Both the position numbers and the translations under genes were made by a program. A stretch of 51,182 nt of DNA from an uncultured Ruminococcus sp. (lineage in GTDB: Bacteria > Bacillota > Clostridia > Oscillospirales > Ruminococcaceae): the NCBI GenBank assembly GCA_902788785.1, contig CADALT010000015.1, positions 1-51,182 of the forward strand, written 5' to 3'. Positions within the stretch are counted from its first letter, which is position 1. The number at the start of each line of letters is the position of its first letter. Of this stretch, positions 1-51,182 are shown piece by piece. Under the pieces are notes generated by a model. That model was given only the letters and a program-made list of their open reading frames with translations, was not told where the DNA came from and did no database searches.

Positions 1-120
1 TCTTTCGAGGTCATCGCGCATCTCTGGGCTGGTACGGCTCACCGCCCCACCATCGGAAACAACGTAACTCCTGATCCCATATTCAATTTTCAAGCTGCTC
101 TTTGATATTTAATCAATCAT
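1..120 (-). pseudogene. 5' end of a gene leaving the left edge, interrupted by an in-frame stop
   Basis: An ATG at 120-118 has a perfect ribosome site (GGAGGTG, 7 nt spacing), but codon 4 is TAA. The same frame then stays open to the window edge and reads ISKSSLKIEYGIRSYVVSDG and so on for 36 codons. A TTG at 93-91 could serve as a restart, with a weak AAAGAG upstream. A good promoter lies at 288-315 with a leader of about 170 nt. Either the gene carries a nonsense mutation, or the ATG-TAA mini-ORF controls re-initiation at the TTG. I do not recognise the protein family from these residues. Confidence 0.4.
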
Positions 121-202
121 TTTTGAACACCTCCGTGAAATATTTTCACTTGTTCTGTAATAAGATATATTTGTTATCATATTACAGACTTTAGAGAAGA
201 AT

Positions 203-237
203 GAGCAAAGCCGGTAAGTGAACTTTGCTCTTTTATT
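203..237 (+). terminator. hairpin with T tract in the leader of the left-edge gene
   Basis: GAGCAAAG (203-210) pairs with CTTTGCTC (223-230) and is followed on the plus strand by TTTTATT. On the plus strand it looks like a small intrinsic terminator. On the minus strand it is only a hairpin inside the leader of the left-edge gene. A similar GCAAAGC stem ends the neighbouring gene at 347-366, and a degenerate copy lies near 1345-1378. Confidence 0.4.
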
Positions 238-287
238 AAATCAATATGTAATTGCATATCGATTCAATACTATTACTTTCTGATTCT

Positions 288-315
288 ATTATAACACGCT
301 ATTTTTATTTGTCAA
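288..315 (-). promoter_or_regulatory. sigma-A promoter for the left-edge gene
   Basis: On the minus strand TTGACA (315-310), a 16-nt spacer and TATAAT (293-288) form a near-consensus promoter pointing at the left-edge gene. The surrounding 70 bp (about 249-318) resembles the promoter region of the 355-1134 gene. Confidence 0.75.
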
Positions 316-337
316 GGCCTCCTCAAATTATTTTGAA

Positions 338-366
338 ACAAAAAGAGCAAAGCGTCAATGCTTTGC
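338..366 (-). terminator. terminator overlapping a stop codon
   Basis: GCAAAGC (347-353) pairs with GCTTTGC (360-366). On the minus strand it is followed by CTCTTTTTG. The TGA stop of the 355-1134 gene (357-355) sits in the loop, so the last codons form part of the hairpin. Confidence 0.7.
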
Positions 367-1134
367 CCTTGATTTGTATACGTTGTATTGGTTTCGGCAG
401 CGTGCGGAACAGAACTCGCTGCGTATATCGGTCGCATAGAATAGCTTTTCGCAGTGCTTGCAGGAACGGATAGGCTTCTTATCGTTTGTCACTGCTTTGG
501 CGAATGCGAAGTCTATCATTGCTTTCAGCGAATCATACTCGCACAGCAGGTTCAGACCGTTTCGATCGTCTATCTTGTATGTCAGACGTGGAGGTAAAAA
601 CTCCGGTAGTTTCGGTTCTTTGAGCATAAAGCTGTACAGGTACTTGAAATACTTCTTTATCCAGTCAAGCGGTTCGCAGTATCTATACTTCCGCAGGAAC
701 ATCGTTGAATATATCGGACTGCGGTAGGTAAGTCTGAGCTTACCTTTTTTGTTGACGTTATCAAGTATGTCGATGTTATCGAAAGGAAAGAACTGCTTTG
801 CGAGCTCGTTAACTTCAACAATTCCACTCTCCATGAAAATGTTATCACGGACGATGACACGCTCGTTTCGACCAATGTCAGAACCTGCAATATCCGGCAT
901 GATGCCGAGCAGCCCGTATTCGTGTACGAAGTCCAGCACCATTTCATTCTGACCGAGGTCGTTATCTGTCAGGTACTTGCCGAGGTTTAGGGCGTCAGTC
1001 ATCATCTTGTTTTCGCTCTTTATCGGATCGTACACTGAACCATATTCGCAGGGGACAATGTATTCCACGCTCCCTATGCTCTGTATTTCGAATCTTGTAT
1101 TTTTATACCAATGGCTCACTAATAGCTGTTCCAT
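355..1134 (-). CDS. hypothetical protein with C-terminal zinc finger
   Basis: This 259-residue soluble protein has no signal peptide or membrane segment. Its last 40 residues contain CKHC, 13 residues, then CSARC, a Cys4 zinc-binding arrangement followed by basic residues. It recalls the C-terminal finger of CGNR-type DNA-binding proteins, but the family was not identified with certainty. The middle region is rich in aromatic and charged residues and shows no catalytic motif I recognise. The gene has its own promoter (1186-1214) and a terminator that overlaps its stop. It lies in the AT-rich segment that looks like the end of an integrated element, so accessory cargo or an element-encoded regulator are both possible. 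Confidence 0.75.
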   Translation of the reverse strand: MEQLLVSHWYKNTRFEIQSIGSVEYIVPCEYGSVYDPIKSENKMMTDALNLGKYLTDNDLGQNEMVLDFVHEYGLLGIMPDIAGSDIGRNERVIVRDNIFMESGIVEVNELAKQFFPFDNIDILDNVNKKGKLRLTYRSPIYSTMFLRKYRYCEPLDWIKKYFKYLYSFMLKEPKLPEFLPPRLTYKIDDRNGLNLLCEYDSLKAMIDFAFAKAVTNDKKPIRSCKHCEKLFYATDIRSEFCSARCRNQYNVYKSRAKH

Positions 1135-1185
1135 GCGCTACTCCTGTAATTGCAAATATTTTCAATTGTATTACTTTACGATTAT

Positions 1186-1214
1186 ATTCTAACATATCAT
1201 TATTAGTTTGTCAA
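1186..1214 (-). promoter_or_regulatory. sigma-A promoter for the zinc-finger gene
   Basis: On the minus strand TTGACA (1214-1209), 17 nt and TAGAAT (1191-1186). The stretch from about 1149 to 1218 matches 249-318 in many positions, so the two genes appear to share a duplicated promoter region. Confidence 0.7.
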
Positions 1215-1443
1215 GCACCTTATAATAACAAAACTATCGCAGTTCGTTCTAAGGTTGTTAGTTTGTGTATTAAGTTTTTTCTTTCTCTTTAAATTATAAA
1301 TTTGAAAGAGCATTTGAACATTAAAATGATATTGAAGTTAAAATTCAGAGAATAATGAGTTAAATACACTTTGCTTTTCAGCGGAACGTCGTTTTTCATT
1401 TCTTTACAAAAGCGATACTAATCGAATAAAAGAGCTTTATATG

Positions 1444-1472
1444 TTGACTTACATAATTCCATATGTTATAAT
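1444..1472 (+). promoter_or_regulatory. sigma-A promoter for the HEPN gene
   Basis: TTGACT (1444-1449), a 17-nt spacer and TATAAT (1467-1472) lie about 110 nt upstream of the HEPN start. The rest of 1215-1581 is AT-rich without a gene; 1345-1378 carries a degenerate copy of the 203-230 hairpin. Confidence 0.75.
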
Positions 1473-1581
1473 AAATCAAATAAGCGTTGGAATGATTGTT
1501 CATTTTTGCTTATCAAAAATAGTATTACAGTATTATTGTGGTTATTGAATGATTCTTGTTTGTAAAAGGAGGACTGTTACT

Positions 1582-2940
1582 ATGAAAATAGAATATTTGC
1601 TTATAAAAACGAGAAATGACTTCTGCCAAACTATAGAACAATTCAAAAACCTTCTATCATCCAATTCTCGTATATCTTTTTCAAATAACACTCTACTTTT
1701 TAAAGAAACAGTTTTTAATATTATAATCACGAGTAGAACTATTGAAAAGGATAACAAAAACAAACCAGAAATCATTTTCTATTTTCAGATTTCATATGAA
1801 AAAGCTAATAATACTATTGCAGGTATATTAGGCGATTTTGATGATTTACTACGCAGAATTAATAGTCAGTGTGGAGAGCAATTCATTATAAATACTATAT
1901 GGGATGATGTTTCAATGTATTATACCAATGAACTCTACCCCAAAATAATTGAAATTGAAAATCTGCTCCGTAAGATTATTTATAAATTGATGATTAATAC
2001 CAATGGGAGTGGCTGGTTTCGTAGTTATGTACCATTGGAAGTCAAGGAATCAATTAATAAAACGCTAGAAAAAAATCAGAAAAGCCAAAATGAATTGATA
2101 GGTGACCAACTGTATTATGCAGATTTTATTCAATTAAGTTGGTTTTTCTTTAGCAAATACTCTTTAAAAGTTTTAGATCAAACCGCAGTTCTAAAAATGC
2201 AATCATTATTAATTGATAAAAAAGAAAAACTAGATGCAACAGATAAAGTTGAAGCTTTATTAGACGATCTTGTGGCAAAGTCAAATTGGGAACGATTTTT
2301 TTCCGATAAGATACAAGTTGATGATTTATCGTCAAAATGGGAAAAACTATATGGTTATAGAAATCAAGTTGCTCATGCAAAGCGGATGAAAAGAGGTGAA
2401 TTTGAAGATGCAACGTCAATTATTGCAGAATTAAAACCTGCTTTTGAAAGATGCTTAGATGAGATTGATAATGTTATCGTACAAGCATTTCCCAATTCTC
2501 CAATATTACATGTTGGTATGTCAAAAGCATTACAATTAATGGTCGAAGCTATCACTTCCACAGTTAATCGCGAAAAAATCGAATCTAATCTAATTAATAC
2601 AGCATCTATTTTTTCAAGTGCATTAAATTTAGCTTCAAAAGAATTTGTTTTCCTATCATCTGGCGTAGAAGCAATTCAACAGTACAGAGATAATGTTCAT
2701 GATATAATGGAAGAAATCGGCGCTATAGCACATTGTGATGCACATGATGATTATTGGTATAATACGGGGAAATACTCAGATGATGAAGCTTTGAAGGCAG
2801 TATTAAAAGAAATAAAAAATAATCCAATATATACAGCTTTAAACGATAGAGATCAAATAGCTTCTGCTGTAGAATACACATTAGAAGATGTTGCCTATGA
2901 GAATGATTGTCCATTTTGTCAAAAAGCATATGATGAATAA
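1582..2940 (+). CDS. HEPN-domain protein, possible defence RNase
   Basis: The 452-residue protein starts at ATG 1582, which has AGGAGG 8 nt upstream; an earlier in-frame start at 1549 lacks a ribosome site. Around residue 260 it carries YRNQVAH, the R-x4-H motif of HEPN nucleases. An upstream helix (ELYPKIIEIENLLRKII) matches the first helix of Apea-like HEPN domains. The N-terminal 110 residues have no known motif. The C-terminus holds a CPFC pair that could bind metal. HEPN proteins of this kind are often RNases in abortive-infection or toxin systems, usually with a partner, but no antitoxin-like gene is adjacent here. The gene is much more AT-rich than the chromosomal genes after 4090, suggesting transfer. 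The substrate is unknown. Confidence 0.8.
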   Translation: MKIEYLLIKTRNDFCQTIEQFKNLLSSNSRISFSNNTLLFKETVFNIIITSRTIEKDNKNKPEIIFYFQISYEKANNTIAGILGDFDDLLRRINSQCGEQFIINTIWDDVSMYYTNELYPKIIEIENLLRKIIYKLMINTNGSGWFRSYVPLEVKESINKTLEKNQKSQNELIGDQLYYADFIQLSWFFFSKYSLKVLDQTAVLKMQSLLIDKKEKLDATDKVEALLDDLVAKSNWERFFSDKIQVDDLSSKWEKLYGYRNQVAHAKRMKRGEFEDATSIIAELKPAFERCLDEIDNVIVQAFPNSPILHVGMSKALQLMVEAITSTVNREKIESNLINTASIFSSALNLASKEFVFLSSGVEAIQQYRDNVHDIMEEIGAIAHCDAHDDYWYNTGKYSDDEALKAVLKEIKNNPIYTALNDRDQIASAVEYTLEDVAYENDCPFCQKAYDE

Positions 2941-2970
2941 ACAACCGAAGTATCATATTTCTATATTGAC

Positions 2971-3013
2971 GGGATAATTTAAGTATTTAGTAAAAATACC
3001 CTCATATTATCCC
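2971..3013. other. nested inverted repeat next to the tRNA fragment
   Basis: GGGATAAT (2971-2978) pairs with ATTATCCC (3006-3013), and inside it GTATTT (2983-2988) pairs with AAATAC (2994-2999). No T tract follows, so it is a poor terminator. It lies 30 bp after the HEPN stop and 18 bp before the tRNA remnant, where an integrase or excisionase arm site would be expected, but that role is inference. Confidence 0.45.
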
Positions 3014-3030
3014 AACAACGTTGCCTTACC

Positions 3031-3082
3031 ATTAGGTTCTAATGCCGTATGGTGTGCAGGTTCAAGTCCTGTTATCCGCACT
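3031..3082 (+). pseudogene. 3' half of a leucine-type tRNA (possible attachment site)
   Basis: The segment reads as the distal part of a class II tRNA. It begins with a loop ATTAGGT containing TAG as anticodon, then a short variable arm (gcc-gtat-ggt), then a T arm with stem GCAGG/CCTGT around the loop TTCAAGT, and ends with the acceptor strand TATCCGCA followed by CTA. No 5' partner (TGCGGATA) lies upstream and the 5' half of the anticodon stem does not pair, so the gene is truncated. Homology starting in the anticodon loop and running to the 3' end is the usual footprint of a tyrosine-integrase site in a tRNA gene. The orientation puts the element to the left, matching the AT-rich genes at 1-3030. 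Confidence 0.55.
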
Positions 3083-3110
3083 ATAAGTCGAGTATGAGTT
3101 CGACAAAAAA

Positions 3111-3146
3111 AATCCTCGCAAGCGCCGTGTTTGCGAGGATTTTTTA
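3111..3146. terminator. strong bidirectional terminator
   Basis: AATCCTCGCA (3111-3120) pairs perfectly with TGCGAGGATT (3132-3141), with A8 before it and T6 after it. It can end plus-strand transcription from the HEPN/tRNA side and minus-strand transcription from the repeat array. A weaker GTCGA/TCGAC hairpin precedes it at about 3088-3104. Confidence 0.8.
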
Positions 3147-3249
3147 ATTCAAAATTATTGACATGGTGGTTTGGCAGCTTTGCTCCGCAGCTATGTTTTA
3201 GCACAGTATCAACAGAGCTGATGCTTCTAGTGACTATCTGTTTCATAAA

Positions 3250-3766
3250 GCAAATAGTCGTAACGAGCCGGCGACCCGGGCTAGGGGGAAACTACCTATA
3301 GAGCCATGCTATTTATTGCTACCGAGCGCCTGTTTTATCTATTAAACGAAACAATGTAACGAGTCGGCGTCCCGGGCTAGGGGAAACTACCTATAGAGCC
3401 ATGTTATTTATTGCTACCGAGCGCCTGTTTTATCTATTAAGCAAAACAACGTGACGAGTCGGCGACCCGGGCTAGGGGAAATATACGATGTGACAAACTA
3501 TGTTGTGCTACCGAGCGCCTATTTTATCTATTAAGCAAATAGTCGTGACGAATTGGCGTCCCGGGCTAGGGAAAATATACGATGTGACAAACTATGTTGT
3601 GCTACCGAGCGACTGTTTATTCTATTAAACAAAAAATCGTGACGAATTGGCGTCCCGGGCTAGGGGAAACTACCTATAGAGCCATGCTATTTATTGCTAC
3701 CGAGCGCCTGTTTTATCTATTAAGCAAAAAGTCGTGACGAGTCGGCGACCCGGGCTAGGGCTAGGG
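3250..3766. repeat. tandem array of six 95-bp repeats with two alternative cores
   Basis: The core CCCGGGCTAGGG occurs at 3275, 3371, 3466, 3560, 3654 and 3749, giving periods of 96, 95, 94, 94 and 95 bp. Each full unit reads: a gcaaa-rich start, GTGACGAGTCGGCG or a variant, CCCGGGCTAGGGG, a variable middle, then GCTACCGAGCGCCTG and TTTTATCTATTAA. Units 1, 2 and 5 have the middle beginning AAACTACCTATAGAGCC. Units 3 and 4 have an unrelated one beginning AATATACGATGTGAC. The sixth copy stops after the core. No frame is open across the array. Within a unit CTACC-GAG-CGCC can pair with GGCG-ACCCGG-GC-TAG downstream, so a folded RNA is possible. Terminators flank both sides. Confidence 0.9.
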
Positions 3767-3769
3767 CAA

Positions 3770-3942
3770 CAAAAAACTGCGCAAGGTAAAATCCTTCGCA
3801 GTGTTTTGCTAGGTGGACACGTTGGGGGGGATCCACCATTATTTGATTTGCTTCCGTCTGTCCGGGGGTCATGGGGGGGCAGACGGTGGTAATAATCTTG
3901 ATTTGCGTTTTGGTGTTTTGTGTATCTCTCTCTTTATCTTAC
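3770..3942 (-). ncRNA. predicted small RNA with two C-rich hairpin loops
   Basis: A minus-strand transcript would start near 3942 from the promoter at 3949-3977 and end at the terminator at 3771-3802, about 170 nt. Its first 50 nt are A-rich and unstructured. Hairpin 1 pairs CCGTCTG (3886-3880 on the minus strand) with CAGACGG (3860-3854) around a 19-nt loop holding C7 and C5. Hairpin 2 pairs GGTGGA (3837-3832) with TCCACC (3817-3812) around a loop holding C7. C-rich loops are the Shine-Dalgarno-pairing element of Gram-positive regulatory RNAs such as RNAIII and the Rsa RNAs. The LytTR-like boxes upstream and the adjacent Agr-like pair strengthen that parallel. A 50-codon ORF from 3872 runs through the terminator and is probably fortuitous. 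No homology search was possible. Confidence 0.6.
3771..3802 (-). terminator. terminator of the predicted small RNA
   Basis: On the minus strand ACTGCGAAGG pairs with CCTT-g-CGCAGT (one bulged base) and is followed by TTTTTTG. It separates the small RNA from the last repeat unit. Confidence 0.8.
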
Positions 3943-3948
3943 AAGCTT

Positions 3949-3977
3949 ATTATAGCCGATGTTTTATGATAAATCAA
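3949..3977 (-). promoter_or_regulatory. promoter of the predicted small RNA
   Basis: On the minus strand TTGATT (3977-3972), a 17-nt spacer and TATAAT (3954-3949). The start would be near 3942. No protein-coding gene lies downstream before the terminator. Confidence 0.75.
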
Positions 3978-3985
3978 GAGTTTTT

Positions 3986-4012
3986 TCCCGAAATGCAATA
4001 TTTAGTCCCGAA
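3986..4012 (-). promoter_or_regulatory. paired direct repeats, candidate LytTR operator
   Basis: TTCGGGA occurs twice on the minus strand (4012-4006 and 3992-3986), 20 bp apart, with the second copy 8 bp upstream of the -35 box. Two direct half-sites about two helical turns apart just upstream of a promoter is the usual layout for LytTR response regulators. The gene for such a regulator lies at 5385-6095. That this regulator binds here is inference. Confidence 0.5.
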
Positions 4013-4089
4013 CGGAAGATGATGTCAAAAATATCATCAAATTCGCATCGTTAATTATGCATCTTACACAAAAGTCATATCAATATCGC

Positions 4090-5379
4090 TCATACAGGAA
4101 CGGGCAGAGTTATCTCCACCGAGAAATCCGTGCTGCCTGCCTCCATGTTCAGAAGTCCCCCGTACTTCTCGACAGTGCCCCTGATTATGGTCAGTCCTAC
4201 GCCCCTGTGACCATCTTTAGTTGACTTGAATCCCTTAGAAGACTTTATTACCTTGCCATCATAGGTATTCTTGAAATTTATAAGGATAAAGCCGCCACGC
4301 TGTTCCATAGATACCGTTATGTGCTTGATGACACTGCGCTCACAGGCTTCGATGGCGTTGTCCCACAGGTTCGCAAAAATAGAAGTTATATCCATATCCC
4401 TCATGAAATCAAAGCTTATATCCTCTATATCAGTGCTTACCTCGATGCCCTGCGCTTCTGCGGCAGCTATCTTCTGGCTCATTATTATCGCCAGTATCTT
4501 ATTTGTACAGGTAAAACCTCCTGCCAGCGAATCCACATCGTCCTCTATCATCTTGCGGTACTGTCGGGCTTTCTCGGGGTCTTCACCTGCCAGCTCACTG
4601 AGTATGGCAAGATGCTTTTTGATATCGTGGATTATCTTGCGTGACTCGGAGTAGTTCTTCTCCAGCTCAACATAATGCGCAAGCTGTATCTCGTTCTGTT
4701 TCTGGAGCAGTCTGTTTTCGAGCTTTGCATTGTTTATGTCAGCCATCCTGTTTATCGAGGTTATGAAGTACATATCCAGCATCATAAAGCCTATGTGCAT
4801 CAGCAGCAGTTTATAGTTATCCGCAGGGTCGGTCAGATTAAGAGAATATTCAACAATGACAAATATCTCCAGCACCGCAAGAAGTATGAACATAGCCAGT
4901 TCACCAAGCTTGACGGTGATGCTCTCACGCTTCGAGATAAAGGTGTTTACCAGCAGATAGCTGAACAGTATCAGCAGGCAGTTCGTAAAGGATACGAACA
5001 GCTGATGCTGAGGGTCGCCAAGAATGACCGAGAAAGTGGTGTCGTTTATCAGCATCATCATCGAAGTTGCCAGCAGGTCGTTCAGTATGCCTATCAGCAT
5101 TAACACTATACCGTACAGCACTCCTCGCTTTATATCCATACCGAACATGAAAAAAGCCACCAGCAGTATCACCACCGAGGTGAAAACAAGCTTCAGGTCG
5201 GGCAGCAGGCTCATACTTATGCCCACGCCGATAGCATTGACGGCAATGTAAGAAAGTATATAGAACACACTGCTGTCCAGCTTGCGTGACTTGACCTTTG
5301 AAAGCATCAGGAACACCAGCCCGAAGAACAGCATATCCACAACGGCGATAGATATGACCTCTATCATCACATCCGACAC
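4090..5379 (-). CDS. AgrC-like sensor histidine kinase
   Basis: This 429-residue membrane kinase has about six hydrophobic segments in its first 200 residues, then a coiled linker and a GHKL-type kinase domain. The phosphoacceptor region reads KIIHDIKKHL, the N box NLWDNAIEAC and the G box GHRGVGLTIIRG. This layout is typical of AgrC/ComD-type peptide sensors. The start is GTG 5379, placed 8 nt after AGGAAGGGG, which overlaps the stop of the upstream regulator; ATG 5367 is less well placed. It follows the regulator gene by 5 nt, so the two are co-transcribed and translationally coupled. No agrB or agrD gene is visible nearby, so the signal is unknown. Confidence 0.88.
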   Translation of the reverse strand: MSDVMIEVISIAVVDMLFFGLVFLMLSKVKSRKLDSSVFYILSYIAVNAIGVGISMSLLPDLKLVFTSVVILLVAFFMFGMDIKRGVLYGIVLMLIGILNDLLATSMMMLINDTTFSVILGDPQHQLFVSFTNCLLILFSYLLVNTFISKRESITVKLGELAMFILLAVLEIFVIVEYSLNLTDPADNYKLLLMHIGFMMLDMYFITSINRMADINNAKLENRLLQKQNEIQLAHYVELEKNYSESRKIIHDIKKHLAILSELAGEDPEKARQYRKMIEDDVDSLAGGFTCTNKILAIIMSQKIAAAEAQGIEVSTDIEDISFDFMRDMDITSIFANLWDNAIEACERSVIKHITVSMEQRGGFILINFKNTYDGKVIKSSKGFKSTKDGHRGVGLTIIRGTVEKYGGLLNMEAGSTDFSVEITLPVPV

Positions 5380-5384
5380 TGCCC

Positions 5385-6095
5385 TCACCCCTTCCTGAGA
5401 TACTTGCCCAGCATATACAGGAATTCTTCCTGCCTTTGTCTGGCAAGGGGCAGCCATGTACCCGTCTGCATTATGACACCGTCAGAACGGGAATAGTTCT
5501 GCACATATTTAAGGTTCACATAGCAGGAACGGTGTATCTGGAACATCTGCTCGTTTTCAAGCTTATGGGCAAGCTGGGTAAGAGTCTCGGTAGATGTCAG
5601 CTCACCGTCTTTAAGCCCGACGATGACGGACTTTTTCTTCTGTATCAGCAGATAGCACACATCAGATGTATCAACTATCTCTGTGCCGCCTGCGGTCTCG
5701 ATCTGTATCTTTACGCTCCTGTCCTCACGGGAGGAAGCAAGGAAATCGTCCATCACAGCGAATATATCGTCCCTCTCATAGGGTTTTGAGATAAAGTCAA
5801 ATGCATGGACTTTATAGGCACTTCTCCAGTATTTACTATAGCTTGTGACGTAGACTATCGGCATGGTCATATCCATACCACGGATACGCTGGGCAGTTTC
5901 GATGCCGTTTATACCGTTCATCTCTATATCAAGAAAGATGATGTCGAACTCCTGCATATCAGCCAGCAGTTCCTCGCCTGCACTGTAAATAGCAGCGTCT
6001 ATATCGAGCTTTCTTTCCTCTGCATAGCTTTTGAGGACTTCAAGCAATTTAGACCTATCCTGCGGACTATCATCGCACATTGCGATCTTTAGCAT
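5385..6095 (-). CDS. AgrA-like LytTR response regulator
   Basis: The 236-residue protein has a receiver domain with acidic residues D8/D9, the phosphoacceptor D56 in FLDIEMNG, and KP in ISKPYERDD. The C-terminal LytTR DNA-binding domain (about 140-236) includes MFQIHRSCYVNLKYVQNYSR. LytTR regulators bind paired direct repeats upstream of promoters. A matching arrangement lies at 3986-4012, beyond the kinase gene, and would drive the predicted small RNA. AAGGA precedes the ATG by 9 nt. The promoter at 6145-6173 is divergent from that of leuB. Confidence 0.92.
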   Translation of the reverse strand: MLKIAMCDDSPQDRSKLLEVLKSYAEERKLDIDAAIYSAGEELLADMQEFDIIFLDIEMNGINGIETAQRIRGMDMTMPIVYVTSYSKYWRSAYKVHAFDFISKPYERDDIFAVMDDFLASSREDRSVKIQIETAGGTEIVDTSDVCYLLIQKKKSVIVGLKDGELTSTETLTQLAHKLENEQMFQIHRSCYVNLKYVQNYSRSDGVIMQTGTWLPLARQRQEEFLYMLGKYLRKG

Positions 6096-6144
6096 TATAT
6101 CACATCCTTTTTAGTGAGTGATCTGTATTTTATACCTAAATTAT

Positions 6145-6173
6145 AGTATAACACAATCCGACGGATAATGCAA
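6145..6173 (-). promoter_or_regulatory. promoter of the Agr-like pair
   Basis: On the minus strand TTGCAT (6173-6168), 17 nt and TATACT (6150-6145). No TTCGGGA boxes are seen upstream, so autoregulation like that of agr P2 is not evident. Confidence 0.65.
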
Positions 6174-6210
6174 ATCTTTTTTACAGACAACTGACAAAGT
6201 GCGCCGTCGG

Positions 6211-6239
6211 TTGACAACCTTTGAGGAAAATGGTATAAT
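6211..6239 (+). promoter_or_regulatory. promoter of leuB
   Basis: TTGACA (6211-6216), 17 nt and TATAAT (6234-6239), a consensus sigma-A promoter about 55 nt upstream of the leuB start. No T-box or leader peptide fits in the short leader. Confidence 0.85.
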
Positions 6240-6300
6240 ATACAGGTATGATATTTTAAATCTGGCTGCGGAGATCCCGCAAGCAAAAGGAGTAGTTCTT

Positions 6301-7383
6301 ATGAATAAAAAAATAACCGTTATCAAAGGCGACGGCATTGGTCCCGAGATCGTTACGGAGGCTATCAAGGTCCTTGATGCAGTTGCAAAAAAGTATCAGC
6401 ACAGCTTTGAGTACACAGACATACTCATGGGCGGCTGTTCGATAGATGCCTGCGGCGTGCCCCTGACCGATGAGGCTGTGGCTACAGCAAAGGCGGCTGA
6501 CGCAGTTCTGCTGGGTGCCATAGGCGGAAACACTTCCACATCTCCCTGGTACAAGCTGGCGCCCAACCTGCGCCCCGAAGCAGGACTTCTCAAGATCAGG
6601 AAAGAGCTGGGGCTTTTCGCTAACCTGCGCCCTGCAAACCTGTATGACGAGCTGAAATTCGCTTGCCCGCTGAGAAGCGACATCATCGAGGGCGGCTTCG
6701 ATATGATGATAATGCGTGAGCTCACAGGCGGACTTTACTTCGGTGCGAGAAAGACCGAGAATGTTGACGGCGTTGAGACTGCTGTAGATACTCTCAGCTA
6801 CAACGAGAACGAGATCAGGCGTATCGCCATAAAGGGCTTTGATATTGCCATGAAGCGCCGCAAGAAGGTAACAAGCGTTGACAAGGCTAACGTACTGGAT
6901 TCTTCAAGACTTTGGAGAAAAGTTGTCAACGAGGTCGCAAAGGACTATCCCGAGGTAGAGCTGGAGCATATGCTGGTCGATAACTGCGCAATGCAGCTGG
7001 TTCGTGACCCCAAGCAGTTCGATGTAATACTCACCGAGAATATGTTCGGCGATATACTTTCCGATGAGGCTGCTATGGTCAGCGGTTCACTGGGTATGCT
7101 GGCATCTGCATCACTTAACGACACCAAGTTCGGTCTGTACGAGCCAAGCCACGGTTCTGCACCCGACATTGCAGGTCAGGACAAGGCTAATCCTCTGGCT
7201 ACCATCCTTTCAGCTTCGATGATGCTGAGATATTCCTTCGATATGGACAAGGAAGCTGATGCCATCGACAATGCTGTCAAGAAGGTACTGGCTGAGGGCT
7301 ACCGCACGGGCGACATCATGTCCGAGGGCATGAAGCAGGTAGGCTGCAAGGAAATGGGCGACCTGGTAGCTGCAAGAGTCTGA
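6301..7383 (+). CDS. leuB: 3-isopropylmalate dehydrogenase
   Basis: This 360-residue cytoplasmic enzyme oxidises and decarboxylates 3-isopropylmalate to 2-oxoisocaproate with NAD in leucine biosynthesis. Visible family features are GDGIGPEIV at the N-terminus, [16 protein letters not shown] with the substrate-binding arginines, the [10 protein letters not shown] stretch, the metal-binding aspartates in VDNCAMQL and [14 protein letters not shown], and the NAD-contact motif [13 protein letters not shown]. The ATG at 6301 has AAAGGAG upstream; an upstream in-frame start at 6199 would precede the promoter and is rejected. The gene stands alone, without leuA, leuC or leuD, between a strong promoter and a strong terminator. 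Confidence 0.96.
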
Positions 7384-7403
7384 ATAAACAATATATAAAA
7401 CTA

Positions 7404-7439
7404 ACCCCCACAGGACATTCACAAAGTTCCTGTGGGGGT
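7404..7439. terminator. bidirectional terminator between leuB and the dlt-like operon
   Basis: ACCCCCACAGGA and TCCTGTGGGGGT form a 12-bp perfect stem followed by ATTTTAT on the plus strand. It serves the convergent genes on both sides. Confidence 0.85.
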
Positions 7440-7454
7440 ATTTTATGCTATCGA

Positions 7455-8657
7455 TCAGCCTTCCGGCGGAGGCGGTTCTTCTTCGAGTTCGTCCTCGAAT
7501 TTTTCGCCTTTCTTTTCCTTTTCGGCTTTCTCTTTCTTCTTGCGCTCACGTCTTGCCAGCAACTCGTCACGGGCTTCATCGCTGAAATCGGAATACTCGC
7601 CGTATGCTAGGTCCTCATTTTCAAGAGTCCTGCTGCCCAGCACCTCAAAAATGCCCTTGGTGTAATCAGCGCATTCACGCCACTGTGCATCGACCTCTTC
7701 GCTGTGCGATGTATCAAGGTCATAATGCTCGGAAATATAATCTGCTATGAACGCTGTGTTCTTCTCATTGCCGAACACGTTCATGTGTTCGCCGTTGTAG
7801 TAATCCTTATCCTCATCGATGCCTATCTGATCCGACATACGTTCAAAGTTGACGTAATCGTAGCCTGCATCGGTAACGATCTTCTCGATCCTATCACTGG
7901 TCTTATCGTCAAGCTTATCCTTATGGGGCACACGTATGAACAGCACGTTCTCGATACCCAGTTCCTTGCAGACAGATATGGTCTCATCAAGGCACTGTTC
8001 ACCGAAATCATACATCTTCGGCGAGCCCTTGCGCTTTACCTTTGCTACAGATTTTGTAGCAGTTCTTGTACCAAAGCTCTTCATCATGGAAACCTTAGTG
8101 CTGTCATTTCTGATAAGGTCTTTGAGACGCTGGGTCTGACCCTCGGGTCTTGCCCAGTTGGAATGGTACTTGAACAGGTTGAAATAGTAGTTTATCTGTT
8201 CCTCACGGGGTATATTCTTGCTTATCTCGCCTGCCCAGTTGGAATTCTTATGCATATTATCCAGCCATTTTCTGACGCTTCCCTCCTGATGGGAACGCTC
8301 CTCCGTGTAGAAATAACCGTTTACCTCTATGACCACAAGCTGTGGGTCCTGCCTTGACATAAATTCTTTGAGCATCGAGCCGTAGTAAAGTCCCACGGCA
8401 CCGTCAAAGCACAGATTATAGCTTGTATAGCCACACCTGTCATAAGCCAGCGGTGCGGAATAGTCCGCATACATCTCACTTGAACCTATGAAAGCCACAT
8501 CTATGGTATTTTTAGGCTCACGGTAGAAATTGCGTATATGGCTCTCGGCTGACATACCCGTGCGGATAAGCAGCTGTGAGTTTGCCATATACAGCACAAG
8601 TACAGCCACGAACAGCGCTGTCAGCTTGAGCACACGCTTCTTTATCTTACCTTTCAT
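7455..8657 (-). CDS. DltD/AlgJ-like SGNH-fold protein
   Basis: The 400-residue protein has a basic N-terminus and one membrane helix (about 9-26), leaving the rest outside the cell. An SGNH-like block FIGSSEMYADY (near 56-66) supplies the nucleophile serine, and GEHMNVFG near residue 300 supplies the histidine. DltD and AlgJ proteins of this type work with an MBOAT protein to move an acyl group onto a surface polymer. The MBOAT gene lies 31 nt upstream on the same strand. The last 40 residues are a low-complexity Lys/Glu tail ending in a run of prolines. It is the last gene of the operon; the substrate is not known. Confidence 0.82.
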   Translation of the reverse strand: MKGKIKKRVLKLTALFVAVLVLYMANSQLLIRTGMSAESHIRNFYREPKNTIDVAFIGSSEMYADYSAPLAYDRCGYTSYNLCFDGAVGLYYGSMLKEFMSRQDPQLVVIEVNGYFYTEERSHQEGSVRKWLDNMHKNSNWAGEISKNIPREEQINYYFNLFKYHSNWARPEGQTQRLKDLIRNDSTKVSMMKSFGTRTATKSVAKVKRKGSPKMYDFGEQCLDETISVCKELGIENVLFIRVPHKDKLDDKTSDRIEKIVTDAGYDYVNFERMSDQIGIDEDKDYYNGEHMNVFGNEKNTAFIADYISEHYDLDTSHSEEVDAQWRECADYTKGIFEVLGSRTLENEDLAYGEYSDFSDEARDELLARRERKKKEKAEKEKKGEKFEDELEEEPPPPEG

Positions 8658-8688
8658 TTTTACTCCTTACAGGGATCATATATAAAAT

Positions 8689-10320
8689 TTAGAACTGCGC
8701 ATATACGAAATCAGCGGGATCGGAACCGGGTCCGTACTCACCGAATACCAGCACGCTGAAGAACAGCAGCAGGAATATGGCTGACTGGAACACAAAGTGC
8801 TTTTTGCATATGACTGCACGCAGTGTCTTCTCACTTGATGGGATCGTATCATCGTTCTTTTTCTCGCATCTTTCCTGAATGATGGAAACTATCAGCATAG
8901 TCACAGTAGCAACAGCAACGATGAGCATCTCACGCTTTGCCACCATGATATCGGTGAACAGCCCCGCAGTCAGAAGTTCGCTCACATGGAAATCAGCCAC
9001 GGATACATACATCATATGCATAGCATCCTTGAACCCGGGAGCGATATCGAAATAGTAGCCGACAAGCACTATGAGGAATGTCCTTATCACCTGGAATGTG
9101 ATGAACAGCTTGTTGGTATTTTCGATTTTCAGTTTCTTTTTCCAGTCTGCGAAGTTGCTTTCGAGCAGGGTGGATATCATGATGATACCGCCGTTCCACA
9201 CACCGAAAGCCACATATTTCCAGTTTGCGCCATGCCATACGCCGACCACGATGAATGTGATGAGCGAGGCGATACTAACAGGTACGACCTTGGAGATCTT
9301 CATGCCGAACTTAGCTTTCAGGTTCTTGCCCATTTTCTGGAAAGGCTTCGACATAGCCACGGGATAGAACAGATATTCTCTCAGCCAGCCGCCGAGGGTG
9401 ATATGCCAGCGGTGCCAGTATTCCGAGATATCTTTCGAGAAATAGGGGCGCTTGAAGTTCTCAGCCATATTTATGCCGAACAGCTGTGCCACACCACGGG
9501 AGATATCGATACCGCCCGAGAAATCAGCGTAAAGCTGCAAAGCATAGATAAGCGCTGTGACCAGCACCACCGTGCCCGAATACTTTCTGTGTTCACCCGG
9601 AATGGTGCTGACTGTCTGAGCCAGGCGGTCTGCGATGATGAGCTTTTTGAAGAAGCCCCATGTGATGAGCAGCACGCCCTGCTTGAAGTTCTCGAATTTA
9701 AGCTTATTGCCTTCATACAGCTGTGAAGCAAGGTTGCTGTAGAAGCTGATGGGACCCTGCACTATCTGTGGGAAGAACGACACGAACAGCAGGAATTTCG
9801 CAGGGTTGCGCTCTGCCTTATACTTCTTGCGGTAGATGTCGATGATATATCCCATAGACTGGAACGTATAGAAAGATATGCCCAGCGGCAGGAAAAGTCC
9901 CAGATTAGGTATTTTGCCGCCGAAATGCTTTAGTATGACATTAAGCGAATCGGCAAAGAAATTATAGTATTTCAGAAATGCCAGTATACCGAAATTTAAG
10001 ACGAGCACCGCAGCGCAGATAAGCTTCTTGTTGCGGGTCGCCTTATCTTTATAGGCATTCTTTTCTTCCTTGCTCCATTTGCCCTTCTGCGACTTTACGT
10101 ATGCATCGCTGACAGAAATGTACTTTTCAAGACCCAGACCGCCTGCAAAAGTCGTTGCGGCAGTGAGTATGACAAAGCCGATATATTTCATGCAGACTAT
10201 TGCATAAAAGCCCATTGAAGCCGCCAGCAGCACTACCCATCTGAACTTTTTGGGAGCGATGCCGTAGACTATCAGGCAGACAGCAACATAGAGCAGATAA
10301 TTAAGTGATGTATATGACAA
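8689..10320 (-). CDS. MBOAT acyltransferase (DltB/AlgI-like)
   Basis: This 543-residue polytopic membrane protein has roughly a dozen hydrophobic segments. It carries the family blocks QIVQGPI, YADFSGG, NFKRPY, EYWHRWHITLGGW (about 300-312) and the catalytic-histidine block VGVWHGANW with H363. MBOAT proteins transfer a thioester-bound group delivered by a carrier protein across the membrane to a polymer outside. The start codon is TTG 10320, with GGAGG 8 nt upstream. It sits between the decarboxylase gene and the SGNH gene, in the same relative place as dltB. Confidence 0.92.
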   Translation of the reverse strand: MSYTSLNYLLYVAVCLIVYGIAPKKFRWVVLLAASMGFYAIVCMKYIGFVILTAATTFAGGLGLEKYISVSDAYVKSQKGKWSKEEKNAYKDKATRNKKLICAAVLVLNFGILAFLKYYNFFADSLNVILKHFGGKIPNLGLFLPLGISFYTFQSMGYIIDIYRKKYKAERNPAKFLLFVSFFPQIVQGPISFYSNLASQLYEGNKLKFENFKQGVLLITWGFFKKLIIADRLAQTVSTIPGEHRKYSGTVVLVTALIYALQLYADFSGGIDISRGVAQLFGINMAENFKRPYFSKDISEYWHRWHITLGGWLREYLFYPVAMSKPFQKMGKNLKAKFGMKISKVVPVSIASLITFIVVGVWHGANWKYVAFGVWNGGIIMISTLLESNFADWKKKLKIENTNKLFITFQVIRTFLIVLVGYYFDIAPGFKDAMHMMYVSVADFHVSELLTAGLFTDIMVAKREMLIVAVATVTMLIVSIIQERCEKKNDDTIPSSEKTLRAVICKKHFVFQSAIFLLLFFSVLVFGEYGPGSDPADFVYAQF

Positions 10321-10362
10321 ATTATTGACCTCCGACTTATGGGGATTATGGCATTATAAGCC

Positions 10363-11526
10363 TTACGGTGTATTCAGCGGATATGTCTCGGTCAGCTCTC
10401 TGGAGAGTGTAAGACCTTCCTTTTCGCTGTAGAGTGCAACTCTCGGCATAGCCCTTGACAGGAACGCCGCAATGCCCTCAGCCACGGAATATGCACCGCA
10501 TTTGGAGAATGCTATCACATCTCCTCTTTCAAGCTTTGGCAGACCCACCTTGCGCACAAGGATATCAGCGGTAGTACAAAGACTTCCGCACAGACAGTAT
10601 TCTGCCTCGTCGCCCGATTTTCCTATTACCTCTATCGGAGGTACTTTCATAGCCATATTCTGACCATAATAGTTGAGCTGGTTTATTCCGCCGTCGCAGA
10701 TAACATAGCTTATCTCGCCATTCTGCTTGATATCCATAGCCTTTGTGAGATAGCTGCCCGATGTTGCGGCAAAAAATCTACCCATCTCCACGGTCAGCGG
10801 ATACTTCTCTGCAAAGTTCCTTACAACTTCGGCAGCCTCTTCGAGAAGCGCAAGATCGGTCTCATCGGTAAAGTCCTTATAATACTCCACCGCAAGACCT
10901 GTACCATACTCCACATGAGATGGCTTGAAACCATAGTCCGCATCAAGCTGCTGACAGAGCTCATCAAGCAGATCAAGCTCCTTGGCAATAGTCTTGACCT
11001 TTGTCTTCTGAGTGCCTGTGAAGTAATGCAGACCGATGATATCAACGCCCTTGAGATCAGCTCTGTGAGCAATGATATCAAGCAGTTCGGACTTATCCAT
11101 ACCGAACTGGCTTCCATGTGCAAGGCGCAGTATCAGCTTGACCTTGCCGCCGTTTTTAACAGCGCAGTCATTTATAAGTGTAACGTGCAGCCTGCTCTCG
11201 GCGGTGAAGATACCTACACCGTCCTTATAAGCTCTGGCAACGTCGTCCTCGGTCTTATTTACACCCGAGAAGATTATCTTATCGAGGGGCGCACCTATGC
11301 TCTCGCAGATGCTGAGCTCTCCCGGTGAGCAGACCTCGATATAGGAAAATACCTCGGGAAGTCTTTTCAGCAAAAACGGGTTTGCTTTTATGGAATAGCA
11401 AAGCCCGACCCTTTCACCAAAGGCTTTGTGAACAGCCTTGCTGCGCTCTGCGAACACATCTGTGTCGAATACGTAGCAAGGTGTGCCTAAGGTGAGGGCT
11501 GCCTTTTCAAGTATATCTTTATTCAT
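10363..11526 (-). CDS. fold-III PLP-dependent amino-acid decarboxylase
   Basis: The 387-residue protein belongs to the diaminopimelate/ornithine decarboxylase fold. It has the PLP lysine K47 in CYSIKANP, the HGSQFGMD block, EMGRFFA for phosphate binding, and the active-site Cys-Asp block GSLCTTADIL. Classical GGG is GTG here (EYGTGL). The C-terminal block reads FLSRAMPRVALY rather than the DapDC pattern, so lysine synthesis is less likely. Its place directly behind a carrier-protein gene (6 nt gap) and an amino-acid ligase suggests it acts on a carrier-bound amino acid, as BtrK does on glutamyl-ACP in butirosin synthesis. That comparison is inference; free diaminopimelate, ornithine or another amino acid remain possible substrates. 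Confidence 0.85.
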   Translation of the reverse strand: MNKDILEKAALTLGTPCYVFDTDVFAERSKAVHKAFGERVGLCYSIKANPFLLKRLPEVFSYIEVCSPGELSICESIGAPLDKIIFSGVNKTEDDVARAYKDGVGIFTAESRLHVTLINDCAVKNGGKVKLILRLAHGSQFGMDKSELLDIIAHRADLKGVDIIGLHYFTGTQKTKVKTIAKELDLLDELCQQLDADYGFKPSHVEYGTGLAVEYYKDFTDETDLALLEEAAEVVRNFAEKYPLTVEMGRFFAATSGSYLTKAMDIKQNGEISYVICDGGINQLNYYGQNMAMKVPPIEVIGKSGDEAEYCLCGSLCTTADILVRKVGLPKLERGDVIAFSKCGAYSVAEGIAAFLSRAMPRVALYSEKEGLTLSRELTETYPLNTP

Positions 11527-11532
11527 AGGAAA

Positions 11533-11766
11533 TTAGTCCTCGTCCTGCAGCTTTTCGATAAGCGCCATCATGCCCTCGATGCTGTTGAAGTTATCGGGAA
11601 CAAGGTTGCCTACCTCGATCTCGATATCGAACTCATCGTTCAGTGCTGTTACCAGTGAAACGATATCAAAAGAGTCAAGTACGCCATCGGTGATGAGCTG
11701 CTTTTCGTTCTCAAAATCCACATCAGGTCTGATCTCTTCCAATACTCCCATAAGCTGTTCTTTCAT
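11533..11766 (-). CDS. acyl/peptidyl carrier protein (DltC-like)
   Basis: A 77-residue acidic helical protein with the phosphopantetheine attachment motif GVLDSFDIV, serine 32. Size and motif match DltC and ACP family proteins. It lies between the ligase and decarboxylase genes with gaps of 32 and 6 nt, so it is the likely carrier of the amino acid activated by the ligase. AGGAGG precedes the ATG. Confidence 0.93.
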   Translation of the reverse strand: MKEQLMGVLEEIRPDVDFENEKQLITDGVLDSFDIVSLVTALNDEFDIEIEVGNLVPDNFNSIEGMMALIEKLQDED

Positions 11767-11798
11767 TTTGTATTCCTCCTAAAAATTTTTAAAACTAT

Positions 11799-13316
11799 TT
11801 ACTTCATTAGCTCTTTAAGAGCCTGCATATTGATCTTGCCGTTGGAAAGATGGGGCATCTCATCGAGAGCCACGAGTTTTCTCGGTACCATGAATCCCGG
11901 CAGGATACCTCTGAAATGTACTGCGGCTTCCTTAACGGTGGCAGTACCTGTATAGAACAGATAAATAAGCTCCTTCTCCTTCAGGTACATAGCGCAGGCA
12001 TCCTTGATGGTATCGAGTCTCAGTGCTGCGCTCTCTATCTCGGAAAGCTCGACTCTGTGACCAAGATGCTTGATCTGCCTGTCCTTTCTGCCCCTGAATT
12101 CCAGCACGCCGTCCTCACGGAACACGCCATAGTCGCCGCTCTTATAGATAAGCTCATTGAAAGCGTGGTTGAGGGGGTTCTGGATAAAGGACTTATCTGT
12201 GAGTTCTTTATTATTATAGTAACCCAGAGCAAGGATAGGGCCCGATACGCAGATCTCGCCCTGTTCGCCTGTTTTAACGGGGTTATTATCATCATCCAGC
12301 AGGAAGACCCTGTAGTTGCGGTATGCTCTGCCGATCGGGAGAACATCCTCATCGCTGACCTTATCATTTACCTCATAATAGGTGCATGATGCGGTACATT
12401 CCGTAGGACCGTACTGGTTGACAAACTTGGTTTCGGGCAGATATTCCTGCCATACTCTCAGGGTGCTGCAAGGCATTACAGATCCCGAGAAGCACACTTT
12501 TTTAAGATACTTCGGAACTTCACCCTCGAAAGCTTTGAGCTTGACTGCGATGGTGAACACCGAAACGCTCCAGCCCACCGAGGTGATCTTGCGCTCGTTC
12601 ATCACCTTGAACAGTTCGGATGGTATCACGAAGCACTGCTTTGGTATGATGAACATTGAAGCACCTGTGAAGATGGGCAGATAGATATCTCTGATCGCTG
12701 CGATATAATCCAGCGGAGACTGGTTGCCCAGCACATCGGTATCATTTATATCCATGACCTCACGGTATGCGCTGATATAGCACATAAGCGACTGCATGGA
12801 AGTTATAACGCCCTTTGGCTTGCCTGTTGAACCCGAAGTGAATATAACATACAGCGGATCATCGGCACAGCTGTTCCTTGCTATCTCATCAAGCTTTGGC
12901 TGGTCTATCTCATGTTCAAAGAGGTCGGCTGTGTTTATCAGCTCGCCCTCAAATCCCAGCTGGCTTGCTGTCTTCATGCCCTCATCGTCTGCAACGATAA
13001 CAGAGGGATTTAAAACAGAAAGGATATCTTTCAGCCTTGCAAGCGGCTGGGTAGCGTCCATAGGTGCATAGAAGCAGCCTGCATAAACAGCGCCCAGGAA
13101 CACCACAGGTGTCAGAACATTTCTGCCGGTCATGACGGCAACGGGACTGCGGGGTGTGACTTTCTCAGCCAGTGCGCTGCCCATTCGCTTTGCCTTATCC
13201 TCTATCTCAGCAAATGTGATGCTGTTATCTGTATCGGAATAAGCGGTCTTATCGCCGTATTTCTGCGCTGTCTTTTCCAGCAGGCGCAGCACGTTTATCT
13301 CCATTACGTTTTCCAT
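11799..13316 (-). CDS. amino-acid adenylating ligase (DltA-like)
   Basis: The 505-residue enzyme has the adenylation motifs in order: FTSGSTGKPKGV (A3), QYGPTECTASC (A5), YKSGDYG (A7), FRGRKDRQIKHLGHRVEL (A8) and the catalytic lysine in LSNGKINM (A10). In the A4 region SPLDYIAAIRDIYL keeps the aspartate that binds the alpha-amino group, so the substrate should be an amino acid. It should charge the adjacent carrier protein at the cost of ATP. The ATG 13316 with AGGAGAG upstream gives the length of DltA; an in-frame upstream start (13439) lies inside the previous gene. The activated amino acid cannot be told from sequence alone. Confidence 0.9.
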   Translation of the reverse strand: MENVMEINVLRLLEKTAQKYGDKTAYSDTDNSITFAEIEDKAKRMGSALAEKVTPRSPVAVMTGRNVLTPVVFLGAVYAGCFYAPMDATQPLARLKDILSVLNPSVIVADDEGMKTASQLGFEGELINTADLFEHEIDQPKLDEIARNSCADDPLYVIFTSGSTGKPKGVITSMQSLMCYISAYREVMDINDTDVLGNQSPLDYIAAIRDIYLPIFTGASMFIIPKQCFVIPSELFKVMNERKITSVGWSVSVFTIAVKLKAFEGEVPKYLKKVCFSGSVMPCSTLRVWQEYLPETKFVNQYGPTECTASCTYYEVNDKVSDEDVLPIGRAYRNYRVFLLDDDNNPVKTGEQGEICVSGPILALGYYNNKELTDKSFIQNPLNHAFNELIYKSGDYGVFREDGVLEFRGRKDRQIKHLGHRVELSEIESAALRLDTIKDACAMYLKEKELIYLFYTGTATVKEAAVHFRGILPGFMVPRKLVALDEMPHLSNGKINMQALKELMK

Positions 13317-13363
13317 TGTACTCTCCTGTATTTTAATTATTTTTAAAGACCAATGAGCATCGG

Positions 13364-14575
13364 TCATATATTTATCGAATTTCTTACATTCTCTATCATA
13401 ATGCGCAGTTTCTCGGGTCTTCTGACCGCAAGCTCCCACGCACCGTCCTTATGACGTATTCTAAGTACATAGCCATTAATATGAGTGTAAGCTTTATTCT
13501 CTTCAAGGTCGGGCATATCGAACAAAACTTCATCCTGCTGTGATCTCTCATCAGCTTCAAGCTTGTCCTCATCCCACACCTGTGAAAAACTCTTATGCTT
13601 GTCCGTCCTGACATAAGTGATATCATCAAGCCTTACCGAGCGCATTTTCTTATCTTTCCCGTAAATCAGTATGCGTCTGTCGGTCAGCGCATATCTTTCA
13701 ACGGGCGCTCCGCTCCTGATAAGAGGTTTCAGCAAGATATGCATGATCAAAGCAAAAAACGCCAGTGTTGAGAGCATATGTAACAGCTCATTCTGAGTAT
13801 ATACACCTTCACGGTACAGCCTTACAGGGTCGATACTAATTAGTGCATACATACCGACAGGTACTATGATATGCATATGTGAGTACCATGCACCCACACT
13901 CCTGTCCTTATGAATGATCTTCTCACCCTCACGCAGATAATACTTCCAGCTGAATATCAATGGCGGTATGCTTTCTTTGAGGTCATCATCACCGCAGACC
14001 AGCCGTTCAAACACCGATATCAACCTTTGAGGTCTGCTTATATCCAGCACAGAGATATTCTCGCCGTATCTTACTTTCAATATCTTGCCAAAATACGGCT
14101 CATATGCCAGTCTGTTCCTGCCATGCTCACAGGTCGTAACGCCATTCTCATCACGGTTAAAGCTCAGTGAGATATGCGCAGTGTTTTTGGAACAAAGCGT
14201 CACAGCATCTATGTTTTCAAGGAGTATTTCGTTAATCTTGCCCTTCTCCCTGATGATGAGCCGTTTGTCGGTAAGCAGATAACTGCACGTTGTATTCGCC
14301 CCAAGCGTGAAGAATACAATAAATGTACCCACCACGAACATGACGAACAGCCAGATGAATATGACGATCACCATGTCCCTGAGATCGAAAAACGCACTGT
14401 CTCTCAGAAAATCCGACAGCAGCAGACTTGCAATAAGCACTATCAACATCACGGATAATGCCGCCTTTTTAGAATACTGCCTGCTCATGCCGTACCACAG
14501 GGGCTTTTCATTATCAACAAGCAGTCTCCTGAAAACAGCAGGACAAAACGATCTGCTCTTCAAAAAAAATCCCAT
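13364..14575 (-). CDS. membrane protein with two bacterial PH-like domains
   Basis: The 403-residue protein has two pairs of hydrophobic helices (near 40-95 and 230-280). Each pair is followed by a bPH-like stretch: YLLTDKRLIIREKGKINEI and YALTDRRILIYGKDKKMRSV are clearly related repeats. The TDRRI/Y pattern is typical of bacterial PH2 (YdbS-type) membrane proteins. The function of that family is poorly known. It is the first gene of the dlt-like operon, 47 nt before the ligase, and has its own promoter, so a part in the same envelope process is possible but unproven. Confidence 0.75.
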   Translation of the reverse strand: MGFFLKSRSFCPAVFRRLLVDNEKPLWYGMSRQYSKKAALSVMLIVLIASLLLSDFLRDSAFFDLRDMVIVIFIWLFVMFVVGTFIVFFTLGANTTCSYLLTDKRLIIREKGKINEILLENIDAVTLCSKNTAHISLSFNRDENGVTTCEHGRNRLAYEPYFGKILKVRYGENISVLDISRPQRLISVFERLVCGDDDLKESIPPLIFSWKYYLREGEKIIHKDRSVGAWYSHMHIIVPVGMYALISIDPVRLYREGVYTQNELLHMLSTLAFFALIMHILLKPLIRSGAPVERYALTDRRILIYGKDKKMRSVRLDDITYVRTDKHKSFSQVWDEDKLEADERSQQDEVLFDMPDLEENKAYTHINGYVLRIRHKDGAWELAVRRPEKLRIMIENVRNSINI

Positions 14576-14622
14576 AATTTACCTGCTTTCAATACACCGC
14601 AGACAAACCTACACTAAATTAC

Positions 14623-14652
14623 ATTTTAACACAATCGAACTATTTTCGTCAA
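14623..14652 (-). promoter_or_regulatory. promoter of the dlt-like operon
   Basis: On the minus strand TTGACG (14652-14647), 18 nt and TAAAAT (14628-14623), about 45 nt upstream of the first gene. No terminator is seen between 7455 and 14575, so the six genes are probably one transcript. Confidence 0.65.
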
Positions 14653-14748
14653 TATCAATTCTTCACAATAACCTTTCACTTAACATTGTATTTGTTATAG
14701 AATATGCGTGTTTATGGCTTATTTGTAACATCTTTCTGAAAATAAACA

Positions 14749-14786
14749 CGGTGCTGAAACTATCAGGCAATAGCAATTCAGCACCG
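14749..14786 (-). terminator. terminator of the feo operon
   Basis: CGGTGCTGAA (14749-14758) pairs with TTCAGCACCG (14777-14786) over 10 bp. On the minus strand it is followed by TGTTTATTTT. It lies 11 nt after the stop of the small Cys-rich gene. Confidence 0.75.
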
Positions 14787-14797
14787 TTATCAGTATT

Positions 14798-14938
14798 TTA
14801 TTCTTTGAACTTTGCTGCGCACTGCGAACAATCGCCTGTGCAGCAGCCGCAGCTGTGTTTATGACGTTTACATGATCTTAGCGCAAATACGACCGCAGCA
14901 GCTATCAGCAACACAAGTATGATATCGACTGTATTCAT
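14798..14938 (-). CDS. FeoB-associated Cys-rich membrane protein
   Basis: A 46-residue protein: one membrane helix (about 5-20), then a short tail with six cysteines (RSCK, SCGCC, GDCSQC). Small Cys-rich membrane proteins encoded directly after feoB are a known family. The ATG directly follows the feoB stop (TGAATG) and uses AGGAGG inside the end of feoB. It probably assists ferrous iron uptake; its exact role is not settled in the family. Confidence 0.85.
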   Translation of the reverse strand: MNTVDIILVLLIAAAVVFALRSCKRHKHSCGCCTGDCSQCAAKFKE

Positions 14939-17284
14939 TCAGGCACCTCCTATAAGCATACCGATAAGCCTTACTGCCAGTGCTGCCACCCACGCCAGAA
15001 CACACTGCCACACCACCATAGTTACCGCCCACTTTCTGCCAAGTTCACGGCGGACAGCTGCAACTGCTGCCACACAAGGCGTATAGAGCAGTGAGAATAC
15101 CAGCAAAGCAGCTGCGCTCAAATGCGTCATGGCAGAATCCACATTGCCCGAGAACAGTACTTCCAGTGTGGATACCACGCTTTCCTTAGCCATAAAGCCG
15201 CTGATGAGCGCCGTGCATATCCTCCAGTCACCCAGTCCCAGAGGAGCGAACAGCGGTGCTATGATACCTGCAACCGAGGCAAGTATGCTTTCTTCGGAAT
15301 TCTGCACCAGAGCAAAATTCATATTGAAGCTCTGCAAAAACCACACAACGATAGAAGCTATGAGAATGACCGAGAATGCACGCTGCAAAAAGTCCTTAGC
15401 CTTGTCCCATAAAAGCTGCATAACGTTCTTAGCCCCGGGAAGTCTGTAGTTTGGCAGCTCCATAACAAATGGGACCGCATCGCCCTTGAACACTGTGCCT
15501 TTCATAAGAAAGGCTGCGAATATGGCAGTAAGTATGCCAAGCAGGTAAAGTCCCACAATTATGGGTACTGCCTTATCGGGGAAGAAGGCTTGTACGAAAA
15601 ATGCATAGATAGGCAGCTTTGCGGTACATGACATGAACGGAGTAAGGAATATGGTCATCTTACGGTCACGTTCACTGGGGAGTGTCCTTGTCGCCATGAC
15701 AGCAGGAACTGTACAGCCGAAGCCTATGAGCATGGGTACTATACTTCTGCCCGAAAGACCTATCTTCCTGAGAGCCTTGTCCATAACAAAAGCTACACGG
15801 GCGATATAACCGCTGTCTTCCAGAAGCGACAGGAAGAAGAACAGTGTCACGATTATAGGCAGAAAGCTCAATACACTGCCTACACCTGCAAACACACCGT
15901 CCACAAGCAGTTTATGTATCACAGGGTTTACTCCTGTCTTTGTCATCGCATTATCCGCAAGGGATACCAGCTTGTCTATGCCCGTTTCAAGCAGTCCCTG
16001 CAGGCCTGCGCCTATAACACCGAAAGTCAGCCAGAACACCAGCGCCATTATAATGATGAATGATGGCAGCGCTGTGAACTTGCCCGTGAGTATCTTATCT
16101 ATGCGGCGGCTGCGGATATGTTCCTTGCTTTCACGGGGTTTAATGACAGTTTTTTCGCATACTCTTTTTATAAAAGCAAAGCGCATATCAGCGATGGCTG
16201 CGCTGCGGTCGAGCCCACGCTCTTTCTCCATCTGCAAAACGATATGCTCGACTGTCTCCTTCTCGTTATCATCAAGCTCCAGCTGTTCCATCACAAGGCT
16301 GTCGCCCTCGACCACTTTGCTTGCGGCAAACCTTACCGGCAGACCTGCACGCTTTGCGTGGTCATCTATAAGATGGGCTATGCCGTGCAGACATCTGTGT
16401 ACCGCACCGCCGCAGTCGTTCTCATCGCAGAGATCACGTTTCAGAGGTTTTTCACGGTAGTGCGCAACGTGCTTTGCGTGATCGATAAGTTCATCAACGC
16501 CCGAATTTTTCGCAGCGCTGATAGGCACCACAGGCACGCCCAGCATATCTTCCATCTCGTTGATGTCGATACTTCCGCCGTTAGCTGTCACCTCGTCCAT
16601 CATATTCAGCGCCACGACCATAGGTACGCCCATTTCAAGCAGCTGCATGGTCAGGTAGAGGTTGCGCTCGATATTCATGGCATCGACTATGTTTATGATG
16701 CCCTTTGGCTTTTCTTCCAGCACAAAGCTGCGGCTGACGACCTCTTCACTGGTATAGGGTGACATGGAATATATTCCGGGCAGGTCGGTGACAAGGGTAT
16801 TTGGATGACCCTTTATAGGACCGTCCTTACGGTCAACGGTTACACCCGGGAAGTTGCCGACGTGCTGGTTTGAACCCGTCAGGCGGTTGAACAATGTGGT
16901 TTTGCCGCTGTTCTGATTGCCGACCAGTGCGAAAGTAAGCTTTGTCCCCTCTGGCAAAGGGTCACCGCTGCCCTTGGGATGGAACTTGCCGCCCTCACCA
17001 AGACCCGGATGGTCTTTTTTCTTCTTTTTGGGCTTTTCCGTCTCTGCCTTTTCGGCGTTTTCGATCTGTGTGACACCTATCTTGTCCGCATCAGCCAGAC
17101 GCAAAGTCAGCGAATATCCATGGATAGTCAGCTCCATGGGATCACCCATAGGCGCATATTTTACCACCTTGACCTCAGCCCCGGGGATAACGCCCATATC
17201 CAGAAAATGCTGTCTTAACGCACCCTCGCCCCCGACCTCGGTGATGACGGCGCAGCTGCCTATTTTAAGTTCTTTCAGAGTCAT
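14939..17284 (-). CDS. feoB: ferrous iron transporter, FeoA-FeoB fusion
   Basis: The 781-residue protein joins a FeoA-type SH3-like domain (1-75) to FeoB through a Lys-rich linker (about 83-110). The GTPase domain has G1 GNQNSGKTT, G3 DLPG and G4 NMMD. The membrane part carries the two Gate motifs, with GFGCTVPAVMATRTL and FMSCTAKLPIY supplying the conserved cysteines. It imports Fe2+ across the membrane. AAGGAAGG precedes the ATG. A promoter and an inverted repeat upstream suggest iron control by a DtxR-like regulator, which is inference. Confidence 0.95.
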   Translation of the reverse strand: MTLKELKIGSCAVITEVGGEGALRQHFLDMGVIPGAEVKVVKYAPMGDPMELTIHGYSLTLRLADADKIGVTQIENAEKAETEKPKKKKKDHPGLGEGGKFHPKGSGDPLPEGTKLTFALVGNQNSGKTTLFNRLTGSNQHVGNFPGVTVDRKDGPIKGHPNTLVTDLPGIYSMSPYTSEEVVSRSFVLEEKPKGIINIVDAMNIERNLYLTMQLLEMGVPMVVALNMMDEVTANGGSIDINEMEDMLGVPVVPISAAKNSGVDELIDHAKHVAHYREKPLKRDLCDENDCGGAVHRCLHGIAHLIDDHAKRAGLPVRFAASKVVEGDSLVMEQLELDDNEKETVEHIVLQMEKERGLDRSAAIADMRFAFIKRVCEKTVIKPRESKEHIRSRRIDKILTGKFTALPSFIIIMALVFWLTFGVIGAGLQGLLETGIDKLVSLADNAMTKTGVNPVIHKLLVDGVFAGVGSVLSFLPIIVTLFFFLSLLEDSGYIARVAFVMDKALRKIGLSGRSIVPMLIGFGCTVPAVMATRTLPSERDRKMTIFLTPFMSCTAKLPIYAFFVQAFFPDKAVPIIVGLYLLGILTAIFAAFLMKGTVFKGDAVPFVMELPNYRLPGAKNVMQLLWDKAKDFLQRAFSVILIASIVVWFLQSFNMNFALVQNSEESILASVAGIIAPLFAPLGLGDWRICTALISGFMAKESVVSTLEVLFSGNVDSAMTHLSAAALLVFSLLYTPCVAAVAAVRRELGRKWAVTMVVWQCVLAWVAALAVRLIGMLIGGA

Positions 17285-17378
17285 TTAACTTTTCCTTCCT
17301 TAAAGCCATTTATACCTCTCCGCTCAATATAATATGCATTTTGTCCACGGGATATGCAAAGAGTTATACACAGCTAAA

Positions 17379-17401
17379 TAAGTTTACCCAGACTAACTTT
17401 A
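17379..17401 (-). promoter_or_regulatory. imperfect inverted repeat over the feo transcription start
   Basis: AAGTT (17380-17384) and AACTT (17395-17399) face each other with TTAG-like inner bases on one side, just downstream of the -10 box. The position suits a repressor site. Spacing and sequence recall DtxR/IdeR-type boxes only loosely. Confidence 0.35.
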
Positions 17402-17406
17402 AATAT

Positions 17407-17435
17407 AGTATAACACATCTTATCATTATTTTCAA
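17407..17435 (-). promoter_or_regulatory. promoter of the feo operon
   Basis: On the minus strand TTGAAA (17435-17430), 17 nt and TATACT (17412-17407), about 125 nt upstream of feoB. Confidence 0.7.
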
Positions 17436-17495
17436 TAGGAGAAGAAAAGTTTATAATTTGTTAAAAAACACGGTCAAAGAAAAAATCTGCCAACG

Positions 17496-17524
17496 TTGAC
17501 AGCATTTTAATTCCGTGCTAAAAT
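17496..17524 (+). promoter_or_regulatory. plus-strand promoter facing the end of the MFS gene
   Basis: TTGACA (17496-17501), 17 nt and TAAAAT (17519-17524) form a strong promoter. It drives either the small ORF at 17566 or an antisense RNA to the 3' end of the MFS gene. Confidence 0.65.
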
Positions 17525-17565
17525 TATTAGAAATATAGAACAGAGTTTTGAGGAGACAGCATGAT

Positions 17566-17796
17566 ATGAAAAAACATAATGCCCTCGAGTACTTTGCAAC
17601 ACTCGGGGGCAAAATTCACGCATGGATATACGCTGTATACCTATTCAGTTCTTATCCCATTTTTCATTTCTTAGCAGAGCGCTGTAGATCAGGCAGACCG
17701 TCACGCCTGCTGCACCCAGTATCAGATACATCAGTGCAGCGCCCGAACCTTTGCCGCTGCCGAACAGTAAGTTCAAAAGACTCCCCTGCTGCTTAG
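17566..17796 (+). CDS. possible small protein, overlapping the MFS gene in antisense
   Basis: ATG 17566 has AGGAG 10 nt upstream and lies 42 nt after a good promoter. It opens a 76-codon frame starting MKKHNALEYFATLGGKIHAW and continuing with a hydrophobic stretch. The last 150 bp overlap the 3' end of the MFS gene on the other strand, and the MFS terminator lies inside it. The second half resembles translated antisense rather than a natural protein. It may be a real short gene, a remnant, or only an antisense transcript. A competing ATG-ATA-TGA at 17561 sits closer to the ribosome site. Confidence 0.3.
   Translation: MKKHNALEYFATLGGKIHAWIYAVYLFSSYPIFHFLAERCRSGRPSRLLHPVSDTSVQRPNLCRCRTVSSKDSPAA
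17581..17610 (-). terminator. terminator of the MFS operon
   Basis: GCCCTCGAGT pairs with ACTCGGGGGC over 10 positions with one wobble. On the minus strand ATTATGTTTTTT follows. Confidence 0.65.
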
Positions 17797-18928
17797 CCAT
17801 AAAAGGTTCAGCGGCATTGTCCTCCAATATACCTGCAAGCAATTTGCCTATGGGTATGGTGAAAAACTGCAAGGTGTTGCGGCACGAATAGACTCTGCCC
17901 TGCATATCCGAGGGTATCTCGCTGCGAAGTATCACATCGAGATTTGCGCCCATATACGGTATGAACAGCCAGCCCATCACAGCGGCAGCACACCAGACCA
18001 CGGGCGATCTTCCGAAAGCAAGCATAAAATTCTCGGTACTCATGGAAAACAGCAGCGCAAGACAGATAGCCCTCACCCTGTTTTTTGGCGCAGGCAGGAC
18101 CATCGCCAGCATACTGCCTGCTACAGTTGCCAAACCTACGCAGGTGTTTACCAGCCCCAGCACATTCTTACCGCCGTTCGTTCGTGGAAGTATCATGGCA
18201 GGCAGCAAAGCTTCATAGGCTGATGCCACAAGATTTATGCTTGCCAGAAAGAATATAAGTTTCAGTACGAGCTTATGCTCACGCAGCCAGCGAAGTCCCG
18301 AGGCTACGCCTGAAATAAGCGGCTCTGCGGCTTTATCTGTTTTTTCTGTCTCGGGCAGCTTTATGAAGAACAGCAGTGTGATGAAAGCTGCCATAAAGCT
18401 CAGGATATCGACCGCTGCGACAGCTTCAAGTCCTGCCAGCGAGAACAGCGCTGTGGCTGCCACGGGAGTCAGGATAGATGTCAGCGACTGCGAAAACGAG
18501 CGCAGCGCACTTGTACGCTGATAATGCGCCTTCGGTATCAGCAGCGTTGCAGCCACCTCCGACGCAGGCTGCTGTACAGTATTCATAAGCCCGTTCAGAG
18601 CATTTATGAGATACAAATGCCACGGCATCAGCTGCCCGTTCTTATCCAGCACGAGCATCACAGCTGTGGATAAAGCTGCGACGGTATCGCAGATCAGCAT
18701 GGTCTTTTTCTTATCCCACCTGTCAGACAGCGCACCTGCAAAAATACTCATCAGCACATATGGCGCATAGGAACAGATGGAAAGCATTGCGGTCTTGAGT
18801 GCCGAACCGCTTTCAAGAAACAGTTTCAGCACCAGTGCATAGCTTGTCATGGCGCTGCCCAGTGCAGAAATGAACTGTGTCCCCCACATCAGCAGCCACG
18901 GTTTAAGTTCTTTGATATTATTTTTCAT
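17645..18928 (-). CDS. MFS exporter (Mef/MFS_3-like)
   Basis: The 427-residue protein has about twelve membrane helices and the MFS signature GALSDRWDKKKTM between helices 2 and 3. Overall layout and the RSFSQSLTSILTP and QGRVYS stretches match the MFS_3 drug-efflux family (MefA-like). Its start overlaps a 25-codon leader ORF (ATGA at 18928-18925), and the ribosome site GGAG can be masked by alternative base-pairing in the leader. It closes an operon with a methyltransferase and a small protein. An antibiotic or a self-made compound as substrate is plausible but not shown. Confidence 0.85.
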   Translation of the reverse strand: MKNNIKELKPWLLMWGTQFISALGSAMTSYALVLKLFLESGSALKTAMLSICSYAPYVLMSIFAGALSDRWDKKKTMLICDTVAALSTAVMLVLDKNGQLMPWHLYLINALNGLMNTVQQPASEVAATLLIPKAHYQRTSALRSFSQSLTSILTPVAATALFSLAGLEAVAAVDILSFMAAFITLLFFIKLPETEKTDKAAEPLISGVASGLRWLREHKLVLKLIFFLASINLVASAYEALLPAMILPRTNGGKNVLGLVNTCVGLATVAGSMLAMVLPAPKNRVRAICLALLFSMSTENFMLAFGRSPVVWCAAAVMGWLFIPYMGANLDVILRSEIPSDMQGRVYSCRNTLQFFTIPIGKLLAGILEDNAAEPFMAKQQGSLLNLLFGSGKGSGAALMYLILGAAGVTVCLIYSALLRNEKWDKN

Positions 18929-19002
18929 TTGACTTTGCTCCTTTTATATGAATTATCGTTTTCATCAAAAGTGCAAAGTCCGAGGACAAGCTCATCCTCC
19001 AT
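18925..19002 (-). CDS. leader ORF 2 overlapping the MFS start
   Basis: ATG 19002 opens a 25-codon ORF (MEDELVLGLCTFDEN and so on, ending SKVK) that stops at TGA overlapping the MFS ATG. GAGGA lies 7 nt upstream. It covers the 3' arm of the leader hairpin and the MFS ribosome site, so its translation would unfold both. I do not recognise the peptide. Confidence 0.45.
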   Translation of the reverse strand: MEDELVLGLCTFDENDNSYKRSKVK

Positions 19003-19024
19003 GCAGCGTCCTCAAACCTTGCAC
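18931..19024 (-). promoter_or_regulatory. attenuator-like leader of the MFS gene
   Basis: On the minus strand 19024-19008 pairs with 18987-18971 over 17 positions with three G-U wobbles and no mismatch. The 3' arm contains GACTTTGC (18980-18973), which is also fully complementary to GCAAAGTC (18938-18931) at the MFS ribosome site. The leader can therefore hold one of two structures. The first leader ORF ends inside the 5' arm, so ribosome position could choose between them. Confidence 0.55.
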
Positions 19025-19050
19025 GGAGCTTTTGCTATAGTTCTTTTCAT
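19012..19050 (-). CDS. leader peptide ORF 1
   Basis: ATG 19050 has GAGGTG with 6 nt spacing and encodes the 12-residue peptide MKRTIAKAPCKV. Its last codons lie in the 5' arm of the leader hairpin. Short, well-initiated peptides ahead of efflux or rRNA-methylase genes often sense ribosome stalling; no known stalling motif is seen here. Confidence 0.5.
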   Translation of the reverse strand: MKRTIAKAPCKV

Positions 19051-19075
19051 ACCTTTCACCTCATTATGCATATTA

Positions 19076-19270
19076 TCATCTTCCGTATTTTTCTATATCT
19101 TCATCGGATATACTGCTGCCTGCGTCCCAGCCCATCTGATAAGCAAGCTTATCGTATACCTTTATTTTTCTGCCGTCATCGAGTATCAGCGTGACCGAAG
19201 GCTCTTCGCCCTCTGCAAAACCCTCACAGCCGTTATCGGGCTCGATGAGATCGGTTATCTTATGCTGCAT
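19076..19270 (-). CDS. small conserved-looking hypothetical protein
   Basis: A 64-residue acidic protein with a strong ribosome site (GAGGTG, 7 nt before ATG 19270). The middle VTLILDDGRKIKVYDKLAYQ looks like a beta-rich fold. No membrane segment or known motif is seen. It lies between the methyltransferase (19 nt gap) and the MFS leader on the same strand. Confidence 0.7.
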   Translation of the reverse strand: MQHKITDLIEPDNGCEGFAEGEEPSVTLILDDGRKIKVYDKLAYQMGWDAGSSISDEDIEKYGR

Positions 19271-19289
19271 GAAATCACCTCGGTCTGTC

Positions 19290-19961
19290 TCATTTTATTG
19301 CAGCGATAACAGCGAACTTCCTGTTATCGTAAACACATTTCACTGTGCTGAATCCGCTCTGCCTGAGCATATCTGTCTGCTGCTGCACAGTAGTCTCACG
19401 GTCAAGTCTGCGCCGCTGCAGCCACAGCTCTATATCATGCTCGGTAAGTCCGCTGCTGTAAAGCTGAGACTCCCAGTAGCTGTCATACCATTTATCCATC
19501 ATCGGCTCACCTGCACAGAACTGATCGTAGTCAATAAATATCCCACCATCGGGCAGAGCATTATATATCCTGTCAAACAGTGCTTGTTTTTCCGTATGTT
19601 CAAGATGATGTATCGAAAGCGCTGATATTACCGCATCAAAACGAGCATCAGGCAAGGTCTTGCCATGATCCATGACCTGATAAGAAAAATTATCAAGTCC
19701 TGCAAACCTGCGCTTTGCCACTTCGAGCATATCCACTGCTATATCCGTAAGGATAAATCTTGCATCTTTAAAATGCTCATACCAGTAATATGACAGCAGT
19801 CCCGTACCTGCGCCCAGGTCGATGATACATTCGGGAGCAGCGATATTTGATGCAAGAAAATCCGTTGTGTTTTTATAAAATTCATCAAAGCAGGGAATGA
19901 ACCTTCTGCGGTTAGCATCGTACTCCTCTGCGACCATATTGAATTGTTCTTTTATATCCAT
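19290..19961 (-). CDS. class I SAM-dependent methyltransferase
   Basis: The 223-residue cytoplasmic enzyme has motif I IIDLGAGTGLLSYYW, the acidic residue after beta 2 (ILTDIA) and the post-motif SALSIHHLE. It matches small-molecule methyltransferases of the Methyltransf_25/11 type. The start is ATG 19961 with AGAGGT upstream; the longer frame from 20126 would begin before the promoter. First gene of the operon with the 64-residue protein and the MFS exporter. The substrate is unknown. Confidence 0.85.
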   Translation of the reverse strand: MDIKEQFNMVAEEYDANRRRFIPCFDEFYKNTTDFLASNIAAPECIIDLGAGTGLLSYYWYEHFKDARFILTDIAVDMLEVAKRRFAGLDNFSYQVMDHGKTLPDARFDAVISALSIHHLEHTEKQALFDRIYNALPDGGIFIDYDQFCAGEPMMDKWYDSYWESQLYSSGLTEHDIELWLQRRRLDRETTVQQQTDMLRQSGFSTVKCVYDNRKFAVIAAIK

Positions 19962-19980
19962 ATCATATACCTCTTGGAAT

Positions 19981-20009
19981 ATGATAGCACATCTTCCACC
20001 ATTTGTCAA
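19981..20009 (-). promoter_or_regulatory. promoter of the methyltransferase-MFS operon
   Basis: On the minus strand TTGACA (20009-20004), 17 nt and TATCAT (19986-19981). The leader before the start codon is only about 13 nt. Confidence 0.7.
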
Positions 20010-20055
20010 ACAGGTGAAATTCAGTGACGAAAGGCTGATTTTTGAGTGAAGCTTA

Positions 20056-20084
20056 TTGATTTTATCCCCACAGTATGGTATCAT
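20056..20084 (+). promoter_or_regulatory. promoter of the P-loop kinase gene
   Basis: TTGATT (20056-20061), 17 nt and TATCAT (20079-20084), 30 nt upstream of the start at 20114. Confidence 0.6.
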
Positions 20085-20113
20085 GCATATATCCTTAATT
20101 ACGGGAGGTACAT

Positions 20114-20722
20114 ATGGACGACACACAAAAGATATGCGAAAAAGCCGCAGAGCTTGTAAATAAAAACGGCGTTGCAGTCATAGGTATAGACGGGCTGGGC
20201 GGTGCAGGAAAAAGCACCATCTCCGAGGGAGTATGCGCCTGCCTTGAAAAATCGGGCATACACACCATACTTTTGCACATAGATGACTTCATAACGCCCA
20301 GAAAAATCAGGTACGATGAGCGTTTTCCTCAGTGGCAGTGCTACTATGAGCTGCAATGGAGATATGACTATCTTCGTCGGGTGATAGATGAGCTCAGACA
20401 AAACGGCAAGGTCACAGCGGAGCTCTATGACAAAGAAAACGACAGCTATATCTCCGCCAAATACTGTACAGATAAACGTACTGTTATCATCATTGAGGGA
20501 ATATTTCTTCAGCGAAAAGAGCTTGACGGGGTGTTCGGGCTGATGGTCTATATGGACGTGTCCGAGGAAGAACGGCTCAAACGTGTGCTGACCCGTGACA
20601 CTTACATAGGTGACGACAGCGAGATACGCCGCAAATACGAGGACAGGTACTTCCCTGCCGAGCGCAGATATGTGCAGGAATACGAGCCTGCCCAAAAAGC
20701 AGATATGGTCATAAAGGCATAA
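20114..20722 (+). CDS. uridine kinase-like P-loop kinase
   Basis: The 202-residue protein has a Walker A motif GIDGLGGAGKST (about 24-35), the acid pair HIDDFITP typical of uridine/pantothenate/phosphoribulokinase-type kinases, and TVIIIEGIFLQ as a Walker B-like strand. GGGAGGT precedes the ATG. It probably phosphorylates a nucleoside or similar small molecule using ATP; the substrate is not defined by the sequence. Single gene, ended by the terminator shared with tgt. Confidence 0.8.
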   Translation: MDDTQKICEKAAELVNKNGVAVIGIDGLGGAGKSTISEGVCACLEKSGIHTILLHIDDFITPRKIRYDERFPQWQCYYELQWRYDYLRRVIDELRQNGKVTAELYDKENDSYISAKYCTDKRTVIIIEGIFLQRKELDGVFGLMVYMDVSEEERLKRVLTRDTYIGDDSEIRRKYEDRYFPAERRYVQEYEPAQKADMVIKA

Positions 20723-20725
20723 GAA

Positions 20726-20755
20726 AACGGGGCTGTTTATCAGTCCCGTTTTTTG
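20726..20755. terminator. bidirectional terminator between the kinase gene and tgt
   Basis: AACGGGgCTG pairs with CAGtCCCGTT, followed by TTTTTTG on the plus strand. The tgt gene ends just downstream on the other strand. Confidence 0.8.
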
Positions 20756-20760
20756 TACTA

Positions 20761-21909
20761 TTATAATTCATTCGGCAGAGGCTGTGCAAGCTGTGCTGAA
20801 TATTTGTTGCGAAATTCTGTGAAAGTGCCGTTATCCAGCGCTTCACGAATACGCTCTGTAAGAGTATTATAGAAGTAAAGATTATGCATTACCGCCAGCC
20901 TGCCGCCCAGCTGTTCCTGAGATTTGAACAGGTGGCGCACATAAGCTCTGCTGAAGTTCCTACAGCAGGGACAGTCGCACTCTGTATCCACAGGACGGTC
21001 ATCGGTCTCAAAACGCTTATTTGCGATATGTATGATACCATTCCAGGTGAACATAGTGCCATGGCGTGCATTTCGGCTGGGCATTACACAGTCAAAGAAA
21101 TCTATGCCACGGTAAACTGCCTCGATTATATTTGAGGGTGTGCCAACACCCATCAGGTATCTGGGCTTGTCCTTCGGCATGAAGGGCTCGACTTGCTCGA
21201 TAACGTGATACATCACATCGGTAGGTTCGCCCACCGCAAGTCCGCCTATGGCAAAGCCTGCACAATAATCCAGTTCACGTATGGTCTTCATATGCTCGAT
21301 CCTAAGGTCATCGTAGGTACAGCCCTGATTTATGGCAAACAGGAGCTGTTCTTTGTTGATGGTCTCTTCAAGAGAATTAAGGCGCTTCATCTCAGCGATA
21401 CAGCGATGCAGCCAACGGGTGGTACGCTCGCAGGAACGCTTTGAATAGCTGTGCTCCGCAGGATTTTCCACACATTCATCAAAAGCCATGGCAATGGTCG
21501 ATGCCAGATGAGACTGTATCTGCATACTCTCTTCGGGTCCCATGAATATCTTCCTGCCGTCAACATGAGAGTTGAAGTACACGCCCTCTTCCTTTATTCT
21601 TCTGAGCTTTGCCAGCGAGAAAACCTGAAATCCGCCGCTGTCGGTAAGTATTGGCTTATCCCAGTTCATGAACTTGTGCAGTCCGCCCATCTTATACACA
21701 ACATCGTCACCGGGACGAACATGAAGATGGTAGGTATTGCAAAGCTCCACCTGAGTTTTCAGTTCGTTTTTCAGGTCAAGGGAAGATACTCCGCCCTTTA
21801 TGGCAGCAGAAGTTCCCACGTTCATGAAAACGGGGGTCTGTATAGTACCGTGAACGGTAGTGAATTCTCCACGGCGAGCCGCACCCTCTTGTTTAAGTAG
21901 TTTGAACAT
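20761..21909 (-). CDS. tgt: queuine/preQ1 tRNA-ribosyltransferase
   Basis: The 382-residue enzyme exchanges guanine 34 of GUN tRNAs for preQ1. It shows ILTDSGGFQVFSLAKLR, the general-base aspartate in AFDECVENP, the substrate loop GGLAVGE, the nucleophile aspartate in FFDCVMPSRNARHG, and the zinc site CDCPCCRN with a later HNLYFYN. AAGGAG precedes the ATG. No other queuosine gene is adjacent. Confidence 0.96.
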   Translation of the reverse strand: MFKLLKQEGAARRGEFTTVHGTIQTPVFMNVGTSAAIKGGVSSLDLKNELKTQVELCNTYHLHVRPGDDVVYKMGGLHKFMNWDKPILTDSGGFQVFSLAKLRRIKEEGVYFNSHVDGRKIFMGPEESMQIQSHLASTIAMAFDECVENPAEHSYSKRSCERTTRWLHRCIAEMKRLNSLEETINKEQLLFAINQGCTYDDLRIEHMKTIRELDYCAGFAIGGLAVGEPTDVMYHVIEQVEPFMPKDKPRYLMGVGTPSNIIEAVYRGIDFFDCVMPSRNARHGTMFTWNGIIHIANKRFETDDRPVDTECDCPCCRNFSRAYVRHLFKSQEQLGGRLAVMHNLYFYNTLTERIREALDNGTFTEFRNKYSAQLAQPLPNEL

Positions 21910-21939
21910 TCATATTCTCCTTGTAAATAATATAGCTTA

Positions 21940-22584
21940 TTATCGCAGCGTTCTGCATTTTTCCTCAAACAGCGCCTTAATATCAATAAACTGTTGTATG
22001 CGCTTTTCTTCGGTAAGACCGGTAAGTCTTTTCACAAGCAGTCTGGAACTGTCATTAAACTCCACACACGCATAATAGGTCTTTATGGAACCGGTGCGTG
22101 TGCCACCGAATTCATATATAAATACATTCTTTACTTCGTTAATGCGGAAAAGATCACCGGAGCAGTCAAAGATATAATCATCCCCGAGATAAACGGAAGT
22201 TCCATTGATCTTCACACTGCGCTTCATATCATCATATACCCGATCGACTCCGTCTTCTTCCAGTATCCTGTGCAGTCTTATCATTGCAGGGAAAGCTTTA
22301 TTACCATAGAAAAAAAGCATACTAAAGCCCGTAAGCAGAAACGATATACCGGCTACTATGGGACAAAATTTTTTCTCGGTAAAAGCTGCTCCGTAGAAAA
22401 ACACAGCGGCTGATACAAGTCCACCGATAAAACTAAGTATCTTGGTGCGCCTGACGCTCTTCTGACTGTACTTTGCAGACATACCGAGAAATCTGTCTAT
22501 CTCATCAAACATATTTTTTTCATATCCCGAAAATACAGGGACATCCATATACTTCGGATTTTTAAAATCTTTCTGATCTATCAT
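21940..22584 (-). CDS. hypothetical membrane protein, YcxB-like
   Basis: A 214-residue protein with two adjacent membrane helices (about 48-90) followed by a beta-rich cytoplasmic domain (MKRSVKINGTSVYLGDDYIF onward). This layout resembles YcxB/PH-like membrane proteins. It has its own promoter and AAGGAG ribosome site. Function unknown. Confidence 0.6.
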   Translation of the reverse strand: MIDQKDFKNPKYMDVPVFSGYEKNMFDEIDRFLGMSAKYSQKSVRRTKILSFIGGLVSAAVFFYGAAFTEKKFCPIVAGISFLLTGFSMLFFYGNKAFPAMIRLHRILEEDGVDRVYDDMKRSVKINGTSVYLGDDYIFDCSGDLFRINEVKNVFIYEFGGTRTGSIKTYYACVEFNDSSRLLVKRLTGLTEEKRIQQFIDIKALFEEKCRTLR

Positions 22585-22655
22585 AATTGTCTCCTTATGT
22601 TATATATACTATGCTTTTCTCTCTTTATCTCAAAGCAGTATGCAATATAATAATT

Positions 22656-22684
22656 ATTATAACATATATCGAAAAAAATTGCAA
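22656..22684 (-). promoter_or_regulatory. promoter of the YcxB-like gene
   Basis: On the minus strand TTGCAA (22684-22679), 17 nt and TATAAT (22661-22656). Confidence 0.6.
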
Positions 22685-22688
22685 CTCA

Positions 22689-22718
22689 CGAATAATTAAC
22701 ATTTTTGCTCACATACTA
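22689..22718 (+). promoter_or_regulatory. sigma-G-like promoter of spoVAD
   Basis: CGAATAA (22689-22695) and CATACTA (22712-22718) with 16 nt between fit the forespore sigma-G pattern (GAATA at -35, CATA-TA at -10). It lies directly in front of spoVAD, a gene that is sigma-G controlled in Bacillus. No sigma-A promoter is seen in the same gap on the plus strand. Confidence 0.6.
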
Positions 22719-22740
22719 TCATCAAAACGGAGATGATAAA

Positions 22741-23757
22741 ATGCACAAGGCTACAACGATATTTACTCAGCCCCCAAGCATAGTGACCTCGGCAGCTGTC
22801 GGCGGAAAGACCGAGCATGAGGGTCCCTACGGAGGCTGTTTTGACAAGATAAACGATGACCCTTATTTTACGCTGGATACCTTTGAACAGGGCGAGAGCC
22901 AGCTGCAAAAGCAGGCGGTGCGCATCGCACTGGAAAAAGCAGGACTAACGGAGGATGATGCAGATGTACTTCTCGGAGGAGACTTACTCAACCAATGTGT
23001 CGGCACGACCTACGGGGTGCGTGATTATCAGCTGCCCTTTCTCGGGATATACTCAGCCTGTTCTACCATGTCGGAGGGTCTGCTGCTGGCATCGTTCCTT
23101 GCAGCAGGAGGATTTGCAGGACTTGCTGTTGCGGTCACTTCATCACATTTCTGCACCGCTGAAAGACAGTACAGGATGCCCCTCAACTACGGCGGACAGC
23201 GTCCCCCCACCGCCCAGTGGACGGCGACAGCGTCGGGAGCGCTGGCTGTGTCCCCCTCGGGAGGAGCGCCCTATGTACGGGGCGGTACCATCGGCAGGAT
23301 CGTCGATATGGGCGTAACAGATGCAAACAATATGGGCGCTGCCATGGCACCTGCGGCATACTCGACCATCAGGGAATTCTTCCACGATACGGGCATGAAG
23401 GTCACTTACTTCGATAAAATAGTCACGGGAGACCTGGGAAAAGTCGGCAGCAGGCTCCTTTGCGAGCTGGCAGAGGGCGAATTTCCCGACCTGCGTGAGC
23501 GCCATGCTGACTGCGGACTTATGATCTATGACAGCGACAAACAGGACGTACACTCGGGCGGCAGCGGCTGCGGCTGTGCGGCAAGTATGCTCTGCGGATA
23601 CTTTGTGCCCGAATTAAGGGCAGGTCGGCTGAAAAACATACTTTTCGCCGCCACAGGCGCACTGCTCTCACCTACCATAAATCAGCAGGGCGAGACTATA
23701 CCCTCTGTCAGTCATCTGGTATGGCTTTCTTCGGAGAAAGGAGAGACAGCACAATGA
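22741..23757 (+). CDS. spoVAD: stage V sporulation protein AD
   Basis: The 338-residue protein has the thiolase-like SpoVAD fold. Typical blocks are FTQPPSIVTSAAVGGKTEH at the N-terminus, the Cys-containing GIYSACSTMSEGL, SSHFCTAERQYRMPLNYG, QRPPTAQWTATASGA and the C-terminal GCGCAASM. SpoVA proteins form the channel that moves dipicolinic acid into the forespore and out at germination; SpoVAD binds the compound. ATG 22741 has GGAG upstream. It overlaps spoVAE by 4 nt. spoVAC, normally just upstream, is absent here. Confidence 0.95.
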   Translation: MHKATTIFTQPPSIVTSAAVGGKTEHEGPYGGCFDKINDDPYFTLDTFEQGESQLQKQAVRIALEKAGLTEDDADVLLGGDLLNQCVGTTYGVRDYQLPFLGIYSACSTMSEGLLLASFLAAGGFAGLAVAVTSSHFCTAERQYRMPLNYGGQRPPTAQWTATASGALAVSPSGGAPYVRGGTIGRIVDMGVTDANNMGAAMAPAAYSTIREFFHDTGMKVTYFDKIVTGDLGKVGSRLLCELAEGEFPDLRERHADCGLMIYDSDKQDVHSGGSGCGCAASMLCGYFVPELRAGRLKNILFAATGALLSPTINQQGETIPSVSHLVWLSSEKGETAQ

Positions 23758-24110
23758 TATATATTTACGCATTTCTGGTAGGCGGACTGCTTTGCGCCGT
23801 GGGTCAGGTGCTGATAGACTTCACAAAGCTCACACCTGCACGCATACTGACTGCTTATGTGGTATCGGGCGTTATCCTGGGCGGACTGGGCATTTATGGC
23901 AAACTAAAGGATATATCGGGCTGCGGTGCTACAGTTCCGCTGACAGGTTTTGGCAGCCTTATGGCAGAGGGTGTTCGCAATGAGATCGCAGATAAGGGAT
24001 TTCTGGGCATATTCACGGGCGGACTCACAGCAGGCGCAGGCGGGATCGCAGCGGCTATGCTTTTTGCTGTGCTGGCTTCACTGGCATTCAGAAGTTCCGC
24101 ACGAAGCTGA
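23754..24110 (+). CDS. spoVAE: stage V sporulation protein AE
   Basis: A 118-residue membrane protein with about four hydrophobic segments, including LSGCGATVPLTGFG-like conserved residues (GCGATVPLTGFGSLM). It matches the SpoVAE (AEb) membrane subunit of the dipicolinic acid channel. Its ATG overlaps the spoVAD stop (ATGA), so the two are coupled. Between it and pgk is 177 bp with a weak hairpin at 24122-24141 and the pgk promoter. Confidence 0.9.
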   Translation: MIYIYAFLVGGLLCAVGQVLIDFTKLTPARILTAYVVSGVILGGLGIYGKLKDISGCGATVPLTGFGSLMAEGVRNEIADKGFLGIFTGGLTAGAGGIAAAMLFAVLASLAFRSSARS

Positions 24111-24178
24111 TAGAGTGCACTGTTCTTTCGCTCTGAAAGAAAGAATTTGAAAATTTGGTAAAAATGAGTGAAAAACCC

Positions 24179-24207
24179 TTGATTTTTTTGTCATGATATT
24201 ATATAAT
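24179..24207 (+). promoter_or_regulatory. promoter of pgk
   Basis: TTGATT (24179-24184), 17 nt and TATAAT (24202-24207), about 80 nt upstream of the start codon. Confidence 0.75.
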
Positions 24208-24287
24208 AGTATTCGGAGTTGTTATTGTTTTAACAACATAAGACGTATCCGCCCACGGCGGAAATATTATATGAGAGGTGTCACATT

Positions 24288-25508
24288 ATGGCAGGTTTAA
24301 ACAAGGTCACTGTAGAAGACATTGACGTTAAGGGCAAAAAGGTACTGGTAAGAGTAGACTTCAACGTTCCGCTGAAGGATGGCGTTATCACTAACGATAA
24401 CAGGATCACTGCTGCTCTGCCCACTATCAACAAGCTGGTAGAAAACGGCGCAAAGGTAGTTCTTTGCTCACATCTGGGCAAGCCCAAGAATGGTCCTGAG
24501 GCTAAGTTCTCCCTGAAGCCCGCTGCTGACAGACTGGCTGAACTGGTAAGCACCAAGGTAACTTTCGCAGCTGACGACACAGTTGTAGGCGACAATGCCA
24601 AGAAGGCAGTTGCTGAGATGAACGATGGCGAGATCGTTGTTCTGGAGAACACAAGATTCAGAGGCAATGACGAGACCAAGAACGGTGAGGGCTTTGCTAA
24701 GGAGCTGGCTGATCTGGTTGACGGTCAGGTATTCGTTATGGACGCTTTCGGTTCTGCTCACAGAGCTCACGCTTCCACAGCAGGTGTTACAAAGTTCGTT
24801 AAGGAAACAGCTGTTGGTTATCTGATGCAGAAGGAGATCAACTACCTCGGTAACGCTGTTGAGACTCCTGTAAGACCTTTCGTAGCTATCCTGGGCGGTG
24901 CTAAGGTCGCTGATAAGCTCAACGTTATCTCCAACCTGCTCGAAAAGTGCGACACACTCATCATCGGCGGCGGTATGGCTTACACATTCCTGAAGGCTCA
25001 GGGCAACGAAGTTGGTAAGTCTCTGGTAGATGACAGCAAGCTCGATTACTGCAAGGAGATGATCGAGAAGGCTAAGGCTAACGGCAAGAAGCTGCTGCTG
25101 CCTATCGACACAACAGTTGTTGAGAGCTTCCCTGATCCTATCGATGCAGAGGTAAGCGTTGAGATCGTTGATTCCGACAAGATCCCTGCTGATAAGGAAG
25201 GTCTGGACATCGGTACAAAGACACAGGCTCTGTTCGCTGAGGCTGTTAAGTCTGCAAAGACAGTTGTTTGGAACGGTCCTATGGGCGTTTTTGAGAACCC
25301 CACACTTGCTAAGGGTACTATCGCTGTAGCTAAGGCACTGGCTGAGACAGATGCTACTACTATCATCGGCGGCGGTGACTCCGCAGCTGCTGTTATACAG
25401 CTGGGCTTCGCTGACAAGATGAGCCACATCTCCACAGGCGGCGGCGCTTCTCTTGAATACCTCGAGGGTAAGGTTCTCCCCGGCATAGATGTTATCGCTG
25501 ACAAGTAA
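24288..25508 (+). CDS. pgk: phosphoglycerate kinase
   Basis: The 406-residue glycolytic enzyme makes ATP from 1,3-bisphosphoglycerate. Conserved blocks are [20 protein letters not shown], the hinge and substrate arginines in [43 protein letters not shown] and the nucleotide loop GGGDSAAA. Codon usage is strongly biased, as for highly expressed genes, and this creates long false reading frames on the other strand. Monocistronic between its own promoter and terminator. Confidence 0.98.
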
Positions 25509-25530
25509 TACGTCTATTATGAGATAATAT

Positions 25531-25558
25531 AGAGCAGACTTTCGGGTCTGCTCTTTTT
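25531..25558 (+). terminator. terminator of pgk
   Basis: AGAGCAGAC and GTCTGCTCT form a 9-bp stem with a short loop, followed by TTTTTAT. Confidence 0.85.
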
Positions 25559-25577
25559 ATTCCGATGGGAGGATACT

Positions 25578-26054
25578 ATGGAGCTTTGGGATGCTTATGA
25601 CAAAGATTTCAACAAAATAGACGGTATGACACTGGTCAGGGGCGAAAGGATGCCCGATGGTGTATATCATCTGGTGTGTGAGATACTGGTGCAGCATAAA
25701 GACGGTACGTATCTGCTGATGAAACGTGACAGCCGCAAGGCTTACGGCGGTATGTGGGAAGCCAGCGGCGGCGGTTCTGCTTTACAAGGTGAAGACCCTT
25801 TACAGGGCGCTTTCAGAGAACTTCGTGAGGAAACAGGCATAGTTGCCGATGAACTCACGGAGATAAGACGTGAGATAAACGCCAGAACAAAGAGCGTGTA
25901 CGTAAACTTTTTATGCATCACAGATATCGACAAGGACGCTATAAAGCTGCAAAAGGGCGAGACTGTTGACTACAGATGGGTCACGAAAGAAGAACTGCTT
26001 AAGATGCCCGCAACAAAACTGCTCACGCCAAGGACTATCGAAATGCTGAAATAA
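25578..26054 (+). CDS. Nudix hydrolase
   Basis: The 158-residue protein carries a complete Nudix box from GGGSALQGEDP to FRELREETGI (about 63-86), which binds the metal and pyrophosphate. The start WDAYDKDFNKI is typical of the IDI-like/YfcD Nudix branch. GGGAGG precedes the ATG. It lies 20 nt after the pgk terminator, and no separate promoter is evident, so it may depend on read-through. Substrate unknown. Confidence 0.88.
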   Translation: MELWDAYDKDFNKIDGMTLVRGERMPDGVYHLVCEILVQHKDGTYLLMKRDSRKAYGGMWEASGGGSALQGEDPLQGAFRELREETGIVADELTEIRREINARTKSVYVNFLCITDIDKDAIKLQKGETVDYRWVTKEELLKMPATKLLTPRTIEMLK

Positions 26055-26068
26055 TGTTCATATAATGC

Positions 26069-26098
26069 GCTCTCTCCGATATGGAGGGAGCTTTTTTT
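26069..26098 (+). terminator. terminator of the Nudix gene
   Basis: GCTCTCTCC pairs with GGAGGGAGC, followed by T7. Confidence 0.8.
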
Positions 26099-26171
26099 CT
26101 GTTAATACGGCAGCATAAATATTTTGTATTTTCAACTAAATGTGATATGGAAAATTTGTGCAGTATGCCAC

Positions 26172-26200
26172 TTGTATTTGTGATAAGTGTGTGATAAAAT
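26172..26200 (+). promoter_or_regulatory. probable promoter of the mini surface protein
   Basis: TTGTAT (26172-26177), 17 nt and TAAAAT (26195-26200). The -35 box is weak. Confidence 0.4.
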
Positions 26201-26243
26201 AGTGATATAGAATAGAGTAAGATAAGGCGTACTATGCTTATTA

Positions 26244-26269
26244 AAACAACATCAAGAATTATGTTGTTT
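26244..26269 (+). other. leader hairpin before the mini surface protein
   Basis: AAACAACAT (26244-26252) pairs perfectly with ATGTTGTTT (26261-26269) around an 8-nt loop, 26 nt before the start codon. No T tract follows, so it is more likely a leader structure or an operator than a terminator. Confidence 0.5.
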
Positions 26270-26295
26270 GAGTTGACTTTGGGGAGTGATGCAGT

Positions 26296-26505
26296 GTGAA
26301 AAAGAAGATATCAGCTTGGTTATGCACTGCTGCACTCGTGTTTACCGTAGGATGTCCTGTGTGGGTATCTGCGGATAACAGCAGTGTCAGCGAAGAGAAG
26401 ATCGTCAATCAGGATGCCAATCCTAACACGGGTGCCATGACACTCGGCACGGTGAGTGTGGCGTTGGCAGGTGCAGTGATAGTGGTCTTCAAGAAAAGGA
26501 AGTAA
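26296..26505 (+). CDS. tiny secreted protein with NPNTG cell-wall anchor
   Basis: A 69-residue protein starting at GTG 26296 (GGGGAG 7 nt upstream). It has a signal peptide (KKK, hydrophobic core, cut near VSA-D at about 26), a short exposed part of some 17 residues, then NPNTG, a membrane helix and the tail KKRK. That is a complete sortase-type sorting signal with almost nothing to display. It may be anchored as a peptide, act as a signal precursor, or be a remnant of a longer protein. It has its own terminator and probable promoter, which speaks for a real gene. Confidence 0.75.
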   Translation: MKKKISAWLCTAALVFTVGCPVWVSADNSSVSEEKIVNQDANPNTGAMTLGTVSVALAGAVIVVFKKRK

Positions 26506-26516
26506 TAACATATATC

Positions 26517-26550
26517 GACCCCGAGAAAAGTTTTCCTCGGGGTCTTTTTT
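26517..26550 (+). terminator. terminator of the mini surface protein gene
   Basis: GACCCCGAG (26517-26525) and CTCGGGGTC (26536-26544), followed by T7. Confidence 0.85.
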
Positions 26551-26563
26551 TGTATGAAGATCA

Positions 26564-27202
26564 TTAGTATGAACAGAGGCAGAACTCCCAGTCAAAAGCC
26601 CGTGGGTCTGCTTTGAAAGCTCCCATATACTCATCACGGATATGTCTCTCATAAAAATCGTATTTACCAATACCATTAGTCAGACCCGTAATATCTTCTT
26701 TTAAGGGAGTAAGCTCATTCTCGTAATGGATACTGTCAAGCAGATATATAAGTTCATGCAGGCCTGCCCCCATACTGATCGCTGTGTTCTCATCAGCCAG
26801 CTTTTCGTCCCATTCATAGTAGTCATCTTCACTCTTTTCGCTGTAGGGGACATTGTTTGCTTCGGTGCGGTTCTTTTCATGCCAGAAATGATATTTTGCA
26901 TCATGATATCGAAAACGGTCTCTTTCGGAAAAGCACCCATGACTTAAAATACAGCTGCACAATTCTCTCAAAGCGTTCTGCGGAAAATATATATCATGAT
27001 CTTCTTTTGGGTCGTATTTTTTGTCGCTGTATCGGTTTATTATCTCTACAAGAGCTTCCGTCATGGGGTAGTTATCCCTTGAACAAGTATAGGCTATCTG
27101 TACCCATGTACCGTCCAAATTACGCTGCTTGTCTTTTATAGTTATCGCTTTTCCCGTCGCTCGTTCAATTATCCTGGTCTCGATAAAAAGATCATAGCCC
27201 AT
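26564..27202 (-). CDS. hypothetical soluble protein
   Basis: A 212-residue acidic protein starting MGYDLFIETRI, with a repeated pattern of aromatic and charged residues and several Cys near the middle (LCSCILSHGCF). No motif I recognise. It follows the 27208-27663 membrane protein gene by 5 nt, so the two are one operon. The MGYDL start recalls families of small conserved unknown proteins in Firmicutes. Confidence 0.65.
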   Translation of the reverse strand: MGYDLFIETRIIERATGKAITIKDKQRNLDGTWVQIAYTCSRDNYPMTEALVEIINRYSDKKYDPKEDHDIYFPQNALRELCSCILSHGCFSERDRFRYHDAKYHFWHEKNRTEANNVPYSEKSEDDYYEWDEKLADENTAISMGAGLHELIYLLDSIHYENELTPLKEDITGLTNGIGKYDFYERHIRDEYMGAFKADPRAFDWEFCLCSY

Positions 27203-27207
27203 CAGCC

Positions 27208-27663
27208 CTATCCCCTTTGCTCTGAGTTTCCTTTGCCTAAACGGATGATGTTATATATTACACAAAAAGCTGCTCCCCCCGTTGCGGAAAAAGCGCATAT
27301 AAGACCGTCCCAGTAAGTATATATCTCGGGACTTTCAAACATCCAGGCATCTCTGAACAGCTCATGCCCAAAATCATTGAACCACGGAACGATACCATAC
27401 AGTATGGCAACGAATATCAGTGCACCTCTGTAACTGCTGTCAGGGGTGATCCTGCGCACCACCACTGATGTGAGCTTTTCAAGCAGGATGATAAGTAGTC
27501 CGCAGCCACACAAACAGGTAAATTGATCGATCAAATCCATAAATCCCGTTCTTTTCATGGTCACATAGTTTTGAAAAACACCGAGAAAATATGTAAGGAT
27601 ATTGGCTGCAGCGGTCAGGACTATCACTATTATCAGTGACAGTTTCAGATCTTTCTCTTTCAT
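27208..27663 (-). CDS. hypothetical four-helix membrane protein
   Basis: A 151-residue protein with four predicted membrane helices and no known motif. GGAGA precedes the ATG by about 10 nt, and a consensus promoter lies at 27693-27721. First gene of a two-gene operon with the 26564-27202 protein. Confidence 0.65.
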   Translation of the reverse strand: MKEKDLKLSLIIVIVLTAAANILTYFLGVFQNYVTMKRTGFMDLIDQFTCLCGCGLLIILLEKLTSVVVRRITPDSSYRGALIFVAILYGIVPWFNDFGHELFRDAWMFESPEIYTYWDGLICAFSATGGAAFCVIYNIIRLGKGNSEQRG

Positions 27664-27692
27664 ATGTTAATGTCTCCTTTTATTTTTTTGAT

Positions 27693-27721
27693 ATTATATC
27701 ACATATCATTTTCCATGTCAA
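27693..27721 (-). promoter_or_regulatory. promoter of the two-gene hypothetical operon
   Basis: On the minus strand TTGACA (27721-27716), 17 nt and TATAAT (27698-27693). The -35 box begins right after the T tract of the kinase terminator. Confidence 0.8.
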
Positions 27722-27723
27722 GA

Positions 27724-27751
27724 AAAAACCGCTGCACCAATGGTACAGCGG
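27724..27751 (-). terminator. terminator of the two-component operon
   Basis: CCGCTG (27729-27734) pairs with CAGCGG (27746-27751), followed on the minus strand by TTTTTTC. Confidence 0.8.
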
Positions 27752-27757
27752 TATCTG

Positions 27758-29230
27758 TTATTTACAAGGTATCTCGAACCAGAATGTGGTGCCCTTGCCC
27801 TCTTCCGACCTGACGCCGAAAGCAAAGCCGTGGCATTTGAGTATCTCTTTACATATGGCAAGCCCCAGTCCCGTGCCTACCACATCACGCTTGACCTTGG
27901 CATCACGGTAATAGCGGTCGAACACCTTAGGCAGCATATCTTTGGCTATGCCCTTGCCGTTGTCGCTGACCTCTATCCTTACCTTCTTATCCATATTTAT
28001 CTGTTTAAGGCGAATGACCTTATCATCATTAGTATAATTGATGGCATTGTTCAGGAAATTATAGATGACCTGATCCAGCTTATCGGGATCGGCAGTAACT
28101 TCCCTGTCGTCATCAGCCTCATATTTCATATCGTAGCCGTTCTGTTCGATGACCAGCTGATAACGGGTCATGCAGTCGTTGAGCTTATCAACAATGGAGA
28201 ATTTCTGTAGATTCAGCTCCATATTGCCCGATTCCAGCTTTGAGAGGTCAAGCAGATTATTGACCAGATTTGAGAGCCTGTCCGCCTCATCTATTATAAC
28301 CTGTACGTGTTCTGCACGCTTAACGGGATTATCTCCCGAAAGGTCACGTATCATCTCCGCATAAGCCTTGACCATGGTAAGCGGTGTACGCAGATCGTGG
28401 GAGATATTAGCTATAAGGTCCTTACGCAGATCGGACACCTTGCGCAGTTCATTCTTAGCATCGTTAAGCACCAGCGCAAGTTCTTCGGCTTCCTTATAGC
28501 CTTCGCCCTCGAACTTAACATTGAAATCGCCCTCACCGAAACGCTTGGCTGTCTTGGTTATCTGCACGATAGGTCTTGATACCCTCATGGTGATGAACAC
28601 AGTCACGATGAATGCCAGCTCGAACAGGATTATAGTGATATATATCAGCTGTTCACGTATTATGCTGACTGTGGAATCCATAGGTTCAACAGTACATTCT
28701 ATAAATAGATATGCCTGCGACGGTGTATCATCTTTATAGATCTTCTGGCAGTATATCATCTCTTTGACATCGGGATCTTTGTTGGAAAAAGTCGTGGTAT
28801 AATTAACATTGCCCGACTTTTGCAGTTCGGATTTTATCTCGTAGATATACATGGAATAATTGTTCTCGATGTCGTTATTGAGTTTTGAGAACGAGCCCAG
28901 ATTATTCTCACGCACCACGGGATTGCCCTCGCTGTCGGTGATGATTATGCACATATTGTTCTCATAAGCAACGGTACGGTTGACTATCTCCTCATCGGGA
29001 GTACCGTATGCTGTAATGATACGGTCAGCTTCATGGCTGATGCTGCTTATCTTGGCTGACTGATAATAATTGTACAAAAAAACGTACTGACACAGCCATA
29101 TAGTAATAAGTATCAGCACCGTCAGGACCATGCAGTAGATCCATACATAAGTCTGTATACCACGCCTACCCTTGAAGGTATCCCTTATCATTGCACCGAA
29201 GCGTGCAATGGCATTACTGGATCTTTTCAA
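27758..29230 (-). CDS. membrane sensor histidine kinase
   Basis: The 490-residue kinase has helix 1 (about 28-50), an extracellular sensor domain of some 145 residues, helix 2 (about 195-215), a HAMP domain, and the kinase core: H box NISHDLRTPLTMV, N box QVIYNFLNNAINYT, G1 EVSDNGKGI, F box DRYYRD, G2 GTGLGLAI. It overlaps the end of the regulator gene by 17 nt. The start is uncertain: TTG 29230 gives the full length, ATG 29191 is the first ATG. Signal unknown; the following gene cluster includes a peptidoglycan carboxypeptidase, so an envelope signal is possible. Confidence 0.93.
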   Translation of the reverse strand: MKRSSNAIARFGAMIRDTFKGRRGIQTYVWIYCMVLTVLILITIWLCQYVFLYNYYQSAKISSISHEADRIITAYGTPDEEIVNRTVAYENNMCIIITDSEGNPVVRENNLGSFSKLNNDIENNYSMYIYEIKSELQKSGNVNYTTTFSNKDPDVKEMIYCQKIYKDDTPSQAYLFIECTVEPMDSTVSIIREQLIYITIILFELAFIVTVFITMRVSRPIVQITKTAKRFGEGDFNVKFEGEGYKEAEELALVLNDAKNELRKVSDLRKDLIANISHDLRTPLTMVKAYAEMIRDLSGDNPVKRAEHVQVIIDEADRLSNLVNNLLDLSKLESGNMELNLQKFSIVDKLNDCMTRYQLVIEQNGYDMKYEADDDREVTADPDKLDQVIYNFLNNAINYTNDDKVIRLKQINMDKKVRIEVSDNGKGIAKDMLPKVFDRYYRDAKVKRDVVGTGLGLAICKEILKCHGFAFGVRSEEGKGTTFWFEIPCK

Positions 29231-29888
29231 ACTTATATCCCATTCCTCTCAGAGTAACGATAAGATTGCGGTATGGTCCGAGGGAGTTTCTCAGCATCTT
29301 GATATGTGTATCAATGGTGCGGTCATCGCCATAGAAATCAAAGCCCCATACCTCTTCAAGCAGCTTTTCTCTGGAAAGTGCTATATTCATGTTCCTTACC
29401 AGATAGAAAAGCAGATCATACTCCTTGGGAGTCATTGAAACTTTCTCGCCGTCGATCTTGACCTCACGGGCTGTGAAGTTTATCTCAAGACCCTGATAGC
29501 GGATTATATCTTCTGATTTATGTGTAGCATTTGCACGGTTGAGCACAGCCCTTATCCTCGCCATAAGCTCCTTAGGCGAGAATGGCTTGACAACATAATC
29601 ATCTATACCTATCTCAAAACCGAAAAGCTTATCATACTCCTCACCACGTGCAGAGAGCATGATAACGGGTATCTTCTTGATCTTCTGTATCTCCTTGCAG
29701 GCAGAATAGCCATCAAGTCTCGGCATCATGATATCCATAACGATAATATCAAATTCCTCATTCTTGACCTTTTCAACAGCTTCCATGCCGTCCTCAGCCT
29801 CAGCTACCTCGTAGCCCTCAAATTCGGCATATTCCTTAATTATTGTACGTATCTTGGCTTCGTCATCGACTACAAGTATCCTTGCCAT
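29214..29888 (-). CDS. OmpR/PhoB-family response regulator
   Basis: The 224-residue protein has a receiver domain (D8/D9, phosphoacceptor D52 in VMDIMMPRLDG, KP in VVKPFSP) and a winged-helix output domain ending in VWGFDFYGDDRTIDTHIKMLR and TLRGMGYKFE. GAGGAG precedes the ATG. Partner of the overlapping kinase gene. Confidence 0.95.
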   Translation of the reverse strand: MARILVVDDEAKIRTIIKEYAEFEGYEVAEAEDGMEAVEKVKNEEFDIIVMDIMMPRLDGYSACKEIQKIKKIPVIMLSARGEEYDKLFGFEIGIDDYVVKPFSPKELMARIRAVLNRANATHKSEDIIRYQGLEINFTAREVKIDGEKVSMTPKEYDLLFYLVRNMNIALSREKLLEEVWGFDFYGDDRTIDTHIKMLRNSLGPYRNLIVTLRGMGYKFEKIQ

Positions 29889-30018
29889 ATTTTTCAGCTC
29901 CTCACAAGCAAATTTTCTTATTACTTTTTCCTTTTTTCGGAAATATCAACATTATCATATTAAACCAAAATTGTGTATACTGTGTGACAGCAGGCTAAAA
30001 ACCTGTCATCTCAAAAAT

Positions 30019-30040
30019 CGCCCCTGAAAGCACAGGGGCG
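30019..30040 (-). terminator. terminator of the carboxypeptidase gene
   Basis: CGCCCCTG and CAGGGGCG form an 8-bp stem, followed on the minus strand by ATTTTTG. Confidence 0.8.
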
Positions 30041-30048
30041 AAGGTATA

Positions 30049-31179
30049 TCAATATGCATAGCCTTGATCGGGGTCGGCAGGCTGAGCCATTGCATCGGAA
30101 CTTGCATCGGCATCATTCTGAGCCTGATCTGCAAACTGACCTGCGGATGCATCTGCATCGGCGTTTGGCAGATCATAGCCCATGCCGTTATCTTCCGTAT
30201 CATTGCCGCTTGGGTCTTCCACCGTGACACCCAGGTTTTCAGCCATAGTCTCCTGAGAGATACCGTCTGCGGCATTCAGATAATCCGAGGTAACGCCCAG
30301 ATATTCTTCAAGACACAGCCCCTTTTCGGTCATATCCTTTGCGATATCAACGCCCACGTACCTGATATGCCATGCCTCATACTCATAACCCGTGATGGCT
30401 TCCTTGCCCTTGGGGAAACGTATTATAAAGCCGTAATCGGCACAATGATTGGCTATCCATCTGGCTTCTTTGGTACGGCTGAATGAGAACTCGGTGGAGT
30501 TCACATCAAAGCACAGACCTGACTGATGCTCTGAATAACCGGGTCGTGACGACACTCTGTCCGCTTCTGCCACACCTCTCTCGGAGGCATACGATGAGTA
30601 CAGCGAATACTGCTCATCATAACTTCTGTAGCCCGAGTTGATATACAGATATATACCGTCATTGAAGGCTGCGCCTGCCATCTCATCAAAAGCCTTCTGC
30701 GCTGCGGGGTCGATGCCAGGGGCATAGTCCTTTGGCAGCGAATAGGTCTTATTGACCACAAGTATTCCGTCAACAAAGGTCATGCCGTCGACCTGCTGCA
30801 TCTTATGTCCGTTATCTGCCGCACCGTCTGCATTGCTGTCAGTCTGTTCGGGCTGACTCATATCCGTTTCGGCAGCCACCGTTGAGTCGGTCTTTTTAGG
30901 TTTTATCGGCTTTGGGTGCTTTTTGCGGTAAGATGAATAGCAGCTCTTGAAAAGTATCACTGCTATTATAAGCAGTATAGTGAGTGCTATGGTCCTGTTG
31001 CGCTTCACCCTGCGCTGCTCGGCAATGCGTCTGCGTTCACGCATACGCTGCCTTATGCGCTCCTCATATTCTCTTTCCTCGGGAGTAAGCTCATACCTGC
31101 TCAGGTCATAGCTTCCCCCGTCATATCCTTGAACAGGCGGATCCCTGCGAGGATCGTATCTGTCATCAAATTCGTTCAT
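30049..31179 (-). CDS. VanY-type D,D-carboxypeptidase
   Basis: The 376-residue protein starts at ATG 31179 (GAGGAAA upstream). A highly charged cytoplasmic N-terminus of about 55 residues leads to one membrane helix and a spacer rich in Thr/Gln/Asp. The M15B catalytic domain has the zinc ligands in SEHQSGLCFDVNS and EAWHIRYVG. Enzymes of this family remove the terminal D-alanine from peptidoglycan stems outside the cell. The last 70 residues are an Asp/Ala/Gln-rich tail with no domain. It has its own promoter; the two-component pair lies downstream. Confidence 0.9.
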   Translation of the reverse strand: MNEFDDRYDPRRDPPVQGYDGGSYDLSRYELTPEEREYEERIRQRMRERRRIAEQRRVKRNRTIALTILLIIAVILFKSCYSSYRKKHPKPIKPKKTDSTVAAETDMSQPEQTDSNADGAADNGHKMQQVDGMTFVDGILVVNKTYSLPKDYAPGIDPAAQKAFDEMAGAAFNDGIYLYINSGYRSYDEQYSLYSSYASERGVAEADRVSSRPGYSEHQSGLCFDVNSTEFSFSRTKEARWIANHCADYGFIIRFPKGKEAITGYEYEAWHIRYVGVDIAKDMTEKGLCLEEYLGVTSDYLNAADGISQETMAENLGVTVEDPSGNDTEDNGMGYDLPNADADASAGQFADQAQNDADASSDAMAQPADPDQGYAY

Positions 31180-31259
31180 TATTTTCCTCACATACAAACA
31201 GTTCGTACTTTAATAGCACTGTTCCCGATAACGATATCATTACAGAAACAACACATAAA

Positions 31260-31288
31260 ATTATACCACATTATGCAAAAAAAATCAA
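31260..31288 (-). promoter_or_regulatory. promoter of the carboxypeptidase gene
   Basis: On the minus strand TTGATT (31288-31283), 17 nt and TATAAT (31265-31260). Confidence 0.75.
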
Positions 31289-31356
31289 GTCGAATGCTGT
31301 TATTGGGTGCATTATACAAAAATCTTTGTTGTTATTCATGCAGGATAACATCAAAA

Positions 31357-31381
31357 GGGACGGAGAGTTTTTCTCCGTCCC
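31357..31381 (-). terminator. terminator of the glycosyltransferase-like gene
   Basis: GGGACGGAGA pairs with TCTCCGTCCC, followed on the minus strand by TTTTG. Confidence 0.75.
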
Positions 31382-31389
31382 GAAAGCTG

Positions 31390-32841
31390 TCATCTGTCAC
31401 GCACAGCAAGTTCTATTACCTTATATGCGCCGTCATAAACGCCTGCTTCTTTAGCTGTCATGATGTTCTCGCACATTTTGGCTATAATGTCATCGCTGTG
31501 CTGTATCATGCGCATCATAGCACAGCATTCTGCCACTGTGGAACATTCATAGGTACCGTCGCCAAGTTCTGCCGCACGTATCGCACCCCAGGCTTCGTGA
31601 CCGCCCACACGCTTTATCATAAGCTTTGGCACGGGATAGAACGCCAGCTCGCTGGGCTTAGTGATGAGCACATCAGAACAGCGCATGAGCAGATTTGTCG
31701 AATACACCGCCGCAAAAATATCCGTATGGAAGAAAGCGTGTATACCGCTGACCTCGCCATCAAGGGCATTTTCAGCAAATGTCTTTGTCGCCTCAAAATC
31801 ATCAAAATGCTCGGTGGTGTAAGGCATCATATGAGGGAGCAGCTCCTTTAGCTGCTGCCATACCTTGATATGGTCGCCAACATTTATAAACAGCGCAGCT
31901 TTGCCCTTTTTTATCTGTGGGAGAAGTCTGCGTATCATTGCGACGAATATCTCTTTCTGAGCCCCTGCACCACCCACGGACATCAGCCATCTTTTAGCCT
32001 TGCCGCTGCGCAGCCTTTCAAGACGGCGCTCGCAGTCATCTTCGATATTGCAGACCAGTTCATGGTCGATATAATGCCCCGTATAGTATATATCATTCTC
32101 TGACATCGGACAAAGTATGCGGTGCTTATCCATGCCTCGCAGCGCCCTGTAGCCCAGATAAGCCGAAGGAGTCTGTGCGGTATGTATAGCACCCTCGGAC
32201 AAGTGCAGCGCCATCGGCCAGTTATCGGGTATCGCATTGACCACATGGGTCAGCCCTGCGTGTATAGCTGCCTGTGAGGGCCAGACATGAGTCGCCACAA
32301 AAGGTATATCTCGTGGCAGGTCACGGAATACAGGTGTCATCAGCTCGGCTGTCTTCTGGTCGGAGCTGTTATAGGTAAGCTGACGAAAGCCCTCGCTGTT
32401 AAGAGGTTCCCAGAAAAGCTTATTGAACAATGAAAACTGCTGGGAAAGTCTCGAACCCATGGAATAGAGCTTATTCTGCTCGGCTATGATCTTGCCGCAG
32501 GTGGTATCATCAAAGGAATGCAGATCAAACCACAAAGGCTCATAGCCCATTGCCTGCGCCGCCGAAGCTATCGCCATGGAGATACGGTAATGACCGAAGC
32601 CCATGCGGATATTGCCCACCACAAGACTGCGCTCATTGAACTCAACATCCTTATCCTTGGAGATCTTTAATTCATTGACCCCCAGTATATCACCTATCGC
32701 AGGTGCGGGAGATGAAGCCAGATGATAGACCCTGTCTGCATCACTGCCGTATTTTTTGATAAATCTGTTCTTGCTTTTTACCGCCTTGTTGTATGCACGA
32801 GTCGATATCTCATTGCCGAAAATGATCTTTGATCTATCCAT
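31390..32841 (-). CDS. glycosyltransferase-like protein (MGDG synthase-type fold)
   Basis: The 483-residue protein starts at ATG 32841 after GGAGGGAGG. Near residue 75 it has GNIRMGFGHYRISMAIASAA, like the GxGHxxAA motif of MurG/MGDG-synthase GT-B enzymes, and later MSVGGAGAQKEIF, a typical nucleotide-sugar-side GGxG loop. DVLITKPSELAFYPVPKL resembles the C-terminal donor-binding region. It has no membrane segment. Donor and acceptor are unknown. It is divergent from tetR across shared palindromes, so the TetR protein probably controls it. Confidence 0.7.
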   Translation of the reverse strand: MDRSKIIFGNEISTRAYNKAVKSKNRFIKKYGSDADRVYHLASSPAPAIGDILGVNELKISKDKDVEFNERSLVVGNIRMGFGHYRISMAIASAAQAMGYEPLWFDLHSFDDTTCGKIIAEQNKLYSMGSRLSQQFSLFNKLFWEPLNSEGFRQLTYNSSDQKTAELMTPVFRDLPRDIPFVATHVWPSQAAIHAGLTHVVNAIPDNWPMALHLSEGAIHTAQTPSAYLGYRALRGMDKHRILCPMSENDIYYTGHYIDHELVCNIEDDCERRLERLRSGKAKRWLMSVGGAGAQKEIFVAMIRRLLPQIKKGKAALFINVGDHIKVWQQLKELLPHMMPYTTEHFDDFEATKTFAENALDGEVSGIHAFFHTDIFAAVYSTNLLMRCSDVLITKPSELAFYPVPKLMIKRVGGHEAWGAIRAAELGDGTYECSTVAECCAMMRMIQHSDDIIAKMCENIMTAKEAGVYDGAYKVIELAVRDR

Positions 32842-32899
32842 AAATTGTGACCTCCCTCCAAATTTCAAAGGCTAATGTGTAAAACTTTTAGTCAGACTC

Positions 32900-32995
32900 T
32901 TGACAAAATGATGATTTTATGATAGACTAACTATCAGATGATAGATAATCTATCATAATTTAAAATAGTCTATCATATTTTAGGGGGTTTGTCAA
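32900..32995. promoter_or_regulatory. mirror-image divergent promoters with TetR operators
   Basis: On the plus strand TTGACA (32900-32905), 17 nt, TAGACT (32923-32928) drives tetR. On the minus strand TTGACA (32995-32990), 17 nt, TAGACT (32972-32967) drives the glycosyltransferase-like gene. Between them are TGATAG-N5-CTATCA (32920-32936), the perfect TGATAGAT-A-ATCTATCA (32938-32954), and a third half-site TAGTCTATCA (32966-32975). The palindromes overlap or abut both -10 boxes, fitting control of both genes by the TetR protein. Confidence 0.75.
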
Positions 32996-33652
32996 GTGGA
33001 TGAGAATATTTATTCCGATCTTTCTCAAAAAAATTTAAAAAACAGAAGATTCTACAAGGCAGTCTCCGTTGCTGCCGAACTGTTTCTGGAACGTGGTATA
33101 GAGGATGTTAAGATGACCGATATCGCAGAAGCCTGTGATGTGGGCGTGGCAACGCTCTATCGATATTTCGGCACAAAGCAGGGCATAGTCATAGAGGTCA
33201 TGACTTTTCTGTGGGAGGATATAAGGCATCTGTTCTCGGGGGTGTTCGACTCGGAAAGATTTCTGGCGCAGTCGGGCATCAAACAGCTGAGCGACCTGAT
33301 GCGGATGTTTCTGGTGTTATATGACGCACACGGTGATTTCGTAAAACTCGTGGGCGAATTTGACAGATTTGTCATACGTGAAAATGTTCAGAGAGAAAAT
33401 CTCTGGAAGTATGAAAAATCGGTGGTGGATTTCTATCCCGTGCTGTTAAGGGCATATAACAAGGGCTGCGAGGATGGTACGGTCAGGCAGGATATTGATT
33501 TCAGGCTGTTCTATATGACCTTCGCCCATGCACTTACAGAAATGTGCAAGAAGTTCATAGGAGGCAAAGTGCTGCCCTCGGACGACCCAAACAGCGCAAA
33601 ATCAGAATTGCAGATGCTGATAGATGCAGCGGTATTCTACATAGCAAAATAA
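32996..33652 (+). CDS. TetR-family transcriptional regulator
   Basis: The 218-residue protein has an N-terminal helix-turn-helix (FLERGIEDVKMTDIAEACDVG, VATLYRYFGTKQGI, about 28-65) and a helical ligand-binding domain. The start is GTG 32996 with AGGGGG 8 nt upstream. It is divergent from the glycosyltransferase-like gene and precedes the sugar transporter and alpha-galactosidase by 29 nt. It probably represses itself, both neighbours and the divergent gene; the ligand may be an alpha-galactoside or its product, which is inference. Confidence 0.9.
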   Translation: MDENIYSDLSQKNLKNRRFYKAVSVAAELFLERGIEDVKMTDIAEACDVGVATLYRYFGTKQGIVIEVMTFLWEDIRHLFSGVFDSERFLAQSGIKQLSDLMRMFLVLYDAHGDFVKLVGEFDRFVIRENVQRENLWKYEKSVVDFYPVLLRAYNKGCEDGTVRQDIDFRLFYMTFAHALTEMCKKFIGGKVLPSDDPNSAKSELQMLIDAAVFYIAK

Positions 33653-33681
33653 CTTGCATGATAACGGTCGGAGGTGATCGT

Positions 33682-35067
33682 ATGAATACGAAAAAAACGG
33701 CTTCAACAAAGATACTCTGGATATTTGCCATAGGTCAGCTGGGATGGTCCACGCTGTCGGGCATAATCTCAAACTGGCTGGTATTCTTCTATCAGCCCAG
33801 TGCAGATGAACTGAAAAACGGTCAGACCTTGTTCATACCGCAGGGCACGCTTATAATAGGTCTTACCGCCATAGGCATTATCACGGCGGTAGGCAGGATA
33901 TTTGATGCGGTCACAGACCCTTTCATTGCAGGCAAGTCTGACGGACTGAAACACAAGCTGGGCAGAAGGATACCGTTCATGAGGTTTGCGGCTATCCCCT
34001 TCGGTGTGGTGACAGTGCTTATATTCTCACTGCCCTTTGACGGCGAAAGCATGGGCAACTTCGGGCTGCTGTTTCTGTTCTGTATGCTGTTCTACCTGTG
34101 CATGACAGCTTACTGCACGCCCTACAACGCCCTTATACCCGAACTTGGCAGCACACAGACCACGAGGATAAATCTTTCGACATTCATCTCGGTGACTTAC
34201 TTCTTCGGAACAGCTGTGGCTTATCTGGTGCCTAATATCGCCGGCTTTTTCAAGGAGTCGCTGGGCTATGCAGGCAGCTACAGGCTGACCATAGGCATAC
34301 TTGCCGCCTTTGCGGTGATATGTATGCTGATACCTGCCTTTGTGATAGATGAAAACCTGTATGCTGATACCACCCCCACCGAGGGTTCGGCTTTCAGTTC
34401 GCTGATGGCGACTTTCAAGAACAAGGATTTCCGAACATTCGTAGTCTCGGATATACTATACTGGATCGGTCTTACACTGTTCCAGACAGGACTTTCCTAC
34501 TATATCACCGTGCTGATAGGTCTTAAAGCAGAGTGGACGTTTCCAATGTTTGCCATAATGACTTTCATGTCGCTGCTTTGCTATGCGCCTGTAAATATCT
34601 TCGCTAAAAAGATAGGCAAGAAGAAGCTGATATCCTTTGCATTCATGTTCTTCTCGGTGACATTCTTAGTAACGGCTTTTGCAGGACTGACACCTATACC
34701 GGGAGTTGTTTACGGCATAATTGTTGCGGTGCTTGCAAGCATCCCCATGGCGATACTGGGCATACTTCCGCAGGCTGTGGTGGCTGATATATCCGATGCG
34801 GACAAGGTCAGCACAGGAGTTTCAAGACAGGGTATGTTCTATGCCGCCAGGACCTTTGCATTCAAGCTGGGACAGTCCGCAGCGATGCTGCTGTTTACCA
34901 GTGTTGCGCTGATAAATGCCGATATACCAAGAGGTCAGGCAGGCTATGCGCTGGGCTACAGACTTACTGCAATAATCGCAGCGGTACTTTGTCTGGCAGG
35001 CGGACTGGTATTCATGCTGTACAAGGAAAACAAGGTACTTGATATCATAAACAAGGAGGAACAATGA
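33682..35067 (+). CDS. GPH-family sugar:cation symporter (MelB-like)
   Basis: The 461-residue protein has twelve membrane helices. The GPH/MFS_2 signatures include FDAVTDPFIAGKSDG after helix 2, KLGRRIPFM and the mid-protein YCTPYNALIPELG. It starts at ATG 33682 after GGAGGTGAT. It lies directly before the alpha-galactosidase gene with an ATGA overlap, so it probably imports an alpha-galactoside such as melibiose or raffinose fragments. Confidence 0.9.
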   Translation: MNTKKTASTKILWIFAIGQLGWSTLSGIISNWLVFFYQPSADELKNGQTLFIPQGTLIIGLTAIGIITAVGRIFDAVTDPFIAGKSDGLKHKLGRRIPFMRFAAIPFGVVTVLIFSLPFDGESMGNFGLLFLFCMLFYLCMTAYCTPYNALIPELGSTQTTRINLSTFISVTYFFGTAVAYLVPNIAGFFKESLGYAGSYRLTIGILAAFAVICMLIPAFVIDENLYADTTPTEGSAFSSLMATFKNKDFRTFVVSDILYWIGLTLFQTGLSYYITVLIGLKAEWTFPMFAIMTFMSLLCYAPVNIFAKKIGKKKLISFAFMFFSVTFLVTAFAGLTPIPGVVYGIIVAVLASIPMAILGILPQAVVADISDADKVSTGVSRQGMFYAARTFAFKLGQSAAMLLFTSVALINADIPRGQAGYALGYRLTAIIAAVLCLAGGLVFMLYKENKVLDIINKEEQ

Positions 35068-36692
35068 TGCTTGAATTCAGGAACATCAAATTTGTCTATA
35101 TGGCGGAGGGTAAGATATTCTCTGTGACGACGGACAAGACAGTTGAGAACAAGCGTGTTAAACTTACCGTAGAAAACGAGGACGGCATCATAAGTGCGAG
35201 GATAGATTCCGTAACACCCATAAAGCTGCTGAGATTATCGGCAGAATTCGGGTATGATTTCAAAAGCATAAGCAGGATATTCCTGAACGGCTATCAGACC
35301 TGGACGGAAAGCTTCGAGCACACGCCCACAGGAAAAATGAGAGGTATCGACCATATCCCGAAGCCTTTGCAGGACAAATATGTGTTCTCGGCTTACGGCG
35401 ATTACGGTTTCACAAGATACAGCACAAAACGTGGAGCGATGCACGGTTTCACCTATGGATATATTCGCAACTACGACAGCTACGACTTCATAGGTTCGCT
35501 CAATGAGGACAGCGGCTTTACTGTGATAAGGACTGATTGTTCCGAAGGCAAGGTCATGGCTTTCAAGGAATGCAAGGATCTTGAGATCGAGTCAGAATAT
35601 GAGGGGCTGCGCCTATATATCGGCAAAGGCAGCGAAGATGAGGTCTTTGACAAGTGGTTCTCGCTGATGGGCATAAAGGCTTTAACTGCGCCTAATATCA
35701 CAGGCTATACCAGCTGGTACAGACACTATCAGGATATAAACGAAGAAAAGCTCGGCGCCGACCTTGAAGCCTTGAACGGCGGAGATATATTCCAGATAGA
35801 TGACGGCTGGCAGACAGCGGTGGGTGACTGGCTTAGTGTGGATAAACAAAAATTCCCCGAGGGCATGAAAGTGATAGCTGACAGGATAAGGGAGAAGGGC
35901 TATATACCGGGCATCTGGATGGCACCGTTCGTATGCGAGAAAGACTCGGTCATGTTCGCAGAACACCCTGACTGGCTGCTCAAAGATGAAAACGGTCAGC
36001 CCGTAAAAGCAGGCAGCAACTGGAGCGGACAGTATGCGCTGGATACCGAGAACGAAGAGTTCAGAGAGCATTTGCGCTTAGTATTCGATACAGCTGTGAA
36101 CGAATGGGGCTACGGACTTTTAAAGCTTGACTTTTTGTATGCAGCGTGCATACTTCCAAGAAAAAACAAAACAAGAGGTCAGCTGATGGCGGAAGCTATG
36201 GAGTTTTTGCGTGAGATATCGGGTGATGCGATGATACTGGGCTGCGGTGTGCCGCTGGCATCAGCATTCGGCAGGGTGGAATACTGCCGGATCGGTACGG
36301 ACGTAAGCCTTGACTGGGACGACAAGCCGTACATGAGGCTTATGCACCGTGAACGTGTCAGCACCAGAAATACAGTGATGGATTCGGTATTCAGGCGACA
36401 GCTTAATGGCAGGGCATTCGGCAACGACCCCGATGTTTATATGCTGCGTGACACCGAGAACACCATGACCGAGGCACAGCGCAGATGTCTGGCTGAGATA
36501 AATGCCGTTACAGGCAAGGTGCTTTTCACCTCGGACAATGAGGACAGCTACGGCGAGTTCCAGACCAAGCTGAAAGAAGAAATGCTCGCTCTCAGAGATG
36601 CAAAGATAATTTCCGCCGAACTGAACGGCAGAGAAATGATACTAAGGATACGCCAAAACGGCGAGATCATCATAAAAACCTACGACCTATAA
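35064..36692 (+). CDS. GH36-type alpha-galactosidase
   Basis: The 542-residue enzyme has no signal peptide, so it works in the cytoplasm on imported sugar. GH36/GH27-like blocks are FQIDDGWQTAVGDW, MAPFVCEKDS, the nucleophile aspartate in LLKLDFLYAA, LGCGVPLASAFGRVEYCRIG, and the likely acid/base aspartate in GTDVSLDWD. It is shorter than the 720-residue classical GH36 enzymes. AAGGAGG stands before ATG 35064; a second ATG follows at once. Coupled to the transporter gene. Confidence 0.88.
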   Translation: MMLEFRNIKFVYMAEGKIFSVTTDKTVENKRVKLTVENEDGIISARIDSVTPIKLLRLSAEFGYDFKSISRIFLNGYQTWTESFEHTPTGKMRGIDHIPKPLQDKYVFSAYGDYGFTRYSTKRGAMHGFTYGYIRNYDSYDFIGSLNEDSGFTVIRTDCSEGKVMAFKECKDLEIESEYEGLRLYIGKGSEDEVFDKWFSLMGIKALTAPNITGYTSWYRHYQDINEEKLGADLEALNGGDIFQIDDGWQTAVGDWLSVDKQKFPEGMKVIADRIREKGYIPGIWMAPFVCEKDSVMFAEHPDWLLKDENGQPVKAGSNWSGQYALDTENEEFREHLRLVFDTAVNEWGYGLLKLDFLYAACILPRKNKTRGQLMAEAMEFLREISGDAMILGCGVPLASAFGRVEYCRIGTDVSLDWDDKPYMRLMHRERVSTRNTVMDSVFRRQLNGRAFGNDPDVYMLRDTENTMTEAQRRCLAEINAVTGKVLFTSDNEDSYGEFQTKLKEEMLALRDAKIISAELNGREMILRIRQNGEIIIKTYDL

Positions 36693-36735
36693 ACACGGAC
36701 AGCCAATGTTCGTTTATAATACCTCCTAATGTGTG

Positions 36736-36768
36736 AGCCCCCTCGTCCCATAGCGGAACGAGGGGGCT
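36736..36768. terminator. terminator between the alpha-galactosidase and CPBP genes
   Basis: AGCCCCCTCGT pairs with ACGAGGGGGCT over 11 bp, followed on the plus strand by TATGTTTTAATT. It serves the convergent genes. Confidence 0.75.
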
Positions 36769-36774
36769 TATGTT

Positions 36775-37410
36775 TTAATTCTGTACTATGAACATGGTCA
36801 CAAGAACTATCAGGAAGTCATACAGCCCGTGCGCCATCGCAAGCCCGATGAACTTGCAGCTTTTTATCCTGTATCTGCACATACCGAAGACCATGCCGAT
36901 GCCGAAAGTGAAAAGCGCCTGTATCACCGAACCGTTTATCATATGCCATGCACCGAAAATCATCGCTGCCAGCACCACGCCTATCCATTTATGCTTTTTG
37001 ACTGCGCTTACAAGAGTATCCTGCAAATATACCCTGAATATCAATTCTTCCGCAGGTCCCACTATGAACATATAGAAGAAAAAATAAAATATCAGCGCAA
37101 GCTTTGAAAATTCACGGTGCCCGCCAACCAGCGAAAATCCGCACAATGCAGGCAGCACTGCCACGGCTATCGTCAGGTCATAGGCTATGCAGAAACCTAT
37201 CAGATACTGCTTTTTATTCTTAATATCCAGATCGAGTTTCATATCGGTAAGCTTCATGGCAGCAATGGCTATGGCTGCGTTCATGATATTGAGCACCGAT
37301 AATAAGATGCCCTTGCCTTCGGGCGATTCGGGACGAATGACACTCGCAAGACCTGTCACCACCGATATCAGCACCATCGAAGCAGCAAGGACGATCAGCT
37401 TTTTCTTCAT
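36775..37410 (-). CDS. CPBP-family intramembrane metalloprotease
   Basis: A 211-residue protein with about six membrane helices and the three CPBP/Abi motifs: PAEELIFRVYL (EExxxR), FGAWHMING and the late HGLYDF. Family members are related to Rce1/type II CAAX proteases; bacterial ones include bacteriocin self-immunity and processing proteins. AGAGGAG precedes the ATG. No bacteriocin gene is seen nearby. Confidence 0.88.
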   Translation of the reverse strand: MKKKLIVLAASMVLISVVTGLASVIRPESPEGKGILLSVLNIMNAAIAIAAMKLTDMKLDLDIKNKKQYLIGFCIAYDLTIAVAVLPALCGFSLVGGHREFSKLALIFYFFFYMFIVGPAEELIFRVYLQDTLVSAVKKHKWIGVVLAAMIFGAWHMINGSVIQALFTFGIGMVFGMCRYRIKSCKFIGLAMAHGLYDFLIVLVTMFIVQN

Positions 37411-37486
37411 TTATGCTCCTCTCCCTGTGCAAGCTGTTATATATTGCTGTAATGATCATAACATGATCGGGACAGTTTGTCAAGTA

Positions 37487-38710
37487 TCACATATCTTTCA
37501 GTATATGCTTGAATTTTCCGCTGATCTTATCTGCCTGAGGTGTCAGGTCCGACAAGGTGATCTTCATATTATGTATGCCCTTTTGAGCAAAGAACTCCAG
37601 CAGTTCACGCTCGGCTTTTTCAAAGGCTGTCTCACGGTCGGCAGAAACTATGCGAAGCTCCATGCTCTCGTATGACTTCTGCACCAGCTGAAAACGGCTT
37701 ATCTCACTGACTTCCTCCAGTATCTTATAAAGCGACATGGGCGCAATATCCACACCGTTTCCGAAGGACAGTATATCGTCCGTTCTGCCTTCTATCTCCA
37801 GCCAATATGAGCTTTTTCCGCAGGGACATCTCTCATCGTGGACTATTATGCGGTCGGTTAGTTCGTAACGGATAAACGGCTGGATGTGGTTGGCAAGATT
37901 TGTTATCAGCACTTTATCCGACTGAACGCCAAAACCCACAGGTCTGCCGTCACGGTCAACGGGTTCAACTATTATCTGATCGGAATTTATATGCAAATGT
38001 CCCTCGCTGCATTCGCAGGCTATCTCGCCGCCCTCGGTGCATGAGTAATGCGTCTGCACATAACAGCCGAATTTATCTGTCAGCTTCTGCCTGATCTCAC
38101 GGGTCAGAAGTTCACCGCCTGTTATGACCACATCGGGATGTATATCAAGTTTATCTATATCAGCCAGCAGAGCAAGATTTGACGGATAGCCGCTGAGCAT
38201 CGCAGGCTGAAATGCATTGAGCCTGCTTACTATCTCATCTTCGTCAGAATTGACATCCACCGTTATCTTGGTCTTTTTCTCAGGCATTTTCAGCGAGAGA
38301 TACCTCGACATACCGCAAGCCAGATAAAAGCCGTGGTCAGCAAATACACCGGCTGTCTTTTTGCCGTTTTTCATGAAAGCCTTGAAGTCCTCACGTCTTG
38401 CAAATGTCCTGAAAGCCGCAATGGCAGAGGATACATCTATCATCTGCTTATCATAAAGCACCACCGCCGGGTTGCCTGTTGAGCCCGAGGTCTTGAAGAT
38501 AAGGTACTTGTCATCTATCATCCTGCCCACATTGTCTATATCCTTTGTGAACTCATTTATGCGCTGCATAGTTATGTTCCTGTCGGTCAGGACGCTGTCA
38601 AAATTCGCCATCAGAGCAGGCTTATCCACCATCGGCAGATCACCTAGGGATATATCCTCACCGAGATCTTCATACAGCTTTCTTATAAAACGGACTGTTC
38701 GCCCTTGCAA
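37487..38710 (-). pseudogene. PaaK-like AMP ligase, main part after a frameshift
   Basis: The 400-residue reading frame has the AMP-binding motif FKTSGSTGNPAVVL, HYSCTEGGEIACEC and the A8-like region ending in KISGKFKHIL. It matches phenylacetate-CoA ligase / coenzyme F390 synthetase-type enzymes, whose substrate here is unknown. It lacks its own start and ribosome site. The N-terminal 45 residues are encoded in another frame at 38670-38813, and the two join perfectly if one A is removed from AAGAAAG near 38680. The gene is thus frameshifted (or misread); joined, it would encode about 441 residues. Confidence 0.75.
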
Positions 38711-38813
38711 AGCTTACCAGTTCCTCAAGACGTTTCTGCTGAAGTTTCTCTGTTTTCTCACGGGTCAATTTGCCGCCGCTGAACGTACTTATCATTGCTG
38801 AAAACAAACTCAT
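38670..38813 (-). pseudogene. N-terminal fragment of the PaaK-like ligase
   Basis: ATG 38813 opens a 47-codon frame with GGAG upstream, reading MSLFSAMISTFSGGK and ending RLEELVSFARANSPFYKK before AV-stop. The LEELVSFARANSPFYKK segment is the standard start of PaaK-like ligases. The next expected residues (LYEDLGEDI) continue in the other frame. Confidence 0.75.
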
Positions 38814-38841
38814 ACTGTACTCCTTTTCTTTTTTACGCACA

Positions 38842-38869
38842 ATTATATCTATCTAACTTTTTAAGGCAA
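38842..38869 (-). promoter_or_regulatory. hybrid promoter using the end of the MITE
   Basis: On the minus strand TTGCCT (38869-38864), 16 nt and TATAAT (38847-38842). The -35 hexamer lies inside the terminal repeat of the MITE; the -10 box lies outside. Confidence 0.5.
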
Positions 38870-39062
38870 CACCGCACAACCATTGTGCACCGGATACGCC
38901 CAACATCAGTGAAACTGATGTTTCAGATTTTTCGTCAGGTTTTCTAAATTTGACGCTGGAAGGCTGACGCCTTTAAAGGAGAATTTGGGAAAGATGACGA
39001 AAGATCTGCAAGCGGATGGTATGCAAAGGCTTTAGCCGCTGGTTGTGCGATGTTGTCTTAAT
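38861..39062. mobile_element. MITE-like element, about 200 bp
   Basis: Ends read TTAAGGCAACACC and, on the opposite strand, TTAAGACAACATC; the first 22 positions match at 20. The inner arms also match (CAGAT-TTTTCGTCA against CAGAT-CTTTCGTCA), so the whole element is a long imperfect palindrome. TTAA stands at both outer ends and may be the target duplication, as seen with IS1380-type transposases. It has no ORF of useful length, so it must depend on a transposase elsewhere. It sits between the PaaK-like gene and the ABC-transporter terminator. Confidence 0.75.
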
Positions 39063-39123
39063 TATAACCCGTATATTGTTACTCGTCAAGAGCTTTTTAA
39101 TTATTTATTCATATAACAAAACA

Positions 39124-39146
39124 GACTGCCGTTTTACACGACAGTC
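39124..39146 (-). terminator. terminator of the amino-acid ABC operon
   Basis: On the minus strand GACTGTCG pairs with CGGCAGTC (one wobble) and TGTTTTGTT follows. Confidence 0.7.
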
Positions 39147-39153
39147 CGTATAA

Positions 39154-39912
39154 TTATTGTTCAAGCTTTTTAAGAAATGCCTTTGTACGTTCGTTTGAGG
39201 GTGAGTCAATAACATCAGCAGGACTTCCCTGTTCGACTATAACTCCGCCATCCATAAAGATAACATGGTCGGATATGCTTCTTGCAAAGGCTATCTCATG
39301 GGTAACTATCATCATGGTCATCTTCTCTGCCGCCAGTTCTTTCAGAACTTTCAGTATCTCAGCGGTAAGTTCGGGATCAAGTGCTGATGTAGGTTCATCG
39401 AAAAACAGCATACGAGGTTTCATATTAAGCGCACGGGCAATGGCAACACGCTGCTGCTGACCGCCCGAAAGCTGATAAGGATAGTAGTCCGCCTTATCCG
39501 AAAGCCCCATCTTTTCAAGCAGTGCCCTGCCCTCTTTAATGACCTCGTCCTTATCACGCTTCATAACGTGTATGGGGGCATCACAGATATTTTTCAGCAC
39601 GGTGTAATGCGGAAAAAGATTGAAATTCTGGAACACAAGGCTGTAATAGCTTTTTATCTCTTTAAGCGTTTTCTTATCCGCAAAAACGCTTTTGCCGTCT
39701 TTTTCGGACATAGCTGTCTTTCCGCAGTAGGTCATGGTGCCGCCGTCAGCCTTTTCGAGCATGGACATACATCTTAACAAAGTGGATTTTCCCGAACCCG
39801 AGGGTCCCAGAACAGATACCACCTGTCCCTCCTCCACATCAAGGCTTATATCCTTCAAAACTTCCAGTTCATCAAAGCGTTTGCGGAGGTTTTTTATCTC
39901 TAATAATTTCAT
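39154..39912 (-). CDS. polar amino-acid ABC transporter ATPase
   Basis: The 252-residue ATPase has Walker A GPSGSGKSTLL, the Q loop SLVFQNFNLFPHYTVL, the signature LSGGQQQRVAIARAL, Walker B MLFFDEPTSALD and the switch histidine in IVTHEIAFA. These match GlnQ/HisP-type importers. It lies 10 nt after the permease gene. Confidence 0.95.
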   Translation of the reverse strand: MKLLEIKNLRKRFDELEVLKDISLDVEEGQVVSVLGPSGSGKSTLLRCMSMLEKADGGTMTYCGKTAMSEKDGKSVFADKKTLKEIKSYYSLVFQNFNLFPHYTVLKNICDAPIHVMKRDKDEVIKEGRALLEKMGLSDKADYYPYQLSGGQQQRVAIARALNMKPRMLFFDEPTSALDPELTAEILKVLKELAAEKMTMMIVTHEIAFARSISDHVIFMDGGVIVEQGSPADVIDSPSNERTKAFLKKLEQ

Positions 39913-39922
39913 GATATACCTC

Positions 39923-40606
39923 CTACCTGAAAAAGTTCATCTTTTTCTCAAGACGTTCCATTGCAAACGCCACAACGAAATTGAACACATAATAGAACAC
40001 GCCTGCCACGAACAGCGGCATTATGGTGGATTCCTTGGCAGCCACCTGCTTTGCCACGGTGAACATCTCTGTATAAGCTATGGCGAATGCCAGCGAGGTA
40101 TCCTTAACAAGGGTTATGACCTCATTGGTTACGCTTGGCAGTATATTCTTGACCATCTGCGGGAATACGACCTTGAAGAATTTCTGTGCAGGGGTATAGC
40201 CCAGTATCTCGCAGGCTTCATGCTGACCCACAGGCACAGCCTGTATGCCCGAGCGGTATATTTCCGCAAAATACGCCGCATAATTCAGCGAGAAACCGAT
40301 TATGACCGCATAGAACCTATACTCAGGTGTTGATCTTATGCCGAACAGGAAGAAAGGTCCGAAGAAAACCACCAGCAGCTGCAGCATCAGCGGAGTACCT
40401 CTTACCACGGAGATATACAGCTTCACCAGCAAGCTCAGGGGCTTGAACTTCGACATCCTGCCAAATGCAACCAGCAGTCCCAGCGGCAGTGAGAACAGCA
40501 GTGTCAGGAAAAATATCAGCAATGATGCGCCCACACCGCTCATCAGCTGAGAACAGATACTTCCCAGTCGTTGTGCAAAGCCTATATTATCTGCAAGCAT
40601 CATCAT
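39923..40606 (-). CDS. polar amino-acid ABC transporter permease
   Basis: The 227-residue membrane protein has about five helices and the EAA-type loop with HEACEILGYTPAQKFFKVVFPQ, as in HisM/GlnP permeases. Its ATG overlaps the stop of the binding-protein gene (ATGA). Confidence 0.94.
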   Translation of the reverse strand: MMMLADNIGFAQRLGSICSQLMSGVGASLLIFFLTLLFSLPLGLLVAFGRMSKFKPLSLLVKLYISVVRGTPLMLQLLVVFFGPFFLFGIRSTPEYRFYAVIIGFSLNYAAYFAEIYRSGIQAVPVGQHEACEILGYTPAQKFFKVVFPQMVKNILPSVTNEVITLVKDTSLAFAIAYTEMFTVAKQVAAKESTIMPLFVAGVFYYVFNFVVAFAMERLEKKMNFFR

Positions 40607-41496
40607 TCAGCCGCCTCAGCGCCTGTATCTACAGGCTTTTCATTGGGGTCAAAGCATAGGCTGGTCTTGTCTATGCCCTTATCCGACCACTCATCAGCTA
40701 TCTTATCGAGAGTGCCGTCCTTCGCCATTTCAGACAGAGTAGCCTGAACGGTATCACGCAGTTCGGTATTGCCCTTTAAGAATCCGACACCGTATTTCTC
40801 GGAAGAGATATGCTCATCAAGCATCTTGAACTCGCCGTTTCTTGCACTTATCTCGTAGGAAGCCACGCCTATATCCATACAGATAGCGTCACCTGCACCC
40901 GAAGAGAGGTTCAGGAATGCGGTATTATAATCGCCCACCTGCTGGAGTTCGGTAAATGTGGAAGCCAGCTGCTTGTTCTCTTCACTGGCATCATCGCCCT
41001 CCAGTGCGTGCAGTGCAGAGCTGTCGGTCTGTACCACTACCACCTTGCCCGAAAGGTCGGAAAGGCTGTTGATGCCTGAATCGGACTTTACAACGACCAC
41101 CTGAGAATTGTCGATATAGGCAGTTGACCATGTATAATCATTCTCTCTGCCGTTTATGGTGAAGCCGTTCCAGATACAATCGATAGCGCCCGAACGCAGC
41201 TCCATATCCTTTGAATCCCAGTCGATGGGCTGCTTAACAAGCTCCCAGCCGTTGCGCTTGCAGACTTCTTCAGCCAGCGAAAGGTCAAAGCCCACATACT
41301 CGCCGTTATCGTCCTTGAAGCCATATGGAGGGAATTCCGCATCGAAGCCGACTGTAAATTTTTTAGCGCCTGTATTGGAGGAATCTCCCTTGACGTTATC
41401 GTTTGTGCTGTTGCTGCCCGAATTCTGTCCGCAGGACGAAAGCACACAAGCCGCAGCCGCAAAAGCAGCTAAAGATGATAATAAACTCTTTTTCAT
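40603..41496 (-). CDS. amino-acid-binding lipoprotein of the ABC importer
   Basis: A 297-residue lipoprotein: signal sequence with lipobox VLSSC, a Ser/Asn spacer, then a type II solute-binding fold (FTVGFDAEFPPYGFKDDNG, GFDLSLAEEVCKRNGW, WNGFTINGRE). Closest in pattern to binding proteins for cystine, glutamine or basic amino acids; the exact ligand is not clear. First gene of the binding protein-permease-ATPase operon. Confidence 0.93.
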   Translation of the reverse strand: MKKSLLSSLAAFAAAACVLSSCGQNSGSNSTNDNVKGDSSNTGAKKFTVGFDAEFPPYGFKDDNGEYVGFDLSLAEEVCKRNGWELVKQPIDWDSKDMELRSGAIDCIWNGFTINGRENDYTWSTAYIDNSQVVVVKSDSGINSLSDLSGKVVVVQTDSSALHALEGDDASEENKQLASTFTELQQVGDYNTAFLNLSSGAGDAICMDIGVASYEISARNGEFKMLDEHISSEKYGVGFLKGNTELRDTVQATLSEMAKDGTLDKIADEWSDKGIDKTSLCFDPNEKPVDTGAEAAE

Positions 41497-41635
41497 GATG
41501 ATATACCTCTATTCTTAAATAATCAAGCAATTTAATTTTATCACACCCATAGTCTGTTGTCAAGAGATAGCCGCCTTTTAAGCATAAAAAACATCCCTCT
41601 GCCAAATAATAGCAAAGGGATGATGATGTACTGTA

Positions 41636-42625
41636 TCAGAGCATGGAAGCTCTCAGCTCATCGCCGCTCTTGGGCGAGAGGTATGCAGGTGCAATATCGA
41701 ATACGGTCTTTGCACCAACTGCGCCCTCCTTGCTGAGCTTATATGCAGCTCTTGCATAAGCTACGAGGATGCTTGATGTGAACTCGGGGTTAGAACCAAG
41801 CTTCAGGCTGTACTCGATAACGTGTCTTGTCTCGCCGTTAACGCCTGTCTTACCTGTTCTGAATACGAAACCGCCGTGAGGGATACCGCTGTGATCTCTG
41901 TCCAGCTCTTCCTGAGAGATGAAGTGTACAGTGGTATCATAATCAGCGAAGTAGTTAGGCATATTCTTGATCTCCTGCTCGATCTTAGCCTTGTCAGCGC
42001 CTTCCTTGGCAACAACGAAGCACTCTCTGAGATGCTTCTGTCTTGTGGTCAGCTCGGGATCCTCACCGTTTCTTACCGCTTCCATAGCAGCCTCAACGGG
42101 GATCGTGTACTGCTTGCCGTCTGCAACGCCTTCAACTCGTCTGATAGCATCGGAGTGTCCCTGAGAAACGCCCTTGCCCCAGAATGTATAATCCTTGCCC
42201 TCGGGAAGGATGCAGCTGCCGTAAAGTCTCTGTACGGAGAACATACCGGGATCCCAGCCCACGGAGATAACGCTTACATTGCCGCCCTTCTTTGCAGCAG
42301 CGTCAACATCTGCAAAATATGTGGGGATCTTTGCGTGTGTATCGAAGCTGTCGATGGTATTGAACATCTCAGCATACTTGGGACCCTGTACAGGCAGGTC
42401 TGTAGCACTGCCGCCGCAGAGGATGAGAACATCTATATCATCCTTATGTGAAGCCACATCGTCAACGGAATAAACGCCAACGCCCTCGGTGAGTATCTTC
42501 AGTGAGGAGGGGTCTCTTCTTGTGAAAACCGCTGTCAGCTCGATATCGGGAGTCTGTCTTACAGCCAGCTCAACGCCTCTGCCCAGGTTGCCGTAGCCGA
42601 CAATACCAATACGTATCTTACTCAT
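41636..42625 (-). CDS. ddh: meso-diaminopimelate dehydrogenase
   Basis: The enzyme converts tetrahydrodipicolinate, ammonia and NADPH directly to meso-diaminopimelate for lysine and peptidoglycan. It shows the nucleotide fold IRIGIVGYGNLGRG, the family block SVGWDPGMFS and the substrate loops FWGKGVSQGHSDA and DRDHSGIPHGG. ATG 42625 is preferred (329 residues, AAAGG 11 nt upstream); ATG 42634 is too close to the ribosome site. It has its own promoter and a structured leader of about 115 nt. Confidence 0.95.
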   Translation of the reverse strand: MSKIRIGIVGYGNLGRGVELAVRQTPDIELTAVFTRRDPSSLKILTEGVGVYSVDDVASHKDDIDVLILCGGSATDLPVQGPKYAEMFNTIDSFDTHAKIPTYFADVDAAAKKGGNVSVISVGWDPGMFSVQRLYGSCILPEGKDYTFWGKGVSQGHSDAIRRVEGVADGKQYTIPVEAAMEAVRNGEDPELTTRQKHLRECFVVAKEGADKAKIEQEIKNMPNYFADYDTTVHFISQEELDRDHSGIPHGGFVFRTGKTGVNGETRHVIEYSLKLGSNPEFTSSILVAYARAAYKLSKEGAVGAKTVFDIAPAYLSPKSGDELRASML

Positions 42626-42656
42626 ATCTATCATATCCTTTCAGAAAATATTATCA

Positions 42657-42724
42657 AACGGCACCCAAACTCCGCACCCTGCCATATCTGACGAGATGGT
42701 GACACAGCCAATAAAAATGCCGTT
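42657..42724 (-). promoter_or_regulatory. structured leader RNA of ddh
   Basis: On the minus strand AACGGCA (42724-42718) pairs with TGCCGTT (42663-42657), closing a 54-nt interior in which CACC-AT can pair with AT-GG and GGTG. It lies between the promoter and the ribosome site. I see no match to the lysine, SAM, TPP or other riboswitch cores. A new regulatory leader or simply a stable stem are both possible. Confidence 0.4.
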
Positions 42725-42745
42725 CACTAAATTCTTACGATAGAT

Positions 42746-42774
42746 ATTTTAACACAATTTTTTTCATACGTCAA
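42746..42774 (-). promoter_or_regulatory. promoter of ddh
   Basis: On the minus strand TTGACG (42774-42769), 17 nt and TAAAAT (42751-42746), about 120 nt upstream of the start. Confidence 0.75.
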
Positions 42775-42866
42775 TAGTATGATACTACTTATACCCATAT
42801 TTTTGTAAATTTTCTACCCTAATTTTCAGACATGGCATATAAATTATCCACATATTATATAAGTTT

Positions 42867-43826
42867 TTAACTTGCATGTTCTATAGTAGACTCATATGTT
42901 TTTGAATCTGTCTCATTTGTAGAATCTTCAATCTCAAAAGAGTGATAGGTAATTACGATATCTGCATCAGCAGGAAACTTATCATTTTTATTAAAATTTG
43001 TAACACCATTAATAGAAACTTTTTCTACTGTGTTTTCTTCGGAAACCCAACCTGTCAATAGATCTTCCATAGGATTAAGTTCAATATTCGTAAATCCTGC
43101 AGACTTTAATCTTTTTTCAACATCTTTATAATCTTCACCCTTAAATTCACTATAGTAAGCTGAAACGGCAATCTCATTATTCGATTTAGCCGTGTTATTA
43201 CTACTATCAGAATTACTTGCAAAAGCAAATATCCCATAGAACACCCATACTACGGCAATTATACCATATCTAGCCGCATTCGGCAAAGTCCGATTTCTCA
43301 ACAATAGAATTGTCAACGGAACAGGGAAGATAAATATCCAACCAAGAACCCATAACCATGTTCTTTTTTTCTGGTTTTGAACATTTGTACTATTAGTATT
43401 TTGAGGTACAGAATATATAGGTTGAACTCTTTGATTAGGTTGATTATTTACTGGTTGCCAATTAATTTGATCTGGCGAACCGTTTAAACCTTTTAACCGT
43501 CTATAAGCAGATATATGATTTGCAGGTATTACTTGTCTACTATCACAATAAGGACATACCAAAACCATATTAGCTTCATCTATATCTCTTTCGCCCATAC
43601 AATTAGGACATTTTAATTCCAGGTTATCAGGAATTTGTTCCTCTTGATGATTTTGTATAGGTCGAACCGGTTGTAACTGCTGAGCAGAAGGAGCACTATA
43701 ATTATTTATAACAGTTGTATTTATAGTTGTGTTATTATTACGTCTTGCCGAAGCAGCTGAACCGATTGCACTTCCAACAGCACTGCCTAATGCATTACCT
43801 AAAAATTCTGCTGTTCTTTTAATCAT
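42867..43826 (-). CDS. zinc-ribbon membrane protein with PASTA-like C-terminus
   Basis: The 319-residue protein starts at ATG 43826 after GAGGAGGG. An N-terminal Gly/Ala/Ser helix (GNALGSAVGSAIGSAASA) and an Asn/Gln-rich stretch lead to a zinc ribbon CPNC-x16-CPYC (about 74-95), another Asn/Gln-rich linker, two membrane helices, and an outer domain with YKDVEKRLKSAGFTNIELNP and DADIVITYHSF that resembles a PASTA-type fold. AT content and Asn usage are higher than in neighbouring genes, suggesting a different history. Function unknown. Confidence 0.7.
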   Translation of the reverse strand: MIKRTAEFLGNALGSAVGSAIGSAASARRNNNTTINTTVINNYSAPSAQQLQPVRPIQNHQEEQIPDNLELKCPNCMGERDIDEANMVLVCPYCDSRQVIPANHISAYRRLKGLNGSPDQINWQPVNNQPNQRVQPIYSVPQNTNSTNVQNQKKRTWLWVLGWIFIFPVPLTILLLRNRTLPNAARYGIIAVVWVFYGIFAFASNSDSSNNTAKSNNEIAVSAYYSEFKGEDYKDVEKRLKSAGFTNIELNPMEDLLTGWVSEENTVEKVSINGVTNFNKNDKFPADADIVITYHSFEIEDSTNETDSKTYESTIEHAS

Positions 43827-43900
43827 ATTTGTTTCCCTCCTCACATATTGTTTTCCAATTTTATTTGACAATAAATACAATTATTCTCTTGTCTATATAA

Positions 43901-43929
43901 ATAATAACATATTCATTGTATAATTACAA
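43901..43929 (-). promoter_or_regulatory. promoter of the zinc-ribbon gene
   Basis: On the minus strand TTGTAA (43929-43924), 17 nt and TATTAT (43906-43901). The remaining gap to 44134 is AT-rich, and I see no gene or strong structure in it. Confidence 0.5.
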
Positions 43930-44134
43930 CATTATCAATAAGTTAATGTGGAAACTTTTTGTTGCTATTTTCAAAAGAAATGAAAAATAAAAGCGAAATT
44001 TGTTTTTATATTTACCTGACTTAGAAATACTCTTTATTATCATATAAGTGATATTTATGCTTTGTTAGATGATACAAATTTGATTCATCCATCTTATGCA
44101 TATCGCAGAAAATCAGTTGTTTGATAAAGTTAAC

Positions 44135-44163
44135 TGGAAAATCCCAACAAAATGTGTTATAAT
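44135..44163 (+). promoter_or_regulatory. promoter of the nitroreductase gene
   Basis: TGGAAA (44135-44140), 17 nt and TATAAT (44158-44163). Confidence 0.6.
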
Positions 44164-44220
44164 AAATATCGGTATAACAGTACCGAATAATGATATCACC
44201 TAACAACGGGAGTTGAAGCT

Positions 44221-44754
44221 ATGAACACACTGGAAGCTATATTTTCAAGACACAGCTATCGTGGAAGATTTAAAGACACACCTGTCCCCAGGGAAGACCT
44301 GGTGACCATAATGGAGATGGGACTGGCTGCACCATCGGGCTGCAACAAGCAGACGGTAAGCCTGATAGCGGTGGACGATGAGGAACTGCTGAAAAAGCTG
44401 CACAGTGTCATTGTTCCCGACGTGGCACAGTCTGCCCCTGCGATGATATGCGTGCTGAGCCAAAATATCATTGCTTACAGAGACAGGTGCTTTGCACTGC
44501 AGGACTATGGTGCTGCCATAGAAAATATGCTCATCGCCATGACTGACATGGGCTATTCGAGCTGCTGGTACGAGGGGCACATTACCGACCGTGACCGCAT
44601 CTGCGACAAGATGGCGGCTATACTGGGTGTACCCGACGACTATGAACTGGTATGCATGCTCCCTGTGGGCATAGCCGAGGAACCTATCGTAAAGCCAGTG
44701 AAAAAGGATTTCGATGAAAGAGCCTGGTTCAATGGGTTCGGGAAGAAGCAGTAA
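44221..44754 (+). CDS. nitroreductase family protein
   Basis: The 177-residue flavoprotein has the FMN-binding start FSRHSYRGRFKDTPV, GLAAPSGCNKQ, ALQDYGAAIENMLIAMTDMG and the C-terminal LPVGIAEE. It is a short member, like those that reduce nitroaromatics or quinones with NAD(P)H; the substrate is not defined. Single gene between its promoter and a shared terminator. Confidence 0.9.
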   Translation: MNTLEAIFSRHSYRGRFKDTPVPREDLVTIMEMGLAAPSGCNKQTVSLIAVDDEELLKKLHSVIVPDVAQSAPAMICVLSQNIIAYRDRCFALQDYGAAIENMLIAMTDMGYSSCWYEGHITDRDRICDKMAAILGVPDDYELVCMLPVGIAEEPIVKPVKKDFDERAWFNGFGKKQ

Positions 44755-44770
44755 ATTATAACTTAACAGC

Positions 44771-44803
44771 AAAAGGTCCGCAGAAAAATCCTGCGGACCT
44801 TTT
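44771..44803. terminator. bidirectional terminator after the nitroreductase gene
   Basis: AAAAGGTCCGCAG and CTGCGGACCTTTT form a 13-bp perfect stem. It serves both convergent genes. Confidence 0.85.
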
Positions 44804-44833
44804 ATCTATCTCGGGGGTCTTGAATAGTGCTTA

Positions 44834-46105
44834 TTATTCTGCCTGCCAGATCTCAATGGGCTGTGCCTCATATACGAATATCATAGCATCATACATATCG
44901 GTTGGGGCAAAGTTCAGCTGATAGCAGTTTTTCACCGACTTGATAAGTATATTATACTGTTCGCCCAGTGAACCTGTTTTCATGGGAGCATTTATCATAC
45001 CATGGATAGGGTCGTCCTCTGATACCTCGGAGAAATCCATATAATACTCGTTTCCTTCCATCTCGCCCACCTGATAAGCCAGAGGGTCATCGGAGATGAA
45101 CTTATATACTCCTCTTACGCCCTTGCTGTCGGGGAGATTATCGTTGGTGATATAGAAATCCGTTCCGATAGCGAAATACTCTTCGCCCATTTCAGTATAA
45201 AGGAAATTGCCCAGATAAGTCGCTGCCGAAGAATTGTTCTTTGTCATATGACCGTTGTGACAAGAGAGCATCAACCTGCTGTTATGGTCGTTTTCCTCGA
45301 TGCCCAGCGCCCACTCAACATTCTCCTTCATCTTTGTATCACGGTAGAGGTTAGAAAAATTCTCTTTCTCACGATACTCCAGATAACATTTGAGCATATC
45401 GTCAGCCCTGCGTGCAGTTTCAAATTTATCCTTGTTAGTCTTGCTTTCATAATCTGAACGGTTTGCGTCCATATCAGCCGCTACCTCGTCAATGAAAGCA
45501 ACTATATTATCATAATTTGCCTTGTCATAGACATCTTCCTCGGTGCCGAAAAGCTCATCGAACTTTGCAGAGAACTCTGCTGCCTTATCGGGTGCTGCCT
45601 GCTCGTAAAAGTTCTTTATGAACTCGATGCTCCACATATCACGCTGTATATCTGCACCGTACAGACGCACCTTGTCGCCCTCGGGTGCTGTTTCGTTGTA
45701 GTCATGCATCCACTGTACAAGCTCACACATCTCATCTGTGCGGTAGATACGATAGCCCAGCTTTTCGGTAACTTCCTCAGCCGTACCCTCGCCGCCGTTT
45801 ATATAATCATTTGCCAGTGCGCAGCCGCCGAGATCGCCTTCAAGGATCAGACCTCTTACATTTGTGGTCTCGACCAGTCTTTTGAACACCGAGAGTTTCA
45901 GATGCTGAAATTCCTTATTGCCGTGGGTAGCTTCACCCAGAGCGATTACCCTTGCGCCCTCGGGGACTGTCAGTTCGTCTACTGCCTTTACATTCTGCGA
46001 GAATGTTTCGATCTGCTTTGGCTTTATATGCAGCTGTGATGCTGCTGCACCTGTTCCCATTGCTGCTACGATCAGTGCTGTTATGATGATACCTGCTTTT
46101 TTCAT
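44834..46105 (-). CDS. exported erythromycin esterase-like protein
   Basis: The 423-residue protein begins with a signal peptide (KKAGIIITALIVAAMGTGAAAS). The EreA/EreB fold shows VIALGEATHGNKEF with the catalytic Glu and His, LILEGDLGGCALAND, LYGADIQRD and MLSCHNGHMTKN. Classical Ere enzymes open the macrolide lactone in the cytoplasm; this one appears exported and its substrate may differ. GAAAGGAAG precedes the ATG. A perfect ATTACAA-TT-TTGTAAT palindrome lies upstream at 46199-46214. Confidence 0.87.
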   Translation of the reverse strand: MKKAGIIITALIVAAMGTGAAASQLHIKPKQIETFSQNVKAVDELTVPEGARVIALGEATHGNKEFQHLKLSVFKRLVETTNVRGLILEGDLGGCALANDYINGGEGTAEEVTEKLGYRIYRTDEMCELVQWMHDYNETAPEGDKVRLYGADIQRDMWSIEFIKNFYEQAAPDKAAEFSAKFDELFGTEEDVYDKANYDNIVAFIDEVAADMDANRSDYESKTNKDKFETARRADDMLKCYLEYREKENFSNLYRDTKMKENVEWALGIEENDHNSRLMLSCHNGHMTKNNSSAATYLGNFLYTEMGEEYFAIGTDFYITNDNLPDSKGVRGVYKFISDDPLAYQVGEMEGNEYYMDFSEVSEDDPIHGMINAPMKTGSLGEQYNILIKSVKNCYQLNFAPTDMYDAMIFVYEAQPIEIWQAE

Positions 46106-46151
46106 AATATTATCTTCCTTTCATGTTCGTGTCATCTTTGACTGTATCTGT

Positions 46152-46180
46152 ATTATAACACAGTTTTAGCTCGTTGTCCT
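46152..46180 (-). promoter_or_regulatory. promoter of the esterase-like gene
   Basis: On the minus strand AGGACA (46180-46175), 17 nt and TATAAT (46157-46152). A palindrome at 46199-46214, about 20 bp further upstream, could be a regulator site. Confidence 0.6.
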
Positions 46181-46233
46181 GCTTTTTTCATTACCTAACA
46201 TTACAATTTTGTAATGCTAAACCGGCACAAAAA

Positions 46234-46260
46234 AAGAGCGGCACATCAAATGCCGCTCTT
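46234..46260 (-). terminator. terminator of purC
   Basis: AAGAGCGGCA pairs with TGCCGCTCTT, followed on the minus strand by TTTTTTTG. Confidence 0.8.
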
Positions 46261-46314
46261 TATGTACCGAGGCAACTTCCTTAAAATGGTCGGACAGTGC
46301 CCTTGAATTTATGA

Positions 46315-47172
46315 TCAGTATTCAGCCTTGCCTGTGATCTTTGTGTAGCACTCCTTATAGAGAGCAGCTGTCTTTTCAGCGATCTCCTCGGGGAGCTTGG
46401 GTGCGGGTGTAACACCGTTGAGCTTGTTCTCGATGAGCCAGTCACGAACGAACTGCTTGTCGTAAGATCTGGGAGATACACCTGTCTTGTAATCCTCCGC
46501 TGCCCAGAAACGGCTGGAATCGGGAGTCATGATCTCGTCGCCTATGGTCAGCACGCCGTTCTCGTCATAACCGAACTCGAACTTGGTATCAGCGATGATG
46601 ATGCCCTTCTTCTTAGCCTCTTCATAGCACTTATTATAGATCTTGATACATACATCTACCAGCTCATCAGCCTTCTCATCACCGATCTCGGCTCTGAGTC
46701 TGTCAAGAGTGATGTTCTCATCGTGACCTTCGCTGTTCTTTACAGAAGGTGTTACCATAGGCTCCTTGAGCTTTTCAGCCAGCTGATACTCTTCCTTGAT
46801 GGGCTGACCGCAGTAAGCGCCGTTCTTCTTGTAATCCTCCCACATTGAACCGAACATATAACCTCTTACGATGAACTCGTAGGGCAGCATCTTGAGCTTT
46901 TTGGTCATTACTGTTCTGCTGCCGTACTTCTCCTTATCTGCAAACTCTGCGGGCATCTTGGAGAGGTCATCTGTGATGATGTGGTTGGGGATGATATCCT
47001 TTGTAAGCTCGAACCAATAAAGTGAGATGAGATTGAGTGCCTTGCCCTTGTTGGGTATGGTGGAGTCAAGGATAACGTCGAATGCGGAGATCCTGTCCGT
47101 TGTTACGAGCACCAGCTCGCCGTTATCTGTTTCGTAAACTTCCCTTACCTTACCTGAAATGATCTTTTTCAT
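46315..47172 (-). CDS. purC: SAICAR synthetase
   Basis: The enzyme joins aspartate to CAIR in purine synthesis. It has KIISGKVREVY, TTDRISAFDVIL, the block PYEFIVRGYMFGSMW and ADTKFEFGYD. ATG 47172 (285 residues) has AGAGGT upstream; a GTG three codons earlier overlaps that site and is rejected. It lies 12 nt after the HTH-methyltransferase gene, so it shares its transcript. No other pur genes are present. Confidence 0.96.
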   Translation of the reverse strand: MKKIISGKVREVYETDNGELVLVTTDRISAFDVILDSTIPNKGKALNLISLYWFELTKDIIPNHIITDDLSKMPAEFADKEKYGSRTVMTKKLKMLPYEFIVRGYMFGSMWEDYKKNGAYCGQPIKEEYQLAEKLKEPMVTPSVKNSEGHDENITLDRLRAEIGDEKADELVDVCIKIYNKCYEEAKKKGIIIADTKFEFGYDENGVLTIGDEIMTPDSSRFWAAEDYKTGVSPRSYDKQFVRDWLIENKLNGVTPAPKLPEEIAEKTAALYKECYTKITGKAEY

Positions 47173-47184
47173 GATAAACACCTC

Positions 47185-48009
47185 TTAACCTTTCTTCTCT
47201 GCGATCAGTATATCCATACAATGCTGATGCGGCAAGCCACTGCTCGTACAGTCAAAAATGATCTCAGAGTTTTTGTGAAAGAGCCAGTCATGGTAATACA
47301 TGAACAGCTCTCCCGAAAGCCAGCCTTTCTTATATGACTCGCTATTTATCCTGTCGGGCGGTGTGAGTATGAACGGTTTCTCCACAAATACATTGACAGC
47401 GTTGATGCCGTTTTGCGCTGTATGGTCTTTAAGGCTGTCGATAAGCTCCCTGCGAACAGCTTCATCAGCATAGCAGAAAACACCGCTGGAGTATATGATA
47501 TCATATTCCCTCTCGGGTCGCCAGTCACGCATATCAGCTTTGAAAAAGTCGATATGCACGCCGTTTCTGCGTGCAAGCTCGCAAGCCTTATCGATACCGC
47601 TCTGCGCTGCATCAAAAGCAGTGACCTCATAGCCGTTTTTCGCAAGGAATACAGCATCCTTGCCTTCGCCGCAGCCTATCTCCAGCACACGGTAAGGCTT
47701 CACAGGCGGTCTGAGCCTCATGATATCATAACACATATCATTAGGCTGCAAGCCCCAGTAGTAGTCCTCACCTCTGTAGCGCTCCTCATAGACCGTCAGA
47801 TCATCAGCACGGTATCCCAGCAGAGCATCCACAGTAGTACCCAGTACGAAAGCAAGCTCGGGCAAAAGCTCGATATCGGGACATGATGTGCCCTTCTCCC
47901 ATTTGCTGACCGCCTGGGACGACACATCGAGCCTGCTTGCCAAAGCCTGCTGCGTAAGCCCCAGTGCTTTGCGCTTTTTCAATATTGTATCTGCGAGGGT
48001 CCTTTTCAT
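47185..48009 (-). CDS. XRE-type regulator fused to a methyltransferase
   Basis: The 274-residue protein has an N-terminal helix-turn-helix (LGLTQQALASRLDVSSQAVSK, about 17-37) and a C-terminal class I SAM-methyltransferase with VLEIGCGEGKDAVFLA and a later IIYSSGVFCYA. The start is ATG 48009 after AAGGGGGC. Such fusions are known in Firmicutes; the methyltransferase part resembles TehB/UbiE-like small-molecule enzymes. Autoregulation by the HTH part is likely. Co-transcribed with purC, though no functional link is obvious. Confidence 0.88.
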   Translation of the reverse strand: MKRTLADTILKKRKALGLTQQALASRLDVSSQAVSKWEKGTSCPDIELLPELAFVLGTTVDALLGYRADDLTVYEERYRGEDYYWGLQPNDMCYDIMRLRPPVKPYRVLEIGCGEGKDAVFLAKNGYEVTAFDAAQSGIDKACELARRNGVHIDFFKADMRDWRPEREYDIIYSSGVFCYADEAVRRELIDSLKDHTAQNGINAVNVFVEKPFILTPPDRINSESYKKGWLSGELFMYYHDWLFHKNSEIIFDCTSSGLPHQHCMDILIAEKKG

Positions 48010-48031
48010 CTCATCGCCCCCTTCTGTATAT

Positions 48032-48060
48032 ATTATAGCACATTCCTTCACGATGTTCAA
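48032..48060 (-). promoter_or_regulatory. promoter of the HTH-methyltransferase and purC operon
   Basis: On the minus strand TTGAAC (48060-48055), 17 nt and TATAAT (48037-48032), about 20 nt before the start codon. Confidence 0.75.
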
Positions 48061-48187
48061 TAACTTATTTTTAGAAACCTTGTCAAAAATTCTACCAATA
48101 GTTGAGAACGAAATCACTCATATATCAGAGGATATAGCTAAAAAAACAATATTAGATATAAAATTCGTCATATTCGCAACTATTGGC

Positions 48188-48216
48188 TTGTATTTAACTA
48201 CAAAATTAGATATAAT
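48188..48216 (+). promoter_or_regulatory. promoter of the GH43 gene
   Basis: TTGTAT (48188-48193), 17 nt and TATAAT (48211-48216), 55 nt before the start. Confidence 0.6.
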
Positions 48217-48270
48217 TTTAAAAGATAGGGCATTTGCCCATTTAAATTTTTAAGATATCGAGGTAATGAT

Positions 48271-49251
48271 ATGAGTAAGGAAAGAACACCACTGGTAACA
48301 CATATTTTCACAGCAGACCCTTCTGCACACGTATTTAACGACAAGCTTTATATTTATCCTTCCCATGATCTTCCCCATGACGGTGAAGATAACGACAACG
48401 GTGATGAGTATGTAATGGAGGACTACCACGTTCTCTCCATGGACAGCATAGATGCTGAATGTGTAGATAACGGCGAGGCTCTCAACATGAGAGATGTGCC
48501 CTGGGTAAGCAACCAGATGTGGGCACCTGATGCAGTTTACACAAACGGCAAGTATTATCTGGTATTCCCTGCACGTGACAAGGACGGCATTTTCCGTATC
48601 GGCGTTGCAGAGAGCGAGAGTCCTGTAGGACCTTTCAAGCCTCAGGAGAATTATCTTGAAGGTTCATTCAGTATCGACCCTTGCGTATTCAAGGATGATG
48701 ACGGAAAGATCTATATGTACAACGGCGGTCTCTGGGGCGGTCAGCTCCAGTGCTGGAAGACTGATAAGTTCGACCCCAACGGCACTGAGCCTGCAAAGGA
48801 TGAGCCTGCGCTGGAACCTCTGTGTGCTGAGCTGAAGGAAGATATGTCAGGTCTTGCAAGCGAAGTTTTCCGCATTAAGATCGTTGACGAGAATGGTGAG
48901 CCTCTCAAGGCAGGCGACGAGGACCGCAGATACTTCGAGGGTCCCTGGATGCACAAGTATAACGGTCTGTACTACTTCTCTTACTCAACAGGTACTACAC
49001 ATTATCTGGTTTACGCTACTTCTACAGACCCCAAGGGTCCTTTCACATACCGTGGCAGAATAATGGAGCCTGTTATCGGCTGGACAACACACCACTCCAT
49101 CGTTGAGTATCACGGCAAGTGGTATCTGTTCTATCACGACTGCGAGCTTTCGGGCGGCATCAACCACAGACGTACCGTTAAGTTCACAGAGCTCAAGTAC
49201 AATGAGGATGGCACCATCGTTACCATTGATCCTTATTCTCACAAGAAGTGA
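48271..49251 (+). CDS. GH43 family glycosidase (xylosidase/arabinofuranosidase-like)
   Basis: The 326-residue five-bladed propeller enzyme lacks a signal peptide, so it acts in the cytoplasm. The three acidic residues of GH43 are seen in FTADPSAHVF (general base), GSFSIDPCVFKDD (pKa modulator) and YFEGPWMHKY (general acid). WAPDAVYTNGKYYL and TTHHSIVEYHGKWYLFYHD are typical blade motifs. It probably removes xylose or arabinose from short plant-wall oligosaccharides. GAGGT precedes the ATG. Its own promoter and terminator make it a single gene. Confidence 0.92.
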   Translation: MSKERTPLVTHIFTADPSAHVFNDKLYIYPSHDLPHDGEDNDNGDEYVMEDYHVLSMDSIDAECVDNGEALNMRDVPWVSNQMWAPDAVYTNGKYYLVFPARDKDGIFRIGVAESESPVGPFKPQENYLEGSFSIDPCVFKDDDGKIYMYNGGLWGGQLQCWKTDKFDPNGTEPAKDEPALEPLCAELKEDMSGLASEVFRIKIVDENGEPLKAGDEDRRYFEGPWMHKYNGLYYFSYSTGTTHYLVYATSTDPKGPFTYRGRIMEPVIGWTTHHSIVEYHGKWYLFYHDCELSGGINHRRTVKFTELKYNEDGTIVTIDPYSHKK

Positions 49252-49257
49252 TGATAC

Positions 49258-49289
49258 ATCCGCAGCATATCCGTGCTGCGGATCTTTTT
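49258..49289 (+). terminator. terminator of the GH43 gene
   Basis: ATCCGCAGCA pairs with TGCTGCGGAT, followed by CTTTTTG. Confidence 0.85.
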
Positions 49290-49293
49290 GTGC

Positions 49294-49322
49294 TTTACTT
49301 TTCTTGTGAAATGTGTTATAAT
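49294..49322 (+). promoter_or_regulatory. promoter of proA
   Basis: TTTACT (49294-49299), 17 nt and TATAAT (49317-49322), directly after the GH43 terminator. Confidence 0.6.
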
Positions 49323-49365
49323 GACATATAGTCTGAAAAAATAATACCTGAAAGGGGTAATCATA

Positions 49366-50655
49366 ATGAGTGATAATACATCGGGAATAAAAGAACGCAT
49401 AGCTAAGATGAAGCTCGTTTCGCCTTATATGGCGGCTTCAAAGGAAGAAGTAAGGAACGGCGCACTTTTAGCTATCGCAAAGGTGCTAAAAGAGCATTCC
49501 GCTGAGATATTTGAAGCGAACCACGCAGACCTTGATGCTGCCGAGAAAAACGGCATCTCACCGAGCGTGATGAAGCGCCTGAAATTCGACGAGAATAAAC
49601 TGGCTGATGTTTGCGCAGGTCTTGAACAGCTGGCAGGTCTGGCTGACCCTATAGGCAAGACAACTCTGGCAAGACAGCTCGATGAGGGTCTGACACTGTA
49701 CAGGGTAAGCGTGCCCATCGGTGTTATAGGTGTTATCTTTGAGGCTCGTCCCGATGCGCTGGTACAGATATCTTCACTCTGTATCAAAACAGGCAACTGC
49801 GCTGTTTTAAAGGGCGGCAAGGAAACTACAAATACCAACCGTGTGCTCTTTAAGCTCATATATGAGGCTGCTGTTGCATCGGGTCTGCCCGAGGGCTGCC
49901 TTATACAGGCTGAGGCTCACAGCGAGATAGATGAGCTCCTCAAATGCCACGAGGAGGTTGACCTCATAATCCCCAGAGGTTCAAATGCTTTTGTGCGCTA
50001 CATCATGGACAACACCAAGATACCTGTTATGGGTCATGCAGACGGTATCTGCCACATCTATGTGGATAAAAATAATGATACCGAGCTGGCGCTGTCAGTC
50101 ATCGCTGATGCAAAGACACAGTATACTGCTGCGTGCAATGCAGTGGAAACTCTGCTGGTACACAGGGATATCGCAGCAGACTTCCTGCCCAAGCTGAAAA
50201 AATGCGCGGATAAGAATGGTTTTGCACTAAAGGGCACAGCAGAGGTCGGCAAGGTGATAGACTGCGAAGTTATTGATGAGAGCGAGTTCAAGGAATATCT
50301 CGACCTGATACTTTCCGTCAAGCTGGTAGCAGATGTGGACGAAGCCATCGAGCACATCAACCGCCACGGTTCGCACCATACAGACAGCATCATAACTACC
50401 GACGATGCAGCCGCTGACAAATTCATGCAGCTCGTTGACTCCGCAGGCGTATACCGCAACTGCTCCACAAGATTTGCAGACGGTTTCCGCTACGGTTTCG
50501 GTGCTGAGGTCGGAATAAGCACAAGCAAGATACACGCAAGAGGCCCTGTGGGACCTGACGGACTTGTGACCTACAAGTACAAGCTCATAGGCAACGGTCA
50601 TATCGTCGGCGATTATGCTTCGGGCAAAAGAAGCTTTAACTTCAAGGATATCTGA
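49366..50655 (+). CDS. proA: gamma-glutamyl phosphate reductase
   Basis: The 429-residue NADPH-dependent enzyme makes glutamate semialdehyde in proline synthesis. Typical blocks are GVIGVIFEARPDALVQ, CAVLKGGKE, DLIIPRGSNAFVRYI, the catalytic cysteine in TQYTAACNAVETLLVH and GLVTYKYKLIGNGH near the end. AAAGGGG precedes the ATG. The partner gene proB is not adjacent. Confidence 0.96.
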   Translation: MSDNTSGIKERIAKMKLVSPYMAASKEEVRNGALLAIAKVLKEHSAEIFEANHADLDAAEKNGISPSVMKRLKFDENKLADVCAGLEQLAGLADPIGKTTLARQLDEGLTLYRVSVPIGVIGVIFEARPDALVQISSLCIKTGNCAVLKGGKETTNTNRVLFKLIYEAAVASGLPEGCLIQAEAHSEIDELLKCHEEVDLIIPRGSNAFVRYIMDNTKIPVMGHADGICHIYVDKNNDTELALSVIADAKTQYTAACNAVETLLVHRDIAADFLPKLKKCADKNGFALKGTAEVGKVIDCEVIDESEFKEYLDLILSVKLVADVDEAIEHINRHGSHHTDSIITTDDAAADKFMQLVDSAGVYRNCSTRFADGFRYGFGAEVGISTSKIHARGPVGPDGLVTYKYKLIGNGHIVGDYASGKRSFNFKDI

Positions 50656-50667
50656 ATATAACAAAAC

Positions 50668-50707
50668 AGCCATAGTATCCATCAGCGGATACTATGGCTT
50701 GATTTTT
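50668..50707 (+). terminator. terminator of proA
   Basis: AGCCATAGTATCC and GGATACTATGGCT form a 13-bp perfect stem, followed by TGATTTTTTT. It may also end the convergent gene that stops at 50750. Confidence 0.85.
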
Positions 50708-50749
50708 TTACTCCCTTTTTACAAAAGTGTTGCTAAGATAAATCAGAAT

Positions 50750-51182
50750 CTATCGTTTTTTCAAAGCGAAACAGGCTTTATAAACTCCCACTGCTAACAG
50801 CAGAACTGCGTTAATGATTATTACGAGCATTATATCTTTCGCAAATAACCATACAACTTTGTACGGCGTTGCCATGATAGGCGGGATAGCTAATAATACG
50901 ATCGGAAGGATCATGTGCCTTATAATATCCGATACAAAACTTTTTTTCTCAGATACTTTTGTTCTCCACTTCTTCAATTTGACAGCAGAATGAATGCTTA
51001 TGAAGAAAATCACAAAGCATATCACATCTATCAATGCATGGAGTATCAGATACAGGTTGGGAAGTTTCTGCTTGGGTTCTCCGAGAAGCGGCATAACAAT
51101 ATTTCCGAGCAGATTATTGCCGACAAGATAGTCATTCATATTAACGAGAACGACAATCGCTATACCTTTTTCGGGGATAATA
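50750..51182 (-). CDS. C-terminus of a beta-lactamase-like membrane protein (partial)
   Basis: The frame is open from the right edge to the stop at 50750. The first visible residues, IIPEKGIAIVVLVNMNDYL, look like the last beta strands of a class C beta-lactamase-related serine hydrolase (the SMIPEKNIGVVVLSN-type pattern). About 110 residues with three or four membrane helices follow and end in KKR. Proteins with this hydrolase plus C-terminal membrane helices are common in Firmicutes. The catalytic part is outside the window. ATG 51139 could be mistaken for the start of a 129-residue protein, but the frame continues upstream with family-like sequence. Confidence 0.65.
   Translation of the reverse strand, partial: IIPEKGIAIVVLVNMNDYLVGNNLLGNIVMPLLGEPKQKLPNLYLILHALIDVICFVIFFISIHSAVKLKKWRTKVSEKKSFVSDIIRHMILPIVLLAIPPIMATPYKVVWLFAKDIMLVIIINAVLLLAVGVYKACFALKKR

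What the first reader, a model, noticed from the sequence alone, without database searches (positions are those of the whole stretch)
3770..4012. Predicted small RNA with C-rich loops behind a LytTR-like operator, next to an orphan Agr-like pair
Seen directly: two TTCGGGA boxes 20 bp apart, then TTGATT-17-TATAAT, then about 170 nt without a convincing gene, containing two hairpins whose loops each hold C7, and a perfect intrinsic terminator. Known: LytTR regulators bind paired direct repeats, and RNAIII-type RNAs pair C-rich loops with ribosome sites. Inference: the AgrA-like protein encoded at 5385-6095 drives a post-transcriptional regulator, analogous to agr-RNAIII but unrelated in sequence.
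Basis: partly seen in the sequence, partly recalled or inferred. Interest (0 to 1): 0.78.

Follow-up and report, generated by a model that had tools for sequence, protein, structure and literature searches.

The report
Regulator-controlled small RNA with cytosine loops
A Ruminococcus genome appears to carry a small RNA gene with two cytosine-rich loops next to a sensor-regulator pair that probably switches it on; the control site recurs in two related species, but no relative of the RNA itself was found and its targets are unknown.

Summary
On the minus strand from 4012 to 3771 lie two TTCGGGA boxes 20 bp apart, TTGATT-17-TATAAT, two hairpins whose loops each hold C7, and a terminator with one bulged base. 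C7 runs are rare: 3 in 371 kb, two of them here. Folding z is -3.65.

New evidence ties the boxes to the adjacent AgrA-like regulator. Only two close relatives of it turned up. Both carry the same site in their own promoters: same box spacing, 8 or 9 bp to -35, 17 bp to TATAAT (0 of 2000 shuffles each; none of 103 other LytTR upstream regions scores as well). The window's regulator promoter lacks it.

Not supported: the hairpins were found in no relative, and loop pairing with ribosome sites is no better than controls. No RNAIII or 6C match in Rfam.

Best reading: a lineage-restricted small RNA, the strongest recognisable target of an orphan LytTR two-component system. It would work like VirR/VR-RNA or AgrA/RNAIII, with a 6C-like shape. 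Transcription, activation and targets are inferred.

The parts
4006..4012 (-). operator half-site 1, TTCGGGA
   Evidence: counterpart in two orthologue promoters
3986..3992 (-). operator half-site 2, TTCGGGA
3949..3977 (-). promoter TTGATT-17-TATAAT
   Evidence: same spacing in the orthologue promoters
3771..3942 (-). predicted small RNA, start about 3942 (inferred from the -10)
   Evidence: fold z -3.65 over 3938-3771; no convincing ORF
3854..3886 (-). hairpin 1, loop with C7 and C5 (C7 at 3873-3879)
3812..3837 (-). hairpin 2, loop with C7 (C7 at 3824-3830)
3771..3802 (-). intrinsic terminator, 10-bp stem with one bulged G, then T6
   Evidence: not listed by the ungapped scan
5385..6095 (-). 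LytTR response regulator (receiver + LytTR)
   Evidence: Pfam PF00072, PF04397
4090..5379 (-). sensor kinase with HATPase_c_5; GTG start at 5379 chosen by ribosome-site score
   Evidence: Pfam PF14501, PF02518; start

Best explanation
The minus-strand segment 3942-3771 encodes a non-coding RNA of about 170 nt. The response regulator encoded at 5385-6095, once activated by its kinase (4090-5379), binds the two direct-repeat half-sites just upstream of -35 and recruits RNA polymerase (inferred from studied LytTR regulators). The RNA is the strongest recognisable target of this regulator in its genome. Its two cytosine loops would pair with G-rich mRNA sites (inferred from 6C/B11 and RsaA RNAs; no target shown). 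The RNA is lineage-restricted in the data held, while its operator also occurs, in two related species, in the regulator's own promoter; the circuit may have been rewired from self-activation to an RNA output.
For: Boxes, promoter, hairpins and terminator in one unit. Two of 3 C7 runs in 371 kb are the two loops. Same operator-promoter layout in the promoters of both close relatives of the regulator: score 1, 0 of 2000 shuffles each; lowest score among 103 other LytTR upstream regions is 4. In 1.26 Mb of fetched, partly overlapping DNA every site scoring 2 or better is this locus or one of these two promoters. The only perfect full-pattern site in the own genome is this one; the other 7 of 8 have 3 mismatches. 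Layout agrees with studied LytTR operators (PMC6193735, passages). Hfq is encoded.
Against: No relative of the RNA: BLASTN 1 of 29 genomes, self; covariance model self only above 19.2 bits in 29 genomes, and in 297 family genomes no convincing match among the 17 inspected. G009 has the regulator and a kinase but no such RNA behind it. Predicted loop-target pairing is no better than shuffled or reversed hairpins; G6 before ATG is not enriched (30 against 36 in the control). The relaxed operator score was chosen after the G009 site had been seen. No expression data.
Confidence: 0.55

Rival explanations
1. The promoter is regulator-controlled, but the transcript is not a trans-acting RNA: it is the structured leader of a gene lost from the segment now holding the 94-bp repeat array, or it acts by binding a protein.
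For: No target signal above control; no relative of the RNA; a repeat array begins directly behind the terminator.
Against: A terminator closes the unit before the array; twin C7 loops are very unusual here and suit RNA pairing.
Confidence: 0.2
2. The RNA is real but is controlled by another LytTR regulator of the genome, or is not regulated through these boxes.
For: The own genome has 16 matches to this regulator at E 0.001 or better; the window regulator's own promoter lacks the site.
Against: The layout was found before both close relatives of this regulator and before none of 103 other LytTR upstream regions.
Confidence: 0.1
3. Short-peptide gene: the 50-codon ORF at 3720-3872 minus is translated.
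For: An ATG-started ORF exists.
Against: C7 instead of a Shine-Dalgarno sequence before the ATG, start inside a hairpin loop, ORF runs through the terminator into the repeats.
Confidence: 0.04
4. Not functional: a decaying or chance arrangement without a stable transcript.
For: No conservation of the RNA in any genome searched; the species is represented by one assembly.
Against: Perfect boxes and promoter, twin C7 loops and fold z -3.65 in one unit.
Confidence: 0.11

Closest known systems
VirS/VirR - VR-RNA of Clostridium perfringens
   Same: A two-component regulator drives a regulatory RNA through paired boxes one 21-bp step apart; [quoted passage not shown] That VirR is a LytTR protein is recalled.
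   Different: Other box sequence, 20-bp step; the RNA here is about 170 nt, against 386 nt for VR-RNA; regulator-RNA dependence not tested here
AgrC/AgrA - RNAIII of Staphylococcus aureus
   Same: LytTR regulator with direct repeats upstream of the promoter of a regulatory RNA (PMC4227749, passages); C-containing loops that pair with ribosome sites (PMC3961350, passages)
   Different: No AgrB next to this pair; no RNAIII match in Rfam; regulator and kinase score far below the AgrA and AgrC cut-offs
6C RNA (B11) of Actinobacteria
   Same: Two stem-loops, each with a run of about six or more cytosines (PMC4046766, passages); B11 loops can act on G tracts before target genes (PMC10470900, passages)
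   Different: Other phylum; no 6C match up to E 10; LytTR-type operator in front; no target signal here
HdrRM/BrsRM LytTR regulatory systems of Streptococcus mutans
   Same: 9-bp direct repeats separated by 11-13 bp, 4-11 bp upstream of -35, giving autoregulation (PMC6193735, passages), as in the two orthologue promoters here
   Different: Here a receiver-LytTR protein with a kinase, and in the window an RNA instead of the regulator's own promoter

Membership tests
LytTR-type operator | two direct repeats about 20-22 bp apart just upstream of -35 | tested here: met
   20-bp step, 8 bp to -35, against the layout in PMC6193735
LytTR-type operator | bound by the neighbouring regulator | not testable with these tools
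   indirect: same site in the promoters of both close relatives of the regulator
agr system | AgrB and AgrD encoded beside AgrC/AgrA | tested here: not met
   only AgrB match in the genome is on contig C31; AgrD was not searched for separately
agr system | regulator and kinase reach the AgrA/AgrC family cut-offs | tested here: not met
   48.7 of 400 bits and 25.7 of 500 bits
RNAIII (Rfam) | match to the family model | tested here: not met
   no match at gathering nor up to E 10
6C RNA (Rfam) | match to the family model | tested here: not met
   no match up to E 10
6C RNA (Rfam) | two hairpins, each with at least six C in the loop | tested here: met
   C7 in both loops
C-loop antisense small RNA | loops complementary to ribosome sites beyond composition | tested here: not met
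   shuffled (hairpin 1) and reversed (both hairpins) controls bind 313 start regions as well
VR-RNA type circuit | RNA level depends on the regulator | not testable with these tools
   needs expression data or a mutant
conserved small RNA family | sequence or structure conserved in relatives | tested here: not met

The most novel reading that the evidence does not exclude
Circuit rewiring: an orphan LytTR two-component system that in related species seems to activate its own promoter has, in this lineage, the same operator in front of a newly arisen twin-C-loop small RNA instead, so that the RNA became the system's main or only output. It would be an independent origin of 6C-like RNAs outside Actinobacteria.
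Probability: 0.3. Interest if true: 0.66.

Novelty: new variant of a known kind. Interest (0 to 1): 0.5.

Why it matters
RNA effectors of LytTR-type two-component systems are known mainly from pathogens (RNAIII, VR-RNA). A further, sequence-unrelated case in a gut bacterium, with the operator traceable in relatives in which the RNA was not found, would show how such RNA outputs arise. It also gives a concrete, testable binding site for an uncharacterised regulator.

Tried and rejected
Conservation of the RNA. BLASTN in 29 congeneric genomes (own included): 1 of 29, self. Pattern C6-N30-60-C6: 25 rows in 9 of 29 genomes; in the 25 loci fetched for them the twin stem-closed layout occurs only at this locus, plus one repeat-like case, L085. 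Covariance model R1, built from this single sequence: self 161.1 bits, next 19.2 bits in 29 genomes. In 297 family genomes, 25 others had a match at E 0.05 or better (26 rows); I saw the fold of 17 of these 26 and six model alignments: terminator matches or noise, none with two C6 loops by eye. The other 9 were not inspected.

Target prediction. The kinase's own start region was attractive (rank 1 of 44 window genes for the loops) but fell to rank 14 of 313 by loop energy and 19 of 313 by co-folding with a 320-kb background. Shuffles of hairpin 1 bind it as well in 30 of 60 cases, and both hairpins reversed bind start regions as well as the real ones; hairpin 2 was not shuffled. Rejected. The strongest pairing (L291:9965) is not trusted for the same reason.

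G6 before ATG in the own genome: 30 matches against 36 in the reversed control. The 12 exact TTCGGGA pairs in other congeners were read: none has the hairpins in the 220 bases printed behind it; most look like coding DNA by eye, which was not tested. The control reverses the promoter words too, so its lower count is not a fair background.

Caveats on the operator test. The relaxed score (TTCGG core) was chosen after the G009 site had been seen by eye. With strict seven-base boxes G009 scores 3 and G026 scores 4; five block-shuffled windows gave none at 4 or better. In one search the comparison regions start at the protein match, which for some loci lies inside the gene, so some of the 103 may miss the true promoter.

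Full report
What is there. Read on the minus strand from 4012, the sequence shows TTCGGGA, 13 bp, TTCGGGA, 8 bp, TTGATT, 17 bp, TATAAT, an A-rich unpaired leader, a 7-bp hairpin with a 19-nt loop holding C7 and C5, a 6-bp hairpin with a loop holding C7, and a terminator ending at 3771. The pair of boxes is unique in the window and absent from 100 shuffles; it is the only exact pair in the 2.95-Mb genome. The 168-nt stretch folds at -36.6 kcal/mol, z -3.65. In the window plus a 320-kb sample of the genome there are 12 runs of C6 or longer on both strands and 3 of C7 or longer; two of those three are the loops, 49 nt apart. The 50-codon ORF starts in the first loop without a ribosome site and runs through the terminator. 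Rfam has no match at gathering in the window, and up to E 10 only two unrelated eukaryotic families over 3741-4040.

Neighbours. Upstream on the same strand lie a receiver-LytTR response regulator (5385-6095) and a kinase with HATPase_c_5 (4090-5379). They score far below the AgrA and AgrC cut-offs (48.7 of 400 and 25.7 of 500 bits), so 'AgrA-like' is a description, not a membership. The one AgrB match in the genome lies on contig C31 beside another such pair, so this pair is orphan. The kinase gene ends 77 bp before the operator; one search lists no terminator between them, but that scan also misses the bulged terminator of the RNA, so read-through from the kinase is possible.

Who binds the boxes. 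Two close relatives of the regulator turned up: 67% in G009 (Ruminococcus sp. RGIG4311, roe deer) and 71% over 173 residues in G026 (uncultured Ruminococcus, SRR873597 bin), among 29 congeneric genomes and in the named genome collection, where the next of the 80 loci kept (of 309 found) is 35%. Both regulator promoters hold the same layout: TTCGTCC-13-TTCGGGA-8-TTGCTT-17-TATAAT and TTCGGTC-13-TTCGGCA-9-TTGCAA-17-TATAAT (alignment). No shuffle of 2000 of either 200-bp region is as good; of 105 other LytTR loci (2 too short to use) the best of 103 upstream regions scores 4, against 1 for each of the two. In 1.26 Mb of fetched, partly overlapping DNA every site scoring 2 or better is this locus or one of these two promoters. 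The relaxed core was chosen after the G009 site was seen; strict-box scores are 3 and 4, with none at 4 or better in five block-shuffled windows. Some of the 103 comparison regions may miss the true promoter. The layout agrees with studied LytTR systems: repeats separated by 11-13 bp, 4-11 bp upstream of -35 (PMC6193735, passages). The window regulator's own promoter has no such site. In the own genome the full promoter pattern has one perfect site, this one; the other seven have 3 mismatches. In G009 a further site with one mismatch precedes what reads as an ABC-exporter operon (identified by eye).

Conservation of the RNA. None was found. BLASTN: 1 of 29, self. C6-gap-C6: no relative with the twin-hairpin layout apart from a repeat-like case. 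Covariance model: self 161.1 bits, next 19.2 bits in 29 genomes. In 297 family genomes 25 others had matches at E 0.05 or better; the 17 of 26 matches inspected are terminator matches or noise. G009 has no such RNA behind its kinase. In G026 the contig ends inside the regulator gene and the genome is 76% complete, so absence there is less certain. No second genome of the window's own species was seen, so selection on the RNA could not be measured.

What the RNA may do. C-loop RNAs of other bacteria act on ribosome sites or G tracts: B11/6C (PMC10470900, passages), RNAIII and RsaA (PMC3961350, passages). Here the evidence does not reach that far. The kinase's own start region ranked first of 44 genes but 14th of 313 with a larger background, and shuffled or reversed hairpins bind the 313 start regions as well. 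G6 before ATG is not enriched. Hfq is encoded in this genome and in both relatives, so a chaperone is available. Target and sign of regulation remain open.

Comparison with the known. It would work most like VirR/VR-RNA of Clostridium perfringens, where a regulator encoded apart from agrBD drives a regulatory RNA through paired boxes (PMC4963840, passages), and like AgrA/RNAIII (PMC4227749, passages). In shape it resembles 6C RNA, named for two stem-loops with six cytosines each (PMC4046766, passages). It matches neither RNAIII nor 6C RNA in Rfam. Two searches of the paper library showed no report of such an RNA among the titles listed (10 of 297 papers, 12 of 17; listings only), which is a narrow check.

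Verdict. Shown: the sequence unit, its rarity, the same operator layout before the two related regulators, and the lack of detectable relatives of the RNA. Inferred: transcription, activation by the regulator, RNA-RNA action, and the order of events in the rewiring. The boldest reading left open is a rewired circuit in which an operator that serves the regulator's own promoter in relatives now serves a newly arisen RNA.

Noticed in passing
window 3245-3768 (+): Tandem array of 94-95-bp units, about six copies, directly behind the terminator; 56 BLAST matches in the own genome, 2 in G017, 4 weak ones in G002, none in the other 26 of 29 genomes. Some copies elsewhere carry C6 runs. Nature unknown.
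   Followed up: partly
window 3010-3085 (+): Looks by eye like the 3' half of a tRNA with a long variable arm (ARAGORN reports no tRNA), beside a gene with a sub-threshold HEPN_Swt1 match (1549-2940) and a gene without Pfam match (355-1134): possible edge of an integrated element.
   Followed up: no
window 6158-6210 (-): The regulator's own promoter region holds an inverted repeat CCGACGG / CCGTCGG (6204-6210 and 6158-6164) instead of the TTCGGGA boxes; possibly another operator.
   Followed up: no
L239 (G009:C26, 24933-24996): Operator-promoter site with one mismatch upstream of what reads as an ABC-exporter operon with a kinase: candidate further target of the orthologous regulator.
   Followed up: partly
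L238 (G000:C31), 3344-6206: A regulator, kinase and AgrB in a row: a conventional agr-like locus in the same genome.
   Followed up: partly
L012 (G001:C2, 28660): TTCGGGA-12-TTCGGGA about 45 bp before a start codon of a gene whose product begins like a secreted protein, in a congener whose best match to the regulator is only 25%.
   Followed up: no
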